In this document: in pieces, positions 1 through 46,114 of the stretch
Numbering within the stretch: the first letter of the stretch is position 1
Layout of the letters: the number at the start of each line of letters is the position of its first letter
From: Candidatus Rifleibacteriota bacterium
Lineage (GTDB): Bacteria; Muiribacteriota; Ozemobacteria; Ozemobacterales; Ozemobacteraceae
Length of the DNA stretch: 46,114 nt
Assembly (NCBI GenBank): GCA_012517355.1
Contig: JAAYVD010000106.1
Span: forward strand, 1-46,114
Direction of reading: 5' to 3'
Translations under genes and position numbers: made by a program
Notes under the pieces: model-generated
Told to the model about the DNA's origin: nothing
What the model saw: the letters and a program-made list of their open reading frames with translations, nothing else
Database searches by the model: none

Positions 1-3
1 AAG

Positions 4-272
4 GCCGTGCACCCACCTTCGAACCCTGACAATGACCCATTTCCCTAACCTTCCGCTCGGGACAGGCGCCTCCACATCACCCGGAAACTGGCGCTTACCG
101 TTGCTTCCTTCCGGATCTGGCGGGGTTCACGGGTTTCCGCCGTGTGGAACCCATCCTTCGACGCTTCGGGAAAGGGCTGCGATCACCGCCAGAGCCCTCT
201 GATAGGAATTCAGCCCGCCATGACGGGGATTTGCGGTTGATAGAGGACCCCGAGCCCTCCGCTTAGCACGAC
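4..272 (-). ncRNA. ffs: Long (Alu-containing) signal recognition particle RNA
   Basis: Reading the minus strand, the SRP core GATCCGGAAGGAAGCAACGG lies near 90-110, with the GGAA tetraloop and asymmetric loop that bind Ffh. The 5' GTCGTGC (272-266) pairs with the 3' GCACGGC (10-4), and an Alu-type 5' domain (GCTAAGCGGAGG followed by a CGCAAATCCCC-like stretch) is present. The molecule is therefore the roughly 270-nt Bacillus-type long form, not the 4.5S form. It acts in co-translational targeting of membrane proteins. Its predicted 5' end directly abuts the 3' end of tRNA-Ser(GGA), so it probably comes from the tRNA transcript. The exact 3' end may lie a few bases outside the window. Confidence 0.9.
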
Positions 273-275
273 AAC

Positions 276-362
276 GGAAAGGGTGGGATTCGAACCCACG
301 GTGGAGTTTCCCCCACTCACGCTCTCCAGGCGTGTGCCTTAGACCAACTCAGCCACCTTTCC
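276..362 (-). tRNA. tRNA-Ser(GGA)
   Basis: An 87-nt class II tRNA with acceptor stem GGAAAGG/CCTTTCC, a long variable arm, T-loop GGTTCGAATCC and anticodon loop CTGGAGA, giving anticodon GGA (codons UCC/UCU). The discriminator base is G, as expected for serine. No CCA is encoded; the next bases already belong to the SRP RNA. Confidence 0.95.
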
Positions 363-402
363 AAGAGCAACCAGGACCTTCCTGGGGATACCTCAAACGG
401 GC

Positions 403-493
403 GGAGAGAGAGAGATTCGAACTCTCGAGAGACCATTTCGGGCCCCTACTCGATTTCGAGTCGAGCGCTTTCGACCAACTCAGCCATCTCTCC
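403..493 (-). tRNA. tRNA-Ser(CGA)
   Basis: A 91-nt class II tRNA with acceptor GGAGAGA/TCTCTCC, long variable arm and anticodon loop CTCGAAA, giving anticodon CGA (codon UCG). Discriminator base G; CCA not encoded. Confidence 0.95.
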
Positions 494-503
494 TCGTTAC
501 AGC

Positions 504-577
504 GCGCCTGAGAGGACTCGAACCTCTGGCCACCAGATCCGCAATCTGGTGCTCTATCCAAACTGAGCTACAGGCGC
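504..577 (-). tRNA. tRNA-Arg(GCG), unusual anticodon
   Basis: A 74-nt class I tRNA with acceptor GCGCCTG/CAGGCGC and D-arm GCTC...GAGC. The anticodon stem is CCAGA/TCTGG around loop TTGCGGA, and the T-arm is AGAGG TTCGAGT CCTCT. U33 is in place, so positions 34-36 read GCG (codons CGC and CGU). Most bacteria read these codons with tRNA-Arg(ACG) modified to ICG. All stems pair perfectly, so this looks functional. Confidence 0.93.
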
Positions 578-593
578 AAACATCACTTTCGGC

Positions 594-682
594 GGAGAAG
601 GGGGGATTCGAACCCCCGGTAGAACTTTCGCCCTACGCCGGTTTAGCAAACCGGTGCCTTAAGCCAACTCGGCCACCTCTCC
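594..682 (-). tRNA. tRNA-Ser(GCT)
   Basis: An 89-nt class II tRNA with acceptor GGAGAGG/CTTCTCC (one G-U pair), anticodon stem CCGGT/ACCGG and loop TTGCTAA, giving anticodon GCT (codons AGC/AGU). Discriminator base G; CCA not encoded. Confidence 0.95.
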
Positions 683-694
683 CCATGCTGGGTC

Positions 695-776
695 GGAGGA
701 AGTAGGATTCGAACCCACGAACCTTTCGGTTTCCGGTTTTCAAGACCGGCGCCATCGACCGCTCGGCCATTCCTCC
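695..776 (-). tRNA. tRNA-Ser(TGA)
   Basis: A class II tRNA with acceptor GGAGGAA/TTCCTCC, anticodon stem CCGGT/ACCGG and loop CTTGAAA, giving anticodon TGA (codons UCA/UCG/UCU). It is the promoter-proximal member of the cluster. Discriminator base G; CCA not encoded. Confidence 0.95.
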
Positions 777-787
777 CCGAGATGGGT

Positions 788-816
788 AGTGTAACACAGG
801 TACATTCGAAAATCAA
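788..816 (-). promoter_or_regulatory. Sigma-70-type promoter of the tRNA/SRP transcript
   Basis: On the minus strand TTGATT (816-811) and TACACT (793-788) are separated by exactly 17 bp. Transcription would start around 781, just before tRNA-Ser(TGA). No other good promoter is visible between the following tRNAs and the SRP RNA. Confidence 0.75.
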
Positions 817-940
817 CCACTCCGGCCACCCAAAATTCCTCCGGGAACCAACCCCCAAATCCCCTGGCAGAGGGAAATCCTCAAGGGTTGAAACGAATGG
901 CCAGGTCACCCCCGCAGGGGGAACGGACCTTTTTCCCGGA

Positions 941-987
941 TGAACGCGGCAAACCGCTGACACCAAATCAGTCCTCAGCCGCGTTCA
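941..987. repeat. 10-bp inverted repeat in the ftsB-tRNA intergenic region
   Basis: TGAACGCGGC at 941-950 is the exact reverse complement of GCCGCGTTCA at 978-987 (27-nt loop). A second hairpin, CCCCC-GCA-GGGGG, lies at about 910-922. These follow the end of the ftsB/gyrA transcript and may help end it, but no clear U-tract follows. Nothing else is recognisable in 817-1050. Confidence 0.4.
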
Positions 988-1050
988 GCCGCAGGGATCG
1001 GCGGCCACCCGTTTCTCATCCGGGGCCTTCCGGACCGCCCCGCACCAGGA

Positions 1051-1413
1051 CTACCGGCCGGGGGAGGCGATCACGCCCCCCTCGGTGTCGGAAGCCGGAA
1101 TCGGGAAGATGACCACCTCCTCGGGCTTGACCAGCCCCAGCCGCTCGCGGGCCAGCCGCTCGATGCCTTCGGGGGTCGACAGGGTGTCGAGGTTCTCCTT
1201 CAGCCGCCGGTTTTCCCGCTCCAGGTCCTGGATGCGCTGCGACATCTCCTCCTCTTTCTGGAGGAGGGCCCGGATCGCCGAATACCGCGACAGGTAGATG
1301 ACCGACAACGCCACGCAGAACACCACCGAGACGAGGAACATCACCTCGGCCGAGAAGCGGACCCGCTTCTTCTTGGGCTGGCCTTCGTCGGCGACGGGAG
1401 GGCGGGCGTCCAT
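1051..1413 (-). CDS. FtsB/DivIC-family septum formation initiator
   Basis: A 120-residue bitopic membrane protein. A basic N-terminus (KKKRVRF) is followed by one membrane segment at about residues 22-44 and then a heptad-like coiled coil (about 48-85, ending ENRRLKENLDTL). The family's closing motif is present: GIERLARERLGLVKPEE. Family members join the divisome (FtsL-FtsQ/DivIB partners) and help activate septal peptidoglycan synthesis. It begins 5 bp after the gyrA stop, so it is probably last in the gyrB-gyrA operon. FtsB and DivIC cannot be told apart by eye. The C-terminal tail after FPIP is short and probably disordered. Confidence 0.85.
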   Translation of the reverse strand: MDARPPVADEGQPKKKRVRFSAEVMFLVSVVFCVALSVIYLSRYSAIRALLQKEEEMSQRIQDLERENRRLKENLDTLSTPEGIERLARERLGLVKPEEVVIFPIPASDTEGGVIASPGR

Positions 1414-1418
1414 CGGCG

Positions 1419-4130
1419 TCAGTCGGCCTTTTCCTCGGTGGCGGGAATGCGGGCCACCGAGATCAGCTGGTCGTTCTCCTCGAGGGTGATCAGCTTCACG
1501 CCGGAAGCGGCGCGGCCGGTGGCGCGCACGGTATCGGCGTTCAGCCGCACGATCTTGCCGCCTTTGCTGACGATCATCAGCTCGTCACGCTCGAACATCC
1601 GCTTGATCGACAGCACTTCGCCGGTCTTCTCGCGGATCCGGAGGTTGATGACGCCCTTGCCCCCGCGGTGGGTGACCCGGTAGGCATTGATGTCGGTCTG
1701 TTTCCCGAACCCCTTGGCGGTCACGGTCAGCAGCTTGCCGTCGAAGGCCACGTATTCACCGGCCGGGACGCCCTCGACCTCGTCGGCCTCGGGTTCCTCC
1801 TCGGGGCCCTCTTCGGGCTCCAGCGGCTCGAGCTCGATGGGCGGTTCGGCCGGCTCGGGAGCAGGGGCCTCGCCGTCCTGGGGTGGCGCGGAGCCGGCCA
1901 GGCCGGCGGTCTCGGCGGCGACGGCCGCGGCCGGGGTTTCGGTCTTGGGCGAGAACACCTCCATGCCCACCACGAAGTCGTCCTTGCCGCGGAACTTGAT
2001 GGCGGTCACGCCGCGGGCGGCGCGCCCCATCACCCGGACCTCGCTCTCGGGGAACCGGATGGCATACCCGTCGCGGGTGGCGATGACGATCTGCTCGCCT
2101 CCCCTCAGGGTCTTGACGCCGGCCAGTTCGTCGCCTTCGTCGAGATTGATGGCGATGATGCCCTTCGAGTTGGGCCGGGCGAAGGCCGACAACTCGGTCA
2201 TCTTGGCCACGCCGCGCCTGGTCACCATGAAGATGCGGCGGGTCTGGTCGAAGTGCCGCACCGGCAGCAGGGCGGTGATCTTCTCGTTCTCGCCCAGGTT
2301 GAGCAGGTTGACGATGGCCCGCCCGGAGGCCTGGCGGCCGCCCTCGGGGATCTTGTAGCCCTTGAGCCAATGCGCCTTGCCGGTGCTGGTGAAGACGAGC
2401 AGGTAGGAATGGGTGGTGGCGAGGAACATGTGTTCGACCACGTCGTCTTCCTTGATGCCGCCCACCAGGCTGCCCTTGCCGCCACGCCCGATCTGCCGGA
2501 AGGCGTTGGGCGCGATGCGTTTGACGTAGCCGTTGCGGGTCACCGTGATGATGATGTCGGTCTCCTGCATCAGGTCTTCGATCTCGAGCCGTTCCGCCTC
2601 GGATTCGCTGATGCGGGTGCGCCGTTCGTCGGCGAACTTGTCGCGGATCTCGGTGAGTTCCTGTTTGATGATGTCGCGGACCTTGACGTCGGAGGCCAGG
2701 ATGCCTTTCAGCTTTTCGATCAGGGCCAGGGTCTCGTGGTACTCCTGGACGATCTTCTCGCGTTCGAGTCCGGTCAGGCGCTGCAGCCGCATGTCGAGGA
2801 TGGCCTGGGCCTGCCGGTCGCTCAACGTGAAGGTGTCCATCAGCCCCTGCTTGGCCTCGGCCGGGCCGGCCGATTCCTTGATCAGGGTGATGACCGCGTC
2901 GAGGTTGTCGAGGGCGATGGTCAACCCTTCCAGGATGTGGGCCTTCTCCTCGGCCTTCTTCAGCTGGAAGGCGGTGCGCCGGCGGATGACGTCGCGGCAG
3001 TGGGCGATGTAGTGCTCCATCAGGCTCTTGAGATCGAGCACCATGGGCCGGTTGTCGACCAGCACCAGCATGATGATGCCGAAGGTCGACTGCATGGGAG
3101 TGTGCCGGTAGAGCTGGTTGAGGATGACCTCGGTGTTGACGCCCTTGCGCAGTTCGATGACCACCCGCATGCCTTCGCGGCTCGACTCGTCGCGCAGGTC
3201 GGTGATGCCGTCGATCTTCTTCTCGCGGATCAGGTCGGCGATGGTCTTCACCAGCTTCGCCTTGTTGACCTGGTAGGGAAGTTCCGTGATCACGAGCCGT
3301 TCGCGACCCTTGGAGAACTCCTCGGTCTCGACCACCGCCCGCATGATCACGCTGCCGCGGCCGGTTCGGTAGGCCAGCTCCGCGCCTTCCCGGCCCATGA
3401 TCAGGGCCCCTGTCGGGAAATCCGGGGCGGGGATCTCGCGGATCAGGTCGTCGATCGTGGTCTCGGGATCATCGAGGAGCTTGAGCAGGCCGTTGGTCAC
3501 TTCGCCCAGGTTGTGCGGCGGAATGTTGGTGGCCATGCCGACCGCGATCCCCGCCGAGCCGTTCACCAGCAGGTTGGGGAATTTGGATGGCAGGACGATC
3601 GGCTCCTGGAGGGAGCCGTCGAAGTTGGGCATCCAATCGATCGTCTCCATGTCGATGTCGCGCAGCATCTCCTCGGCCAGGGCATCGAGCCTGGCTTCGG
3701 TGTAACGCATGGCCGCGGGGGAATCGCCGTCGATCGACCCGAAGTTCCCGTGCCCGTCGATCAGCGTGTAGCGGAGACTGAAGTCCTGGGCCATCCGGAC
3801 CAGGGTGTCATAGACCGCGCTGTCGCCATGCGGATGGTATTTGCCCAGCACTTCGCCGACGGTGCGGGCCGACTTCACGTAGGCCCGCTTGCTGGTGAAG
3901 CCGTTGTCGAACATGGCATACAGGACCCGCCGGTGGACCGGCTTGAGACCGTCGCGCACGTCGGGCAGCGCCCGGCCCACGATGACGCTCATCGCGTAAT
4001 CGAGGTAGGAGTCCTTCATGTCGTCCTCGATGTTGATGTATTCCTCGTTGGACGGCAGTTCGGGCGGAGCGGGAGGGACGGCCGGCCCGCTGGGGGGGAC
4101 CGGAGGAAGGGTGTCGTTATCGTTCGCCAT
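1419..4130 (-). CDS. gyrA: DNA gyrase subunit A
   Basis: A 903-residue breakage-reunion subunit of DNA gyrase. The N-terminus has a Pro-rich extension (about 1-27), then the winged-helix/tower core with the catalytic Tyr143 in AAMRYTE. The quinolone-contact residues Ser104 and Asp108 (HGDSAVYDT) are the sensitive wild type. The C-terminal beta-pinwheel carries the GyrA-box region as QIGRGGKG, which differs from the usual Q(R/K)RGG(R/K)G. Between pinwheel blades there is an acidic Pro/Glu/Ala-rich insert of about 70 residues (starting [10 protein letters not shown]), which is unusual. It lies 11 bp downstream of gyrB, so it is co-transcribed. The start ATG directly precedes MANDND. Confidence 0.97.
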
Positions 4131-4141
4131 GGATCGCGGCC

Positions 4142-6133
<1,992 letters not shown>

Positions 6134-6430
6134 CTACTCCTCGTGGGAAACCGGGTTTCGGGTGGGGGAGCCCCGGCCGGCGGGGGGTCGCAGATACAGC
6201 GCCCCGGGGAAGGGAGAGGTCCGCCCGCGGTGAGCGAGCGCCTCGGGGGAGATGGTGGAGGTCAGCCAGCGGCCCTGGGTGGTCAGCACGGCGCTGCGGG
6301 CTTCGGGGTCGGTGGCGGGGCGGGCGGCCAGCGCCCGGCGCCGCGTGGCGGGATCGACGGTCTGCAAATTGACGATCGCCACGCAGTAATGCAGATCGAT
6401 GAACTCCTGGCCGCCGAGATGAATCAGCAT
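6134..6430 (-). CDS. remB: RemB/YaaB-like (DUF370) small regulator
   Basis: A 98-residue protein beginning MLIHLGGQEFIDLHYCVAI, which matches the MYIHLG...(V/I)...(I/V)V(G/A)I start of the RemB/YaaB (DUF370) family. A middle segment (SAVLTTQGRWLTSTISPEAL) resembles the family's VVT...IYLSPIS. In Bacillus, yaaB/remB also lies directly upstream of gyrB, so position supports the call. Its ATG overlaps the stop of the upstream dciA-like gene (ATGCTGA), indicating translational coupling. RemA/RemB regulate biofilm-matrix genes in Bacillus; the role here is unknown. The tail after residue 65 is Pro/Arg-rich and not family-like. Confidence 0.75.
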   Translation of the reverse strand: MLIHLGGQEFIDLHYCVAIVNLQTVDPATRRRALAARPATDPEARSAVLTTQGRWLTSTISPEALAHRGRTSPFPGALYLRPPAGRGSPTRNPVSHEE

Positions 6431-7407
6431 GCCGGCTCTCCGGCGTCCAGCGCCAGGAACTCCTTCCAGGCGGGATCGAGCAGGAACCGGCCGGTGGGTT
6501 CATCGAGATCGATCAGGTGGGGATGGAGACCGGTCTGGAAAATGACCGCCCGGAGCATCTCGTAGCGCATCTTCAACCAGACTCCGCCCTGGAAGCTTTC
6601 CTGCAGGGATCGCCCCAGGGCCCGCACCTGGGCCAGGGCCTCGCCGGCCATGTCGCTGCGCAGGGCATCGAACTCGAGGGGTTGCAACCCCGGAACCTGC
6701 TGCCGGACTTCTTCCTGGGTGAGCCAGGGGGTCTCGTACAGGAGCCGGCGGGCGGCCGCCAGGTCCTGTTCGCGGGCCCGGCACTGGCAGATGGAGCAGG
6801 TGTCGAGGGCATGCGGCACCAGATTCGAGCCGCAGACGCGGCAGAGATGGTATCCCTGTTGGCGCAGGCCTTCCAGCCGGGCGCGCAGTTTCTGGCGGCA
6901 TTCCTGGATCTTGTGGATCAGTTCGGGATTGCCGATATCGGGCAGGTCGGTTTGCGGCTGGGTCTTCCAATCGGGCCAGACGATGGTGGGGGATTCGCGC
7001 AGGACCGCGGGGATCACCCCGACCTCCCCCTGGATGCGGGTGATGCGGGCATCGGGGAACAACCGTTGCAGGTTGGCCTGGATCTGGGGCTTCAGGTAGG
7101 TGAGGGTCTGCATCCATTGCGAGTCGGCGCACAGAACCACCAGGCGTCCCCGTACCAGCCGGATGGGATACACGAACCGGCGCAGATCGCGGCCGGCGAT
7201 CGTTTCCCAGGAATAGGCGAGCCGGCCGAGCAGGACGATGTCGCGGACGCTGGCGTCCCAGCGTCCCGGTTCTCTGGACGCGGAAGAGGAAGGGCCGGTT
7301 CCGTTGCCGCCACGGCGTTGCCGCTCGCGGAACAAGGCAAGACATTTCCCCACCTCGCTTTTCAACGGGGTGGGAGCCTTGGAACGAGTTCGCGCCAGTT
7401 TTCCCAT
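6424..7407 (-). CDS. DciA-like (DUF721) protein with zinc ribbon and extra C-terminal domain
   Basis: 327 residues from the ATG at 7407 (MGKLARTRSKAP). In-frame starts farther upstream lack a convincing ribosome-binding site and would read toward the dnaA terminator. An N-terminal DUF721 domain (about 45-150) shows WETIAG, VRGRLVVLCADSQWMQTL and the family's L..L...I...L spacing. DUF721 includes DciA, the bacterial replicative-helicase loading/operating factor. A Cys4 zinc knuckle follows (CRVCG...CSICQC, about 205-225), then about 100 helical residues I do not recognise. Position between dnaA and gyrB fits replication initiation, but canonical DciA lacks the zinc ribbon and tail. Confidence 0.7.
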   Translation of the reverse strand: MGKLARTRSKAPTPLKSEVGKCLALFRERQRRGGNGTGPSSSASREPGRWDASVRDIVLLGRLAYSWETIAGRDLRRFVYPIRLVRGRLVVLCADSQWMQTLTYLKPQIQANLQRLFPDARITRIQGEVGVIPAVLRESPTIVWPDWKTQPQTDLPDIGNPELIHKIQECRQKLRARLEGLRQQGYHLCRVCGSNLVPHALDTCSICQCRAREQDLAAARRLLYETPWLTQEEVRQQVPGLQPLEFDALRSDMAGEALAQVRALGRSLQESFQGGVWLKMRYEMLRAVIFQTGLHPHLIDLDEPTGRFLLDPAWKEFLALDAGEPAC

Positions 7408-7531
7408 AAGGTTGGGTGAAGAAATTCCATGATACTCCAAACCAACCCCCATTTCAAGGGGGTCGGATGGCCAGAGACCTTCTCTGCGAGAGGTTTTCCA
7501 GGGAATTTCCAACCTTACCGGCCCGCCAACG

Positions 7532-7558
7532 AAAACCCCTCCTGGGTCTCAGGAGGGG
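7532..7558 (-). terminator. Intrinsic terminator after dnaA
   Basis: A perfect 9-bp stem (CCCCTCCTG 7536-7544 with CAGGAGGGG 7550-7558) and 5-nt loop, followed on the minus strand by TTTT. It lies 33 bp downstream of the dnaA stop and separates dnaA from the dciA-remB-gyrBA operon. Confidence 0.85.
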
Positions 7559-7590
7559 AAAAGAAAGGGAACCGGAGGGACGGGAGGTCT

Positions 7591-8979
7591 TCAGGTCCGT
7601 CCCTGGGGGTTGACGTAGCGGGTCACCCGCTCGAATTCCTGCCGGAAATCGGCGTTGTCTTTCAACAACCCCTGGATCTTCTCGCAGGCATGCATGACCG
7701 TCGTGTGGTCGCGGCCGCCGAAGGCCTCGCCGATCAGGCTCAGCGAGGAATCGGTCAGCATCTGGGTCAGGCGCATGGCCACCTGCCGGGGCAGCACCAG
7801 GTTCTGGGACCGGCGCTTGCTGGTCATCTCGCCCTCGGGAATATCGTAATACTGGGCCACCCGCTTCTGGATCCAGGAGATGGTGATCCGGCCGGGGGTG
7901 TTTTCCCGCAGGAAGTCTTTCAGGATGTGGTCGACGAGATCGCGATCGACCGGCCGCTGGACGACGCCGGCGTAGGCCACCACGCGGTTGAACGCCCCTT
8001 CGAGGACCCGGATGTTGTCGGTGACGTTTTCGGCCAGATACATCAGGATCTCGTCCGGAACCCGGATCAGGCAATCGACCGCCGCCCGCTTCAGGATGGC
8101 GACGCGCATCTCCAGGTCGGGGGCCTGGATATCGGCGACGATGCCCATCTCGAACCGCGATACGAGTCGCTCCTCGAGCTTGTTGATCTTTTTGGGCGGG
8201 GAATCGGAGGTCAGCACGATCTGCTTCTTGTTCTGGAACAGCTCGTTGAAGGTATGGAAGAACTCCTCGACCACCGCCTCCTTGCCGCCGAAGAACTGGA
8301 CGTCGTCGATCAGCAGGAGGTCCTTCTTCCGATATTTGGCCCGGAATTCGCTGGTGCGCTTGCCGGAAATGGACTCGATGAAATCATTGGTGAAAGCCTC
8401 GGAGGACAGGTACGCCACCTTCGCTTTGGGGTTCTGCCGCAGCACTTCCTGGCCGATGGCCTGCATCAGGTGGGTTTTGCCCAACCCCACTCCGCCGTAG
8501 ATGAAAACGGGGTTGTACATCGTGCCGAGGTTCTTGGCGACGGCCTGGCAGATGGCATGGGCGAACTGGTTGCTCTTGCCGACAACGAAGGTGTCGAAGG
8601 TGTACTTCCCGTTGAATTGCGTCTCGCCGCGAGGAACCGACCGATGCTTCTCGGGGGGTGCCACGGTCTCGATCACCGGGGTTTCGGCGATGGTCGGCAG
8701 GCCGAGTTGTTGCGGTCTTTCAGGGCCGCTCCGCTTCAGCCGCGTGACGAACACACACTGCAGGGGTGGAGCGTTTTCCTGAAGGACTTTCTGGATGAGA
8801 ATCCTGTATTTACGCTCGTTCCAATCTTTGCAAATCTCGTTCACGGCCTCGAGAACGAACTTCTCACCTTCGATTCCGCGAGGTTGGATGGCATTGAGGA
8901 AGAGCTTCAGACCTGCTTCGTTATCCTGTGACTTGATCTCTCCGGTAATCTGGTTCCAGAGATCGGCGGTGGCTTTCAT
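7591..8979 (-). CDS. dnaA: Chromosomal replication initiator DnaA
   Basis: 462 residues with all DnaA domains. Domain I is at about 1-80 and a linker at 80-120. The AAA+ domain has Walker A GGVGLGKTH and Walker B LLLIDDVQFFGG, a sensor-1 region VLTSDSPPKKI and an arginine-finger region LVSRFEMG. The C-terminal helix-turn-helix domain has the DnaA signature GGRDHTTVMHACEKI. It binds DnaA boxes and melts the origin. The ATG at 8979 has a GAGGTGA Shine-Dalgarno sequence. It is transcribed away from the putative oriC at 9.1-9.35 kb. dnaN and recF, frequent neighbours, do not follow it here. Confidence 0.98.
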   Translation of the reverse strand: MKATADLWNQITGEIKSQDNEAGLKLFLNAIQPRGIEGEKFVLEAVNEICKDWNERKYRILIQKVLQENAPPLQCVFVTRLKRSGPERPQQLGLPTIAETPVIETVAPPEKHRSVPRGETQFNGKYTFDTFVVGKSNQFAHAICQAVAKNLGTMYNPVFIYGGVGLGKTHLMQAIGQEVLRQNPKAKVAYLSSEAFTNDFIESISGKRTSEFRAKYRKKDLLLIDDVQFFGGKEAVVEEFFHTFNELFQNKKQIVLTSDSPPKKINKLEERLVSRFEMGIVADIQAPDLEMRVAILKRAAVDCLIRVPDEILMYLAENVTDNIRVLEGAFNRVVAYAGVVQRPVDRDLVDHILKDFLRENTPGRITISWIQKRVAQYYDIPEGEMTSKRRSQNLVLPRQVAMRLTQMLTDSSLSLIGEAFGGRDHTTVMHACEKIQGLLKDNADFRQEFERVTRYVNPQGRT

Positions 8980-8995
8980 CGAATCACCTCACCCA

Positions 8996-9030
8996 AAGGT
9001 ACCGCTCTTTCCAGGGAAAGGGGTACCCTT
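8996..9030 (-). promoter_or_regulatory. Leader hairpin directly upstream of the dnaA ribosome-binding site
   Basis: AAGGTACC (8996-9003) pairs with GGTACCCTT (9022-9030, one bulge possible). Inside it CTTTCC (9007-9012) pairs with GGAAAG (9015-9020). The hairpin sits a few bases upstream of the GAGGTG Shine-Dalgarno of dnaA within the predicted leader. It could modulate dnaA translation or mRNA stability; no function is shown. Confidence 0.45.
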
Positions 9031-9077
9031 GTGGGTTGAAAAGTCGGGGGGATTTATCGCGATCGGATTGCTTCCCG

Positions 9078-9106
9078 AGCATAGCAGATCACCCCCCGGT
9101 TGGCAA
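9078..9106 (-). promoter_or_regulatory. Predicted dnaA promoter
   Basis: On the minus strand TTGCCA (9106-9101), a 17-bp spacer and TATGCT (9083-9078). The predicted start near 9071 gives a leader of about 90 nt to the dnaA ATG. Confidence 0.65.
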
Positions 9107-9129
9107 GACCCTTTCGGCATTTCCGGGCC

Positions 9130-9350
9130 ATCAATCATCTGATAAATTGGGGGAAAACCCGGTGGAAAAATCGTGGAGATCCTGTGGAGATCGATCATTT
9201 CCTGAAAACCGGGGGAAACGGTGGACAACCGGAAGACGCTTTCCGCAAGGTTATCCACGGGACAAAACCCTTTCTGGTGGCTTGTCGCGGAGGTTTTCCC
9301 CCGATTCCACACACCTACTACTATGATGACTTGTTTTCATAAAGGGGTAC
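9130..9350. other. oriC: Predicted chromosomal replication origin (oriC)
   Basis: The dnaA-accB divergent gap contains a cluster of DnaA-box-like 9-mers: TTTTCCACC (9161-9169, minus), ATCTCCACG (9172-9180, minus), ATCTCCACA (9184-9192, minus), TTGTCCACC (9220-9228, minus) and TTATCCACG (9251-9259, plus). A weaker box, GATTCCACA (9303-9311), is followed at once by CTACTACTA (9315-9323), the complement of the 3'-GATGATGAT DnaA-trio, and then an AT-richer stretch. This box / trio / AT-rich order is the known bacterial basal unwinding arrangement. Genes diverge from this point on both sides. Confidence 0.75.
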
Positions 9351-9450
9351 ATCGTTTTTTGACATGTGACGCCGGTCGGTTTTCCCATCGACGGGGGGTC
9401 ACGATACTCCGGTCGGGTTGATCTGGCAACTCTTCCCGGAGGGGCCTTTG

Positions 9451-9479
9451 TTGACGCAGGGAAGGGCATCTGCTATAAC
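9451..9479 (+). promoter_or_regulatory. Promoter of the accB-lpd operon
   Basis: TTGACG (9451-9456), a 17-bp spacer and TATAAC (9474-9479). The predicted start near 9486 leaves a short leader containing GAGGAACAG before the accB ATG at 9510. Confidence 0.8.
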
Positions 9480-9509
9480 CTTGCAGACTTCGGAAACGAG
9501 GAACAGCAG

Positions 9510-10102
<593 letters not shown>

Positions 10103-10106
<4 letters not shown>

Positions 10107-11473
10107 CGGCCGCCTACGATCTCGTCATCATCGGTGCCGGGCCCGGGGGGTATCCCCTGGCGCTGCGCCAGGCCAGAAAAGGCTGGAAGGTCGCCCTCGT
10201 CGAGGCCGACCAGGTCGGCGGCACCTGCCTGAACTGGGGATGCATCCCCACCAAGGCCCTGCTGGCCTCCGCCAAGGGATTGCATTTCCTGCGGCACGCC
10301 GACCGGCTTGGCCTGACCGCCGGCACTCCCGGGTTCTCCTGGGACAAAATCCAGGAGCGGAAGGACACGGTGGTCGCCCAGCTCCGCGGCGGCATCGAAA
10401 AACTGCTCACCGGCGCCGGGGTCACCCTGGTGCGCGGCTGGGGAACCCTCCAGCCCGACCGGAAAGTGACCGTGACCGGATCGGAACCCGCCGAACTCGA
10501 AGGGAAGCGGATCTGCCTCGCGGTCGGTTCCATTCCCGGCGTGCCGGCCGTGTTCCCCCAGGACCGTTCCCTCTTCTGGACCAGCAACGAAGCCCTCTAC
10601 ACCCGCGAGATTCCCGATACCCTGCTGGTGGTCGGAGGCGGAGTCATCGGCCTCGAGCTCGGCCAGGTCTTCGCCGAGTTCGGCAGCAAGGTGACGGTGG
10701 TCGAGATGATGCCCCAGATCCTGCCTGGTCTCGACACCGCCACGGCCAAGCGGCTGCTGCCGGTCTTCAAGAAGGCTGGCCTCGAGATCCTGGTCGGGCA
10801 GAAGGTCGAGGGCCTGCAGGCCGACCAGGGCCGCGTCACCTGCCAGATCGGCGGCCAGACCCGGATTTTCCACAAAGCCCTGCTGGCCATCGGCCGCCGG
10901 CCGAACCTTCGCTGTCTCGAAGGATCACCGGTGAAGCTCGAGCAGAAGGGGCCGTTCCTGGCCGTGAACGAACGGTTCGAAACCAGCCAGCCGGGGGTCT
11001 TCGCCATCGGCGACGCCGTTCCCGGCCCGATGCTCGCCCACAAGGCCACCTACGATGCCGAACAGCTGGCCCGCCAATGGGACGGCGAGACCGGAGGGCC
11101 CGACTACCGCTCGGTTCCCTGCTGCGTCTACACCTATCCCGAGATCGCCTGGGTCGGCCTGTCGGAAGAGGAGGCCCGTCGGCAGGAAGTTCCCTACAAG
11201 GCCGGCCGGTTCCTGTTCTCGGCCAACGGCCGCGCTCTGGCGATGGGCGAACCCGACGGGCAGGCCAAGGCCCTGGTCGATCCCGAGGGCCGGCTCGTCG
11301 GCGCGGTGTTGTGGGGCCCCGAGGCCAGCGACCTGATCCAGGAGCCCACCTTGTTGCGCGCCCTGGACGTGGGCGGGCACGCCTTCTCGCAGGTCATCCA
11401 CCCTCACCCGACCCTGTCCGAAGCGTTTCTGGAGGCCTACGAAAACGCCCTCGGCCGCAACCTGCACGGGTAA
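10103..11473 (+). CDS. lpd: Dihydrolipoyl dehydrogenase (E3)
   Basis: 456 residues starting with GTG overlapping the accB stop. FAD-binding motif IIGAGPGGYPLA, redox-active disulfide GGTCLNWGCIPTK, NAD-binding VVGGGVIGLELG, second FAD motif FAIGDA and the C-terminal interface base HPHPTLSE are all present. It reoxidises dihydrolipoamide in 2-oxoacid dehydrogenase or glycine cleavage complexes. No E1 or E2 genes lie nearby, so it may serve complexes encoded elsewhere. Coupling to accB suggests coordination with acetyl-CoA supply (inference). Confidence 0.95.
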
Positions 11474-11482
11474 GCGGAGGCC

Positions 11483-12661
11483 ATGAGCACGGTCGGGTTC
11501 CTCAACCTGCCGCCCTGGCCGGCGGAGCTGCGGCAGGGCCTCCATGACCATGGGCTGCCCGACCTCCTCCGGGCGCCGGTCCTGGGCACCGAGGACGTCG
11601 ACCCGCCCTGGACCTCCTTCCCCGACGAGGAATTCTTCGGAACCGTCGACACCGGCCTGCAGTTTGCCGACGGCCGTCCACCGACCCGCTGGCCGTCCCG
11701 CGTCATCACCGCCGACGCCCCCACCGCCTGCCGCCGGTTCCTGAACCGGCAGCGCGGGACGACCGGCGTCCGGGGCGCCATCGGCGGCACCGCGCCCCTG
11801 CTCGACCTGTTCCATGCCCGGGCCGGATACCCCGCCCCGCGACGGCTGCTCGCCATGACCGACGGCGTGGCCGGCGCCGTCCTCGGCGAAATGGGCCGGT
11901 CCGGCAAGACCCTCGAGGAATCGCTGCAGGAGATCCAGTGGCGCGACCTCGCGCCCGGCAATGCCACCCGCCACCTCCACGGCCTGGTGGCCCGTGACCG
12001 GCTGGTGCTGCTCGGGTCCCTTGTGTTCAACATCACGCTCGACCCCGAGCAGGTCTTCACCGAAGGGTTCGGCCAGGTGAGCCCTCGCGACCTCGCCCTG
12101 GCCGACACCCTCGACGCGACCATCCGCCTGCTGGGCGTGGTGGAAGCCGCCGAAGGGGGGACGGCGGCCTGGGTGCGGCCCGTCCTCCTTCCCTCCCGCT
12201 ACCTGCTGGCCCAGGTCCGGGGCGGGGCCGAGGCGGCCTACCTGCAGCTGGCCGACCAGACCTCGCTGTTCTTCTCTGGCCCGGGAACCACCCCGGCGGT
12301 CGTCCTGCGCGGGATGGTCCGTGACTGGCGCGACCTGCTCGCCGCCGATGGCGGGCCCCTGCGCGCCGAAGATTCCCGGGAAACCACGACCCCCGCCGAA
12401 CCGCCAGCCACCTTCTATCTGCGGTTCGCCCTCACCCGGTTCGACCTGACCGTCTCCCAGGTCCTGAACGTCCTGGCCGAACAGGGGATCGGCATCGGCT
12501 CGTTGTTTCAGCCGCCGTCCGCACCGGGGAACGGCCAGGAGACCGAGCTGGTGGTGTTCACCCGGCCGGTGGCCGAGAAGACCCTGCAGGACGCCCTGCG
12601 GCTGCTGCGGGAGCGGGTCCGGCTGGCCAGCCTGAAGACCTGCCTGCGGTCGGAAGGGTAG
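11483..12661 (+). CDS. Degenerate homoserine dehydrogenase-like protein with ACT domain (probable pseudoenzyme)
   Basis: 392 residues, GGAGG before ATG 11483. The middle and C-terminal parts follow homoserine dehydrogenase closely: GAIGGTAPLL (usually VGGGIPII), SPRDLALADTLDATIRLLGV, VRPVLLPSRYLLAQV, a GPG.TP..V segment and a C-terminal ACT domain (about 316-390, YLRFALTRFDLTVSQVLNVL). The N-terminal nucleotide-binding region is shrunken, with no GxGxxG. The TANK lysine is lost (VITADAP), NGTTN reads TDGVA, and the GYAEADP...DAAHK catalytic segment reads WRDLAPG...ARDRL. It should not be an active dehydrogenase. It lies 14 bp upstream of an aspartokinase gene, so a regulatory or scaffold role in the aspartate pathway is plausible (inference). 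Confidence 0.75.
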   Translation: MSTVGFLNLPPWPAELRQGLHDHGLPDLLRAPVLGTEDVDPPWTSFPDEEFFGTVDTGLQFADGRPPTRWPSRVITADAPTACRRFLNRQRGTTGVRGAIGGTAPLLDLFHARAGYPAPRRLLAMTDGVAGAVLGEMGRSGKTLEESLQEIQWRDLAPGNATRHLHGLVARDRLVLLGSLVFNITLDPEQVFTEGFGQVSPRDLALADTLDATIRLLGVVEAAEGGTAAWVRPVLLPSRYLLAQVRGGAEAAYLQLADQTSLFFSGPGTTPAVVLRGMVRDWRDLLAADGGPLRAEDSRETTTPAEPPATFYLRFALTRFDLTVSQVLNVLAEQGIGIGSLFQPPSAPGNGQETELVVFTRPVAEKTLQDALRLLRERVRLASLKTCLRSEG

Positions 12662-12675
12662 GCGGCGTCCCTCCC

Positions 12676-13992
12676 ATGGCCGGTCCCTCCCTTTTCCAGC
12701 CGGGCGACGTGCTCGTTCAGAAATTCGGTGGTTCCTCGATGGCCACGCCCGAGCGCATCCTCAAGGTGGCCGAGCGGGTCGCGGAACAGGTCCGCGCTGG
12801 CCGCCGCCTGGTGCTCGTCGTCTCGGCGATGGGCGACACCACCGACGAGCTGCTCGGGCTGATGGAGAAGGTGAACCCCGATCCCGCCCCCCGCGAGCTC
12901 GACCAGCTGGCCGCCACCGGCGAGATCGTCAGCGTCTCGATCACCGCGGCCGCGCTGCAGCGCGTCGGCATCCCCGCCCGTTCCTTCATCGCCCCCACCC
13001 TCGGCATCCGGACGGACGACCGGTTCGGCCAGGCCGAGATCAAGGCCTTCGAGCGCCTTCCCGAGCTGGCCGCCTTCGTGCGCACGGGCGGCGTGGCGGT
13101 GGTGGCCGGCTACCAGGGGCTGACCCCCGGCGGCGACCTGACCACCCTGGGCCGCGGCGGCTCCGACATCACGGCGGTGGCCCTGGCCCGCGACCTCGGC
13201 CAGAAGCTCTGCGAGAAATACACCGACGAGGACGGCGTCTACTCGGCCGATCCGCGGCTCATCCCGACGGCGCGCAAGGTCTGGCACCTCGACTACGCCG
13301 AGATGGAGACCCTCGCCCGGCACGGGAACGGCATCCTCCACCCGCGGGCGATCGCCTACGCCCGCGAGGCGGCCATCCGCATCCACGTTCGCTCGAGCTT
13401 CACCCGCGAGGAGGGCAGCGTCGTGGGGCCGGACGGGGACCCCACGCACCGGGTGAAGAGCCTGGCGGTCGACCGCAAACAGGCGGTCGTGGCCATCGAG
13501 GGCATCCGGTGGGGGGTGGAACGGGCGGGGGCCGGCGGTGGGGAACCGCCGCCCTCCGCCGGGATCGCGATCGCGGCCGGCGTCGCCGGTGCGGGGCCCG
13601 CCGGTGCCGACGGTCCGGCCGGGTGGGTGAAGGGCCTTCCCTTCCCCGTCAGCGCGTGGGAATGGCGGAGTTTCGACGGGTTGCGGGGCAGCCTGCGGGT
13701 GGGCTTCCGGCTCGCCGACTCCTTCGAGGCGATTCCCCGCCTCTGGGAACTCGCCGACGGGCTGGCGGCCGAGGAGGCCACCTTCCATGCCAACCTGGCG
13801 GTCATCTCCATCGTGGGCTGCGGCCTGGCCACCCAGCCCGACCTGGCCGACCGGATCCTCGGGCCCCTGCCGGGCACGGGCATCCAGCCGGTGCTGGTCG
13901 ACCGCCAGGGCCTGCGCCTGACGGTGGCGGTGCCGCGGGAGACGGCAACCGAGGCGCTTGGTTTCCTCCACCAGGCGGTCATCGCCCTGTGA
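12676..13992 (+). CDS. lysC: Aspartate kinase
   Basis: 438 residues. The kinase domain (about 10-265) has KFGGSSMATPERI, the catalytic-region GEIVSVSITAAAL, GRGGSDITAVALA and EKYTDEDGVYSADPR. It makes aspartyl phosphate, the first step to lysine, threonine and methionine. The regulatory region contains a Gly/Ala/Pro-rich insert (about 280-310). A recognisable second ACT-like segment (LAVISIVGCGLATQPDLADR) lies near the C-terminus; the first ACT unit is poorly conserved. No strong Shine-Dalgarno is seen, so translation may depend on coupling to the upstream homoserine-dehydrogenase-like gene. lysC is used here as a general symbol. Confidence 0.9.
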   Translation: MAGPSLFQPGDVLVQKFGGSSMATPERILKVAERVAEQVRAGRRLVLVVSAMGDTTDELLGLMEKVNPDPAPRELDQLAATGEIVSVSITAAALQRVGIPARSFIAPTLGIRTDDRFGQAEIKAFERLPELAAFVRTGGVAVVAGYQGLTPGGDLTTLGRGGSDITAVALARDLGQKLCEKYTDEDGVYSADPRLIPTARKVWHLDYAEMETLARHGNGILHPRAIAYAREAAIRIHVRSSFTREEGSVVGPDGDPTHRVKSLAVDRKQAVVAIEGIRWGVERAGAGGGEPPPSAGIAIAAGVAGAGPAGADGPAGWVKGLPFPVSAWEWRSFDGLRGSLRVGFRLADSFEAIPRLWELADGLAAEEATFHANLAVISIVGCGLATQPDLADRILGPLPGTGIQPVLVDRQGLRLTVAVPRETATEALGFLHQAVIAL

Positions 13993-14102
13993 ACCGGGGG
14001 GCGGCCGCGGGCGGTGGGCATTTTCCCTTCTCTGGCCGATAAGAGAGATAAGGCCTTCCGCGGGAAGGTCCATCCAAGTTTGGGGCAGACAGGTCCGAAG
14101 AC

Positions 14103-16154
14103 ATGAGGCAGACAGCTTTTCGCCCCCGGGCGTGGCGTGCGTTCGCCGCGGTCGTCTGCTGTCTGCTGCCCGCCCTCGCCGCCTGGGGGTTCGACGTTCC
14201 CGAGATCGACACCCAGAAGTTTCCCGTCGAGGTCCACGGGGACTACCTCGAATACCGCACCAAGGCCAACCAGGTGGTGACCAAGGGGCGGGCCTTCATT
14301 TCCTACAAGGACCTGCGGCTGTCGGCCGACACCATCCAGGCGAACACCAAGAGCGAGGACATCTTCGCCCACGGGTCGGTCGATTTCTGGAAGGGCTACG
14401 ACCAGACCAGGGGCGACTTCATGGTCTACAACATGAAGACCGGCAAGGGCTGGATGCGCGACGCGACCATCCGGCGCAACCGCAACTTCTTCCAGGCCAA
14501 GGACGTCTACGTCAGTCCCGCCTACAGCCTGGCACACGACATCATGCAGACCACCTGCGACGAAGTCGAGCATCCCCATTACCGCATCCAGGCGAAGAGC
14601 ATCGAGATCATCCCCGGCCACGAGATGACCATGGAAGGGCTGGCGTTGAAGTGGAAGGGGAAGACGCTCTACCGCAAGGGCATCGACCGGTCGAGCCTGT
14701 TCGAGAAGGACAAGCGGTTCTTCAATACCCGCCAGGGCATGTCGGCGATCGACGGCGTGTATTTCAAGTTCGGCAGCGACCTCGAGGTGACCCCGCAGGT
14801 GAAGGGCCGGTTCGGCATCGACTGGTTCGAGAAGCGCGGCATGGGCACCAGCTTCAGCGGTACCTACACCAGCCCCGACGGCGGCAACGGCTCGATCAAC
14901 ATCTACAACCTCGACGAGTCGAAGCGGAACCACAAGAACCTGCAGGTCAGCCTGTCGAACAACTACCGGTTTGCCCGCGGCGACACCCTGGCCACCAATC
15001 TGTCCTACACGGGCGACCAGGTCGGCGGCCAGGCCGAGAACAAGGACCTGAACGTCCAGATGAACCTCAACCCCGTGCTGCGGATGATGAACATGAACGT
15101 CACCGCCAGCAAGTTCTTCGACCTCGACGGCGACAGCTACAATCTCGACAACGGCTACCAGATCCTCAACCGCCTGCCCGAGATCAACATGAGCTTCCCG
15201 GCCTACACCTTCCCGGTGGTTCCGCTGAGCATGAACGTCACCGGCATGTTCGGCCGGTACGAGGAAGGGACGCTGGAGACCAAGAAGGACACCGAGAAGA
15301 AGGACCTGCGCTCGAACTTCTCAGTGCCGACGGTCAAAGTCAACCGGCGGTTCGAGTTCACCCCCACCTACAACCTGCAGAAGAGCTGGTACAGCGAAGG
15401 TGTGGAACGGGAGAACGGCACCACCATGGTGCGGGCCAACCACAAGTTCTCGCCGATGACCGACCTGGAATTCAACTACAACCTCTCGACGCAGAAGGGG
15501 AAATCGCCCTTCCGGTTCGACTCGTTCTCGAAGACCGACGTCCTGTCCTTCCGGTTGCGGGTGGCCACCAGCACCTGGACCTTCAACCCGGTCAACTTCA
15601 ACTACAACCGTGCCGCCCAGCGCCTGGAGCAGGTCTACTGGGACTTCTCGAAACGGTCCGACCCCGACGCCTACCGCACCTGGGAGTTCTTCGTCCGGCG
15701 CGACTACGTCCCCGACCCGGTCTCGCTCACCTCCATGAGCATGACCCGCCTGACCCCCGGCAACCTGAACATGCGCTATCGGCTGGCCAGCGCCCTGTGG
15801 TCGTTCGACACCAGCATCACGTATCCCCACGAGTACCGGCGGGTGACCAACACCTCGCTGAACTACCGGACGGTGATCAGGCCGCTCTGGCAGATCGGCA
15901 CCAACGCGAACTTCAACCACCTCACCGGCCAGTTGACGCCGTTCTCGCTGAGCATCATCCGCGATCTCCACTGCTGGGAGGCGAAGGCGGAATACAACCG
16001 CGAACGCAAGGAGTTCTGGATCGAGTTCTATCTGAAGGCCTACCCCGAGGACACCGGGCGCTTCCGGTACGGGGCCGACACCAAGCGTCTCGAGGCCAAG
16101 CTGGCCGCCTACGACCAGATGACCCAGCGATACGATCAGTTCCGGAACCAGTAG
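14103..16154 (+). CDS. lptD: LptD-like LPS-assembly outer-membrane protein
   Basis: 683 residues with a signal peptide (about 1-30, cleavage after LAAWG). The OstA/LptA-like jellyroll domain (about 40-200) shows VHGDYLEYRTKANQVVTKG and LRLSADTIQANTKSEDIFAHG, typical of LPS-transport folds. The cysteine region TTCDEVEHPHYRIQA precedes the barrel. The rest is alternating aromatic/polar beta-strand sequence ending with the LptD hallmark RDLHCWEAKAEYN. It would insert LPS-like glycolipid into the outer leaflet, so the organism is didermic. Shorter than E. coli LptD but in family range. Preceded by a small hairpin (14054-14068, CCTTCC/GGAAGG); no clear promoter was found. Confidence 0.85.
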   Translation: MRQTAFRPRAWRAFAAVVCCLLPALAAWGFDVPEIDTQKFPVEVHGDYLEYRTKANQVVTKGRAFISYKDLRLSADTIQANTKSEDIFAHGSVDFWKGYDQTRGDFMVYNMKTGKGWMRDATIRRNRNFFQAKDVYVSPAYSLAHDIMQTTCDEVEHPHYRIQAKSIEIIPGHEMTMEGLALKWKGKTLYRKGIDRSSLFEKDKRFFNTRQGMSAIDGVYFKFGSDLEVTPQVKGRFGIDWFEKRGMGTSFSGTYTSPDGGNGSINIYNLDESKRNHKNLQVSLSNNYRFARGDTLATNLSYTGDQVGGQAENKDLNVQMNLNPVLRMMNMNVTASKFFDLDGDSYNLDNGYQILNRLPEINMSFPAYTFPVVPLSMNVTGMFGRYEEGTLETKKDTEKKDLRSNFSVPTVKVNRRFEFTPTYNLQKSWYSEGVERENGTTMVRANHKFSPMTDLEFNYNLSTQKGKSPFRFDSFSKTDVLSFRLRVATSTWTFNPVNFNYNRAAQRLEQVYWDFSKRSDPDAYRTWEFFVRRDYVPDPVSLTSMSMTRLTPGNLNMRYRLASALWSFDTSITYPHEYRRVTNTSLNYRTVIRPLWQIGTNANFNHLTGQLTPFSLSIIRDLHCWEAKAEYNRERKEFWIEFYLKAYPEDTGRFRYGADTKRLEAKLAAYDQMTQRYDQFRNQ

Positions 16155-16163
16155 AAACCTCTC

Positions 16164-16192
16164 TTGAATCACCTCCCCCCCGTGTGTATCAT
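16164..16192 (+). promoter_or_regulatory. Promoter of the rpiB-upp-murA gene cluster
   Basis: TTGAAT (16164-16169), a 17-bp spacer and TATCAT (16187-16192). The predicted start near 16199 gives a leader with GGGAGGG before the rpiB ATG at 16222. Confidence 0.75.
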
Positions 16193-16221
16193 GGGGCCAT
16201 TCTCATGCCCGGGAGGGCCGA

Positions 16222-16656
16222 ATGAAGGTGTATGCAGGGTCGGACCACGCCGGTCTGCCGCTGAAGAAGAAGCTGCTCGCGCTGCTTTCCCAGCTCGGAC
16301 ACGACACCCAGGACCTGGGCACCCACCAGGAAACCTCCTGTGACTATCCCGATTTTGCCCATGCCGTGGCCGGCAAGGTCGTCGCCGAGCCGGGCACGGC
16401 CGGCCTGCTGGTCTGCGGGTCGGGCATCGGCATGTCCATCGCCGCCAACCGGCACGCCGGCATCCGGGCCGCCCTCTGCCACGACCCGCTCGAGGCACGG
16501 TTGTGCCGCGAGCACAACGACGCCAACATCCTGGTGCTGGGCGGCCGCCTGATCGGCGAGGAGATGGCCGCCGAGATCCTGCGGGTCTTCTGCGCCACCG
16601 CCTTCAGCGGCGGCCGTCACGCCGGCCGGGTCGCGAAGATCGAACCCCACCGCTGA
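16222..16656 (+). CDS. rpiB: Ribose-5-phosphate isomerase B
   Basis: 144 residues of the RpiB/LacAB family. MKVYAGSDHAGLPLKK is the substrate-binding start, CGSGIGMSIAANR carries the catalytic Cys and anion hole, and HNDANILVLGGR is a family signature. It interconverts ribose 5-phosphate and ribulose 5-phosphate, feeding PRPP and nucleotide synthesis. It leads a cluster with upp, dCMP deaminase and murA, an order reminiscent of Firmicutes genomes. Confidence 0.95.
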   Translation: MKVYAGSDHAGLPLKKKLLALLSQLGHDTQDLGTHQETSCDYPDFAHAVAGKVVAEPGTAGLLVCGSGIGMSIAANRHAGIRAALCHDPLEARLCREHNDANILVLGGRLIGEEMAAEILRVFCATAFSGGRHAGRVAKIEPHR

Positions 16657-16684
16657 TCCGGGCCCGCCCGGGAAAGGAGACCAG

Positions 16685-17314
16685 ATGGCCAGGCTGTTCG
16701 TGGCCGATCACCCGCTGGTGAAACACAAACTCACCTTCCTGCGGTCGAAGTTCACCGATGTCCACATGTTCCGGGAACTGATGCAGGAATTGTCAATGCT
16801 GCTGGCCTACGAAGCCACCCGGGAGATCCCGGTGGAGAAGACCTTCTGCGAAACCCCGCTGATGAAGACCGAGACCCACATGATCTCGGCCCAGCTGATC
16901 GCGCTGGTTCCCATCCTCCGGGCCGGCCTGGGCATGGTCGATGGCCTGCTGAGCTTCATGCCCATGGCCAAGGTCGGCCACATCGGCCTCTACCGCGACC
17001 ATGACACGTTGCAGCCGGTCCAGTACTACTGCAAACTGCCCGCCAATATCGCCGACATGGATGTCTTCGTGCTCGATCCGATGCTGGCGACCGGCGGCTC
17101 GGTGGCCAAGGCCATCGAGATCATCAAGCAGACCGGGGCGAAGCGGATCCGCTTTTTGAGCGTGGTTTCGAGCCCCGAAGGGATCGCCTTCCTGCAGAAG
17201 AGCCATCCCGACGTGTCGATCTACACCTGCGTCGTCGACCAGGGGTTGAACGAACACGGCTACATCCTGCCCGGACTGGGCGATGCGGGAGACCGTCTCT
17301 ATGGCACAAAGTAA
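16685..17314 (+). CDS. upp: Uracil phosphoribosyltransferase
   Basis: 209 residues, normal length. [14 protein letters not shown] and the PRPP-binding loop DPMLATGGS are intact, and the C-terminal uracil-binding segment reads [13 protein letters not shown]. It salvages uracil to UMP using PRPP. GGAAAGGAG precedes the ATG. Its last codons overlap the start of the dCMP deaminase gene. Confidence 0.96.
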
Positions 17315-17912
17315 GCACCGGAAGGTCGTTTCCCTGCGACCGGTTTCCCCCCCCCGGCCGCGGGCCGAGAAAGCCCGGGACGACGCCCCCCCCGACCTCC
17401 CGCCCGCGGAGGTCGTGACGCCCCCCGTGGCCGACGTCGAGGATGGCGGCCCGGCCACGCGCCGGCCGCGCTGGGACACCTATTTCATCCGGATCGCGCA
17501 ACTGGTGGCGACCCGGTCCACCTGCCTGCGCCGGCAGGTGGGAGCGGTCATCGTCCGCGACAAGCGCATTTTGGCCACCGGCTACAACGGGGCGCCCAAC
17601 GGGGTTCCCCACTGTTTCGAGCAGCCCGGCGGCTGCCTGCGCGAGGCCCGGAACATTCCGTCGGGGCAGCGGCAGGAACTGTGCCGCGGGCTCCACGCCG
17701 AACAGAACGCCATCCTGCAGGCCGCGGCCTTCGGCGTGGTGCTGAAAGGCAGCGAGTTGTACTGCACCCACCAGCCCTGCATCACCTGCGCCAAGATGCT
17801 GATCAACGCGGGCATCACCCGGGTGATCTTCCTCGGCGAGTATCCCGATTCCCTGGCCCTCGACATGCTGCGGGAGGGCAACATCAACCTCGAAAGGATC
17901 GGCATCGACTGA
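17301..17912 (+). CDS. dCMP deaminase-family (ComEB-like) cytidine deaminase
   Basis: 203 residues from ATG 17301, chosen because GGGAG lies 9 bp before it; an ATG at 17283 is less well placed. It overlaps the upp stop by 14 bp. After a Pro/Arg-rich N-terminal tail of about 50 residues, the deaminase fold shows the zinc/catalytic motif HAEQNAI and PCITCAKM. The adjoining [13 protein letters not shown] is typical of dCMP deaminases. It would make dUMP for thymidylate synthesis. It is not the tRNA deaminase TadA, although both share the fold. Confidence 0.88.
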
Positions 17913-17914
17913 CC

Positions 17915-19201
17915 ATGGCACGGATCGTGATTGAAGGGGGCCGGCCCCTGTCCGGCGAGGTCAGGGTCGGGGGCGCCAAGAATGCCGCCCTGCCCATCAT
18001 GGCGGCCACCCTGCTGTGCGGGGAAACCGTCCACCTGTCCAACGTGCCGCGCCTGAACGACGTGGTGACCATGCAGAAGGTGCTGCGCGCGCTCGGGGCG
18101 ACCTGCGAGTGGGAGGGCCCCGGCCGGCTGAAGGTCAATGCCGACGGCGGCATCCAGGAGGAGGCTCCCTACGAACTGGTCAAGACCATGCGCGCCAGCT
18201 TCTTCGTCATGGGCCCCCTGCTGGCCCGGCTCAAGCGGGCCCGCGTGCCCCTGCCCGGCGGCTGCGCCATCGGGGTGCGACCGGTCAACATCCACCTGAA
18301 GGGGTTCGAAGCGCTGGGGGCGCGCGTCTCCATCGACGGCGGGTTCGCCGTCGCGGTGGCCGACCGGCTGGTGGGCACCCGCATCCATCTCGACTTCCCG
18401 TCGGTTGGGGCGACCGAGAACCTGATGATGGCCGCCTGCCTGGCCGAGGGGTCCACCACCATCGAGAACGCCGCCCAGGAACCGGAGATCGTCGATCTGG
18501 GCGACTTCCTCAACGCCATGGGCGGCCGGGTCCAGGGGGCGGGCGGTCCCACCATCCAGATCGAGGGGGTCGAACGCCTGCGCGGCGTTTCCTACCGCGT
18601 CATTCCCGACCGCATCGACGCGGGCACCTTCCTCGTCCTCGGCGCCCTGACCCGGGGACCGCTGACCGTGTGCGACGCCCACCCCGCCCACCAGGTGGCG
18701 GTCATCGCCAAGTTGCGCGAGATGGGGGCCACCATCGAGGTGACCGACGACCGGATCACCGTCGAGGCCCCCGCCCGCCTGAAAGGGATCGAGGTCAAGA
18801 CCCTGCCGTATCCCGGGTTCCCCACCGACATGCAGGCCCAGCTCACCGTGGCCATGTGCCTGGCCCAGGGCACCTCGCTGGTCACCGAGACGGTCTTCGA
18901 GAACCGCTTCATGCACACCGCCGAGCTGGTACGCATGGGAGCCAACCTCAGCATCCGTGACCGCACCGTGGTGATCAACGGGGTCGACCACCTGACCGGC
19001 TGCCCCGTCTCGGCCTCCGATCTGCGGGCCGGCGCGGCCATGGTGATGGCCGGCCTGGTCGCCGAGGGGAAGACCGAGGTGGGCAACGTCCATCACATCG
19101 ACCGCGGCTACGAAAACCTGGTCGAGCGGCTGACCGGCCTGGGGGCCCGCATCACACGGATCGAAGACCCGGCCCCGGGGCCGGACAACCATCGGAGGTG
19201 A
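17915..19201 (+). CDS. murA: UDP-N-acetylglucosamine 1-carboxyvinyltransferase
   Basis: 428 residues from ATG 17915, two bp after the previous stop; the same frame is open upstream but only within the neighbouring gene. Active-site Lys-Asn in GGAKNAALPI, the fosfomycin-target Cys in LPGGCAIGVRPVN, Asp in GFPTDMQAQ and Arg in DLRAGAAMV are all present. It transfers enolpyruvate to UDP-GlcNAc, the first committed step of peptidoglycan synthesis. The usual RPVD after the Cys loop reads RPVN, a conservative variation. Cys (not Asp) predicts fosfomycin sensitivity at target level. Confidence 0.97.
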   Translation: MARIVIEGGRPLSGEVRVGGAKNAALPIMAATLLCGETVHLSNVPRLNDVVTMQKVLRALGATCEWEGPGRLKVNADGGIQEEAPYELVKTMRASFFVMGPLLARLKRARVPLPGGCAIGVRPVNIHLKGFEALGARVSIDGGFAVAVADRLVGTRIHLDFPSVGATENLMMAACLAEGSTTIENAAQEPEIVDLGDFLNAMGGRVQGAGGPTIQIEGVERLRGVSYRVIPDRIDAGTFLVLGALTRGPLTVCDAHPAHQVAVIAKLREMGATIEVTDDRITVEAPARLKGIEVKTLPYPGFPTDMQAQLTVAMCLAQGTSLVTETVFENRFMHTAELVRMGANLSIRDRTVVINGVDHLTGCPVSASDLRAGAAMVMAGLVAEGKTEVGNVHHIDRGYENLVERLTGLGARITRIEDPAPGPDNHRR

Positions 19202-19203
19202 CC

Positions 19204-20916
19204 ATGACCGCGGCCGAGTCCAAGAAATTCGCCCAGATCATCAAGGGCCTGACCAGCCGGCATCGGGAAGAGAAGCTGCTGGCCATCCAGGCTCTGGGAA
19301 TCCTCGGGGTTCCCGAACACGCCGACCTGTTGATCGATCTGCTGGGCTCGTCCGACGAGCTGGTGGTCACCACCGCCCTGGCCGCGCTGGGGGGCATCCG
19401 CAACCCCAAGGCGGTCAAGTACGTCCTCGAATTCCTGCCGTCCGACAACCACGCCCTGGCCGAGCAGGCCATGGCCGTCCTGCCCCGGTTCCCCCTCGAC
19501 GCGACCCTCGACCTGGTGCTGAAGGCCGCCGGCCCCGAGCACCCCGCCCCGTTGCGCCGCCGGCTGCTGCTGCTGTTGCGCGAGATCCGGGACCCGCGGG
19601 TGGCCGCCTTCATGTGCGAGGTCATCGGGCAGACCAAGGACACCGCCCTGCTGGGCGAGGCGATCGGCTACTTCATCCGGTTCCCCTCGCACGACCGGGC
19701 CACCATCCTGCGGATGCTGGCCGGCAGCGCCCAGTGGGAAGTCTCCCTGCTGGCCAACGTGGCCCTGTCGCGGCTGGGCGACGAAGGGGCGCGGGCCCAG
19801 TGGAAGCGGCTGCTCAAGTCGCCCGCCCATCCCATCCGGGTCTTTCTGGTCGAGGCGCTCAACCTCAACCCGGTTCCCGCCGACCGCGAGGCCTACGAAA
19901 CCTTCCTGCAGGATGCGCACCCCCAGCTGCGGCTGCTCGCCATGCAGGGCCTGCCGGTCTTTCCCGCCGAAGACCGGGTCCGGCTGGTGCGGGAGATGCT
20001 GGGCCGGGAACGGGACGAGGGGGTCCGGGCCGCGCTGTTCGCCGCCGCCCAGGCCGAGAAGCACCCGGCCTTCGTTCCCGAGTTCTTCGCCCTGCTCGCC
20101 TCCTCGGCCGAGAGCCAGAAACGGCTGGGTATCGCCGGCCTGACCGCCATGGGGGAGGCCATCGTCGACCGGCTGATCGCCGGGCTGCCGAAGATGGCCC
20201 AGGTGGTGAAGGAAAAGGTGCTGCTGGTGCTGGGGGGCATCGGGGGCGAGAAGGCCCGCAAGGCGCTGCTGCCCTTCCTGGGAGCGCGCGAGCGGTGGCT
20301 GCGCATCAATGCCATCGACGCCCTGACCCAGATGAAGTCGACGCCGGCCGTGGTCTCGCGGCTGGCCGAGATGCTCAAGCACGAGGAGGACATCTGGGTG
20401 AAAGCCACCCTCCTGTCGGCCCTGAGCCGCCTGGGAGGCAAAGCCCATGCCTCGCTGTTCTGCGAGTTTTTGTCCGCCAAGGACGCCCGCGTGCGGGCCA
20501 ACGCGGTGGAAGGGCTCTGGCGCGTCGGGGCCGGCGACCAGGCCGCCCTGCTGCACCCGCTGCTGCGCGACCCCAACGACCGCGTGCGGGTCAACGCCGC
20601 CATTGCCCTCTGGAAGACCGGTCACCGCGAGGTCCTGGCCGACCTGGTGGCCATGACCCGGGAAGGGACCAAGTGGATCCGCTCCTCGGCCGCTTTCGCC
20701 CTCGGCGAGATCGGCGACAAGGAGGGGACCCCCGCCCTGATCGGCCTGCTCGAGGACCGGGAAGAGGTGGTCTACCGCAACGCCCTCGACGCCCTCGCCA
20801 AGATCGGCGACGTGCGCGCCCTCCTGCCCCTCCTGCACGAATCGGAAAAACACCGCATTCCGGACGACGCCTTCGCCGGCATCCTCGAACGGTTCACCCA
20901 GCGGCTGCACCAGTAG
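19204..20916 (+). CDS. HEAT-repeat protein
   Basis: 570 residues from ATG 19204, preceded by GGAGG overlapping the murA stop. Almost the whole protein is alpha-helical repeats of about 31-33 residues, with patterns such as DLLIDLLGSSDELVVTTALAAL, ALGEIGDKEGTPALIGLL and VYRNALDALAKIGD. Repeats are most regular in the last 250 residues and drift in the middle. No signal peptide, membrane segment or catalytic motif is visible. Such solenoids usually bind proteins or DNA; the partner is unknown. Tight coupling to murA suggests expression with cell-wall synthesis. A larger relative lies at 37375-40254. Confidence 0.85.
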   Translation: MTAAESKKFAQIIKGLTSRHREEKLLAIQALGILGVPEHADLLIDLLGSSDELVVTTALAALGGIRNPKAVKYVLEFLPSDNHALAEQAMAVLPRFPLDATLDLVLKAAGPEHPAPLRRRLLLLLREIRDPRVAAFMCEVIGQTKDTALLGEAIGYFIRFPSHDRATILRMLAGSAQWEVSLLANVALSRLGDEGARAQWKRLLKSPAHPIRVFLVEALNLNPVPADREAYETFLQDAHPQLRLLAMQGLPVFPAEDRVRLVREMLGRERDEGVRAALFAAAQAEKHPAFVPEFFALLASSAESQKRLGIAGLTAMGEAIVDRLIAGLPKMAQVVKEKVLLVLGGIGGEKARKALLPFLGARERWLRINAIDALTQMKSTPAVVSRLAEMLKHEEDIWVKATLLSALSRLGGKAHASLFCEFLSAKDARVRANAVEGLWRVGAGDQAALLHPLLRDPNDRVRVNAAIALWKTGHREVLADLVAMTREGTKWIRSSAAFALGEIGDKEGTPALIGLLEDREEVVYRNALDALAKIGDVRALLPLLHESEKHRIPDDAFAGILERFTQRLHQ

Positions 20917-21247
20917 CGGTGCGGGTGGCCCTGCCCCCCCCGTTGAACGGGGGAATGGTTCCGCCATTCCGAACCGGATGCCCCTGACTCGCCCCGGGGC
21001 GGGCGGAATCGTCGTCCGAACCCCATAGAAGGCCGGTGTGGTTTCTGCCCTCCCTGGCGATCGGCGTGGGGCGCTTCGCCCGGGGGCCCCATCCGGCGGG
21101 CTCCAGGAGGGTCCTTCCCATGAACCGGTCTCGGGGCGCTCCTTTCCCCTCACGAGATCAGAACCATCCAGGCACGAAGAGCCGAAGGGCCTGGCGCGGG
21201 AGGAGGGCCCCTTTGCGTTGCGCGAAACGGGCGTTGCGCGCCGTCAG

Positions 21248-21287
21248 CCGTGGCGGCCAGGGGGAAGCCCTTCCGACATCGTGTCGG
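21248..21287 (+). repeat. REP-like palindromic repeat, copy 1
   Basis: CCGTGGCGGC (21248-21257), then after 15 nt the hairpin CCGACATCGTGTCGG (21273-21287) followed by TCGGG. The same two blocks recur at 32620-32656 with similar spacing, also in an intergenic gap on the same strand. Confidence 0.5.
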
Positions 21288-21316
21288 TCGGGTCCTGGAG
21301 AAACCCGGCGACCGCG

Positions 21317-21325
21317 TGGTATGAT
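21317..21325 (+). promoter_or_regulatory. Extended -10 promoter, possibly giving a leaderless mRNA
   Basis: TGGTATGAT at 21317-21325 is an extended -10 (TG-N-TATGAT). Transcription would start about 21332, at the in-frame GTG/ATG (21332/21335) of the DUF2079 gene, which has no Shine-Dalgarno. No good -35 is present. Confidence 0.5.
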
Positions 21326-21334
21326 CCAGCCGTG

Positions 21335-22765
21335 ATGCCCTCCGCGCTTTCCCCGACCGGGTCCCCGTCGGCGGCGGCCCCGTCGCCGGCCCCGCCCTCT
21401 CCGCCCGCCCTGCCGGGGGTGTGGCTGGCGGTGCTGGTGGCCATGGCGGGCGGGTGGTTCGCGCTGTGCCTGTATGCCACCTGGCTGCGCTGGGATTTCT
21501 GGATGCTGGGCATCGACACCTCGAGCTATGCCCAGTTGCTGGCCCGGTTCGACCAGGGCCTGGGCTGGACCTACACGACCCACATCGAGTCGACCGGCCC
21601 GATCGCCATCTTCCGCTACCATTTCCACCTGCTTTTGTACCCGTTGTATGGTTTGTACAAATTGCTGCCCCACCCCCTCGTCCTGTTCGTGGTCCAGCAC
21701 GGGCTGCACGCCGCCGGCGCCGTGACGGCGGGCATCCTGGCCTGGCGCCTGGTTCCCGGGGACGGCAGCCTGGCGGCGCTGGCCACCCTGGCCTGGCTGC
21801 TGTTCCCGCAGCACCTGCTCGGCCAGAGCCTGTTCGACTTTTCCTTCCGCCATTTCAGCCTGTTGCTGATCCCGCTGGCGGGCCTGTTCTGGCAGGCGGG
21901 ACGGCCGGTGGCGATGCTGGCGGCTTTGGCGGTCATGGTGGCGGGCACCGAGGAACTGGCGCTGACCGCCGCCTTCTTCCTGCTGGCCGCCGCCTGGCAG
22001 TCGCCGGCCGACCGTGGGCGGCTGGCGGTCGGGGCGGTGGCCTGCTTCGGCTATCTCGGCCTGATGACCTGGCTGGGCATGAACCATCACGCCCTGGGCT
22101 GGCGGTATGCCCATTTCCGGCAGGGGCTCGGGCCGACCCTGGCGGTGCTGCTGAGCGAACTCAACGCCCAGTATCTGCTGTTCTTCGTGGGGCCCCTGTT
22201 GTTCCTTCCCCTCCTGCGGCCCACCTCCTGGCTGCTGGCCTGCGTGCCGGGGGCGGCCCAGGTGTTGTTCACCTCGACGCTCGACACCCACGCCATCGGT
22301 CACCACCACTCCGCCGCCTTCGGCGCCACCCTGCTGCTGGCCAATCTCTTCGCGCTCGGCCGGCTGCCCGCGGCCTGGGCGCGGCGGGTCCTGCTCGGCC
22401 AGGTGTTGGGCATCGCGGTGGCCCTGCTGTTCCTGCCGGTGTTCCCGATGATCGACCATGCCGCCGACCCGGAATTCCTGGCCCGGCGCGAGTGTTTCCG
22501 TTCCCTCGCCGCCGTCGTCGGCCCTCGCGACTCGATCAGCGGCCCGACCTACCTGGCCACCCATTTCTGGCAGAATCCCGAGGTCTTCCTCTTCCCCTTC
22601 CATGCCGATGATGCCGACTGGGTCGTCGTTCCCGCCCGGCCCACCGGGTACCCCCCGGTCGGGGCCGACACCATCCGGGAGCATGCCGCCCGCCTGCATG
22701 CCGATCCCCGCTACCGCCAAGTCCTGGCCAACCAGGAATTCCTGGCCTTCCGGCGGAACCCCTGA
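21335..22765 (+). CDS. DUF2079-family polytopic membrane protein
   Basis: About 476 residues from ATG 21335. After a Pro/Ala-rich cytoplasmic tail there are roughly ten membrane segments, starting VWLAVLVAMAGGWFALCLYA. The DUF2079-like region IDTSSYAQLLARFDQGLGWTY...HFHLLLYPLYGLYKLLP matches the family pattern of an acidic/aromatic first periplasmic loop (compare fDlGifdQ). The C-terminus is a soluble domain of about 100 residues (FRSLAAVVGPRDSISGPTYL) typical of these proteins. The family is structurally related to GT-C glycosyltransferases, but activity is unproven. The open frame extends upstream to 21038; that part looks non-coding. Confidence 0.75.
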   Translation: MPSALSPTGSPSAAAPSPAPPSPPALPGVWLAVLVAMAGGWFALCLYATWLRWDFWMLGIDTSSYAQLLARFDQGLGWTYTTHIESTGPIAIFRYHFHLLLYPLYGLYKLLPHPLVLFVVQHGLHAAGAVTAGILAWRLVPGDGSLAALATLAWLLFPQHLLGQSLFDFSFRHFSLLLIPLAGLFWQAGRPVAMLAALAVMVAGTEELALTAAFFLLAAAWQSPADRGRLAVGAVACFGYLGLMTWLGMNHHALGWRYAHFRQGLGPTLAVLLSELNAQYLLFFVGPLLFLPLLRPTSWLLACVPGAAQVLFTSTLDTHAIGHHHSAAFGATLLLANLFALGRLPAAWARRVLLGQVLGIAVALLFLPVFPMIDHAADPEFLARRECFRSLAAVVGPRDSISGPTYLATHFWQNPEVFLFPFHADDADWVVVPARPTGYPPVGADTIREHAARLHADPRYRQVLANQEFLAFRRNP

Positions 22766-22831
22766 CGGGGCGTTTTCCTCGGGCGGCCGTTCCCGGACCA
22801 GATGCCGGCCTCGTGCCAGGTGGATCATCCT

Positions 22832-22852
22832 TCCCGGGGTTTTCCCGGGAAT
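22832..22852 (+). terminator. GC-rich hairpin between the DUF2079 and xer genes
   Basis: TTCCCGGG (22832-22839) pairs with CCCGGGAA (22845-22852) around a GTTTT loop. No U-tract follows, so it is only a possible terminator or processing site between the two transcripts. Confidence 0.35.
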
Positions 22853-22893
22853 TCGGGAATGGGGGCCATGTTCCGATAGATAGGGAAGAGTGG

Positions 22894-22913
22894 TTTTGCC
22901 TGAGGAGGCAAAA
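22894..22913 (+). promoter_or_regulatory. Hairpin enclosing the xer Shine-Dalgarno and start
   Basis: TTTTGCC (22894-22900) pairs with GGCAAAA (22907-22913). The loop TGAGGA plus the first stem bases GG form the strong TGAGGAGG Shine-Dalgarno, and the last A of the stem is the A of the ATG. The ribosome-binding site would be partly sequestered when folded. This could tune recombinase translation (inference). Confidence 0.5.
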
Positions 22914-23806
22914 TGGCGTCCGACCTATTGGAACAATTCCTGGCCTACCTTTCGGTGGAGAAGGGGCTTCGCCCGAAAAGCCTCGAGGCCTACCGCAAGG
23001 ATCTCCAGGATTTCCTCGCCTTCCTCGCCGAAAAGAACCGGAGTCCGACCGACCCCGCCCTGGAGAGCCAGGTGACCCTGTTCATGGTCCATCTGCACGA
23101 CCGGGGCCTGGCGCCGCGCTCGGTGGCCCGCAAGGCCTCGGCGCTGCGCGGATTCTTCCGGTTCCTGGTGCGGGAAGGGATGATCACCGGCAACCCCACC
23201 CGGGTCATGGAGCGCCCCAAGATCGGGCGGCCCCTGCCCAAGGTGCTGTCGGTCCATGAGATCGAACAGCTGCTCGGGCAGGAATTCCCCGCCACCCCGC
23301 TCGGCCTCCGCGACAAGGCGATCCTCGAAACCCTCTATGCCACGGGTATCCGCGAATCGGAACTGATCGGCCTGGAGATGGGCAGCCTGCACCGCGAGGG
23401 CGAGTTCCTCACCGTCATGGGAAAGGGGGGGCGGGAGCGGGTCCTTCCCATCGGGGGGTTCGCCCTGGCCGCCATCGACGCCTACCTGCTCCAGGGTCGC
23501 CATGCCCTGATCAAGGACGTGACCGTCCGCACGATGTTTCTGAATCCCCTCGGCCAGGCCCTGTCACGGATGGGGGTCTGGAAGATCGTCCGCAAATGGG
23601 CTTTGCTGGCGGGTCTCACCCGCCCCCTGTCGCCCCACGTCCTGCGCCACTCGTGCGCCACCCACATGCTTGAGGGAGGCGCGAGCATCCTGGCCGTGCA
23701 GGAGATGCTCGGCCACGTCGATATCGCCACCACGCAGATCTACACCCATCTGACCACCACCGACCTCAAAGAGATCCACCGCAAGGCCCACCCCCGCGGC
23801 GAATGA
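22913..23806 (+). CDS. XerC/XerD-type tyrosine recombinase
   Basis: 297 residues. An N-terminal SAM-like core-binding domain (about 1-90, YLSVEKGLRPKSLEAYRKDL) is followed by the catalytic domain. The full catalytic set is present: Arg in ATGIRESEL, Lys in GKGGRERV, His-x-x-Arg in HVLRHSCATH, His in LGHVDIATTQ and Tyr in IYTH. The length and HVLRHSCATHMLEGG motif are those of chromosomal Xer recombinases that resolve chromosome dimers at dif. No adjacent inverted repeats or cargo suggest an integrase. I saw no obvious dif site in the window. Its stop overlaps the next gene's ATG (ATGA). Confidence 0.88.
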   Translation: MASDLLEQFLAYLSVEKGLRPKSLEAYRKDLQDFLAFLAEKNRSPTDPALESQVTLFMVHLHDRGLAPRSVARKASALRGFFRFLVREGMITGNPTRVMERPKIGRPLPKVLSVHEIEQLLGQEFPATPLGLRDKAILETLYATGIRESELIGLEMGSLHREGEFLTVMGKGGRERVLPIGGFALAAIDAYLLQGRHALIKDVTVRTMFLNPLGQALSRMGVWKIVRKWALLAGLTRPLSPHVLRHSCATHMLEGGASILAVQEMLGHVDIATTQIYTHLTTTDLKEIHRKAHPRGE

Positions 23807-26800
23807 ACGCACCTGCGCGGGGGAAGGCGGCGCCCGCGGGCCGGATGACCGGCCCGGCGGGAAACCGTGCGCGGCCGACGTCCATGATTTCTTCCGGGCA
23901 GGCGCGACCCCGGTTCGCGGAACCCGACCGTGGGGATTCCGGACGGGGTGCGCCTTCTCCAGGGCCCCCGACCACTGGTTCGCCAGGGCCTTGGGGTCCC
24001 GATCCCGTGTGCGATTCCGCGGGCAATCCCGCGTGCAATCCCGCGTGGCATCCATCGATTCGGACCGGCCTCCGGACTCTCCGCGCCGTCTTCCAGAACC
24101 AGATCCGGGCGCTGGGGAACCGGTTTCCGCGCCGGCTTCTCGCCCGGCTCCTGGCGGGACTGGTCGCTCTGCTGTTGCTGGTCGAGTCACCGGTCGCCTG
24201 GGCCGGAACCGCTTCCCTCGCCCGCCGGCCGTTTTTCGGAACCACCACCCCGCGCGCCCTCTCCCTTCCCGGCGGCGCCGCAGCCCCGGGGGGCAGTCGT
24301 TCCGCATCCGCCACCGCCCCGCTGTCCACGGCGGGCAAAGGGAAGACCGCCTCTCCCACGGCGACGATCGCCTCGGGAAGCCGGTCGTTGCCCCGCACCA
24401 CCCCTCGCACCCCGCCCCGGGCCGGCACCCCGGCCAGAAAGCCGGCGCCCACCGGCCCGGCCCGATCTGCCTCTTCCACCGCGGCGATCGGTTCGGGAAC
24501 CCGGGCCCTGCCACACCCCACATCCCGGTCTGCCTCCTCCACGCCGACGATCGCCTCGGGAGCCCGGTCCCTGCCTCGCACCACCCCTCGCACCCCGCCC
24601 CGGGCCGGCACCCCGGCCAGGAAGCCGGCGCCCACCGCCCCGGCCCGATCTGCCTCTTCCACCGCGGCGATCGCTTCGGGAACCCGGGCCCTGCCACACC
24701 CCACATCCCGGTCTGCCTCCTCCACGCCGACGATTGCCTCGGGAGCCCGGTCCCTGCCTCGCACCACCCCTCGCACCCCGCCCCGGGCCGGCACCTCGGC
24801 CAGGAAGCCGGCGCCCACCGGCCCGGCCCGATCTGCCTCTTCCACCGCGGCGATCGGTTCAAGAACCCGGGCCCTGACCCTCACCGCATCTCGCCCGGCA
24901 CCCCTGCCTGGGAAAACCGCTTCCGTGGCTGCCCGTGTTCCTCCCCCACCCGCCGTTGGGAAACCGGCCCCCCGACCGGCTTCTCCGCGACCCGCCGCCC
25001 CCCAGCACACGGTTCTGGCGAAGAAACCAGCCCGGATGGGCTCTCCGTCCCGCTGGGAACCGCTCCCCATGCAACTGGATGAGGCGCCCCTCCCGACGGG
25101 AAAGTCGGCCGCCGCGGCCCGCCCGGCTTCTCCCCCGGCACCTTCCACGGCCTCCCCCCGCCCCGCCGCCCCTGCAGGGGCTTCCATTGCGGCCACGGCT
25201 TCTCCTGCCAGTGGCAGGGTGGACACGGGGCTCCGTCCGTCCGGCCCCGCCACCCCCGCACCGACCACCTCTACCGCCGGGTCCCAACCCCGCCAGGTGA
25301 GCCCCGCCGCGCCCTCCCCTCCCGCCTCCGCCGCCCCCCGCCCCGTCGGCCCCGCTCCGACCCGCTCCGTGACCACCCCGACGACGGCCACCGCCGTCTT
25401 CCAGGCGGGCGTCGATGACGCGGTGGTCATCCTGCCCCCCGGCGCCCCGGACGACGATCCCTGGGAAACCGCCCAGCGAGAGGACGAGCGCAAGCTCGAC
25501 ATCTCCGGCACCAAGACCTTCGAGATGAAGAAGGCCGACGTCAAGGGCGACATCGGCCATTTCTCGACCGAGAACTACGACTCCATCCCGGGGTTCCGCC
25601 TCGATCAGAGCCTTCACCTCGAGATCGACGGTAACATCACCCGCACCTCGCGCGTCAACGCCGTCCTCGACGACAAGGACGACGAGGACCGTCGGTTCAC
25701 CGTCAACATCGACGGGCCGAAGTGGGACCTCGTGATGGGCGACTTCCCCCTCGCCGTGCCCGACACCGAGTTCGTCCTGCACAAGAAGGAGGTGCGCGGG
25801 GTGATGGCGATGGGCGGGTTCCACCCCGAGTGGCAGTTCCTGGGCCTGTTCTCCCAGTCGAAGGGCCAGGCCCGCCGCGAGCAGTTCCGCGGGGCCGGCC
25901 AGCAGCAGGAGTTCCGCCTCCTCAGCCAGCCGGTGGTCCAGAACTCGGAGCGGGTGACCGTCGACGGCAAGGTCCTGGTGCGGGGAACCGACTACCTGAT
26001 CGACTACGAGGACGGCATCCTCAAGCTGCAGCCGCACATCCTGCCCATCGAGCTCACCAGCTGGGTCGTCGTCGAATACGAGGTGACCGACGAGGCCCAG
26101 GCCTTCAAGCGCAACCTCGGCGGGATCCGGGTCATCCACCTGCACGGGGCCAGGGCCGACCGCCGGCTCGGCTTCTCCTGGGTGCGGGAGATGGACGCCA
26201 CCACCCCGAAATCCGAGGCCAACGCCTCCGGTACCAGCAGCCCCATGGACCACCAGATCATCGGGTTCGATGCCGACTGGAAGCTGTCCGACTGGGTGTC
26301 GCTGGCCGGCGAGACCGCGCTGTCCCTCTATGATCCCAACCGCAACAACGACGAGACGGCCCAGGACCAGGCGATCAAGGACCGGGCCTGGCGCCTGACC
26401 CTGCGTGCCGACGGCGAGCGGCTCGACGGCGAGGCCGCGATCCGGCGCATCGGCAAGGATTTCAAGCTGGTCGGCCGGGAGGGCGGGGTGACCGAGCTTG
26501 GCGAACGCGGCCTGGTCAACGATCTGCTCAAGCAGACCGGGCGGGTCACCTTCCTGCTGCGGCCCGACCTCAGCCTGTTCGGCACCCTCGAGAAGTCGCG
26601 CACCAACCTGTCCGACGACCCGACCGTGTCGAGCATCGATTTCTCGGAAGGGACGGGCGGCGCCACCTGGAAGTTCAAGCCCCGGTCGCAGGTCGAAGGG
26701 CGGCTGGGTTACCAGACCGACCGGGAGACCGGGCCCACCGTGCAGTCCGACCTCGGCCGGAAGATCGGGGCCCTCGTCTGGGACCACGATTTCGGCCGGT

Positions 26801-27990
26801 TCTTCACCCAGTCGAAAGTGGAACACACCCAGTACAGCGACGACCTGCACGATGCTTCGGGGTCGACCGTCCTGCAGCTGCAGTCGTCGATCGGCAGCGA
26901 CCAGGACAAGGCCTTCAAGTGGTCCCTGGGGGCGGGCCGCCTTACCGTCGACGACGCGCTCGACCCCGACCGCCTCCGCTCCGAAACGCGCAACTACAGC
27001 GTCGATCTCAACTACGAGCCCAACCGGGTGCTGACCGCGCGCGGCATCTTCCAGTGGCGCACCGAGGACGACTTCCTGGCGAACTCGCGCCAGGAGGACC
27101 AGATCGCCGATTCCCGGTTCCGGTACCAGCCGAACCGCGACCTGCGGACCGATCTGAAGTACAAGGTCGAGAACACCTCGAAGGTGATCCGCGATGCCTC
27201 CCTCGATGCCAAACGCTACACGCTTCCCAACAGCCTCCCCAAGTCGACCCAGGACGAGGCGGAGGTGCTCAACCGGTTCGAAAACCCGGTCCAGAAGACC
27301 ACCGCCAACCTCTCGTGCAACTACCAGCCGCGTGACAATGTCGAGGCCTTCTTCGACTGGAAGCGGCGGAACCTCGACGACCGCACCACCTGGAAGGAGG
27401 TCTCGTTCAACGACCGCAAGACCTACGAACTGCGTTATACCCCGCTGCGGCAGTTGAAACTTTCCACCGAGTATGAGAACGGGCTGGCCCGGGTGGCGAC
27501 CCCTTCCTCGGAACTGCGGGACTCGCTCAAGCGGGTCGGGGCGAGGTACGAGTTCCTCGAGGGCTATGTCGTCGATACCAAGATCGAGGAGCACGACGAG
27601 AACGACGTCTACATCGACGACAACGACAAGCGGACCCTGAGCAAGGCCCTCGACTTCCAGCGGATCTTTTCGCCCTACGCCACGCTGGAGGCGGGGGTCC
27701 AGCGCAACATCATCACCTACAAGGACCCGAGCAAGGAATGGGAGACCCGGGCGGCGGTCGTGGTGACGCCCTCGGCCCGCAGTCAGCGCTACCGCCTGTT
27801 CATCAACCACACCTCGATCGAGTCGGCCAAGCCGGGCTCGAAGGTCGAGGGCGGGCTCGACTTCAGCCAGCTGATCGGGGCCGACACGATGATCGACGGG
27901 GAGATCAAGAAGGTCAAGGCTACCGAGGGCATCTCGGGGAACGGGTATGACGCGTTCATCGCGAACGCCAAGGCGGTCATCACCTTCTGA
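23803..27990 (+). CDS. Large secreted SprA-like / outer-membrane beta-barrel-like protein with Pro-rich repeats
   Basis: 1,395 residues; the ATG overlaps the xer stop. About 105 Arg/Pro-rich residues precede a hydrophobic export-signal-like segment (about 110-136, LAGLVALLLLVESPVAWA). A long Pro/Ala/Ser/Thr/Arg low-complexity stalk follows (about 140-540), including three 61-residue tandem repeats. After an acidic junction (DDDPWETAQREDE) the rest is beta-rich, with strand-turn patterns to a C-terminal ITF, suggesting a barrel. A segment VTVDGKVLVRGTDYLIDYEDG resembles repeats in SprA/Sov-type translocon proteins. Function unknown; the true start could lie nearer the signal. Followed by the large ncRNA. 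Confidence 0.65.
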   Translation: MNAPARGKAAPAGRMTGPAGNRARPTSMISSGQARPRFAEPDRGDSGRGAPSPGPPTTGSPGPWGPDPVCDSAGNPACNPAWHPSIRTGLRTLRAVFQNQIRALGNRFPRRLLARLLAGLVALLLLVESPVAWAGTASLARRPFFGTTTPRALSLPGGAAAPGGSRSASATAPLSTAGKGKTASPTATIASGSRSLPRTTPRTPPRAGTPARKPAPTGPARSASSTAAIGSGTRALPHPTSRSASSTPTIASGARSLPRTTPRTPPRAGTPARKPAPTAPARSASSTAAIASGTRALPHPTSRSASSTPTIASGARSLPRTTPRTPPRAGTSARKPAPTGPARSASSTAAIGSRTRALTLTASRPAPLPGKTASVAARVPPPPAVGKPAPRPASPRPAAPQHTVLAKKPARMGSPSRWEPLPMQLDEAPLPTGKSAAAARPASPPAPSTASPRPAAPAGASIAATASPASGRVDTGLRPSGPATPAPTTSTAGSQPRQVSPAAPSPPASAAPRPVGPAPTRSVTTPTTATAVFQAGVDDAVVILPPGAPDDDPWETAQREDERKLDISGTKTFEMKKADVKGDIGHFSTENYDSIPGFRLDQSLHLEIDGNITRTSRVNAVLDDKDDEDRRFTVNIDGPKWDLVMGDFPLAVPDTEFVLHKKEVRGVMAMGGFHPEWQFLGLFSQSKGQARREQFRGAGQQQEFRLLSQPVVQNSERVTVDGKVLVRGTDYLIDYEDGILKLQPHILPIELTSWVVVEYEVTDEAQAFKRNLGGIRVIHLHGARADRRLGFSWVREMDATTPKSEANASGTSSPMDHQIIGFDADWKLSDWVSLAGETALSLYDPNRNNDETAQDQAIKDRAWRLTLRADGERLDGEAAIRRIGKDFKLVGREGGVTELGERGLVNDLLKQTGRVTFLLRPDLSLFGTLEKSRTNLSDDPTVSSIDFSEGTGGATWKFKPRSQVEGRLGYQTDRETGPTVQSDLGRKIGALVWDHDFGRFFTQSKVEHTQYSDDLHDASGSTVLQLQSSIGSDQDKAFKWSLGAGRLTVDDALDPDRLRSETRNYSVDLNYEPNRVLTARGIFQWRTEDDFLANSRQEDQIADSRFRYQPNRDLRTDLKYKVENTSKVIRDASLDAKRYTLPNSLPKSTQDEAEVLNRFENPVQKTTANLSCNYQPRDNVEAFFDWKRRNLDDRTTWKEVSFNDRKTYELRYTPLRQLKLSTEYENGLARVATPSSELRDSLKRVGARYEFLEGYVVDTKIEEHDENDVYIDDNDKRTLSKALDFQRIFSPYATLEAGVQRNIITYKDPSKEWETRAAVVVTPSARSQRYRLFINHTSIESAKPGSKVEGGLDFSQLIGADTMIDGEIKKVKATEGISGNGYDAFIANAKAVITF
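24346..24894 (+). repeat. Three tandem 183-bp repeats inside the envelope gene
   Basis: Units begin at 24346, 24529 and 24712. Each encodes 61 residues built from SLPRTTPRTPPRAGTPARKP, then SASSTAAI.SGTRALPHPTSR-like text. Units 1 and 2 are nearly identical in DNA and unit 3 diverges at its end. This suggests recent unequal duplication and possible length variation between strains. Confidence 0.92.
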
Positions 27991-28053
27991 TTCTCGAAAA
28001 TCAGCATCGGCAAAGGGTTTCCCTGGTTCCGAAAACATTTCTTGATTTTCTTC

Positions 28054-28082
28054 TTGACAGGGAAGGCCCTTTGGGGTAACTT
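28054..28082 (+). promoter_or_regulatory. Promoter of the large noncoding RNA
   Basis: A perfect TTGACA (28054-28059), a 17-bp spacer and TAACTT (28077-28082). The predicted start, about 28089, coincides with the first base of the 5' strand of the RNA's closing helix. A small hairpin (CTGATT/AATCAG, 27987-28004) closes the preceding gene. Confidence 0.75.
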
Positions 28083-28088
28083 GGGTTT

Positions 28089-29212
28089 GTTGAGTGGTTG
28101 GTTCTTTGATAAGCGAACTGGTGGCCGAAAGGTTTGGGCTTCTGAACTCCGGTCGGTCCTCTATGGGTGTCCTAAGCGGGTTTTTCGAGTGTTGGTGACA
28201 ATGTCTCGGTGCCCACAGGGAAACGATAACCTCGGTATCCCAAGGTCCTAAGAGGAAGTTCAAACCAAAAGGCAGAAACTCCATGAGGGAAGGTGCTCCG
28301 TTTGCGGAGTGGCCATCTCCGGCAGCAGAAGAACCCTAAGGGGGTCACAACCCCGCAAGGGGGAGGGCTTTACGGCCCAGGGTCGCCGGGGAGGAAAACC
28401 CTGAAGGAGGCACGGTCAAGAGAGGCGCACTCGCGCCGGGGGGGTGAAACCCTTTGGCGAGATGAGGCAGGTCTGGTCGGGAGCAACGCTCCAGGGCCGG
28501 TCCAAGTCCAAGATGGCAGCCAGCCGTTTCAAAGACGGTCAGGGGCTGTGTCTGACGGGTCGTCGCCAGCGTAGTGGCGCGGCGGCCGGGCGGTCGGGAA
28601 CCGCACGACGGACACGGAAGGAAACCATGAAGGACAGGATGACGGCGGAGGAGCCCGGGACTGGAAACAGCACCCGATCGATCAGATCGAGACCTTTGCA
28701 GACCGCAACCCTAGGAGTGCCAGCGGGGTGGAATAAACCCGCAAGTTGTCGCGGACGTCGTCCCTGCCGGGAGGTTGTGAAAACCTGTGGGCGGGGAGCA
28801 GCAGGTCTGGAAGCCTGTTCCGCACGTCGGGCAATGATGGCGCTGAAAGGGACAAAACCCAGGAAGGCACCGGTTCCCAGCCGGTGTAGGGGTATGCAGA
28901 ACCTTGCAGTCGACCGAAGCCTACAAGAGGATAGAGGACGGAAGCGAAAGCCGAAGTTCGGCGGTTGTGTAAGGGCCTCGTGGGTGGTGATGAACACCTG
29001 AGGCTTGACGTAACCAATGCGCGTCATAGCGCAACCGCGTTAACACTCTAAAAGGTACGAAACGACAAGAAGGGGCCGACCGTTCCGGTAACGGGGCGGC
29101 GGACGTATACCCTGACATGCCTTCGATAAGGAAAACCAGTTCGCTATCAATCGTTCCGGCCACTCAACACTTTTTAGCCAAAGCCCTCCCGCGCCTCTGC
29201 GGTGGGGCTTTT
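28089..29212 (+). ncRNA. Very large structured noncoding RNA, family not recognised
   Basis: About 1.1 kb without a convincing gene. Its ends pair: GTTGAGTGG (28089-28097) with CCACTCAAC (29160-29168). After a small internal loop, TTGAT-A-AGCGAACTGG (28106-28121) pairs with CCAGTTCGCT-ATCAA (29136-29150), leaving one bulge. Next inside, GGTTTGGGCTTC (28131-28142) pairs with GAAGTTCAAACC (28255-28266) in a 12-bp helix with two G-U pairs. Many local hairpins follow: CTCCG/CGGAG near 28296, CCCC-GCAA-GGGG near 28350, GGCGC/GCGCC near 28424, CGCCA/TGGCG near 28564, CACCGG/CCGGTG near 28868, TGCGC/GCGCA near 29018 and CCGTT/AACGG near 29089. Recurrent A-rich GAAAACC linkers and TATGG/CCTAAG receptor strands suggest tertiary folding. 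It is not rRNA, tmRNA or RNase P by eye; OLE, GOLLD and ROOL were not excluded. Confidence 0.75.
29180..29212 (+). terminator. Intrinsic terminator of the large noncoding RNA
   Basis: A 13-position stem with one mismatch (AAAGCCCTCCCGC 29180-29192 with GCGGTGGGGCTTT 29199-29211) around a 6-nt loop, ending in TTTT. A separate TTTTT (29171-29175) directly follows the closing helix, so termination could also occur there. Confidence 0.8.
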
Positions 29213-29503
29213 CGCTGTCAGGGGCCGCCTCGCCGGCTGTCATCGTGGTTTCCGTCGTCGTGAAAGGCTTGCCCTTCCCCATCGGCCCCCGCGCGCGACG
29301 CGGGGGCTCCCACCGCCGGCTGGTTCTGAAGCGGGCACGGTGGCGGTCAGACCCAAGGGTGTCCCCTCCCGGCCATAGTCAGTGGTGGCATAGATCCAGG
29401 TCTGGTCCCCACAGGAGCGGCGAAGGATGTCGGACGCCAGAGGGTGGATTCGGAAGGGGGTGAAGCCAGGCACCCGCGCCTACGCATGGGTGAGGAGCCG
29501 GTC
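29213..29503. other. Gene-poor gap with a GC hairpin
   Basis: No supported gene. CCCCCGCG (29286-29293) pairs with CGCGGGGG (29299-29306) around CGCGA, a very stable hairpin without a U-tract. A minus-strand open frame at 29240-29473 looks like chance coding. Nothing else is recognised. Confidence 0.4.
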
Positions 29504-29532
29504 TTGCCAACCGTGTGGCCCCGGCATATCCT
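29504..29532 (+). promoter_or_regulatory. Promoter of the SH3-like secreted protein gene
   Basis: TTGCCA (29504-29509), a 17-bp spacer and TATCCT (29527-29532). The start would be near 29539, about 54 nt before the ATG at 29593. It resembles the dnaA promoter (TTGCCA-17-TATGCT). Confidence 0.65.
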
Positions 29533-29592
29533 GGAACGCCGGGCCCACGGCGTGATCCGCGTGGCCCCGAGCCTGAACGAGAGGTGAGTGGC

Positions 29593-30936
29593 ATGCAACG
29601 ATGGCGGTGGGCGTTTTTCCTGGGGTTCCTTCTTGCCGCCGGCCTGGCCTGGGGAGCCGAATACGGGGTCGTGGAGGCTCCCAGCGGTCTCATTCTCCGG
29701 ATCTGGCCCGCCCGGGGCCATCCGAAGGTCACGACCCTGCCCCATCGCACCAAGGCCCTCGTCATCCTGGTCAGCGGTCAGGAAGAGACCATCGATGGGC
29801 TGACCGGCCGCTGGATGCTGATCGAACACCAGGGCAGGAGGGGGTGGGGTTTTGGCGGGTTCGTCCGGCTCACCGGGGAAAAGGTGGCCCACCCCGACAT
29901 CGATTGGAAGACCTGGCGCAACGACCGGTTCGGGTATTCCATCGCCTATCCTCCGGCCCTGCTGTCCCCGACCGGCGATACCCCGGACGGCGGGGGCCAG
30001 ACGTTCCGGTCCGGGGACGGGTCGGTCAGCCTGACCGTCTCCGCCCAACCCATCCCCTCCGGCAAGACCCAGACCGATCTGTTTTTCGAAGCGATGGATT
30101 CCTGCCCAGGGGGGAAGAAAGGACCGATCGGGGACGACTTCTTCTGCTTCACCGGATCTGATGAGAGGACGGGGCACTACCGCAAAGTCGCCCTGATCGA
30201 AGGGATGCGGTATTCCTTCGATTTCACCTGTCCCAAGGATCGGTATTACCAGTATCTCCCGCTGGCAGAACGGATGCACCTCTCGTTTCCCAACCTCCCC
30301 CCGAAGACGCCCCGCCCCGCGTCCGACACCCTCTGGACCTATGCGGGACAGGACGGGTCGGTTCCCCCGGTCTCCACCGATGCGGATCTCCCCACCACCT
30401 TCGTGCTCGGCCCCCGCACCTTCCACCTGTGGAACATGGGAGCCCTGGTCATCCGCGAGGAAGGCCGGCCGGACGTCCAGCTCCAGCTCCCCCTTCCCGA
30501 CGATTTTTGCATCGATGGATTCCGGGTTCAGCTGCTCGGCGAGAACCTTCTGTTCTCGCTGAACCTCTCCACGGGAACCGACGGAGCGACCAGGGTGATC
30601 CTCGTCGACCCATCCCGCCCGGCGGTCGTCTGGACCGCCTTCCTGGAAACATTCAACTTCCGGACCCTGCGCGCGGCCGCGGGCTTCCTCTATGTGGGCG
30701 GCCTCGGCACGGTCGCCAAGCTCCGCCTGTCCGACGGCACCTTCGCCTGGAAACACGAAGACCTGTATGACAGGGGCAGCGGTTCGTTCAACTCCTTCGA
30801 CGAGGCCCGGCAGGAAGGGGATCATGTGGTCTTCATCTGTGCCCCGCAACCCACGAAAGGCGGCAACCCCGCCGTGATCAGGGTCGATGACGCCACCGGC
30901 CGGATCGTGGCGAAAACCCCGTTCCGGGGCCAGTAG
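29593..30936 (+). CDS. Secreted protein with N-terminal SH3-like domain
   Basis: About 447 residues from ATG 29593, with GAGAGGTGAG upstream; the frame is open back to 29515 but that part precedes the promoter. A classic signal peptide (MQRWRWAFFLGFLLAAGLAWGA) is followed by a bacterial SH3-like domain (about 22-95), as in GLILRIWPARGHPKVTTL and GRWMLIEHQGRRGWGFGGFV. A middle domain (about 105-240) resembles PsbP-like or surface-lipid-associated folds (NDRFGYSIAYPPALL). The C-terminal half looks like beta-propeller or WD-type strands. No lipobox and no catalytic motif is recognised. Probably periplasmic or surface-associated; function unknown. Confidence 0.7.
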   Translation: MQRWRWAFFLGFLLAAGLAWGAEYGVVEAPSGLILRIWPARGHPKVTTLPHRTKALVILVSGQEETIDGLTGRWMLIEHQGRRGWGFGGFVRLTGEKVAHPDIDWKTWRNDRFGYSIAYPPALLSPTGDTPDGGGQTFRSGDGSVSLTVSAQPIPSGKTQTDLFFEAMDSCPGGKKGPIGDDFFCFTGSDERTGHYRKVALIEGMRYSFDFTCPKDRYYQYLPLAERMHLSFPNLPPKTPRPASDTLWTYAGQDGSVPPVSTDADLPTTFVLGPRTFHLWNMGALVIREEGRPDVQLQLPLPDDFCIDGFRVQLLGENLLFSLNLSTGTDGATRVILVDPSRPAVVWTAFLETFNFRTLRAAAGFLYVGGLGTVAKLRLSDGTFAWKHEDLYDRGSGSFNSFDEARQEGDHVVFICAPQPTKGGNPAVIRVDDATGRIVAKTPFRGQ

Positions 30937-31157
30937 CCACCCTCCCTCGCCTCCACCCCATTTGATCTCTGCCTGGGCAACGGCGTTCTCCCGCTGACAG
31001 GTCCGGTTCCGGTCAGCCTGATCGGCGACCAGCCACGCGTTCGAGGAATTCCGCCATCCCGGCTTTTCCGACCAGGCGGAGGTAACATGGGCCCTGTCTG
31101 GAGCGTAACCGGGATGGAACGAGGGGCGGGCAACGCCCCGTTCTCCTGGAGGGGAGC

Positions 31158-32576
31158 ATGGCATCGAACACCGTCCGAAGTCGTGGCTGGTTGGTTCTGG
31201 TGCTGCTCGTCATCGGGATCCTGGTCGGCGGCGCGGGCCGCCTGCCTGCCGAGGATGGGCTCCTGCCCAGCGATGCCGAGGAGACCACCTGTGAAGGCAC
31301 GTCCTCGCCCTGTCCTTCGGCGGATGATTCCCGCCCGACCTCCTGCGGAGGCCTGGCGGGAACCCCCGGGGAATGCGGGAGTGAATGCCAGGCCGCGTGC
31401 GGAGGGGAATCGGCCACGTCCTGCGGAGGGACGGTCGGGAAGGAAGAGATCCTCGCCGTCTTTCAGAAGATCCTCGAAGTGGTCGAGCGGCTCATCGGGT
31501 TGATCGAGAGCCTGATCAGCCAGTTCAGCGGCGCGGCCGGCAAAGAGGACGGGAAGACGGCGACCGCCGCCACGGCCGGGGACGCTTCCCAGGCCGATGA
31601 CGGCGAACAGGACGGGAACGACCCCAGCGACGATGCTGCCGATGTCGATGAAGACGAAGCCGGGGCGGCCAAGACCGGCGAGCAGGGATCTTCCTCCGTC
31701 GCTGGGGCCACGAGCGCCGATTCCCCTTCCACCGGGGCCGAAACCCCTGACAAGGGCTCCCCTTCCACTCCCGCGGCCATCCATTCCTTCTTCCTGTTCG
31801 CCTCCCCTTCCGATGAAACCGGGAGGCCGCAGGGAGTTCGCCCTGAGGAGATCAACGTCGCCATTCGCAACCAATGCCACGGCAATCCCAAGGAACTGCT
31901 GGTCGGGTTTGACATCAGCGGGCTCTCGGCGCGCGATCTGCAGGCCCTGGCCGCCGGAAAGCCGGGAAGCATCGAAAACCCCGGCCTGCGGCTGGCCGCC
32001 GCCAAGGGTTGTGGGCTGCACGCCTACGTGGAGGGGCCTGGCGGGGAAACCGGCTCCCGCTGGGCCGCCGACGAGAAGGCGAGGATCATCCAATCCGCGA
32101 AGCAAGTCGGCATCACCATCAAGGATCCCTCCAATCCGAGGGACCCCGGAACCATCGCCTGGAACCAGCGCGGCTGGCGGGAATACACCCATCGGCAACT
32201 CGCCTCGCTCAAGAAGGCCGGGTTCCAGACCGCCGAGATCGACAACCTTCCCAACGACAAGCGGGTGGGAGATGACGAGAATGGTGCCGGCACCGTGGCT
32301 TTCTACCAGGAGTATGCCCAGTGGTGGAAACGCGGGGAGGTGCCCCGCCTGGCGCCCAAGAACCTCTCGGTTCCCCAGTGGAAGGCCGTGGTGGCGGCCG
32401 TTTCCTCCGGCACGTTGCCCCGGGGCATGTTCGCCGACTTCTCCATCGCCGAAGAGGGCATCGACGACCGGCAGGCCGGCGCCCAGGTCGCCTCGCGCAT
32501 CGGCATCACCGGCCTGATGAGCAACGACACCGAAAACTACGCCACCTCGGGGAAGATCCGCCCCGCCAAGAAATAG
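31158..32576 (+). CDS. Cys-rich secreted protein with GH114-like (TIM-barrel) C-terminal domain
   Basis: 472 residues; GGAGGGG precedes the ATG. A signal peptide (about 1-31) is followed by a cluster of about ten Cys (43-90). Then come an amphipathic helix (EILAVFQKILEVVERLIGLI), a long acidic Asp/Ala/Ser linker (about 125-205) and a C-terminal domain. That domain has patterns seen in endo-alpha-1,4-polygalactosaminidase-like TIM barrels: GLHAYVEGPGGETGSRWAADE, REYTHRQLASLKKAGFQTAEIDN and TVAFYQEYAQWW. The acid in AEIDN could be catalytic. The glycosidase reading is tentative. Preceded by a hairpin GGGGCG/CGCCCC (31123-31139). Confidence 0.55.
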   Translation: MASNTVRSRGWLVLVLLVIGILVGGAGRLPAEDGLLPSDAEETTCEGTSSPCPSADDSRPTSCGGLAGTPGECGSECQAACGGESATSCGGTVGKEEILAVFQKILEVVERLIGLIESLISQFSGAAGKEDGKTATAATAGDASQADDGEQDGNDPSDDAADVDEDEAGAAKTGEQGSSSVAGATSADSPSTGAETPDKGSPSTPAAIHSFFLFASPSDETGRPQGVRPEEINVAIRNQCHGNPKELLVGFDISGLSARDLQALAAGKPGSIENPGLRLAAAKGCGLHAYVEGPGGETGSRWAADEKARIIQSAKQVGITIKDPSNPRDPGTIAWNQRGWREYTHRQLASLKKAGFQTAEIDNLPNDKRVGDDENGAGTVAFYQEYAQWWKRGEVPRLAPKNLSVPQWKAVVAAVSSGTLPRGMFADFSIAEEGIDDRQAGAQVASRIGITGLMSNDTENYATSGKIRPAKK

Positions 32577-32619
32577 GAGGGCTCCTTGGCGGTGCACGGG
32601 GCGAGTTTTGCGCTGCCCT

Positions 32620-32656
32620 CCGTGGCGGCAAAAAGGCACATCCGACCTCGTGTCGG
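32620..32656 (+). repeat. REP-like palindromic repeat, copy 2
   Basis: CCGTGGCGGC (32620-32629), a 12-nt gap, then the hairpin CCGACCTCGTGTCGG (32642-32656) followed by TCGGG. It matches copy 1 at 21248-21287 in both blocks and in orientation. Confidence 0.5.
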
Positions 32657-32746
32657 TCGGGGCGCCGGTTCCGACGGCTCGGCCGGGTTTGTCTATGTGG
32701 AGGCTGAAGACGAGCGGGCCCACACCATCGGGCCGGGAGGGGAACC

Positions 32747-33523
32747 ATGACCCGTGGATTCCGTCGGCCGGCGTCGGCCGTGGAGATCACGAGGCGGCTG
32801 AAGGCCGCGGGGGTGCCGGGCGCCTTCACCCGCGAGACCGCCGCCTACCGGGGGACCGAGCGGCCCTGCCTGCGCTTGTCGGTGCCGGTGCGGCGCGGGG
32901 TGCTGAAGACCTGGGCCCGGGAACACCCCGACCTGTCCGGGGAGGAGTTCGTGACTCTCCTGGAGGCCCTGAGCGCCGGCCGCACCGTCGAGGAGCGCTG
33001 CTCCTGCGGCACCCTGCTGACCCTGTATCCGCGCCTGCGAGCGGGGATCGGCCTGGACGCCCTCGACCGATGGCTCGGCCGCCTCGAGGGCTGGCTGGAG
33101 ATCGACTGCCTGTGCCAGTCGACGTTCGCCGCCCGCGATCTGCTCGACCGCTGGCCAGCCTGGGACCGGTATCTCGCGCGGTGGGCGGCCGACCCCCATC
33201 CGAGCCGGCGGCGGGCCGCCCTGGTGCTGCTGACCGGCCCCGTCAGGACTTCCGATGATCCGCGACTGGCGGGGCGCAGTTTCGACAACCTCCGGGTCCT
33301 GGCCGGGGACCGCGATCCATTGATCACCAAGGCGGTCAGTTGGTTGCTGCGGAGCCTGACCGGCCACCATCGGTCCGCCGTCGAGTCCTTCCTGGCCGAC
33401 CAGGAGGCCCGCCTTCCCGCCATCGCCCTCCGGGAAACCCGCACCAAGCTGCGCACCGGCCGTAAGACCGCCCCATCCGGGGCTGCGGGGACCCGCCGTT
33501 CAGCGCGGTCACGGACCGGTTGA
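32747..33523 (+). CDS. AlkD-like DNA alkylation repair protein
   Basis: 258 residues from ATG 32747 with GGGAGGGGAACC upstream. All-helical HEAT-like repeats match the DNA alkylation repair enzyme family. LEIDCLCQSTFAARDLLDRW, YLARWAADPHPSRRRAALVLL, RSFDNLRVLAGDRDPLITKA and VSWLLRSLTGHHRSAVESFL follow the family's W..E.D.l, W...RRaalv and v.KAi.W.LR pattern. AlkD-type glycosylases remove bulky or cationic N3/N7-alkyl purines without base flipping. Active-site aromatic/Asp residues were not mapped. The C-terminal 35 residues are basic and probably disordered. Confidence 0.75.
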   Translation: MTRGFRRPASAVEITRRLKAAGVPGAFTRETAAYRGTERPCLRLSVPVRRGVLKTWAREHPDLSGEEFVTLLEALSAGRTVEERCSCGTLLTLYPRLRAGIGLDALDRWLGRLEGWLEIDCLCQSTFAARDLLDRWPAWDRYLARWAADPHPSRRRAALVLLTGPVRTSDDPRLAGRSFDNLRVLAGDRDPLITKAVSWLLRSLTGHHRSAVESFLADQEARLPAIALRETRTKLRTGRKTAPSGAAGTRRSARSRTG

Positions 33524-33591
33524 CGCGGTCGCCCCCTTCTGTGCCATGGGGTGTCGTGGGCAGGCGGTCGGTCCGAGATGCAGTGTGGCTG

Positions 33592-33597
33592 TATAAT
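33592..33597 (+). promoter_or_regulatory. TATAAT -10 element upstream of the zinc-ribbon gene
   Basis: A perfect TATAAT at 33592-33597; the expected -35 position holds only a weak match (near 33569). The start would be near 33604, leaving a 38-nt leader with GGGGGAGGA before ATG 33642. Confidence 0.5.
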
Positions 33598-33641
33598 GGG
33601 TCGGTCGGTTGGATGAACCTGGTGGAGGGGAGGGGGAGGAT

Positions 33642-34130
33642 ATGCCGATCCTGCGGAAGTGCCGGTCCTGTGGCAACCTGATCCTGGCCGGTGGTCTCTG
33701 GGACCGGGACGAACCGTTCTGCTGCGTCGGCTGTCGCAACACCGCCCGGGGGAAGCCGACCGAACTGTGTCCGGCCTGTCGCCAGGAGGCATCCGGCGAG
33801 GGCTTCACGGGTTCCACCGCCATCAGCGGTTTCGGCACCATCCTGTTGGGAGGGGACGCGTCCTGCCGCCACTGCGGATCCGTGGTGATGACCGAGTGGC
33901 TGGTGCTCCTGCTTCCCCTGGTTCCGCTGAAGTCCTTCCGGGTGTTGCCCGTCAAACCCCAGGTGGTCAGCGGCCGGCGCATTCCTCTCCATCGTCCGCA
34001 CCTGGTCCGATTCTACGGCGGAATCGCCCTCATGGCCCTGTGTGGTGGTTCGATCGGCTGGTCGCCGGTCTTCTTCGTGCTGTTGATCCTGCTTGTGGTC
34101 CTGTTCCCCTTCGTCATCTTTCTCTGGTAG
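33642..34130 (+). CDS. Zinc-ribbon membrane protein
   Basis: 162 residues from ATG 33642, preceded by GGAGGA; a farther-upstream in-frame ATG at 33612 lacks this signal. Three CxxC-type knuckles are visible: CRSCG and CCVGC (about 7-31), CPACR (about 43-47) and CRHCG (about 74-78), forming one or two treble-clef/zinc-ribbon units. Two hydrophobic segments end the protein (VRFYGGIALMALCGGSIGW and VFFVLLILLVVLFPFVIFLW). Function unknown; such proteins are often annotated as DUF zinc-ribbon membrane proteins. Confidence 0.7.
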   Translation: MPILRKCRSCGNLILAGGLWDRDEPFCCVGCRNTARGKPTELCPACRQEASGEGFTGSTAISGFGTILLGGDASCRHCGSVVMTEWLVLLLPLVPLKSFRVLPVKPQVVSGRRIPLHRPHLVRFYGGIALMALCGGSIGWSPVFFVLLILLVVLFPFVIFLW

Positions 34131-34217
34131 ACCCTTCCCCCCTGAAACAGGTCGTCCAGGGATTCACCTGCGCCACGCATTTCCCGCCCGTCCCGGGCGG
34201 TCATTCCAGGAGACCCC

Positions 34218-34877
34218 ATGAACAGTACAGGTGCCGTTTTCGCCCGCATTCCCGCCGGTGGTCTCGAAGCCCTGGCGACGGCCGTCACCCAAGCCAGGGC
34301 GGTCAGCCGCCATTCGAGCCCGCTCGGCATCCTGGCCGGTGACGCGGTGAACCACGGGTTCGCCCTCGTCGACCGGTGGGGCCCCCGCGACAACATGCCC
34401 ATGTGGGGGGAAGGGCCCGACCTTGACGTGGCCGCCGAACTGGCCGTGCTGTCGAGGCTGGTCGGCGAGGTGGTCGCCTTCTATACCATCGATGAGGGTC
34501 TGACCATGGGCCTGTGGGGCGCCTGGAAGAACGGCACCCTGGCCCGGAAGCTCTGGTGGAGCGACGGCCGCTGGGAATGGGCCGACGGCGAACCTCAGCC
34601 CTGGGAAAAACCCCTGTTCGCCCCGGACGCCCTCGAAAGCGCCCTTCTGCAGGCCCGCGAAGAGGGCCGTGACGAGGGAGAGGTCCGCGCCGCCTTCATC
34701 GCCGAACGCATCGCCGCCGGCGCGGCCTTTCCTGTACCAAACTGGTTGTCTGGACATATTCGTGTTCTGTGTCGGGCTCCGGGTTGGGGATTCGAGCCCT
34801 GGCCGCGCCGGAGCGAGGTGGTGGCCCAGTTGCCGTCCTCCCGGCCGTCCGCTTCGGGCCGTGGCCTGGCGAAGTGA
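34218..34877 (+). CDS. Hypothetical protein
   Basis: 219 residues; AGGAG lies 7 bp before the ATG. Base use matches neighbouring real genes. No signal peptide, membrane segment or known motif was recognised. The middle is Trp-rich (LWGAWKNGTLARKLWWSDGRWEWADG) and may be a small beta domain. The tail after about residue 180 (Ser/Arg/Pro-rich) could be an unconserved extension. It follows the zinc-ribbon gene by 87 bp. Confidence 0.55.
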   Translation: MNSTGAVFARIPAGGLEALATAVTQARAVSRHSSPLGILAGDAVNHGFALVDRWGPRDNMPMWGEGPDLDVAAELAVLSRLVGEVVAFYTIDEGLTMGLWGAWKNGTLARKLWWSDGRWEWADGEPQPWEKPLFAPDALESALLQAREEGRDEGEVRAAFIAERIAAGAAFPVPNWLSGHIRVLCRAPGWGFEPWPRRSEVVAQLPSSRPSASGRGLAK

Positions 34878-35029
34878 AGCAGGACAGCCTCACGCCCCCA
34901 TCCTCCGTCTCTCTCTGACGATCGTTTCCGTGATCCAGATGATCACGGCCAGGAAGAGGTCGTCGCCACCTTCGTCCAGCAGGTGGAAAAGAGGGGGGGC
35001 ATGTCGCCCCAGGGGCCGTACTAAGGGAA

Positions 35030-35064
35030 CCGCCCCGGCTCGCGGTGAACGCGGACCGGGGCGG
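35030..35064. terminator. Strong hairpin between convergent genes
   Basis: CCGCCCCGG (35030-35038) pairs with CCGGGGCGG (35056-35064), with an inner CGCG/CGCG stem. It lies between the hypothetical gene (+) and the hsp20 genes (-) and could stop transcription from either side. No clear U-tract follows on either strand. Two weaker hairpins lie at about 34967-34987 and 34992-35010. Confidence 0.4.
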
Positions 35065-35122
35065 GGAAGGAGGGGAGGGATGGGAGGATCGGGAGGGGTG
35101 GGACCCGCGGATCAGGGATGGG

Positions 35123-35521
35123 TCAGGAGACGATGACCTCGATCTGGCGCGGTTTGGCCTTTTCGGCCTTGGGCAGGCGCAGGGTCAGGACACCGTGCTT
35201 GAGTTCGGCGGCGATGCGGTTCTGATCGACGACTTCGGAGAGTTCGAACTGGCGGAAGAAGTTCACGGGCTCGAACTCCTGGACGAGCAGATCCTCGTGG
35301 GGGCGCTCGGCCACCTTGCCCTCGATGGTCAGGATGCCTTCCTCGACCGCGATCTTCAGGCCTTCCTTTTCGACGCCGGGCAGGTCGGCCAGGAGCGTGA
35401 GACCTTCGTCGGTCTCGTAGATGTCCACCAGGGGGGACACGAAATATTCGGGGTGGCGGGTGACTTCCCGCTTCACGACGTTCTTCTCTTCATTCCGGGT
35501 GGCGACGGTCTTCTCAGCCAT
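35123..35521 (-). CDS. Hsp20-family small heat-shock protein (downstream copy)
   Basis: 132 residues from ATG 35521 (MAEKTVATRN), preceded by AAGGAGG. The alpha-crystallin domain spans about 35-132, with VDIYETDEGLTLLADLPGVEKEGL, the conserved A.LKHGVLTLRLPK motif near the C-terminus and a final IEVIVS. Small heat-shock proteins hold unfolding proteins for refolding by other chaperones. It sits 51 bp after a second hsp20 gene and shares its sigma-54-type promoter. The paralogues are about half identical in the last 25 residues (KPRQIE.). Confidence 0.93.
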   Translation of the reverse strand: MAEKTVATRNEEKNVVKREVTRHPEYFVSPLVDIYETDEGLTLLADLPGVEKEGLKIAVEEGILTIEGKVAERPHEDLLVQEFEPVNFFRQFELSEVVDQNRIAAELKHGVLTLRLPKAEKAKPRQIEVIVS

Positions 35522-35572
35522 AGGGGTTCCTCCTTGTGCGTTGCGCATGGATGATGGGTTGCGTGGCCGCGG

Positions 35573-36019
35573 TCAGTCGAGCTTGATCTCGATCTGGCGG
35601 GGCTTGGCCGCTTCGGCCTTGGGCAGGGTCAGGTGCAGGATGCCGTTCTTGTACTCCGCCTTGACCTGCTCGGGATTGATCTGGACGGGGAGCTCGATGG
35701 TGCGGGTGAACTTGCCGGCGCCGCGCTCGTTGCGGTGGTAGCACTCATCCTCGATCTTCGAGCGGGTCTTCTCGCCGGTGATGGTCAGGGTGTCCTGCTG
35801 GGCGGTGACCTTGAGGCTGGAAGGATCGACCCCGGGCGCCAGGGCTTCCACGTAGACGGTGTTGTCGTCGGCGCCCACGTTCATCAGCGGGAAGTGGCGG
35901 GCCGAGACGCCGGGCAGGAAGGCCACCTTGGGCAACTTGCCGACGCCGAACTCCTTGCTCAGATCCGAGAGCTGAGTCTGCAGGTTCTCCATTTCCTTGA
36001 AGAAATTCCAGATGTTCAT
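35573..36019 (-). CDS. Hsp20-family small heat-shock protein (upstream copy)
   Basis: 148 residues from ATG 36019 ([17 protein letters not shown]), preceded by AAGGAGG. The N-terminal helix is followed by the alpha-crystallin domain: [33 protein letters not shown], then the [14 protein letters not shown] motif, ending IEIKLD. First gene of a two-gene hsp20 operon; the leader is about 47 nt from a sigma-54-type promoter at 36077-36092. The N-terminal arm differs from its partner, so hetero-oligomers similar to IbpA/IbpB are possible (inference). Confidence 0.93.
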
Positions 36020-36076
36020 ACGTGAACCTCCTTGGGGTTTGGTTTGGGCGCTTGGGTTTCGCTCGACCATGCATAG

Positions 36077-36092
36077 AGCAAAGGGCGTGCCA
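36077..36092 (-). promoter_or_regulatory. Sigma-54 promoter for the hsp20 pair
   Basis: The minus strand reads TGGCACGCCCTTTGCT, an exact match to the sigma-54 consensus TGGCACR-N4-TTGCW, with correct -24 GG / -12 GC spacing. The start would be near 36066. No good sigma-70 or sigma-32 promoter competes here. It implies an activator (bEBP) elsewhere in the genome. Confidence 0.8.
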
Positions 36093-36277
36093 ACTTCAAA
36101 AATCGGCCTGCCAGGCCCGCTCCGCCGAAAAGGGGGAAAGACGGCGGCCGTCTCGCGACGTCGCCCGCGACGTCGTCAGGTGACCGGCAACGGGGTTCGG
36201 GCAGCGGCCGACGGGCGGCGGCGCCGCTGGGGACGCCGGGCGGTGGGTGGCGAGGAGAAGCCGGGAGAGGCGCCCGG

Positions 36278-37348
36278 TCACTCGAGGTAGAGTTCCGGAG
36301 AACGAACGATCGCCGGGGTTCGCTGGGGGTGGCGACCTGGCGCCGACTGGAAGCCATAGATCATGCGGTAGCGGCAACGGTGCGGAAGGGTCGGGTCGCG
36401 CATCAACAGGAAGCCGGGGTCGAACCACTTCCCGCTCTGCCGGAACTCGGCGAACCGACGGGCGACCAGGTCCGAGACGTCGAGGTAGACCTCGGCCGGT
36501 CCGCTGGCAGGCAGGATCGCGGTGGCCACGGGAGAGGTGGCGTAGTCCCCGCCGGCCGTTTCCCAGGCCAGGGACGGGGCGGCGAACCGCCAGTTGGTGC
36601 CGGTCTCCCAGTAGACATGCTCGTGCCAGCGCCCCCGTCCCTCGACGAACGGCCGGGTCAGCAGGTAGGCGGCGACGGGGACCTCGACCGGCGAAGACGG
36701 GGTGGGCGTCACGCGCAGGACCAGGGTGGCGCGGGTGGGCTGGAAGGTTTCCATGGTCAGGCCGGCCTCGGCGACCGCCCGGGGGATGTCGAACCAGACC
36801 AGATAGCGGAGTCCGGTCAGCTCGTACCACGAGCCGAGGGGGCCCACCGGGTCGCCGCCGGCGTCCTGGTCCCACTCGTGTTGCGGAAGCTGGTCGTTCC
36901 AGCTGCGGATGAACGTGTCAATGCCTTCGCGCACGACGACGGCGGCAGGGCCGGTCCGGGCGGGGGCGGTGGGCCAGCGGAGGGGGCGCAGGCATCTGCC
37001 GCACAGCCGGTCGGCGCGGGTCGCCCCGGACGGTTCCCCGCCGGGGGGAGGCCGCCAGAAGCGCCCATCCTCCTGGCCGGGATTGTGGAAGCCGCAGAAG
37101 GGGCACAGGCCAAGGTCTTCCGCCTGGATGGACCAGGGTGGGCCAATCACGAGGCTGGCCACAGCCAGGCAGAGGACAAGGAGCCGGGCCTGCCGCAGGG
37201 ACTGGATTCCCATTCCCCGCGTGTTGCCGTGGATGGCGGCACGAAGCGTCCGTAGCGCGGTGGTCAAGGGGGCCGGCTTGGTGGCCGGAACCTCCCGGCG
37301 GCTTCCCGAAACGCCGGGGCGGGACCGGGTGGGTGCGTAACCGGGCAT
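36278..37348 (-). CDS. Secreted protein with zinc ribbon and DNRLRE-like domain
   Basis: 356 residues from ATG 37348; an internal ATG at 37213 would start directly at the signal peptide (MGIQSLRQARLLVLCLAVAS). Neither start has a strong Shine-Dalgarno. After the signal comes a Cys4 ribbon (CPFCGFHN...CGRCLRPL). Then follows a beta-rich domain resembling DNRLRE/CBM96-type stalk domains: FIRSWNDQLP early, YLVWFDIPRAV, LVLRVTPTPSS, VYLDVSDLVARRFAEFRQ and a final ELYLE. These domains are found on extracellular adhesins and polysaccharide-binding proteins. It lies 26 bp downstream of the large HEAT-TPR gene. A zinc ribbon on an exported protein is uncommon. Confidence 0.6.
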   Translation of the reverse strand: MPGYAPTRSRPGVSGSRREVPATKPAPLTTALRTLRAAIHGNTRGMGIQSLRQARLLVLCLAVASLVIGPPWSIQAEDLGLCPFCGFHNPGQEDGRFWRPPPGGEPSGATRADRLCGRCLRPLRWPTAPARTGPAAVVVREGIDTFIRSWNDQLPQHEWDQDAGGDPVGPLGSWYELTGLRYLVWFDIPRAVAEAGLTMETFQPTRATLVLRVTPTPSSPVEVPVAAYLLTRPFVEGRGRWHEHVYWETGTNWRFAAPSLAWETAGGDYATSPVATAILPASGPAEVYLDVSDLVARRFAEFRQSGKWFDPGFLLMRDPTLPHRCRYRMIYGFQSAPGRHPQRTPAIVRSPELYLE

Positions 37349-37374
37349 GACGTTCGCGAGGGGCGGCGCGGGTG

Positions 37375-40254
37375 TCAGGGTTTGAGGGCCTGGGCCACCT
37401 CGAGTTTGATCTTCTCGAGCATCTTGGCGGCGTACAGGCCCTGCTGGCTGCGGGGGTCGACCATCCTGGCGACGGTGGCGAAGGTCTCGGCCGCCTCGCG
37501 GTAGGCGCGGCGGCGGTAGTAGACCATGCCGAGATTGATCTTCAGGGTGACGTCACGCGGCTCGACGGTGGTGGCCATGACGTAGGCTTTGGTGGCGTCG
37601 ATCAGCTTTCCCGACTTGTAGTAGATGTTGCCCAGGGCGGAATAGACGTAAGCCGCCTTTGGGTTGATGCGGGCCGCGGCCTTGAGCGCCTTTTCCGCCT
37701 CGCCCAGCTGGCCGAGCTTCATCTGCCGCATGCCTTCCTGGAAACTCCGCTGGAATGACTCCTCCCGCTTGCGGGCGGTGGCGTGCGCCTCCTCGAGCTT
37801 GCGGAAGTCGGCCGGCGGCAGGATGACCTTGAGGGCGGCCAGCGCCTCGCGGCTGATCAGCAGGTCGCCGTCGCGCAGGGCGGTGAGCAGCGGCGCCTTG
37901 GCCTCCCCGGCATGGAGCAGGCCTAGAGCCTTGATCGCCGCGCGCCGTTCCTCCCAGGGGTGGGTGGGTTTCAGCAGGTCGATCAGGACGGGGATGATGG
38001 CCGGGTTGCCGAGATCGGCGAAGGCACGGATGTAGACGCTGCGGGTTTCGGGGTCGGTCTCCTTGTCGAACCGGTCGCGCAGCGGGCGGTAGCTGTCGGG
38101 GTGGCCGATCTCGCCGAGGGCCTTGATGACGGGAACCTTCAGGTCGATCGTCTCCTCGTCGAGGAGCCGCAGCAGGTCGGGAACCGCGCGCTGGACGCGC
38201 ATCCGGCCCAGGATGCCGACGACGGTGAGCTTGAGGGTCCAGTACTCCCGGCCCATGGCCGAGAGCAGGGCGGGAACGGCCCGGTGGTCGCCCAGGGCCC
38301 CGAGCGAGCGGGTGGCGGCCAGGGCGAGGTCCTCGTCGTCGTCGTCGAGGGCGTCCATCAGGGGTTCGACGGCGGCCGCGTCGCCCAGCACGCCGAGGGT
38401 CTCGGCGGCGGCGATGCGGGCCGGCCAATGCTCGTCTTTCAGGTGGGGGATGACGATCTCGACGTCGCCGGGCTGGCCGATGCGGCCCATGGCTAAAAGG
38501 GCCTGGCGCCGGATCTCGTGGTTCTTGCTCTCGAGCAGGGCGACGACGGCCTTGCGGGCGGTGGGCCCGAACGCCTCGAGTGCCCGCCGGATCCAGTAGT
38601 TGACGTGGTCGTCATACTTGCCCAGGTTCTGGCAGAGCCTGGGCAGCACGGTCTCGGAACCCATGTTGCGGAAGGTCTGGACGACGCTTTCCAGCAGCCG
38701 CCGGTTCTCGCTCTTGAACAGGGTGAACAGGTCGTCGAGGATGACGGGGCCGTAGTTGGCCAGGGCCTTCTGGGCGGCGGTGCGGATGGCCTCGGAGGGG
38801 TCTTCGAGGGCCTTGAACAGCAGGGGCAGGGAGATCTTCGAGCCGATGCGGCCGAGGGACTGCAGGACCCAGAACCGCACCTCGGCGTCCGACTCGGTGG
38901 CCAGGTTGGTCAGTTCGATCAGGGCGTCCTCGCCGAAGGTGGCCAGGATCTCGGCGGTGGTCTTGCGGACGTTCCAGGACCGGTCGCGCAGCAGCTTGAG
39001 GAGTTCGTGGAAGGCGCCGGGCGGTTTCAGCTCGCCGATGGCGCGCAACGCCCAGTAGCGGACGTCCTCCTCCAGCGAGCCGAGGGCGCTCAGCAGCGGG
39101 GAATAGGCGGCCGGCCCGTAGCGGATGATCGATTTGCAGGCCTCGCGGCGCACCACCCAGGAGGGGTCGATGAACCGTTCGATCAGCAGGGGGATGCCGT
39201 CGGGGTTCTGGAAGGAGCCGAGAGCCTGGACGGCGGCCATGCGGATCTCGGAATCGGCGTCGCTGAGGAAGGTGCGGATCTCGGGAAAGGCAGTCTCCTC
39301 GCGCATCTGGCCGAGGATCTTGATGGCCCAGTATTTCCGTTCCTTGTTCTGGCCCTCGAGGGCCTCGGCCAACGGAGCCACCGCCTCGGTGCCCATTTCG
39401 GCCAGGGCCCGGGCGGCCAGCGAGCGGCCCATCCAGTATTCACTCGACAGCGAATCCATCAGGTACGGGATGGAATAGGTGCCGAAGTCCTTCAGGATGT
39501 CGTAGATCAGGTCGCGGACCTGCTCTGACGGCTGCGAGAGGGCTTCGAACAGGCGGCTGACGATGTGGGGGTCGCCGATCTCGCGCAGGGCCCGCAGGGC
39601 GGCGATGCGGACGCCGGTGTCGCGGTCGGTCAGCTTGTCGAGGAGGGTCTTGGTGTGGGCGCGGTCGCGCAGGTGCCCCAGGCAGAGGCAGGCCCAGAAC
39701 CGGACGTTGGCGTCGGGGTCCTCGACCGCGGCCTGCACGGCCGCCTCGGCGGCGCGGCCCATGCGGGTGATGGCCAGGGCCGACCGGGAGCGGACCTTCC
39801 ACGACTTGTCGCCGAACTGCCTGATCAATTGGGCGAGACCGGCTTTGGAGCAGCGGGCCAGGGACTTGGCCGCCATCACGGCCACCGCGTCCTTGGCGTC
39901 GCGGATCAGCTCGAACAGGCACCGGACCGCCTCTTCGTGGGAGGTGCCGGCGAGGGCGTAGGCGACCCGCAGCCGAACGTCGGCCGACCGGTCGCGGGCC
40001 AGGGGAACGAGGATCTCGGCGGCATTGGGGGGGGCGATGGTGGCGATCGCCTCCACCGCGGCGCACCGGACCTCCTTGGAACGGTCGTTGAGCACGTCGC
40101 GCAGGGGGTCGACGGCCAGGGGGGTTTTCAGGCGGCCCAGCGACTTGACCGCCTTCAACCGCTTGGTGATCAGCGTCGATTTGAGGTCGGTGACCAGGTC
40201 TTCCAGTTCGCGCTGCACGGAGCACTCCCCCTTCATGGTCATTTTTTCCGGCAT
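37375..40254 (-). CDS. Large HEAT-repeat protein with C-terminal TPRs
   Basis: 959 residues. From about residue 15 to 830 it consists of roughly 25 HEAT/PBS-lyase-like repeats of about 31 residues, e.g. DPHIVSRLFEALSQPSEQV, VREAL-type helices and GRIGSKISLPLLFKALEDPS. The last 125 residues form about three TPRs (AEKALKAAARINPKAAYVYS and TLKINLGMVYYRRRAYREA). No signal or membrane segment, so cytoplasmic. Such proteins are scaffolds; partner unknown. GAGG lies 9 bp before the ATG and an extended -10 promoter (40281-40290) lies upstream. It is related in style to the murA-linked HEAT protein at 19204-20916. Confidence 0.85.
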   Translation of the reverse strand: MPEKMTMKGECSVQRELEDLVTDLKSTLITKRLKAVKSLGRLKTPLAVDPLRDVLNDRSKEVRCAAVEAIATIAPPNAAEILVPLARDRSADVRLRVAYALAGTSHEEAVRCLFELIRDAKDAVAVMAAKSLARCSKAGLAQLIRQFGDKSWKVRSRSALAITRMGRAAEAAVQAAVEDPDANVRFWACLCLGHLRDRAHTKTLLDKLTDRDTGVRIAALRALREIGDPHIVSRLFEALSQPSEQVRDLIYDILKDFGTYSIPYLMDSLSSEYWMGRSLAARALAEMGTEAVAPLAEALEGQNKERKYWAIKILGQMREETAFPEIRTFLSDADSEIRMAAVQALGSFQNPDGIPLLIERFIDPSWVVRREACKSIIRYGPAAYSPLLSALGSLEEDVRYWALRAIGELKPPGAFHELLKLLRDRSWNVRKTTAEILATFGEDALIELTNLATESDAEVRFWVLQSLGRIGSKISLPLLFKALEDPSEAIRTAAQKALANYGPVILDDLFTLFKSENRRLLESVVQTFRNMGSETVLPRLCQNLGKYDDHVNYWIRRALEAFGPTARKAVVALLESKNHEIRRQALLAMGRIGQPGDVEIVIPHLKDEHWPARIAAAETLGVLGDAAAVEPLMDALDDDDEDLALAATRSLGALGDHRAVPALLSAMGREYWTLKLTVVGILGRMRVQRAVPDLLRLLDEETIDLKVPVIKALGEIGHPDSYRPLRDRFDKETDPETRSVYIRAFADLGNPAIIPVLIDLLKPTHPWEERRAAIKALGLLHAGEAKAPLLTALRDGDLLISREALAALKVILPPADFRKLEEAHATARKREESFQRSFQEGMRQMKLGQLGEAEKALKAAARINPKAAYVYSALGNIYYKSGKLIDATKAYVMATTVEPRDVTLKINLGMVYYRRRAYREAAETFATVARMVDPRSQQGLYAAKMLEKIKLEVAQALKP

Positions 40255-40280
40255 GGGTCCATCCTCTGTTTCCGCGGGGA

Positions 40281-40290
40281 ATTATACCAT
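40281..40290 (-). promoter_or_regulatory. Extended -10 promoter of the HEAT-TPR gene
   Basis: The minus strand reads ATGGTATAAT, an extended -10 (TG-N-TATAAT). The -35 position (40304-40309, GCAACC) is weak, as expected for this class. The start would be near 40274. Confidence 0.6.
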
Positions 40291-40533
40291 GGGGTGCCGT
40301 GCCGGTTGCCCAGGATCACCGTTCTTGCGGGAAAGCCCGGAAGGCCTTTGGCGGGAGGGCGGACACGGGGGTCTGGCCCTGCAGGAGGCGGCGGGGGATG
40401 GCTACCGTTCTGCGGCGCCGGCGGAAGGCGGGACGCGGGAGCCCCACCGCCAGGGCGGGCGGCGGGGTGCCGGAAACGGTTCCGGAGCGCATCCGGTTGA
40501 ATGCATCGGCGTTCCTTGGGGGAGGGGGCTTGG

Positions 40534-40562
40534 TTGACCCCGGGCGGTGGGCGGGATACAAT
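40534..40562 (+). promoter_or_regulatory. Promoter of the secreted protein / LURP-one operon
   Basis: TTGACC (40534-40539), a 17-bp spacer and TACAAT (40557-40562). The start would be about 40569, only 1-2 nt before the ATG at 40571, so the mRNA may be leaderless. Confidence 0.7.
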
Positions 40563-40570
40563 TCCCGTCG

Positions 40571-41404
40571 ATGAACCCCTTTCCCCGACTCCGGTGGCAT
40601 GTCCCCGGCCTCTGGCTGCTGGCGGCCCTGATCGCCGCCACCGGCCTGGCGGCGGCCGGCGCGCCGCCTGCCCCGACCGAGGTCATCGTGCCGGGCACGC
40701 CTCCCCTCACCTTCCTCGACGTCGCCAACCACGTCCGGCTGTTGGAACTGGTGGTCGGCCACCGCGCCACCCGGGCCCAACAGGACCGGTTCCTGGAAGC
40801 CGTCCGGCAGGCGGGGCGGGCGAAAGACCCCCGGGCCCGCGAAGCCCTGGTGCAGGCCAGGGAACTGGTCCAGTCGATGGCGGGGATGGGCGATGGCGAG
40901 CGGGCCACCGTCCGGCGCCTGCTGCACGAGGATTTCACGGCCACCGCCCGCACCGACGAGGCCGACCCCGCCGCCCGCCTCTTCCTGGAACTGCAGGACA
41001 AGAGCGCCCGGATCCTGGTGGGGACGGGCACCTCCAGCATGTCCGAACAGGCCGTCGATGCCTTCGCCGAATACCTGGCGGGCAGCGGCGGGAAAGGGAA
41101 GCCCGCCGCCTGGAACGCCGCCCGCACGAAACAGCTGATCGCCGGCCTGACGGCCCTCTGGCCCCGCCTTCCCGCGCCGGCCCGGGCCGCCCTGGCGGCC
41201 TTCGACCAGACCTGGTACCTGATGCGCGCCGCCCCGGTGGCGCACCCCGCCGTGGCGCGGCCCGCCGGCCCCCCCGACCTGGGTCCGGCCGACCTGGAAC
41301 CCCTGATCCGGCCGGAGGTGTGGCAGCAGCAGGCCTCGGCGGCCGCGGCCCTCGGCCAGACAGCCGCCGGGTGGCCGGCCGATCCGTCCAATATCGTGTG
41401 GTGA
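40571..41404 (+). CDS. Secreted protein of unknown function
   Basis: 277 residues from ATG 40571; an in-frame GTG-like start further upstream would precede the promoter. Signal peptide about 1-32 (LWLLAALIAATGLAAAGAPP). The rest is helical: LTFLDVANHVRLLELVVGHRATRAQQDRFLEAV, then Ala/Arg-rich helices and a Trp-rich C-terminus. No known motif was recognised. It is 11 bp upstream of, and probably co-transcribed with, the LURP-one-like gene. Confidence 0.6.
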   Translation: MNPFPRLRWHVPGLWLLAALIAATGLAAAGAPPAPTEVIVPGTPPLTFLDVANHVRLLELVVGHRATRAQQDRFLEAVRQAGRAKDPRAREALVQARELVQSMAGMGDGERATVRRLLHEDFTATARTDEADPAARLFLELQDKSARILVGTGTSSMSEQAVDAFAEYLAGSGGKGKPAAWNAARTKQLIAGLTALWPRLPAPARAALAAFDQTWYLMRAAPVAHPAVARPAGPPDLGPADLEPLIRPEVWQQQASAAAALGQTAAGWPADPSNIVW

Positions 41405-41415
41405 GGGAGCAGACA

Positions 41416-41994
41416 ATGACCGATTTTTTCCAATGCAAGGAATACGTGGTCCGGGAGAGTGTCGGGTTCACCAACCTGCACGAGTCATACGACATCTGGG
41501 ACGCCGAGGAGAAGGCCCGCCTGGCCAGCGCCACCGAAGAAGCCGACCTGGCGCTCAAGATCCAGAAGCTCTTCCTGGACAAGGCCTTCCTCCCCGCCCT
41601 GGTGAAGGTCCATGACGTCGCCGGCCGGCTCCTGCTCGAACTGGAACAGCCCCGCTCGCTGATCGTCTCGAGCCTGATCGCCCGCGATGCCGAAGGCAAG
41701 ACCCTGGGCACCTTCCGGCAGAACCTGTTCTCATACGGCGGGGCGTTGGAAGTGACCGGGCCCGACGGCCTGCCCCTGGGCACCATCAGCGGGGACTGGA
41801 AGTGCCGCCAGTACACCTTCGCCGACACCGGCGGCAAGGCCCTCGCCACCATCGACCATCTCTACGGAGGCCTGGCCCGCGAACTGCTCACCACCGCCGA
41901 CGACTACCGTGTCAGGATCCTGGGCGACCAGTCGCTCGCCCCCCTGGTGCTGGCTGGTACTCTCGCCGTCGACCTGGTATTCCACGAGGTCTGA
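41416..41994 (+). CDS. LURP-one / phospholipid-scramblase-like protein
   Basis: 192 residues from ATG 41416 (GGGAG 6 bp upstream). It matches the LURP-one-related/scramblase fold: a 12-stranded beta-barrel pattern with YVVRESVGFTN, LVKVHDVAGRLLLELEQPRSL, GKTLGTFRQNLFSYGGALEV, LGTISGDWKCRQYTFADTGG and ATIDHLYGGLARELLTTADDYRVRI. The central hydrophobic C-terminal helix (LAPLVLAGTLAVDLVF) is expected for the fold. Bacterial members (such as YxjI) are of uncertain function; lipid binding is likely but scrambling is unproven. Confidence 0.8.
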   Translation: MTDFFQCKEYVVRESVGFTNLHESYDIWDAEEKARLASATEEADLALKIQKLFLDKAFLPALVKVHDVAGRLLLELEQPRSLIVSSLIARDAEGKTLGTFRQNLFSYGGALEVTGPDGLPLGTISGDWKCRQYTFADTGGKALATIDHLYGGLARELLTTADDYRVRILGDQSLAPLVLAGTLAVDLVFHEV

Positions 41995-42084
41995 CCGGAA
42001 CGCGGTTTTCGCCCACAACGCCCCGCCCGTGGGCGGGCCGGGCGCCTGCGGTGTCGTGTCGTGCGGGGTCGGGGACGTCGTCAG

Positions 42085-42103
42085 GGGCCCTCCCGGAGGG
42101 CCC
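42085..42103. terminator. Hairpin in the convergent gap 41995-42301
   Basis: A perfect palindrome: GGGCCCTC (42085-42092) and GAGGGCCC (42096-42103). The 307-bp gap also holds a CCGGCCGTGGGCCGG hairpin nearby and short direct repeats of GACGGCGGGT (about 42200-42230). These could end transcription from both convergent genes; no gene is seen. Confidence 0.45.
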
Positions 42104-42301
42104 TTCCGGCCGTGGGCCGGCGGTCCTCTTCCCATGCGCGGAGCGGGATTTTCCCGCCGTCCGTGCCAGCCGGCGGGCTCTTCCGAAGCCAGGCGACGGC
42201 GGGTGACGGCGGGTGACGGCGTGACGGCCGGTTCCTGGGCGGCGCCGACCGGGGCAACTTTCGCGCCGCCCCCGGGGCGGATCGGGGAACCTTCCCCCCC
42301 C

Positions 42302-45265
42302 TCAGCCGCCGGCTTCCCGGGCCTTTTCGGCGGGGGGTTCCATCGCCGAAAAGTAGTATCCCAGCGATTCCAGCACGATCGATTTGCTGAACTCGTCGAT
42401 GTCCTCCTTCAGGACGGGAAAGTCCATGGACAGCACCTCGGCGGAGTTCCGGTCGAAGACCTTCAGGCGCAGCTGGTCCCCTTCCCGCATGATGTCCCGC
42501 CGGGAGGTCGAGTTGAAGATGAACCCGACCCGGGCCGGGTCTTCCGCGTGGGTCCGTCCCTGGGCGACGGTGTTGGTGTTGTGGTTGCGTAGTTCGACCC
42601 GGTAGGCGGGGCTGTCGCCCGCGATGGCCCTGGCCATCTCGGGGCACTGCAGGCTCACGAAGAAATGTCGCAGGGGGGGGCGGAAGGGGGAGTCGGCATG
42701 GAACGGGTAATACCAGGCACGGGACTCCGGTGTGCTGAGGTCGATGGTGGCCGACCCGGTCTTCAGTTCCTTGATGGCCACGACGTGCGGCATGGTGGCC
42801 AGCACTTCGTGGGATTCCTTGATCGAGATCTGCACCAGGAGCATGTCCTCGGGGAACAACGGCTCGAGCGAGCTGCAGTCGGCCAAAAGCCGGCCGGCCC
42901 GGAGGGTGTCGAGGGTCAGGGGAAGCTGGATCGACCGGCCATCCTGCAGGTTGCGGACGGTGAAGACGAACTCCTCGCCCGATGATTTCTCCGATCGACC
43001 GGAAGCCAGCTTTTCGAACAGGATCTCCAGCCGGAAATCGGGGGTTTCGGGGGTGATGCCCAGGGATACCAGGTGGTCGGCCGCGTTGGTGAAATCGACC
43101 TGGAAATCGTGCGTCTGCTGCAACCATTCCAGTTTCTTTTTCGCCTCCACGTAGCCGGGGTTGAGGCGAAGGGCCTCCTCGTATTCCGCGATGGCTTCCT
43201 CCCGCTTGCCGATCAGTTGCAGGATGTTGCCGATCCGTGACCGGATGTCGGGGTAGTTGGGGAAGGAGGTCCGGAGGTCTTTGTGGATCTCCAGGAGGCT
43301 GTGCAGCTTCTGGAAATAGACCCGGAGGTGCTCGAGTTTCTCGCCGATGTCCTGGTAGGTCGGGTTGATTTCCGAGACGAAATGGAAGGCCTGGGAGGCC
43401 TGGTAGAAGCGGCCTGAATTGAAGAAATACTGTCCCAGCAGGTAGTAGATCCGGACGTTCTTGGGTTTCACCTGTAGCAGGACGTGGATGGCGTCGTCGA
43501 ATTTCTGCATCTCGGCCAGGCAGAGGGCCAGTTGGACGTTGGCCTCGGCGTAGCCGGGGCTGATCTCGAGAGCCCGCCGGCAGAAGGTCTCCGCCTCGGG
43601 GAAGCTCTGGTGGAGGAACAGGACCTTCGCCATGTCGGTCAGCAGGTCGGGGAAGTCGGGCGATTTCTCGAGGCGGGCCTGGAGGAGCTTGATGGCCTGA
43701 TCGAGGTGTTCGGGCCGGCCCTCGATGAGGGACAGGAAGGCCAGGGCCAGGTGGTTGGCCGGATCGAAGTGGAGGGCCCGGTGGAAGGCTTCCAGGGCCT
43801 GGGAGAAATTCTTCTGCAGGTAGTAGATCTCCCCCAGCATCTGGAACAACTGGGGTGACTCGGGGCAGATTTCGATCATCCGGGTGGCGTCCTTCAGGGC
43901 CTGATCGAGATACCCGGATGAAATGTTCAGGCGGATGTACTTGAGGACCGAGGCATAGTTCTCGGCCGCCATGTTCAGGGGGTCGTCGGTGGGGACCCCG
44001 GTTTCCCCTCCTGGCTGGGAGCCCTGGGTGCCGGCCCCGTGGTGGCCGCCGGGGGCGAACAACAGCCGGTAGATGAACCCCGACTCGGCCTTGCGATGGA
44101 AGCTCGTTTCCCCGAAGATCTCCCGGCCGATGGTGCGCAACACCTCGCAATAGGGATCGTTGGGAACGTGCTTGTACACGGTTTCCCCGTGTTCGAGCCG
44201 GAATTCCTTGACGGAGGGCAACGCCCCCAGGACCGGGAACTTGAACATCTTCTGGGCCTTGCCCAGGGCCTGCGGGTCGTTGGTCTTGACGATCAGGAGC
44301 TTGACGTGGTTCTCGGGCAGGCTGAGGTGGGACAGCCCCTGGAAGAACAGCGAGTTGCTCTTGATGGCGATGGCGTCGTTCAGGCTGACCAGGAAGAAGA
44401 TGTGGTCGGCCAGGTCGAGGGCGTTGAAGAAGATCTCCCCCATGGTCGAGTCGGTATCGATGATGATGTAGTCGAAATGCCTGCGGCAGGTCTTGATGAC
44501 CGGGATCAACTCCTCGCCGGTCACCCGGTCGCTGTCGAGGAAATCCTTGGGGGCGGGAAGGGAATAGAGGTTTTCGGAGTGCCGGACGAGGTTGCCCAGC
44601 AGGTCTTCACGCTTGCTCACCCCGGTGCGCAGCCTCTCGGCCAGCTGGACGATCGACTTCGGGGAGAAGACGCCCAGCACGTAGGTGCCGTCGCCGTAGT
44701 ACAGGTCGAGGTCGATGAACAGGATCTGCTTGGGCAGCTCGTTGGCCATGAGCTGGGCCATGGCAGTGGCGAAGGTCGTCTTCCCGTACCCGGCACGGGC
44801 CGAGCCGACGGTGATCACCTTGGCGTCGTAAACCGGCTCGCCGGCCGGTTTGGCGATCTTCTGCAGGTTCGATTCCTTCAGGCGTTTGCTGAGAGCGCTC
44901 AGCAGCTTGAAGCTGATGGCCGGCCGGTCGTTCAGCAACCGTTCGAAGTCCTGGCCCGGGATCTTGAACAGGACCGAATTCTGGGCGGCGATGGCGGTGG
45001 CCGAACGGGCCGAGTCCTTGTCGAACAGGGCCATCTCCCCGAAAAAGTCACCGCTCTTGAGGAGGGCCAGGATCTTCTTCTCGTTCAGGAAATCCTTGAT
45101 GGAGATCTCCACCTGGCCGGCTTTGATGAGGTAGAACTCCCGCGAATACTCCCCCTGCCGGAAGATGACCTCACCGCGCTTGACGGTTTCGGTGACGGTG
45201 ATGTTCGAGATCTGTTCCAGTTCCCTGGGATTGAGCCCCTGGAAGAGCTCGATGGCATCGAGCAT
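42302..45265 (-). CDS. Cyclic-nucleotide-binding domain / ParA-MinD-CpaE ATPase / TPR fusion protein
   Basis: 987 residues. Residues 1-130 form a CRP-type cyclic-nucleotide-binding domain with the phosphate-binding cassette FGEMALFDKDSARSAT (Glu77, Arg87). Residues 145-395 form a P-loop ATPase with GSARAGYGKTT (deviant Walker A; the usual signature Lys of KGG reads Arg), IDLDLYYGDGTY and DYIIIDTDS, closest to CpaE/TadZ or MinD types. Residues 430-720 contain about eight TPRs (PANHLALAFLSLIEG and PGYVEAKKKLEWL). The C-terminal 230 residues are a beta-rich domain I do not recognise. Likely a signal-controlled positioning or assembly factor; inference. Two TAGAAT elements lie upstream (about 45323 and 45375). 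Confidence 0.8.
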   Translation of the reverse strand: MLDAIELFQGLNPRELEQISNITVTETVKRGEVIFRQGEYSREFYLIKAGQVEISIKDFLNEKKILALLKSGDFFGEMALFDKDSARSATAIAAQNSVLFKIPGQDFERLLNDRPAISFKLLSALSKRLKESNLQKIAKPAGEPVYDAKVITVGSARAGYGKTTFATAMAQLMANELPKQILFIDLDLYYGDGTYVLGVFSPKSIVQLAERLRTGVSKREDLLGNLVRHSENLYSLPAPKDFLDSDRVTGEELIPVIKTCRRHFDYIIIDTDSTMGEIFFNALDLADHIFFLVSLNDAIAIKSNSLFFQGLSHLSLPENHVKLLIVKTNDPQALGKAQKMFKFPVLGALPSVKEFRLEHGETVYKHVPNDPYCEVLRTIGREIFGETSFHRKAESGFIYRLLFAPGGHHGAGTQGSQPGGETGVPTDDPLNMAAENYASVLKYIRLNISSGYLDQALKDATRMIEICPESPQLFQMLGEIYYLQKNFSQALEAFHRALHFDPANHLALAFLSLIEGRPEHLDQAIKLLQARLEKSPDFPDLLTDMAKVLFLHQSFPEAETFCRRALEISPGYAEANVQLALCLAEMQKFDDAIHVLLQVKPKNVRIYYLLGQYFFNSGRFYQASQAFHFVSEINPTYQDIGEKLEHLRVYFQKLHSLLEIHKDLRTSFPNYPDIRSRIGNILQLIGKREEAIAEYEEALRLNPGYVEAKKKLEWLQQTHDFQVDFTNAADHLVSLGITPETPDFRLEILFEKLASGRSEKSSGEEFVFTVRNLQDGRSIQLPLTLDTLRAGRLLADCSSLEPLFPEDMLLVQISIKESHEVLATMPHVVAIKELKTGSATIDLSTPESRAWYYPFHADSPFRPPLRHFFVSLQCPEMARAIAGDSPAYRVELRNHNTNTVAQGRTHAEDPARVGFIFNSTSRRDIMREGDQLRLKVFDRNSAEVLSMDFPVLKEDIDEFSKSIVLESLGYYFSAMEPPAEKAREAGG

Positions 45266-45390
45266 GAAGATCCTCCTGACATCCTGGCGGAACCGGGAGC
45301 TTCCGGGTCCGGGACGGCCCCCATTCTAGGGTGGGGGTCCGCACACTTCACGGGCTCGTCTCTCGGCGAGCCGGTTCCATTCTACCTCAT

Positions 45391-46114
45391 TTACCGGGCC
45401 GACTGCCAACCGATGAGAAGGACGAAGAACAGGGCCAGCAGGTGGCAAAGGTCGGCGGGCTGCTGGAACAGCAGGTCCGGGGTGCTCAGGACCATGGGAA
45501 GCAGCGACGACAGGCGGGGGAAGTCCAGCACGAGGGTCAGGACGGCGGCCAGCCCGGCGACGATCCGGAAACACCCCGACCCGTTGCCGGCGATGAAGGA
45601 GGCGAGGACCATGACCGCGGCGGCCGTGAGGAAGGCCAGGAGGGCCTGGTTGAGGAGGACCTGGTCGAGGAGCTGCGCGGCGGAAGGGCCGGCGACGGAG
45701 GAGGCCAGGAAGCCCAGCTCGACGCCGGAGATCAGGAGATACAGGAACGCCAGGCCACCGAGGTGGGTGCGGGGCCGGGGTGCTTCGGGGAGCGGCTGCG
45801 GCGCGATCCAGGCATGGTCTGCGTCGGCGCCGGGGGCGGTCCCGGGCTCGGGCGGGGAAGGAGGTTCGCCGGGCGGCGGCGGAAAGGGGGCGGCCGGGGG
45901 TGGCCAGGCCCCTTGGGCGCCGTGGTGCGGTGGAGGCGGGGATGGGGGAAGGGTGGCGGCGGGCCCGGGGCCTGCGGGGAAGCGGGCGCCGCAATGCGGG
46001 CAGAAGGCGGTGCCGGCCGGGGCCTGGGTGCCGCAGGCAGGACAGGACCCGGGGGATGGGGCGGCCTGGGCGGGGGTGCCGCATTGTGGGCAGAAGGCCG
46101 AACCTGGGGGGACG
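45391..46114 (-). CDS. Double zinc-ribbon membrane protein, N-terminus cut by the window edge
   Basis: The frame is open from the window edge to a TAA at 45391-45393. It has two or three zinc-ribbon units near the visible start (AFCPQCG, CPACG, AFCPHCGARF) and a long Pro/Ala linker. Three to four membrane segments follow (LAFLYLLISGVELGFLA, ALLAFLTAAAVMVLASFIAG, IVAGLAAVLTLVLDF and LCHLLALFFVLLIGW). The start lies beyond base 46114. Zinc-ribbon plus Pro-rich plus multi-TM layouts are common in uncharacterised envelope proteins. Function unknown. Confidence 0.75.
   Translation of the reverse strand, partial: VPPGSAFCPQCGTPAQAAPSPGSCPACGTQAPAGTAFCPHCGARFPAGPGPAATLPPSPPPPHHGAQGAWPPPAAPFPPPPGEPPSPPEPGTAPGADADHAWIAPQPLPEAPRPRTHLGGLAFLYLLISGVELGFLASSVAGPSAAQLLDQVLLNQALLAFLTAAAVMVLASFIAGNGSGCFRIVAGLAAVLTLVLDFPRLSSLLPMVLSTPDLLFQQPADLCHLLALFFVLLIGWQSAR

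What the first reader, a model, noticed from the sequence alone, without database searches (positions are those of the whole stretch)
28089..29212. A 1.1-kb structured noncoding RNA with paired ends, own promoter and terminator
TTGACA-17-TAACTT predicts a start at the first base of a helix that joins the 5' end to a site over 1,060 nt downstream (9 bp, then about 15 bp with one bulge). Inside, a 12-bp helix closes the first 135-nt domain and more than seven GC-rich local hairpins follow. No open frame has codon use like the neighbours. Such ornate RNAs over 600 nt (OLE, GOLLD, ROOL) are very rare in bacteria, and I do not recognise this one.
Basis: partly seen in the sequence, partly recalled or inferred. 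Interest (0 to 1): 0.92.

Follow-up and report, generated by a model that had tools for sequence, protein, structure and literature searches.

The report
New giant structured RNA in Riflebacteria
This stretch of DNA makes no protein: it encodes an intricately folded RNA of about 1,080 letters, kept for a very long time in one little-known bacterial phylum and apparently expressed with the same machinery cells use for ribosomal RNA, but matching no RNA family on record, so it is probably a major unknown molecule of these cells.

Summary
Window 28088-29169 (+) is a real structured noncoding RNA gene of about 1.08 kb. Homologues (61-86% identical by blastn; covariance models beyond that) occur in 23 of 24 genomes of the order (family Ozemobacteraceae, phylum Riflebacteria) and in all four genomes of a second, distant family. 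They are single-copy in most genera and multi-copy in one. RNAalifold on 20 full-length sequences gives 265 pairs, 185 with compensatory double changes, at -276 kcal/mol; 22 column shuffles give -26 to -48. Five domains radiate from a loop closed by covarying end-to-end helices. No reading frame is conserved, and nothing in Rfam 15 matches. RNase P RNA and tmRNA are present separately.

First, between the two end helices sits a conserved boxA-like antitermination site, identical to the one before 23S rRNA in this lineage, so the gene is laid out like pre-rRNA. Second, nine 3x3 internal loops obey a homopurine rule (A·A or G·G in 348 of 360 cells, interchanging), absent from rRNA, RNase P RNA and tmRNA folded the same way.

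Best explanation: a lineage-specific housekeeping RNA, abundant and rRNA-like in expression, working as a scaffold (RNP or RNA-only oligomer). Its function and its expression have not been tested.

The parts
28054..28059 (+). -35 box TTGACA
   Evidence: TTGAC in all 22 homologues examined
28077..28082 (+). -10 box TAACTT (weak here; TATATT, TATACT or TAGACT in many homologues)
28088..28101 (+). P0, 5' strand of the outer leader-trailer helix; predicted transcription start at its first bases
   Evidence: complementary in the window genome and, with changed sequence, in most homologues, including the second family (GCTTTGAACAA with TTGTTCAAAGC)
28102..28113 (+). boxA-like antitermination site TTCTTTGATAAG (consensus GATCTTTGACAA)
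   Evidence: conserved in all homologues; same motif before 23S rRNA in two genomes of the family
28112..28122 (+). P1, 5' strand of the inner closing helix
   Evidence: columns 36-45 with 1127-1136; UA/GC, CG/AU/UA exchanges
28124..28273 (+). Domain I (12-bp covarying stem, GUGA tetraloop)
28280..28408 (+). Domain II
28414..28704 (+). Domain III (largest; GNRA loops, three 3x3 homopurine loops)
28709..28851 (+). Domain IV (models R1 and R3; also found in the second family)
28858..29131 (+). Domain V (core 28902-29073 = model R2; GURA tetraloop)
29135..29145 (+). P1, 3' strand
29156..29169 (+). P0, 3' strand, followed directly by a T5 run (29171-29175)
29180..29213 (+). Intrinsic terminator (hairpin 29193-29208 plus TTTT)

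Best explanation
This is the gene of a previously undescribed housekeeping RNA of about 1.08 kb, specific to part of the phylum Riflebacteria. SHOWN by sequence: it has a conserved sigma-70-type promoter; a leader and a trailer that pair end to end (P0 and P1); a boxA-like site between the two helix strands; a five-domain, strongly covarying fold with GNRA loops and nine 3x3 homopurine internal loops; a terminator; and no conserved frame and no fixed neighbour. INFERRED: RNA polymerase starts at the first base of P0. NusB-S10 binds boxA and makes the elongation complex resistant to Rho, which would otherwise stop transcription of 1 kb of untranslated RNA. When the trailer emerges it pairs with the leader, closing and protecting the molecule as the leader-trailer helices of pre-rRNA do. 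The product is a stable, abundant RNA. INFERRED and least certain: it acts as a structural scaffold, either alone as a homo-oligomer (as OLE, ROOL and GOLLD do in vitro) or with proteins, through the repeated 3x3 modules and tetraloops, rather than as a cis-regulator or a messenger.
For: Homology: found in 23 of 24 family genomes and all four of a second family; the 18 hits of an exact pattern scan over 84,980 species all lie on contigs of genomes of this family. Structure: 265 pairs, 185 with double changes; shuffle control; domain IV counts with slide control, 95.6% paired against 38-46%. A model built only from the window's family finds the second family at 42-49 bits, where the promoter, P0, boxA-like site, P1 and terminator are all present in order and identity falls sharply outside the transcript. 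boxA: conserved at 12-27 nt from the predicted start in all; GATCTTTGACAAG in the 16S-23S spacer of Ca. Ozemobacter sibiricus; TCATTGACAATA both before 23S in G018 and in RNAs of the same genus. Leader-trailer helix and boxA belong together in pre-rRNA (PMC10250234). Homopurine loops 348/360 cells, shuffles at most 314; 1-7 per member in single folds, 0 in 16S, 23S, RNase P RNA and tmRNA. Noncoding. No conserved neighbour.
Against: No transcript data exist here: expression level, ends, processing and stability are all inferred. The window's own -10 is weak. boxA binding was not tested, the rRNA comparison rests on two genomes because rRNA genes are missing from most of these draft genomes, and the second family has a less canonical site (CAGTTTGACAAG). 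Scaffold or oligomer function rests on analogy.
Confidence: 0.75

Rival explanations
1. A large ribozyme or a remnant of one (for example a group II intron-like RNA) that catalyses its own processing or another reaction.
For: Size, five or more domains, GNRA loops and closed ends are compatible with catalysis.
Against: No Rfam intron or ribozyme family scores, even at E up to 1-5; the gene is intergenic with its own promoter and terminator, interrupts nothing and carries no reverse transcriptase.
Confidence: 0.1
2. A translation- or ribosome-associated RNA: the boxA and leader-trailer layout couples its synthesis to ribosomal protein S10/NusB and ribosome assembly, and it acts as an assembly platform or a growth-rate sensor that titrates Nus factors or ribosomal proteins.
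For: Shares boxA and helix layout with pre-rRNA; multi-copy in one genus as rRNA genes often are.
Against: boxA alone explains the need to transcribe a long untranslated RNA; nothing in the body resembles a known r-protein site in Rfam scans.
Confidence: 0.12
3. A phage- or element-borne ornate RNA of the ROOL/GOLLD type that became resident; the neighbouring tyrosine recombinase gene would mark the element.
For: A Xer/integrase-type recombinase gene lies one gene upstream in the window and in two other genera; large ornate RNAs are typical of phages.
Against: No match in 50,697 phage or 72,556 plasmid records, nor in IMG/VR by pattern; present in nearly every genome of the order, with variable neighbours and deep divergence, which fits a chromosomal gene.
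Confidence: 0.08
4. A long 5' or 3' untranslated region or riboswitch-like cis-regulator of a neighbouring gene.
For: In several genera the same outer-membrane-barrel-like gene lies just upstream on the same strand.
Against: It has its own promoter and terminator with conservation limited to the transcript, and different genes lie downstream, in either orientation.
Confidence: 0.04
5. Not noncoding: a GC-rich protein gene or overlapping frames.
For: A 185-aa plus frame and a 162-aa minus frame are open in the window.
Against: The 185-aa plus frame has stops in all 19 other sequences, and the 162-aa minus frame in all but the two same-genus copies; indels ignore codon length; pairs covary.
Confidence: 0.01

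Closest known systems
OLE, GOLLD and ROOL RNAs (large ornate bacterial RNAs; PMC12286853, PMC5643018)
   Same: Long (over 500 nt), highly structured, noncoding, function poorly understood; ROOL can be as abundant as 16S rRNA.
   Different: No sequence or covariance-model match; longer (about 1,080 nt); not found in phages or plasmids, unlike ROOL and GOLLD; chromosomal and nearly universal in its order; has boxA between covarying end helices and homopurine 3x3 loops. I found no boxA reported for the others in the passages read.
Pre-16S and pre-23S rRNA leader-trailer layout (PMC10250234)
   Same: Promoter, leader strand, boxA, body, trailer strand, terminator; boxA motif identical to that before 23S in the same family.
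   Different: The body is not rRNA (no SSU or LSU match); a stand-alone gene; boxA sits between two end helices.
raiA-motif RNA (ModT; PMC11706538)
   Same: Conserved chromosomal structured RNA found by comparison before its function was known.
   Different: ModT is spread over more than 2,500 species of other phyla and, from general knowledge, is much shorter; no match here.

Membership tests
OLE RNA | Match to its Rfam covariance model | tested here: not met
   no match at E up to 5 (window) or up to 1 (eight homologous loci)
GOLLD RNA | Match to its Rfam covariance model | tested here: not met
GOLLD RNA | Located in phages or prophages, often near tRNA islands | tested here: not met
   no phage, plasmid or IMG/VR hit; the tRNAs of the window are 27 kb away
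ROOL RNA | Match to its Rfam covariance model | tested here: not met
Large ornate structured RNA (as a kind, not a homology family) | Long noncoding RNA with extensive covarying structure | tested here: met
Large ornate structured RNA (as a kind, not a homology family) | Forms RNA-only homo-oligomers | not testable with these tools
   needs native gels, mass photometry or cryo-EM
RNase P RNA or tmRNA (divergent giant version) | Genome lacks a normal copy | tested here: not met
   the window genome has ordinary RNase P RNA and tmRNA; RNase P RNA in 21 of 22 and above-cut-off tmRNA in 16 of 22 genomes searched
Ribosomal RNA (fragment or variant) | Match to SSU or LSU models | tested here: not met
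rRNA-type antitermination unit | boxA near the 5' end matching that of the organism's rRNA | tested here: met
   (two genomes with readable rRNA leaders or spacers)
rRNA-type antitermination unit | Binding of NusB-S10 and resistance to Rho | not testable with these tools
   needs biochemistry
Group II intron | Match to Rfam domain models; insertion into a gene; RT gene | tested here: not met
   (no model match); the gene is intergenic

The most novel reading that the evidence does not exclude
A new class of major cellular RNA: transcribed by the rRNA antitermination machinery, accumulating to near-rRNA levels, and assembling through repeated 3x3 homopurine modules into a large particle that is a constant component of Riflebacteria cells, in effect another rRNA-scale RNA machine or scaffold.
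Probability: 0.35. Interest if true: 0.96.

Novelty: new variant of a known kind. Interest (0 to 1): 0.88.

Why it matters
Only a handful of bacterial RNAs this large and structured are known, and several are phage-borne. This one looks like a chromosomal housekeeping gene of most of an order plus a distant family, it is longer than those known to me, and its 5' end carries the rRNA antitermination signal. That gives a testable answer to how a cell makes a kilobase of untranslated RNA in the face of Rho, and predicts that it is abundant. The A·A/G·G interchange in nine repeated 3x3 loops is a clean target for structural work on a possibly undescribed RNA building block.

Tried and rejected
Protein-coding region: rejected. 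Known Rfam family: none at gathering score, nor credible at lax E-values; the few low-scoring hits (HTT-AS1_3, leuA-Halobacteria, Phe_leader, MIR2275 and the like) are far below their curated cut-offs or lie outside the RNA. Phage, plasmid or viral element: no hits. Giant RNase P RNA or tmRNA: ordinary copies exist. Link to a neighbouring gene: the same recombinase-barrel-RNA order recurs in some genera, but neighbours differ in others and Pfam gives unrelated functions. One script failed part-way and one gave an empty count; both were rerun. Twelve phylum genomes of families f2-f7 gave no credible hit with any of three models; whether the RNA is absent or too diverged there is open. Paper searches found no description of such an RNA in Riflebacteria and no match for the 3x3 rule; subscription papers are not covered.

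Full report
What was checked. The -10 box is weak by itself, but the -35 is present in all 22 homologues examined and a -10 lies at 16-18 nt in nearly all, with the same distance to the first base of the end helix.

Homologues and distribution. BLASTN of 28040-29240 finds the RNA in all genomes of the genus and in 21 of 24 genomes of the family, which is also all of the order held. A degenerate pattern from domain IV, scanned over 84,980 species, hits 18 stretches, all on contigs of Riflebacteria/Ozemobacteraceae; a few records bear other names but have the contig lengths of genomes placed in this family. A covariance model of the domain V core (R2) raises the count to 23 of 24 and shows several copies in genus g10 (G016 four, G015 three) and two in G012; several of the g10 copies lie at contig ends, as repeated genes do in draft assemblies. 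R2 and the domain IV model R1 also find the RNA in family f8, outside the order: R1 in all four genomes at E about 1e-7 to 1e-8. R3, rebuilt with f8 members, finds no further family. No phage, plasmid or IMG/VR match exists.

Structure. Twenty full-length sequences (61-86% identical to the window by blastn, mean column identity 68%) were aligned. RNAalifold predicts 265 pairs, 185 of them with at least one sequence changed on both sides and still paired. The energy, -276.1 with a covariation term of 49.4, compares with -26 to -48 and 2.4-5.9 for 22 shuffles of columns of like conservation and gap pattern, which keep the relatedness of the rows, and with -141 for the opposite strand. For domain IV with f8 included, 95.6% of cells pair, 32 of 42 pairs show double changes, no shuffle reaches any measure, and slid controls pair at 38-46% (that alignment was fitted to the model, so the slide control is the fairer one). 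The consensus is a wheel: inner closing helix P1, then five domains (I 28124-28273, II 28280-28408, III 28414-28704, IV 28709-28851, V 28858-29131).

The ends. P1 (28112-28122 with 29135-29145) covaries throughout. The outer helix P0 (28088-28101 with 29156-29169) is complementary with quite different sequences: GTTGAGTGATCGAT/ATCGGTCACTCAAC, GGTTAAATGACC/GGTCATTTAACC, GTTGAAC/GTTCAAC, TGTGAACTTAG/TTAAGTTCACA and, in f8, TGCTTTGAACAA/TTGTTCAAAGCA. It is weak or unclear in L007, L020, L021 and L023.

The boxA. Between the two 5' strands every homologue carries GATCTTTGACAA or a close variant. The 16S-23S spacer of Ca. Ozemobacter sibiricus holds GATCTTTGACAAG. In G018 the 23S gene has a TTGACA promoter of its own followed by GCTCATTGACAATAA; RNAs of that genus have GATCATTGACAATAG. 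This is the boxA of the lineage by position and sequence. In E. coli boxA is necessary and sufficient to recruit the antitermination factors, and a leader-trailer helix is essential for 30S formation (PMC10250234). The RNA therefore has the cis-elements of a pre-rRNA around an unrelated body. That they act in the same way is inference.

The 3x3 loops. Nine internal loops of the consensus are 3x3. Their outer and inner mismatches are A·A or G·G in 348 of 360 cells, with A·A to G·G interchange, against a mean of 299 and a maximum of 314 in 2,000 shuffles. Minimum-energy folds of single sequences, made without the alignment, give 7 such loops for the window, 7 for L105 and 2 for L108 of f8, 1-6 for other members, 0-1 in shuffles, and none in 16S, 23S, RNase P RNA or tmRNA of these bacteria. 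I know of no description of this rule and one search found none.

Not coding, not a known RNA. The window's 93-, 185- and 162-aa frames are not kept. Rfam 15 has no match in the window or in homologues. Ordinary RNase P RNA and tmRNA occur in the window's own genome and in most relatives.

Mechanism and rivals. The best-supported reading is a housekeeping scaffold RNA made by an rRNA-like transcription complex and closed by its ends. The first half (own gene, boxA, closed ends, conserved fold) is shown by sequence; abundance, NusB-S10 binding and scaffold function are inferred. The confidence of 0.75 covers the whole reading up to 'rRNA-like expressed housekeeping RNA'; that it is a real structured noncoding RNA I hold near certain, and the scaffold role alone at about 0.5. 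A ribosome-linked role, catalysis and a phage origin are kept as rivals with lower weight. As a kind it belongs with the large ornate RNAs, but it is a member of none of those families.

Noticed in passing
window 1-776 (-): Large-type SRP RNA (Rfam Bacteria_large_SRP) followed by five tRNA genes, four for Ser and one for Arg, in one cluster.
   Followed up: no
window 22913-27990 (+); also L027, L029 and others: A tyrosine recombinase gene followed by a very large outer-membrane-barrel-like gene without any Pfam match (977-1395 aa) lies just upstream of the RNA in three genera; the barrel gene alone is upstream in several more.
   Followed up: partly
L022 (G006) 227-1233: This genus has a shortened central part (end of domain III and most of domain IV missing) although P0, boxA, P1 and domain V are intact; a real reduction or an assembly fault.
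   Followed up: partly
L078, L074, L081, L082 (G015, G016): The RNA is multi-copy in genus g10 and several copies sit at contig ends.
   Followed up: partly
L113 (G018): The 23S rRNA gene seems to have its own promoter and boxA and no obvious 16S gene just upstream, suggesting unlinked rRNA genes.
   Followed up: no
L029 (SABV01000126.1), L035 (DYKG01000060.1): Public records titled Erysipelotrichia bacterium and Candidatus Methylomirabilis sp. carry this RNA on contigs of the same length as contigs of genomes G021 and G004 of this family; the titles are probably wrong.
   Followed up: no
window 29156-29176 and homologues: In the window's genus and several others the outer helix strand is followed at once by TTTTTA, so the 1-kb-spanning helix might itself act as a terminator stem, before the local terminator hairpin.
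   Followed up: no

Follow-up and report, generated by a model that had tools for sequence, protein, structure and literature searches.

Does a single chain encoded by an uncultured bacterium join a cyclic-nucleotide sensor to a positioning ATPase, and if so, what might it place? The window, the whole 46,114-nucleotide stretch analysed here, is the entire contig C2 of a 7.1-Mb genome (G000; Ozemobacteraceae, Ca. Riflebacteria). From the letters alone, an earlier sequence-only reading had proposed that one of its genes encodes a second-messenger-controlled ATPase that positions pili, secretion machines or chemosensory arrays.

Architecture and integrity of the gene

The 987-aa open reading frame is intact, with zero internal stops, and every domain has the codon-position GC pattern of coding sequence, which is uniform along the gene (genes in this GC-rich genome were called by GC3). 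Its features are as follows.

42302..45265, (-): whole gene, 987 aa; cyclic-nucleotide-binding (CNB) domain, CpaE/MinD-like ATPase, membrane-targeting motif, TPR array and two beta-sandwiches
44858..45265, (-): CRP-type CNB domain with C-helix, residues 1-136 (Pfam; helix 115-136 in the model)
44993..45043, (-): phosphate-binding cassette FGEMALFDKDSARSATA, residues 75-91, with Glu77 and Arg87 (homologue alignment)
44111..44833, (-): CpaE/MinD-like ATPase, residues 145-385 (AAA_31; PDB profile; CpaE-like relatives)
44774..44797, (-): deviant Walker A RAGYGKTT, residues 157-164; Arg157 at the signature-lysine site, Lys162 the P-loop lysine
44054..44083, (-): MinD-type amphipathic membrane-targeting motif SGFIYRLLFA, residues 395-404, internal, in the ATPase/TPR linker
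43115..43957, (-): TPR array, residues 437-717 (Pfam TPR; paired helices in the AlphaFold2 model)
42761..43042, (-): first Ig-like beta-sandwich, residues 742-835 (separate model and structure comparison)
42362..42676, (-): second, Ig/CBM20-like beta-sandwich, residues 864-968 (best Z 8.1, borderline)

Pfam finds in this one chain a cNMP_binding match (residues 26-113, 1.1e-23; 83.4 bits against a cut-off of 27.5), an AAA_31 match (149-295, 4e-11) and several TPR families over residues ~440-712 (best 5e-26), with no match beyond about residue 720. In the AlphaFold2 model of the full chain (mean pLDDT 81), well-formed separate domains are joined by disordered linkers at 133-146, 391-432 and 723-732, and the domains have no fixed arrangement, as the pTM is 0.39. 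The domain search proposed by the sequence-only reading, together with the model, bears out its order of CNB, ATPase, TPR and beta parts. Its "unknown beta domain" exists but is in fact two domains: modelled alone, the C-terminal part forms two tandem Ig/Fn3/CBM20-like beta-sandwiches (pLDDT 82.5, pTM 0.79), for which no Pfam match and no PDB sequence match was found. We did not deduce a function from this fold, as the structural matches reach a Z of 8.1 at best, which is borderline, and are common to unrelated proteins.

The fusion is genuine and lineage-specific. An assembly error joining two or three genes, the concern raised at the outset, has a practically negligible probability, because full-length homologues with an identical domain order are found in independently assembled genomes from several other genera and the coding signature runs through all domains; we found no support for it, the only possible hints being one homologue in two pieces and one in-frame stop codon. 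The former, in G018 (L106:7960-10876, G018:C1), is split near residue 425 in the ATPase/TPR linker and may be a natural split or a frameshift error. The latter, a single TAG in the TPR region of the paralogue on contig C69 (L002:3277-3279, G000:C69), may be a nonsense mutation, strain variation or a sequencing error.

Matches occur in 23 of 24 genomes of the family, many of them full-length, and the named relatives among the matches listed are Ca. Riflebacteria, Ca. Ozemobacter sibiricus and Ozemobacteraceae MAGs. Of the genomes sampled across the phylum, only those of Ozemobacteraceae showed the form with the beta part. The CNB-ATPase core is widespread in the phylum, being present in 28 of 38 genomes of a sample centred on a Wallbacteria genome, which appears to overlap the earlier sample. 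Three further long paralogues are encoded elsewhere in the window's own genome, on contigs C69 (L002/L107), C71 (L003/L108) and C10 (L004/L109), the last without the beta part, as are four short CNB-ATPase proteins. In the family tree (28 rows), the window protein and its orthologues from two other genera, L100 (G009) and L114 (G008), form group A (100/100). Group C contains the C71-type copies and group D the C10-type copies, which do not have the beta part. Group B, the competence-linked copies, is named by synteny and comprises two clades on this tree whose joining is unresolved.

ATPase, membrane-targeting motif and nucleotide-binding domain

As a profile against the PDB, the ATPase matches 3EA0 (2e-30), FlhG (4e-24), MinD (1.5e-21) and TadZ 3FKQ (1e-4). 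Its P-loop reads S-A-R157-A-G-Y-G-K162-T-T, and the catalytic pair Asp185/Asp187 (DLDL) is kept. The retained Lys162 and the Arg at the signature-lysine site had both been described correctly in the sequence-only reading, but the Arg, which it had singled out, is no special feature. The P-loop Lys is nearly invariant across the homologues, and the signature site varies among K, R, Q and G: several group-B sequences have Lys, the C69 paralogue has Gln, two group-D members differ again, and most of the others have Arg. Arg also occupies this site in a CpaE relative outside the phylum (SSRGGTGVTT, in the phylum of genome G044), and it is Ser in McdA, which functions as a positioning ATPase (PMC6328274). 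We therefore rejected the Lys-to-Arg change as the key oddity of the protein and regard it as ordinary variation.

The assignment to the CpaE type is upheld by relatives from other phyla. A combined CNB-ATPase profile run against 396 genomes of G044's phylum gave strong ATPase-only matches in five genomes; among the four of these proteins that were read, three contain Response_reg plus AAA_31 and one a weak TadZ_N plus AAA_31. Across the sampled genomes of other phyla, the ATPase part matched CpaE/TadZ-like proteins most strongly, and those of G044's phylum end in similar hydrophobic and basic tails at the sequence level. Since the closest relatives found in this sampled outside phylum pair a receiver with a MinD-like ATPase, the CNB domain takes the position of the receiver. 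Among the best few candidates per genome, 195 genomes from the phylum of the Myxococcales locus gave no match above the cut-off and 296 genomes from the phylum of the Treponema locus gave one CNB-ATPase protein; absence from other phyla is provisional because only these best few candidates were scored.

The linker directly after the ATPase is poorly conserved except for SGFIYRLLF, a motif absent from the sequence-only reading. The membrane-targeting sequence of E. coli MinD is KGFLKRLFGG (PMC5471200). A similar motif is found at the same place in 15 of 17 long members, where shuffled linkers predict 1.5 and none of 5000 shuffles reached 15, a comparison to be read knowing that the pattern was written after the rows had been seen and that the 17 rows are related. 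The motif is missing from two group-D sequences. Of the four short CNB-MinD paralogues, three end in a similar motif (for example, KKTWLGNLFGG), as MinD does. Because the motif is C-terminal in the short paralogues and internal in the long members, these positions suggest that the TPR/Ig scaffold was added behind a pre-existing membrane anchor.

The CNB domain contains the complete phosphate-binding cassette that had been claimed for it. The cassette has CRP spacing, with the Arg ten residues after the Glu, and every long homologue aligned over the cassette has both Glu77 and Arg87; in two short paralogues, the Arg is lost (YANT, ALCT). At the C-helix sites matching CRP Thr127/Ser128, which contact adenine, the window protein has S-N and many relatives have T-T or T-N. 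A source of cyclic nucleotides is likely to exist in the host, because its genome holds 87 Guanylate_cyc-domain matches. The cyclase and pilus/secretion repertoire of this genome is unusually rich; it includes 32 T2SSE matches over the cut-off.

Genomic context of the paralogues

We compared the surroundings of the window copy with those of its paralogues. The neighbours of the window copy are as follows.

45391..46113, (-): upstream gene, truncated at the contig end, with a double zinc ribbon and a hydrophobic C-terminal part
41416..41994, (+): scramblase-like gene, conserved neighbour (Pfam Scramblase 5e-7; same order in G001)
40547..41404, (+): 285-aa gene without assigned function, conserved neighbour (same order in G001)
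37375..40236, (-): HEAT-repeat and TPR protein, conserved neighbour (same order in G001)

The upstream gene is a homologue of an FHA/zinc-ribbon membrane protein encoded just upstream of the G009 orthologue, and the order of the other three genes is conserved in G001, which belongs to another genus. No tad, pil or competence genes were found among the window-copy neighbours examined, and a Tad-pilus cluster beside the gene was set aside as a candidate context, the pilus-type ATPase of the group-B loci being GspE/PilB/ComG-like.

Group-B copies have a different and conserved setting. Nine genomes from four genera show this arrangement (G000, G002, G003, G008, G018, G019, G020, G022 and G023): the CNB-ATPase gene and a conserved 260-aa gene are transcribed divergently, their starts 117-346 bp apart. 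In eight of the nine, the 260-aa gene is followed by a second ComEC (~980 aa) and then, contig permitting, by ComEA-like HHH, ComEC-type metallo-beta-lactamase and RecJ-like DHH proteins; the G008 locus has the ComEA, metallo-beta-lactamase and DHH genes without the second ComEC. On the opposite side, G018, G020, G022 and G000 carry genes for a GspE/PilB/ComGA-like rather than TadA-like ATPase, a GspF-like protein and pseudopilins. A ComEC match is present in every genome of the family, nearly all of which include the canonical ~740-aa ComEC. In two genomes of the window's own genus (G012 and G013), the second-ComEC cluster has no CNB-MinD gene beside it. Coordinates of this cluster in Ozemobacteraceae are L105:10890-18375, L107:2-7334 and L103:10917-18172.

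The conserved ComEC2-type cluster beside one paralogue suggests, at the level of gene order, signal-controlled placing of DNA-uptake or pilus machines. The neighbourhood survey that had been proposed, with tad or pil genes in mind, finds group B, in four of the nine genomes, near GspE/PilB-like, GspF-like and pseudopilin genes but no tad genes. The proposed link to pili and secretion machines holds for this one paralogue group but not for the window copy, and nothing points to chemosensory arrays. The pseudopilin genes around the C71 paralogue say little about a pilus link and were set aside, because N_methyl matches are so common in this genome (at least 150, roughly one per 47 kb). Elsewhere in the same genome, the group-D copy on C10 lies between nfeD-type genes and floA, which encodes flotillin (L109:6685-12595). 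Short CNB-ATPase genes adjoin a Spore_YtfJ-family gene in two genomes (L005:2699-3136 and L145:6449-6880).

Candidate mechanism, alternatives and known systems

Our preferred reading, in which our confidence is about evenly divided, is that the protein is a cyclic-nucleotide-gated, membrane-recruited CpaE-like scaffold, with any role in pili or competence drawn from the paralogues only. It would be a CpaE/TadZ-like ATPase with a CRP-type cyclic-nucleotide sensor in place of the N-terminal receiver and a docking scaffold, the TPRs and two Ig-like domains, appended after the membrane-targeting motif. Binding of cAMP or a related cyclic nucleotide to the N-terminal domain would alter ATP-dependent dimerization of the MinD-like domain; the dimer would expose paired SGFIYRLLF motifs, which are present in the chain and may attach it to the inner membrane; and the TPR/Ig-like part would then recruit and place a client machine. 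For the group-B paralogue, this client would most likely be a competence pilus or DNA-uptake machine. For the window copy, the best candidates are two gene neighbours: the FHA/zinc-ribbon membrane protein immediately upstream and the nearby HEAT/TPR protein.

More tentatively, and short of probable, we propose a CNB-CpaE-like ATPase family nearly confined to the phylum, with a MinD-type anchor and one paralogue per client membrane machine, one of which places a ComEC2-based DNA-uptake pilus. If so, a second messenger would directly set where DNA uptake happens. The pairing of group B with ComEC2/ComEA, GspE/GspF and pseudopilin genes is suggestive of an apparatus dedicated to DNA uptake in this uncultured phylum, for which the group-B CNB-ATPase is a candidate positioning factor. 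The receiver-like domains of CpaE/TadZ have an unclear input; the input domain here has a testable small-molecule ligand, and therefore second-messenger control of a positioning ATPase can be tested in one chain. We found no paper joining a cyclic nucleotide-binding domain with CpaE in the literature searched.

Alternatively, the window copy and its group-A orthologues may be general membrane effectors of cyclic nucleotides, organizing for example the FHA/zinc-ribbon protein or envelope lipids and unrelated to pili, with group B alone co-opted for competence. The FHA/zinc-ribbon, scramblase-like and HEAT/TPR neighbours of group A fit this account, as does the membrane-domain context of the group-D copy between nfeD and floA; however, the architecture and membrane motif that the copies share suggest a common mechanism, and the difference from our preferred reading is mainly in the client. 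We consider it somewhat unlikely. It is also conceivable, and in our judgement unlikely, that the CNB domain does not sense nucleotides and is a dimerization module replacing the receiver in a constitutive CpaE-like scaffold. The loss of the cassette Arg from two short paralogues means that CNB domains without a nucleotide may occur in the family, and the receivers of CpaE-type proteins, for their part, have been called atypical (PMC13170226). Against this stand the Glu and Arg kept in every long member with the cassette covered and the many cyclase-type domains encoded by the genome.

The membrane-recruited scaffold that we favour shares features with several known systems. CpaE/TadZ is identified in PMC13170226 (citing Xu et al. 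2012) as the localization ATPase of the Tad pilus, whose motor is positioned and surrounded by CpaE (PMC13170226). Like CpaE/TadZ, the window protein has a ParA/MinD-type ATPase, matched by AAA_31, after a regulatory domain of ~130 aa, followed at the sequence level by an amphipathic membrane-targeting segment. In contrast, its N-terminus is cNMP_binding (1e-23) with no receiver or TadZ_N, it keeps the P-loop Lys that the four compared CpaE relatives do not have, TPR and Ig-like domains extend beyond the membrane-targeting segment, and no tad or flp genes were seen beside the window copy or group B. We therefore call it CpaE-like rather than a CpaE, because the receiver and the tad linkage are missing.

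With MinD it shares the ATPase fold, according to profile matches, and a membrane motif resembling KGFLKRLFGG, but it has Arg for the signature Lys, is fused to other domains and scores 41 bits on minD_bact (NCBIfam) against a cut-off of 212.9. McdA, which positions carboxysomes, is likewise a positioning ATPase without the signature lysine, whereas it has Ser at that site, acts on the nucleoid and is a stand-alone ATPase (PMC6328274). FimV and HubP are TPR-bearing organizers of polar machines according to PMC12918733, which presents them as membrane-spanning with a LysM-like domain and describes no ATPase or CNB domain. The FGE...RSA cassette, its CRP spacing and the C-helix are those of CRP/FNR-type CNB domains; the window protein differs in having no DNA-binding domain, its effector being the ATPase.

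At the other end of the window (1419-8979), a group of genes looks by eye like gyrA, gyrB and possibly dnaA, and this may be an origin region.
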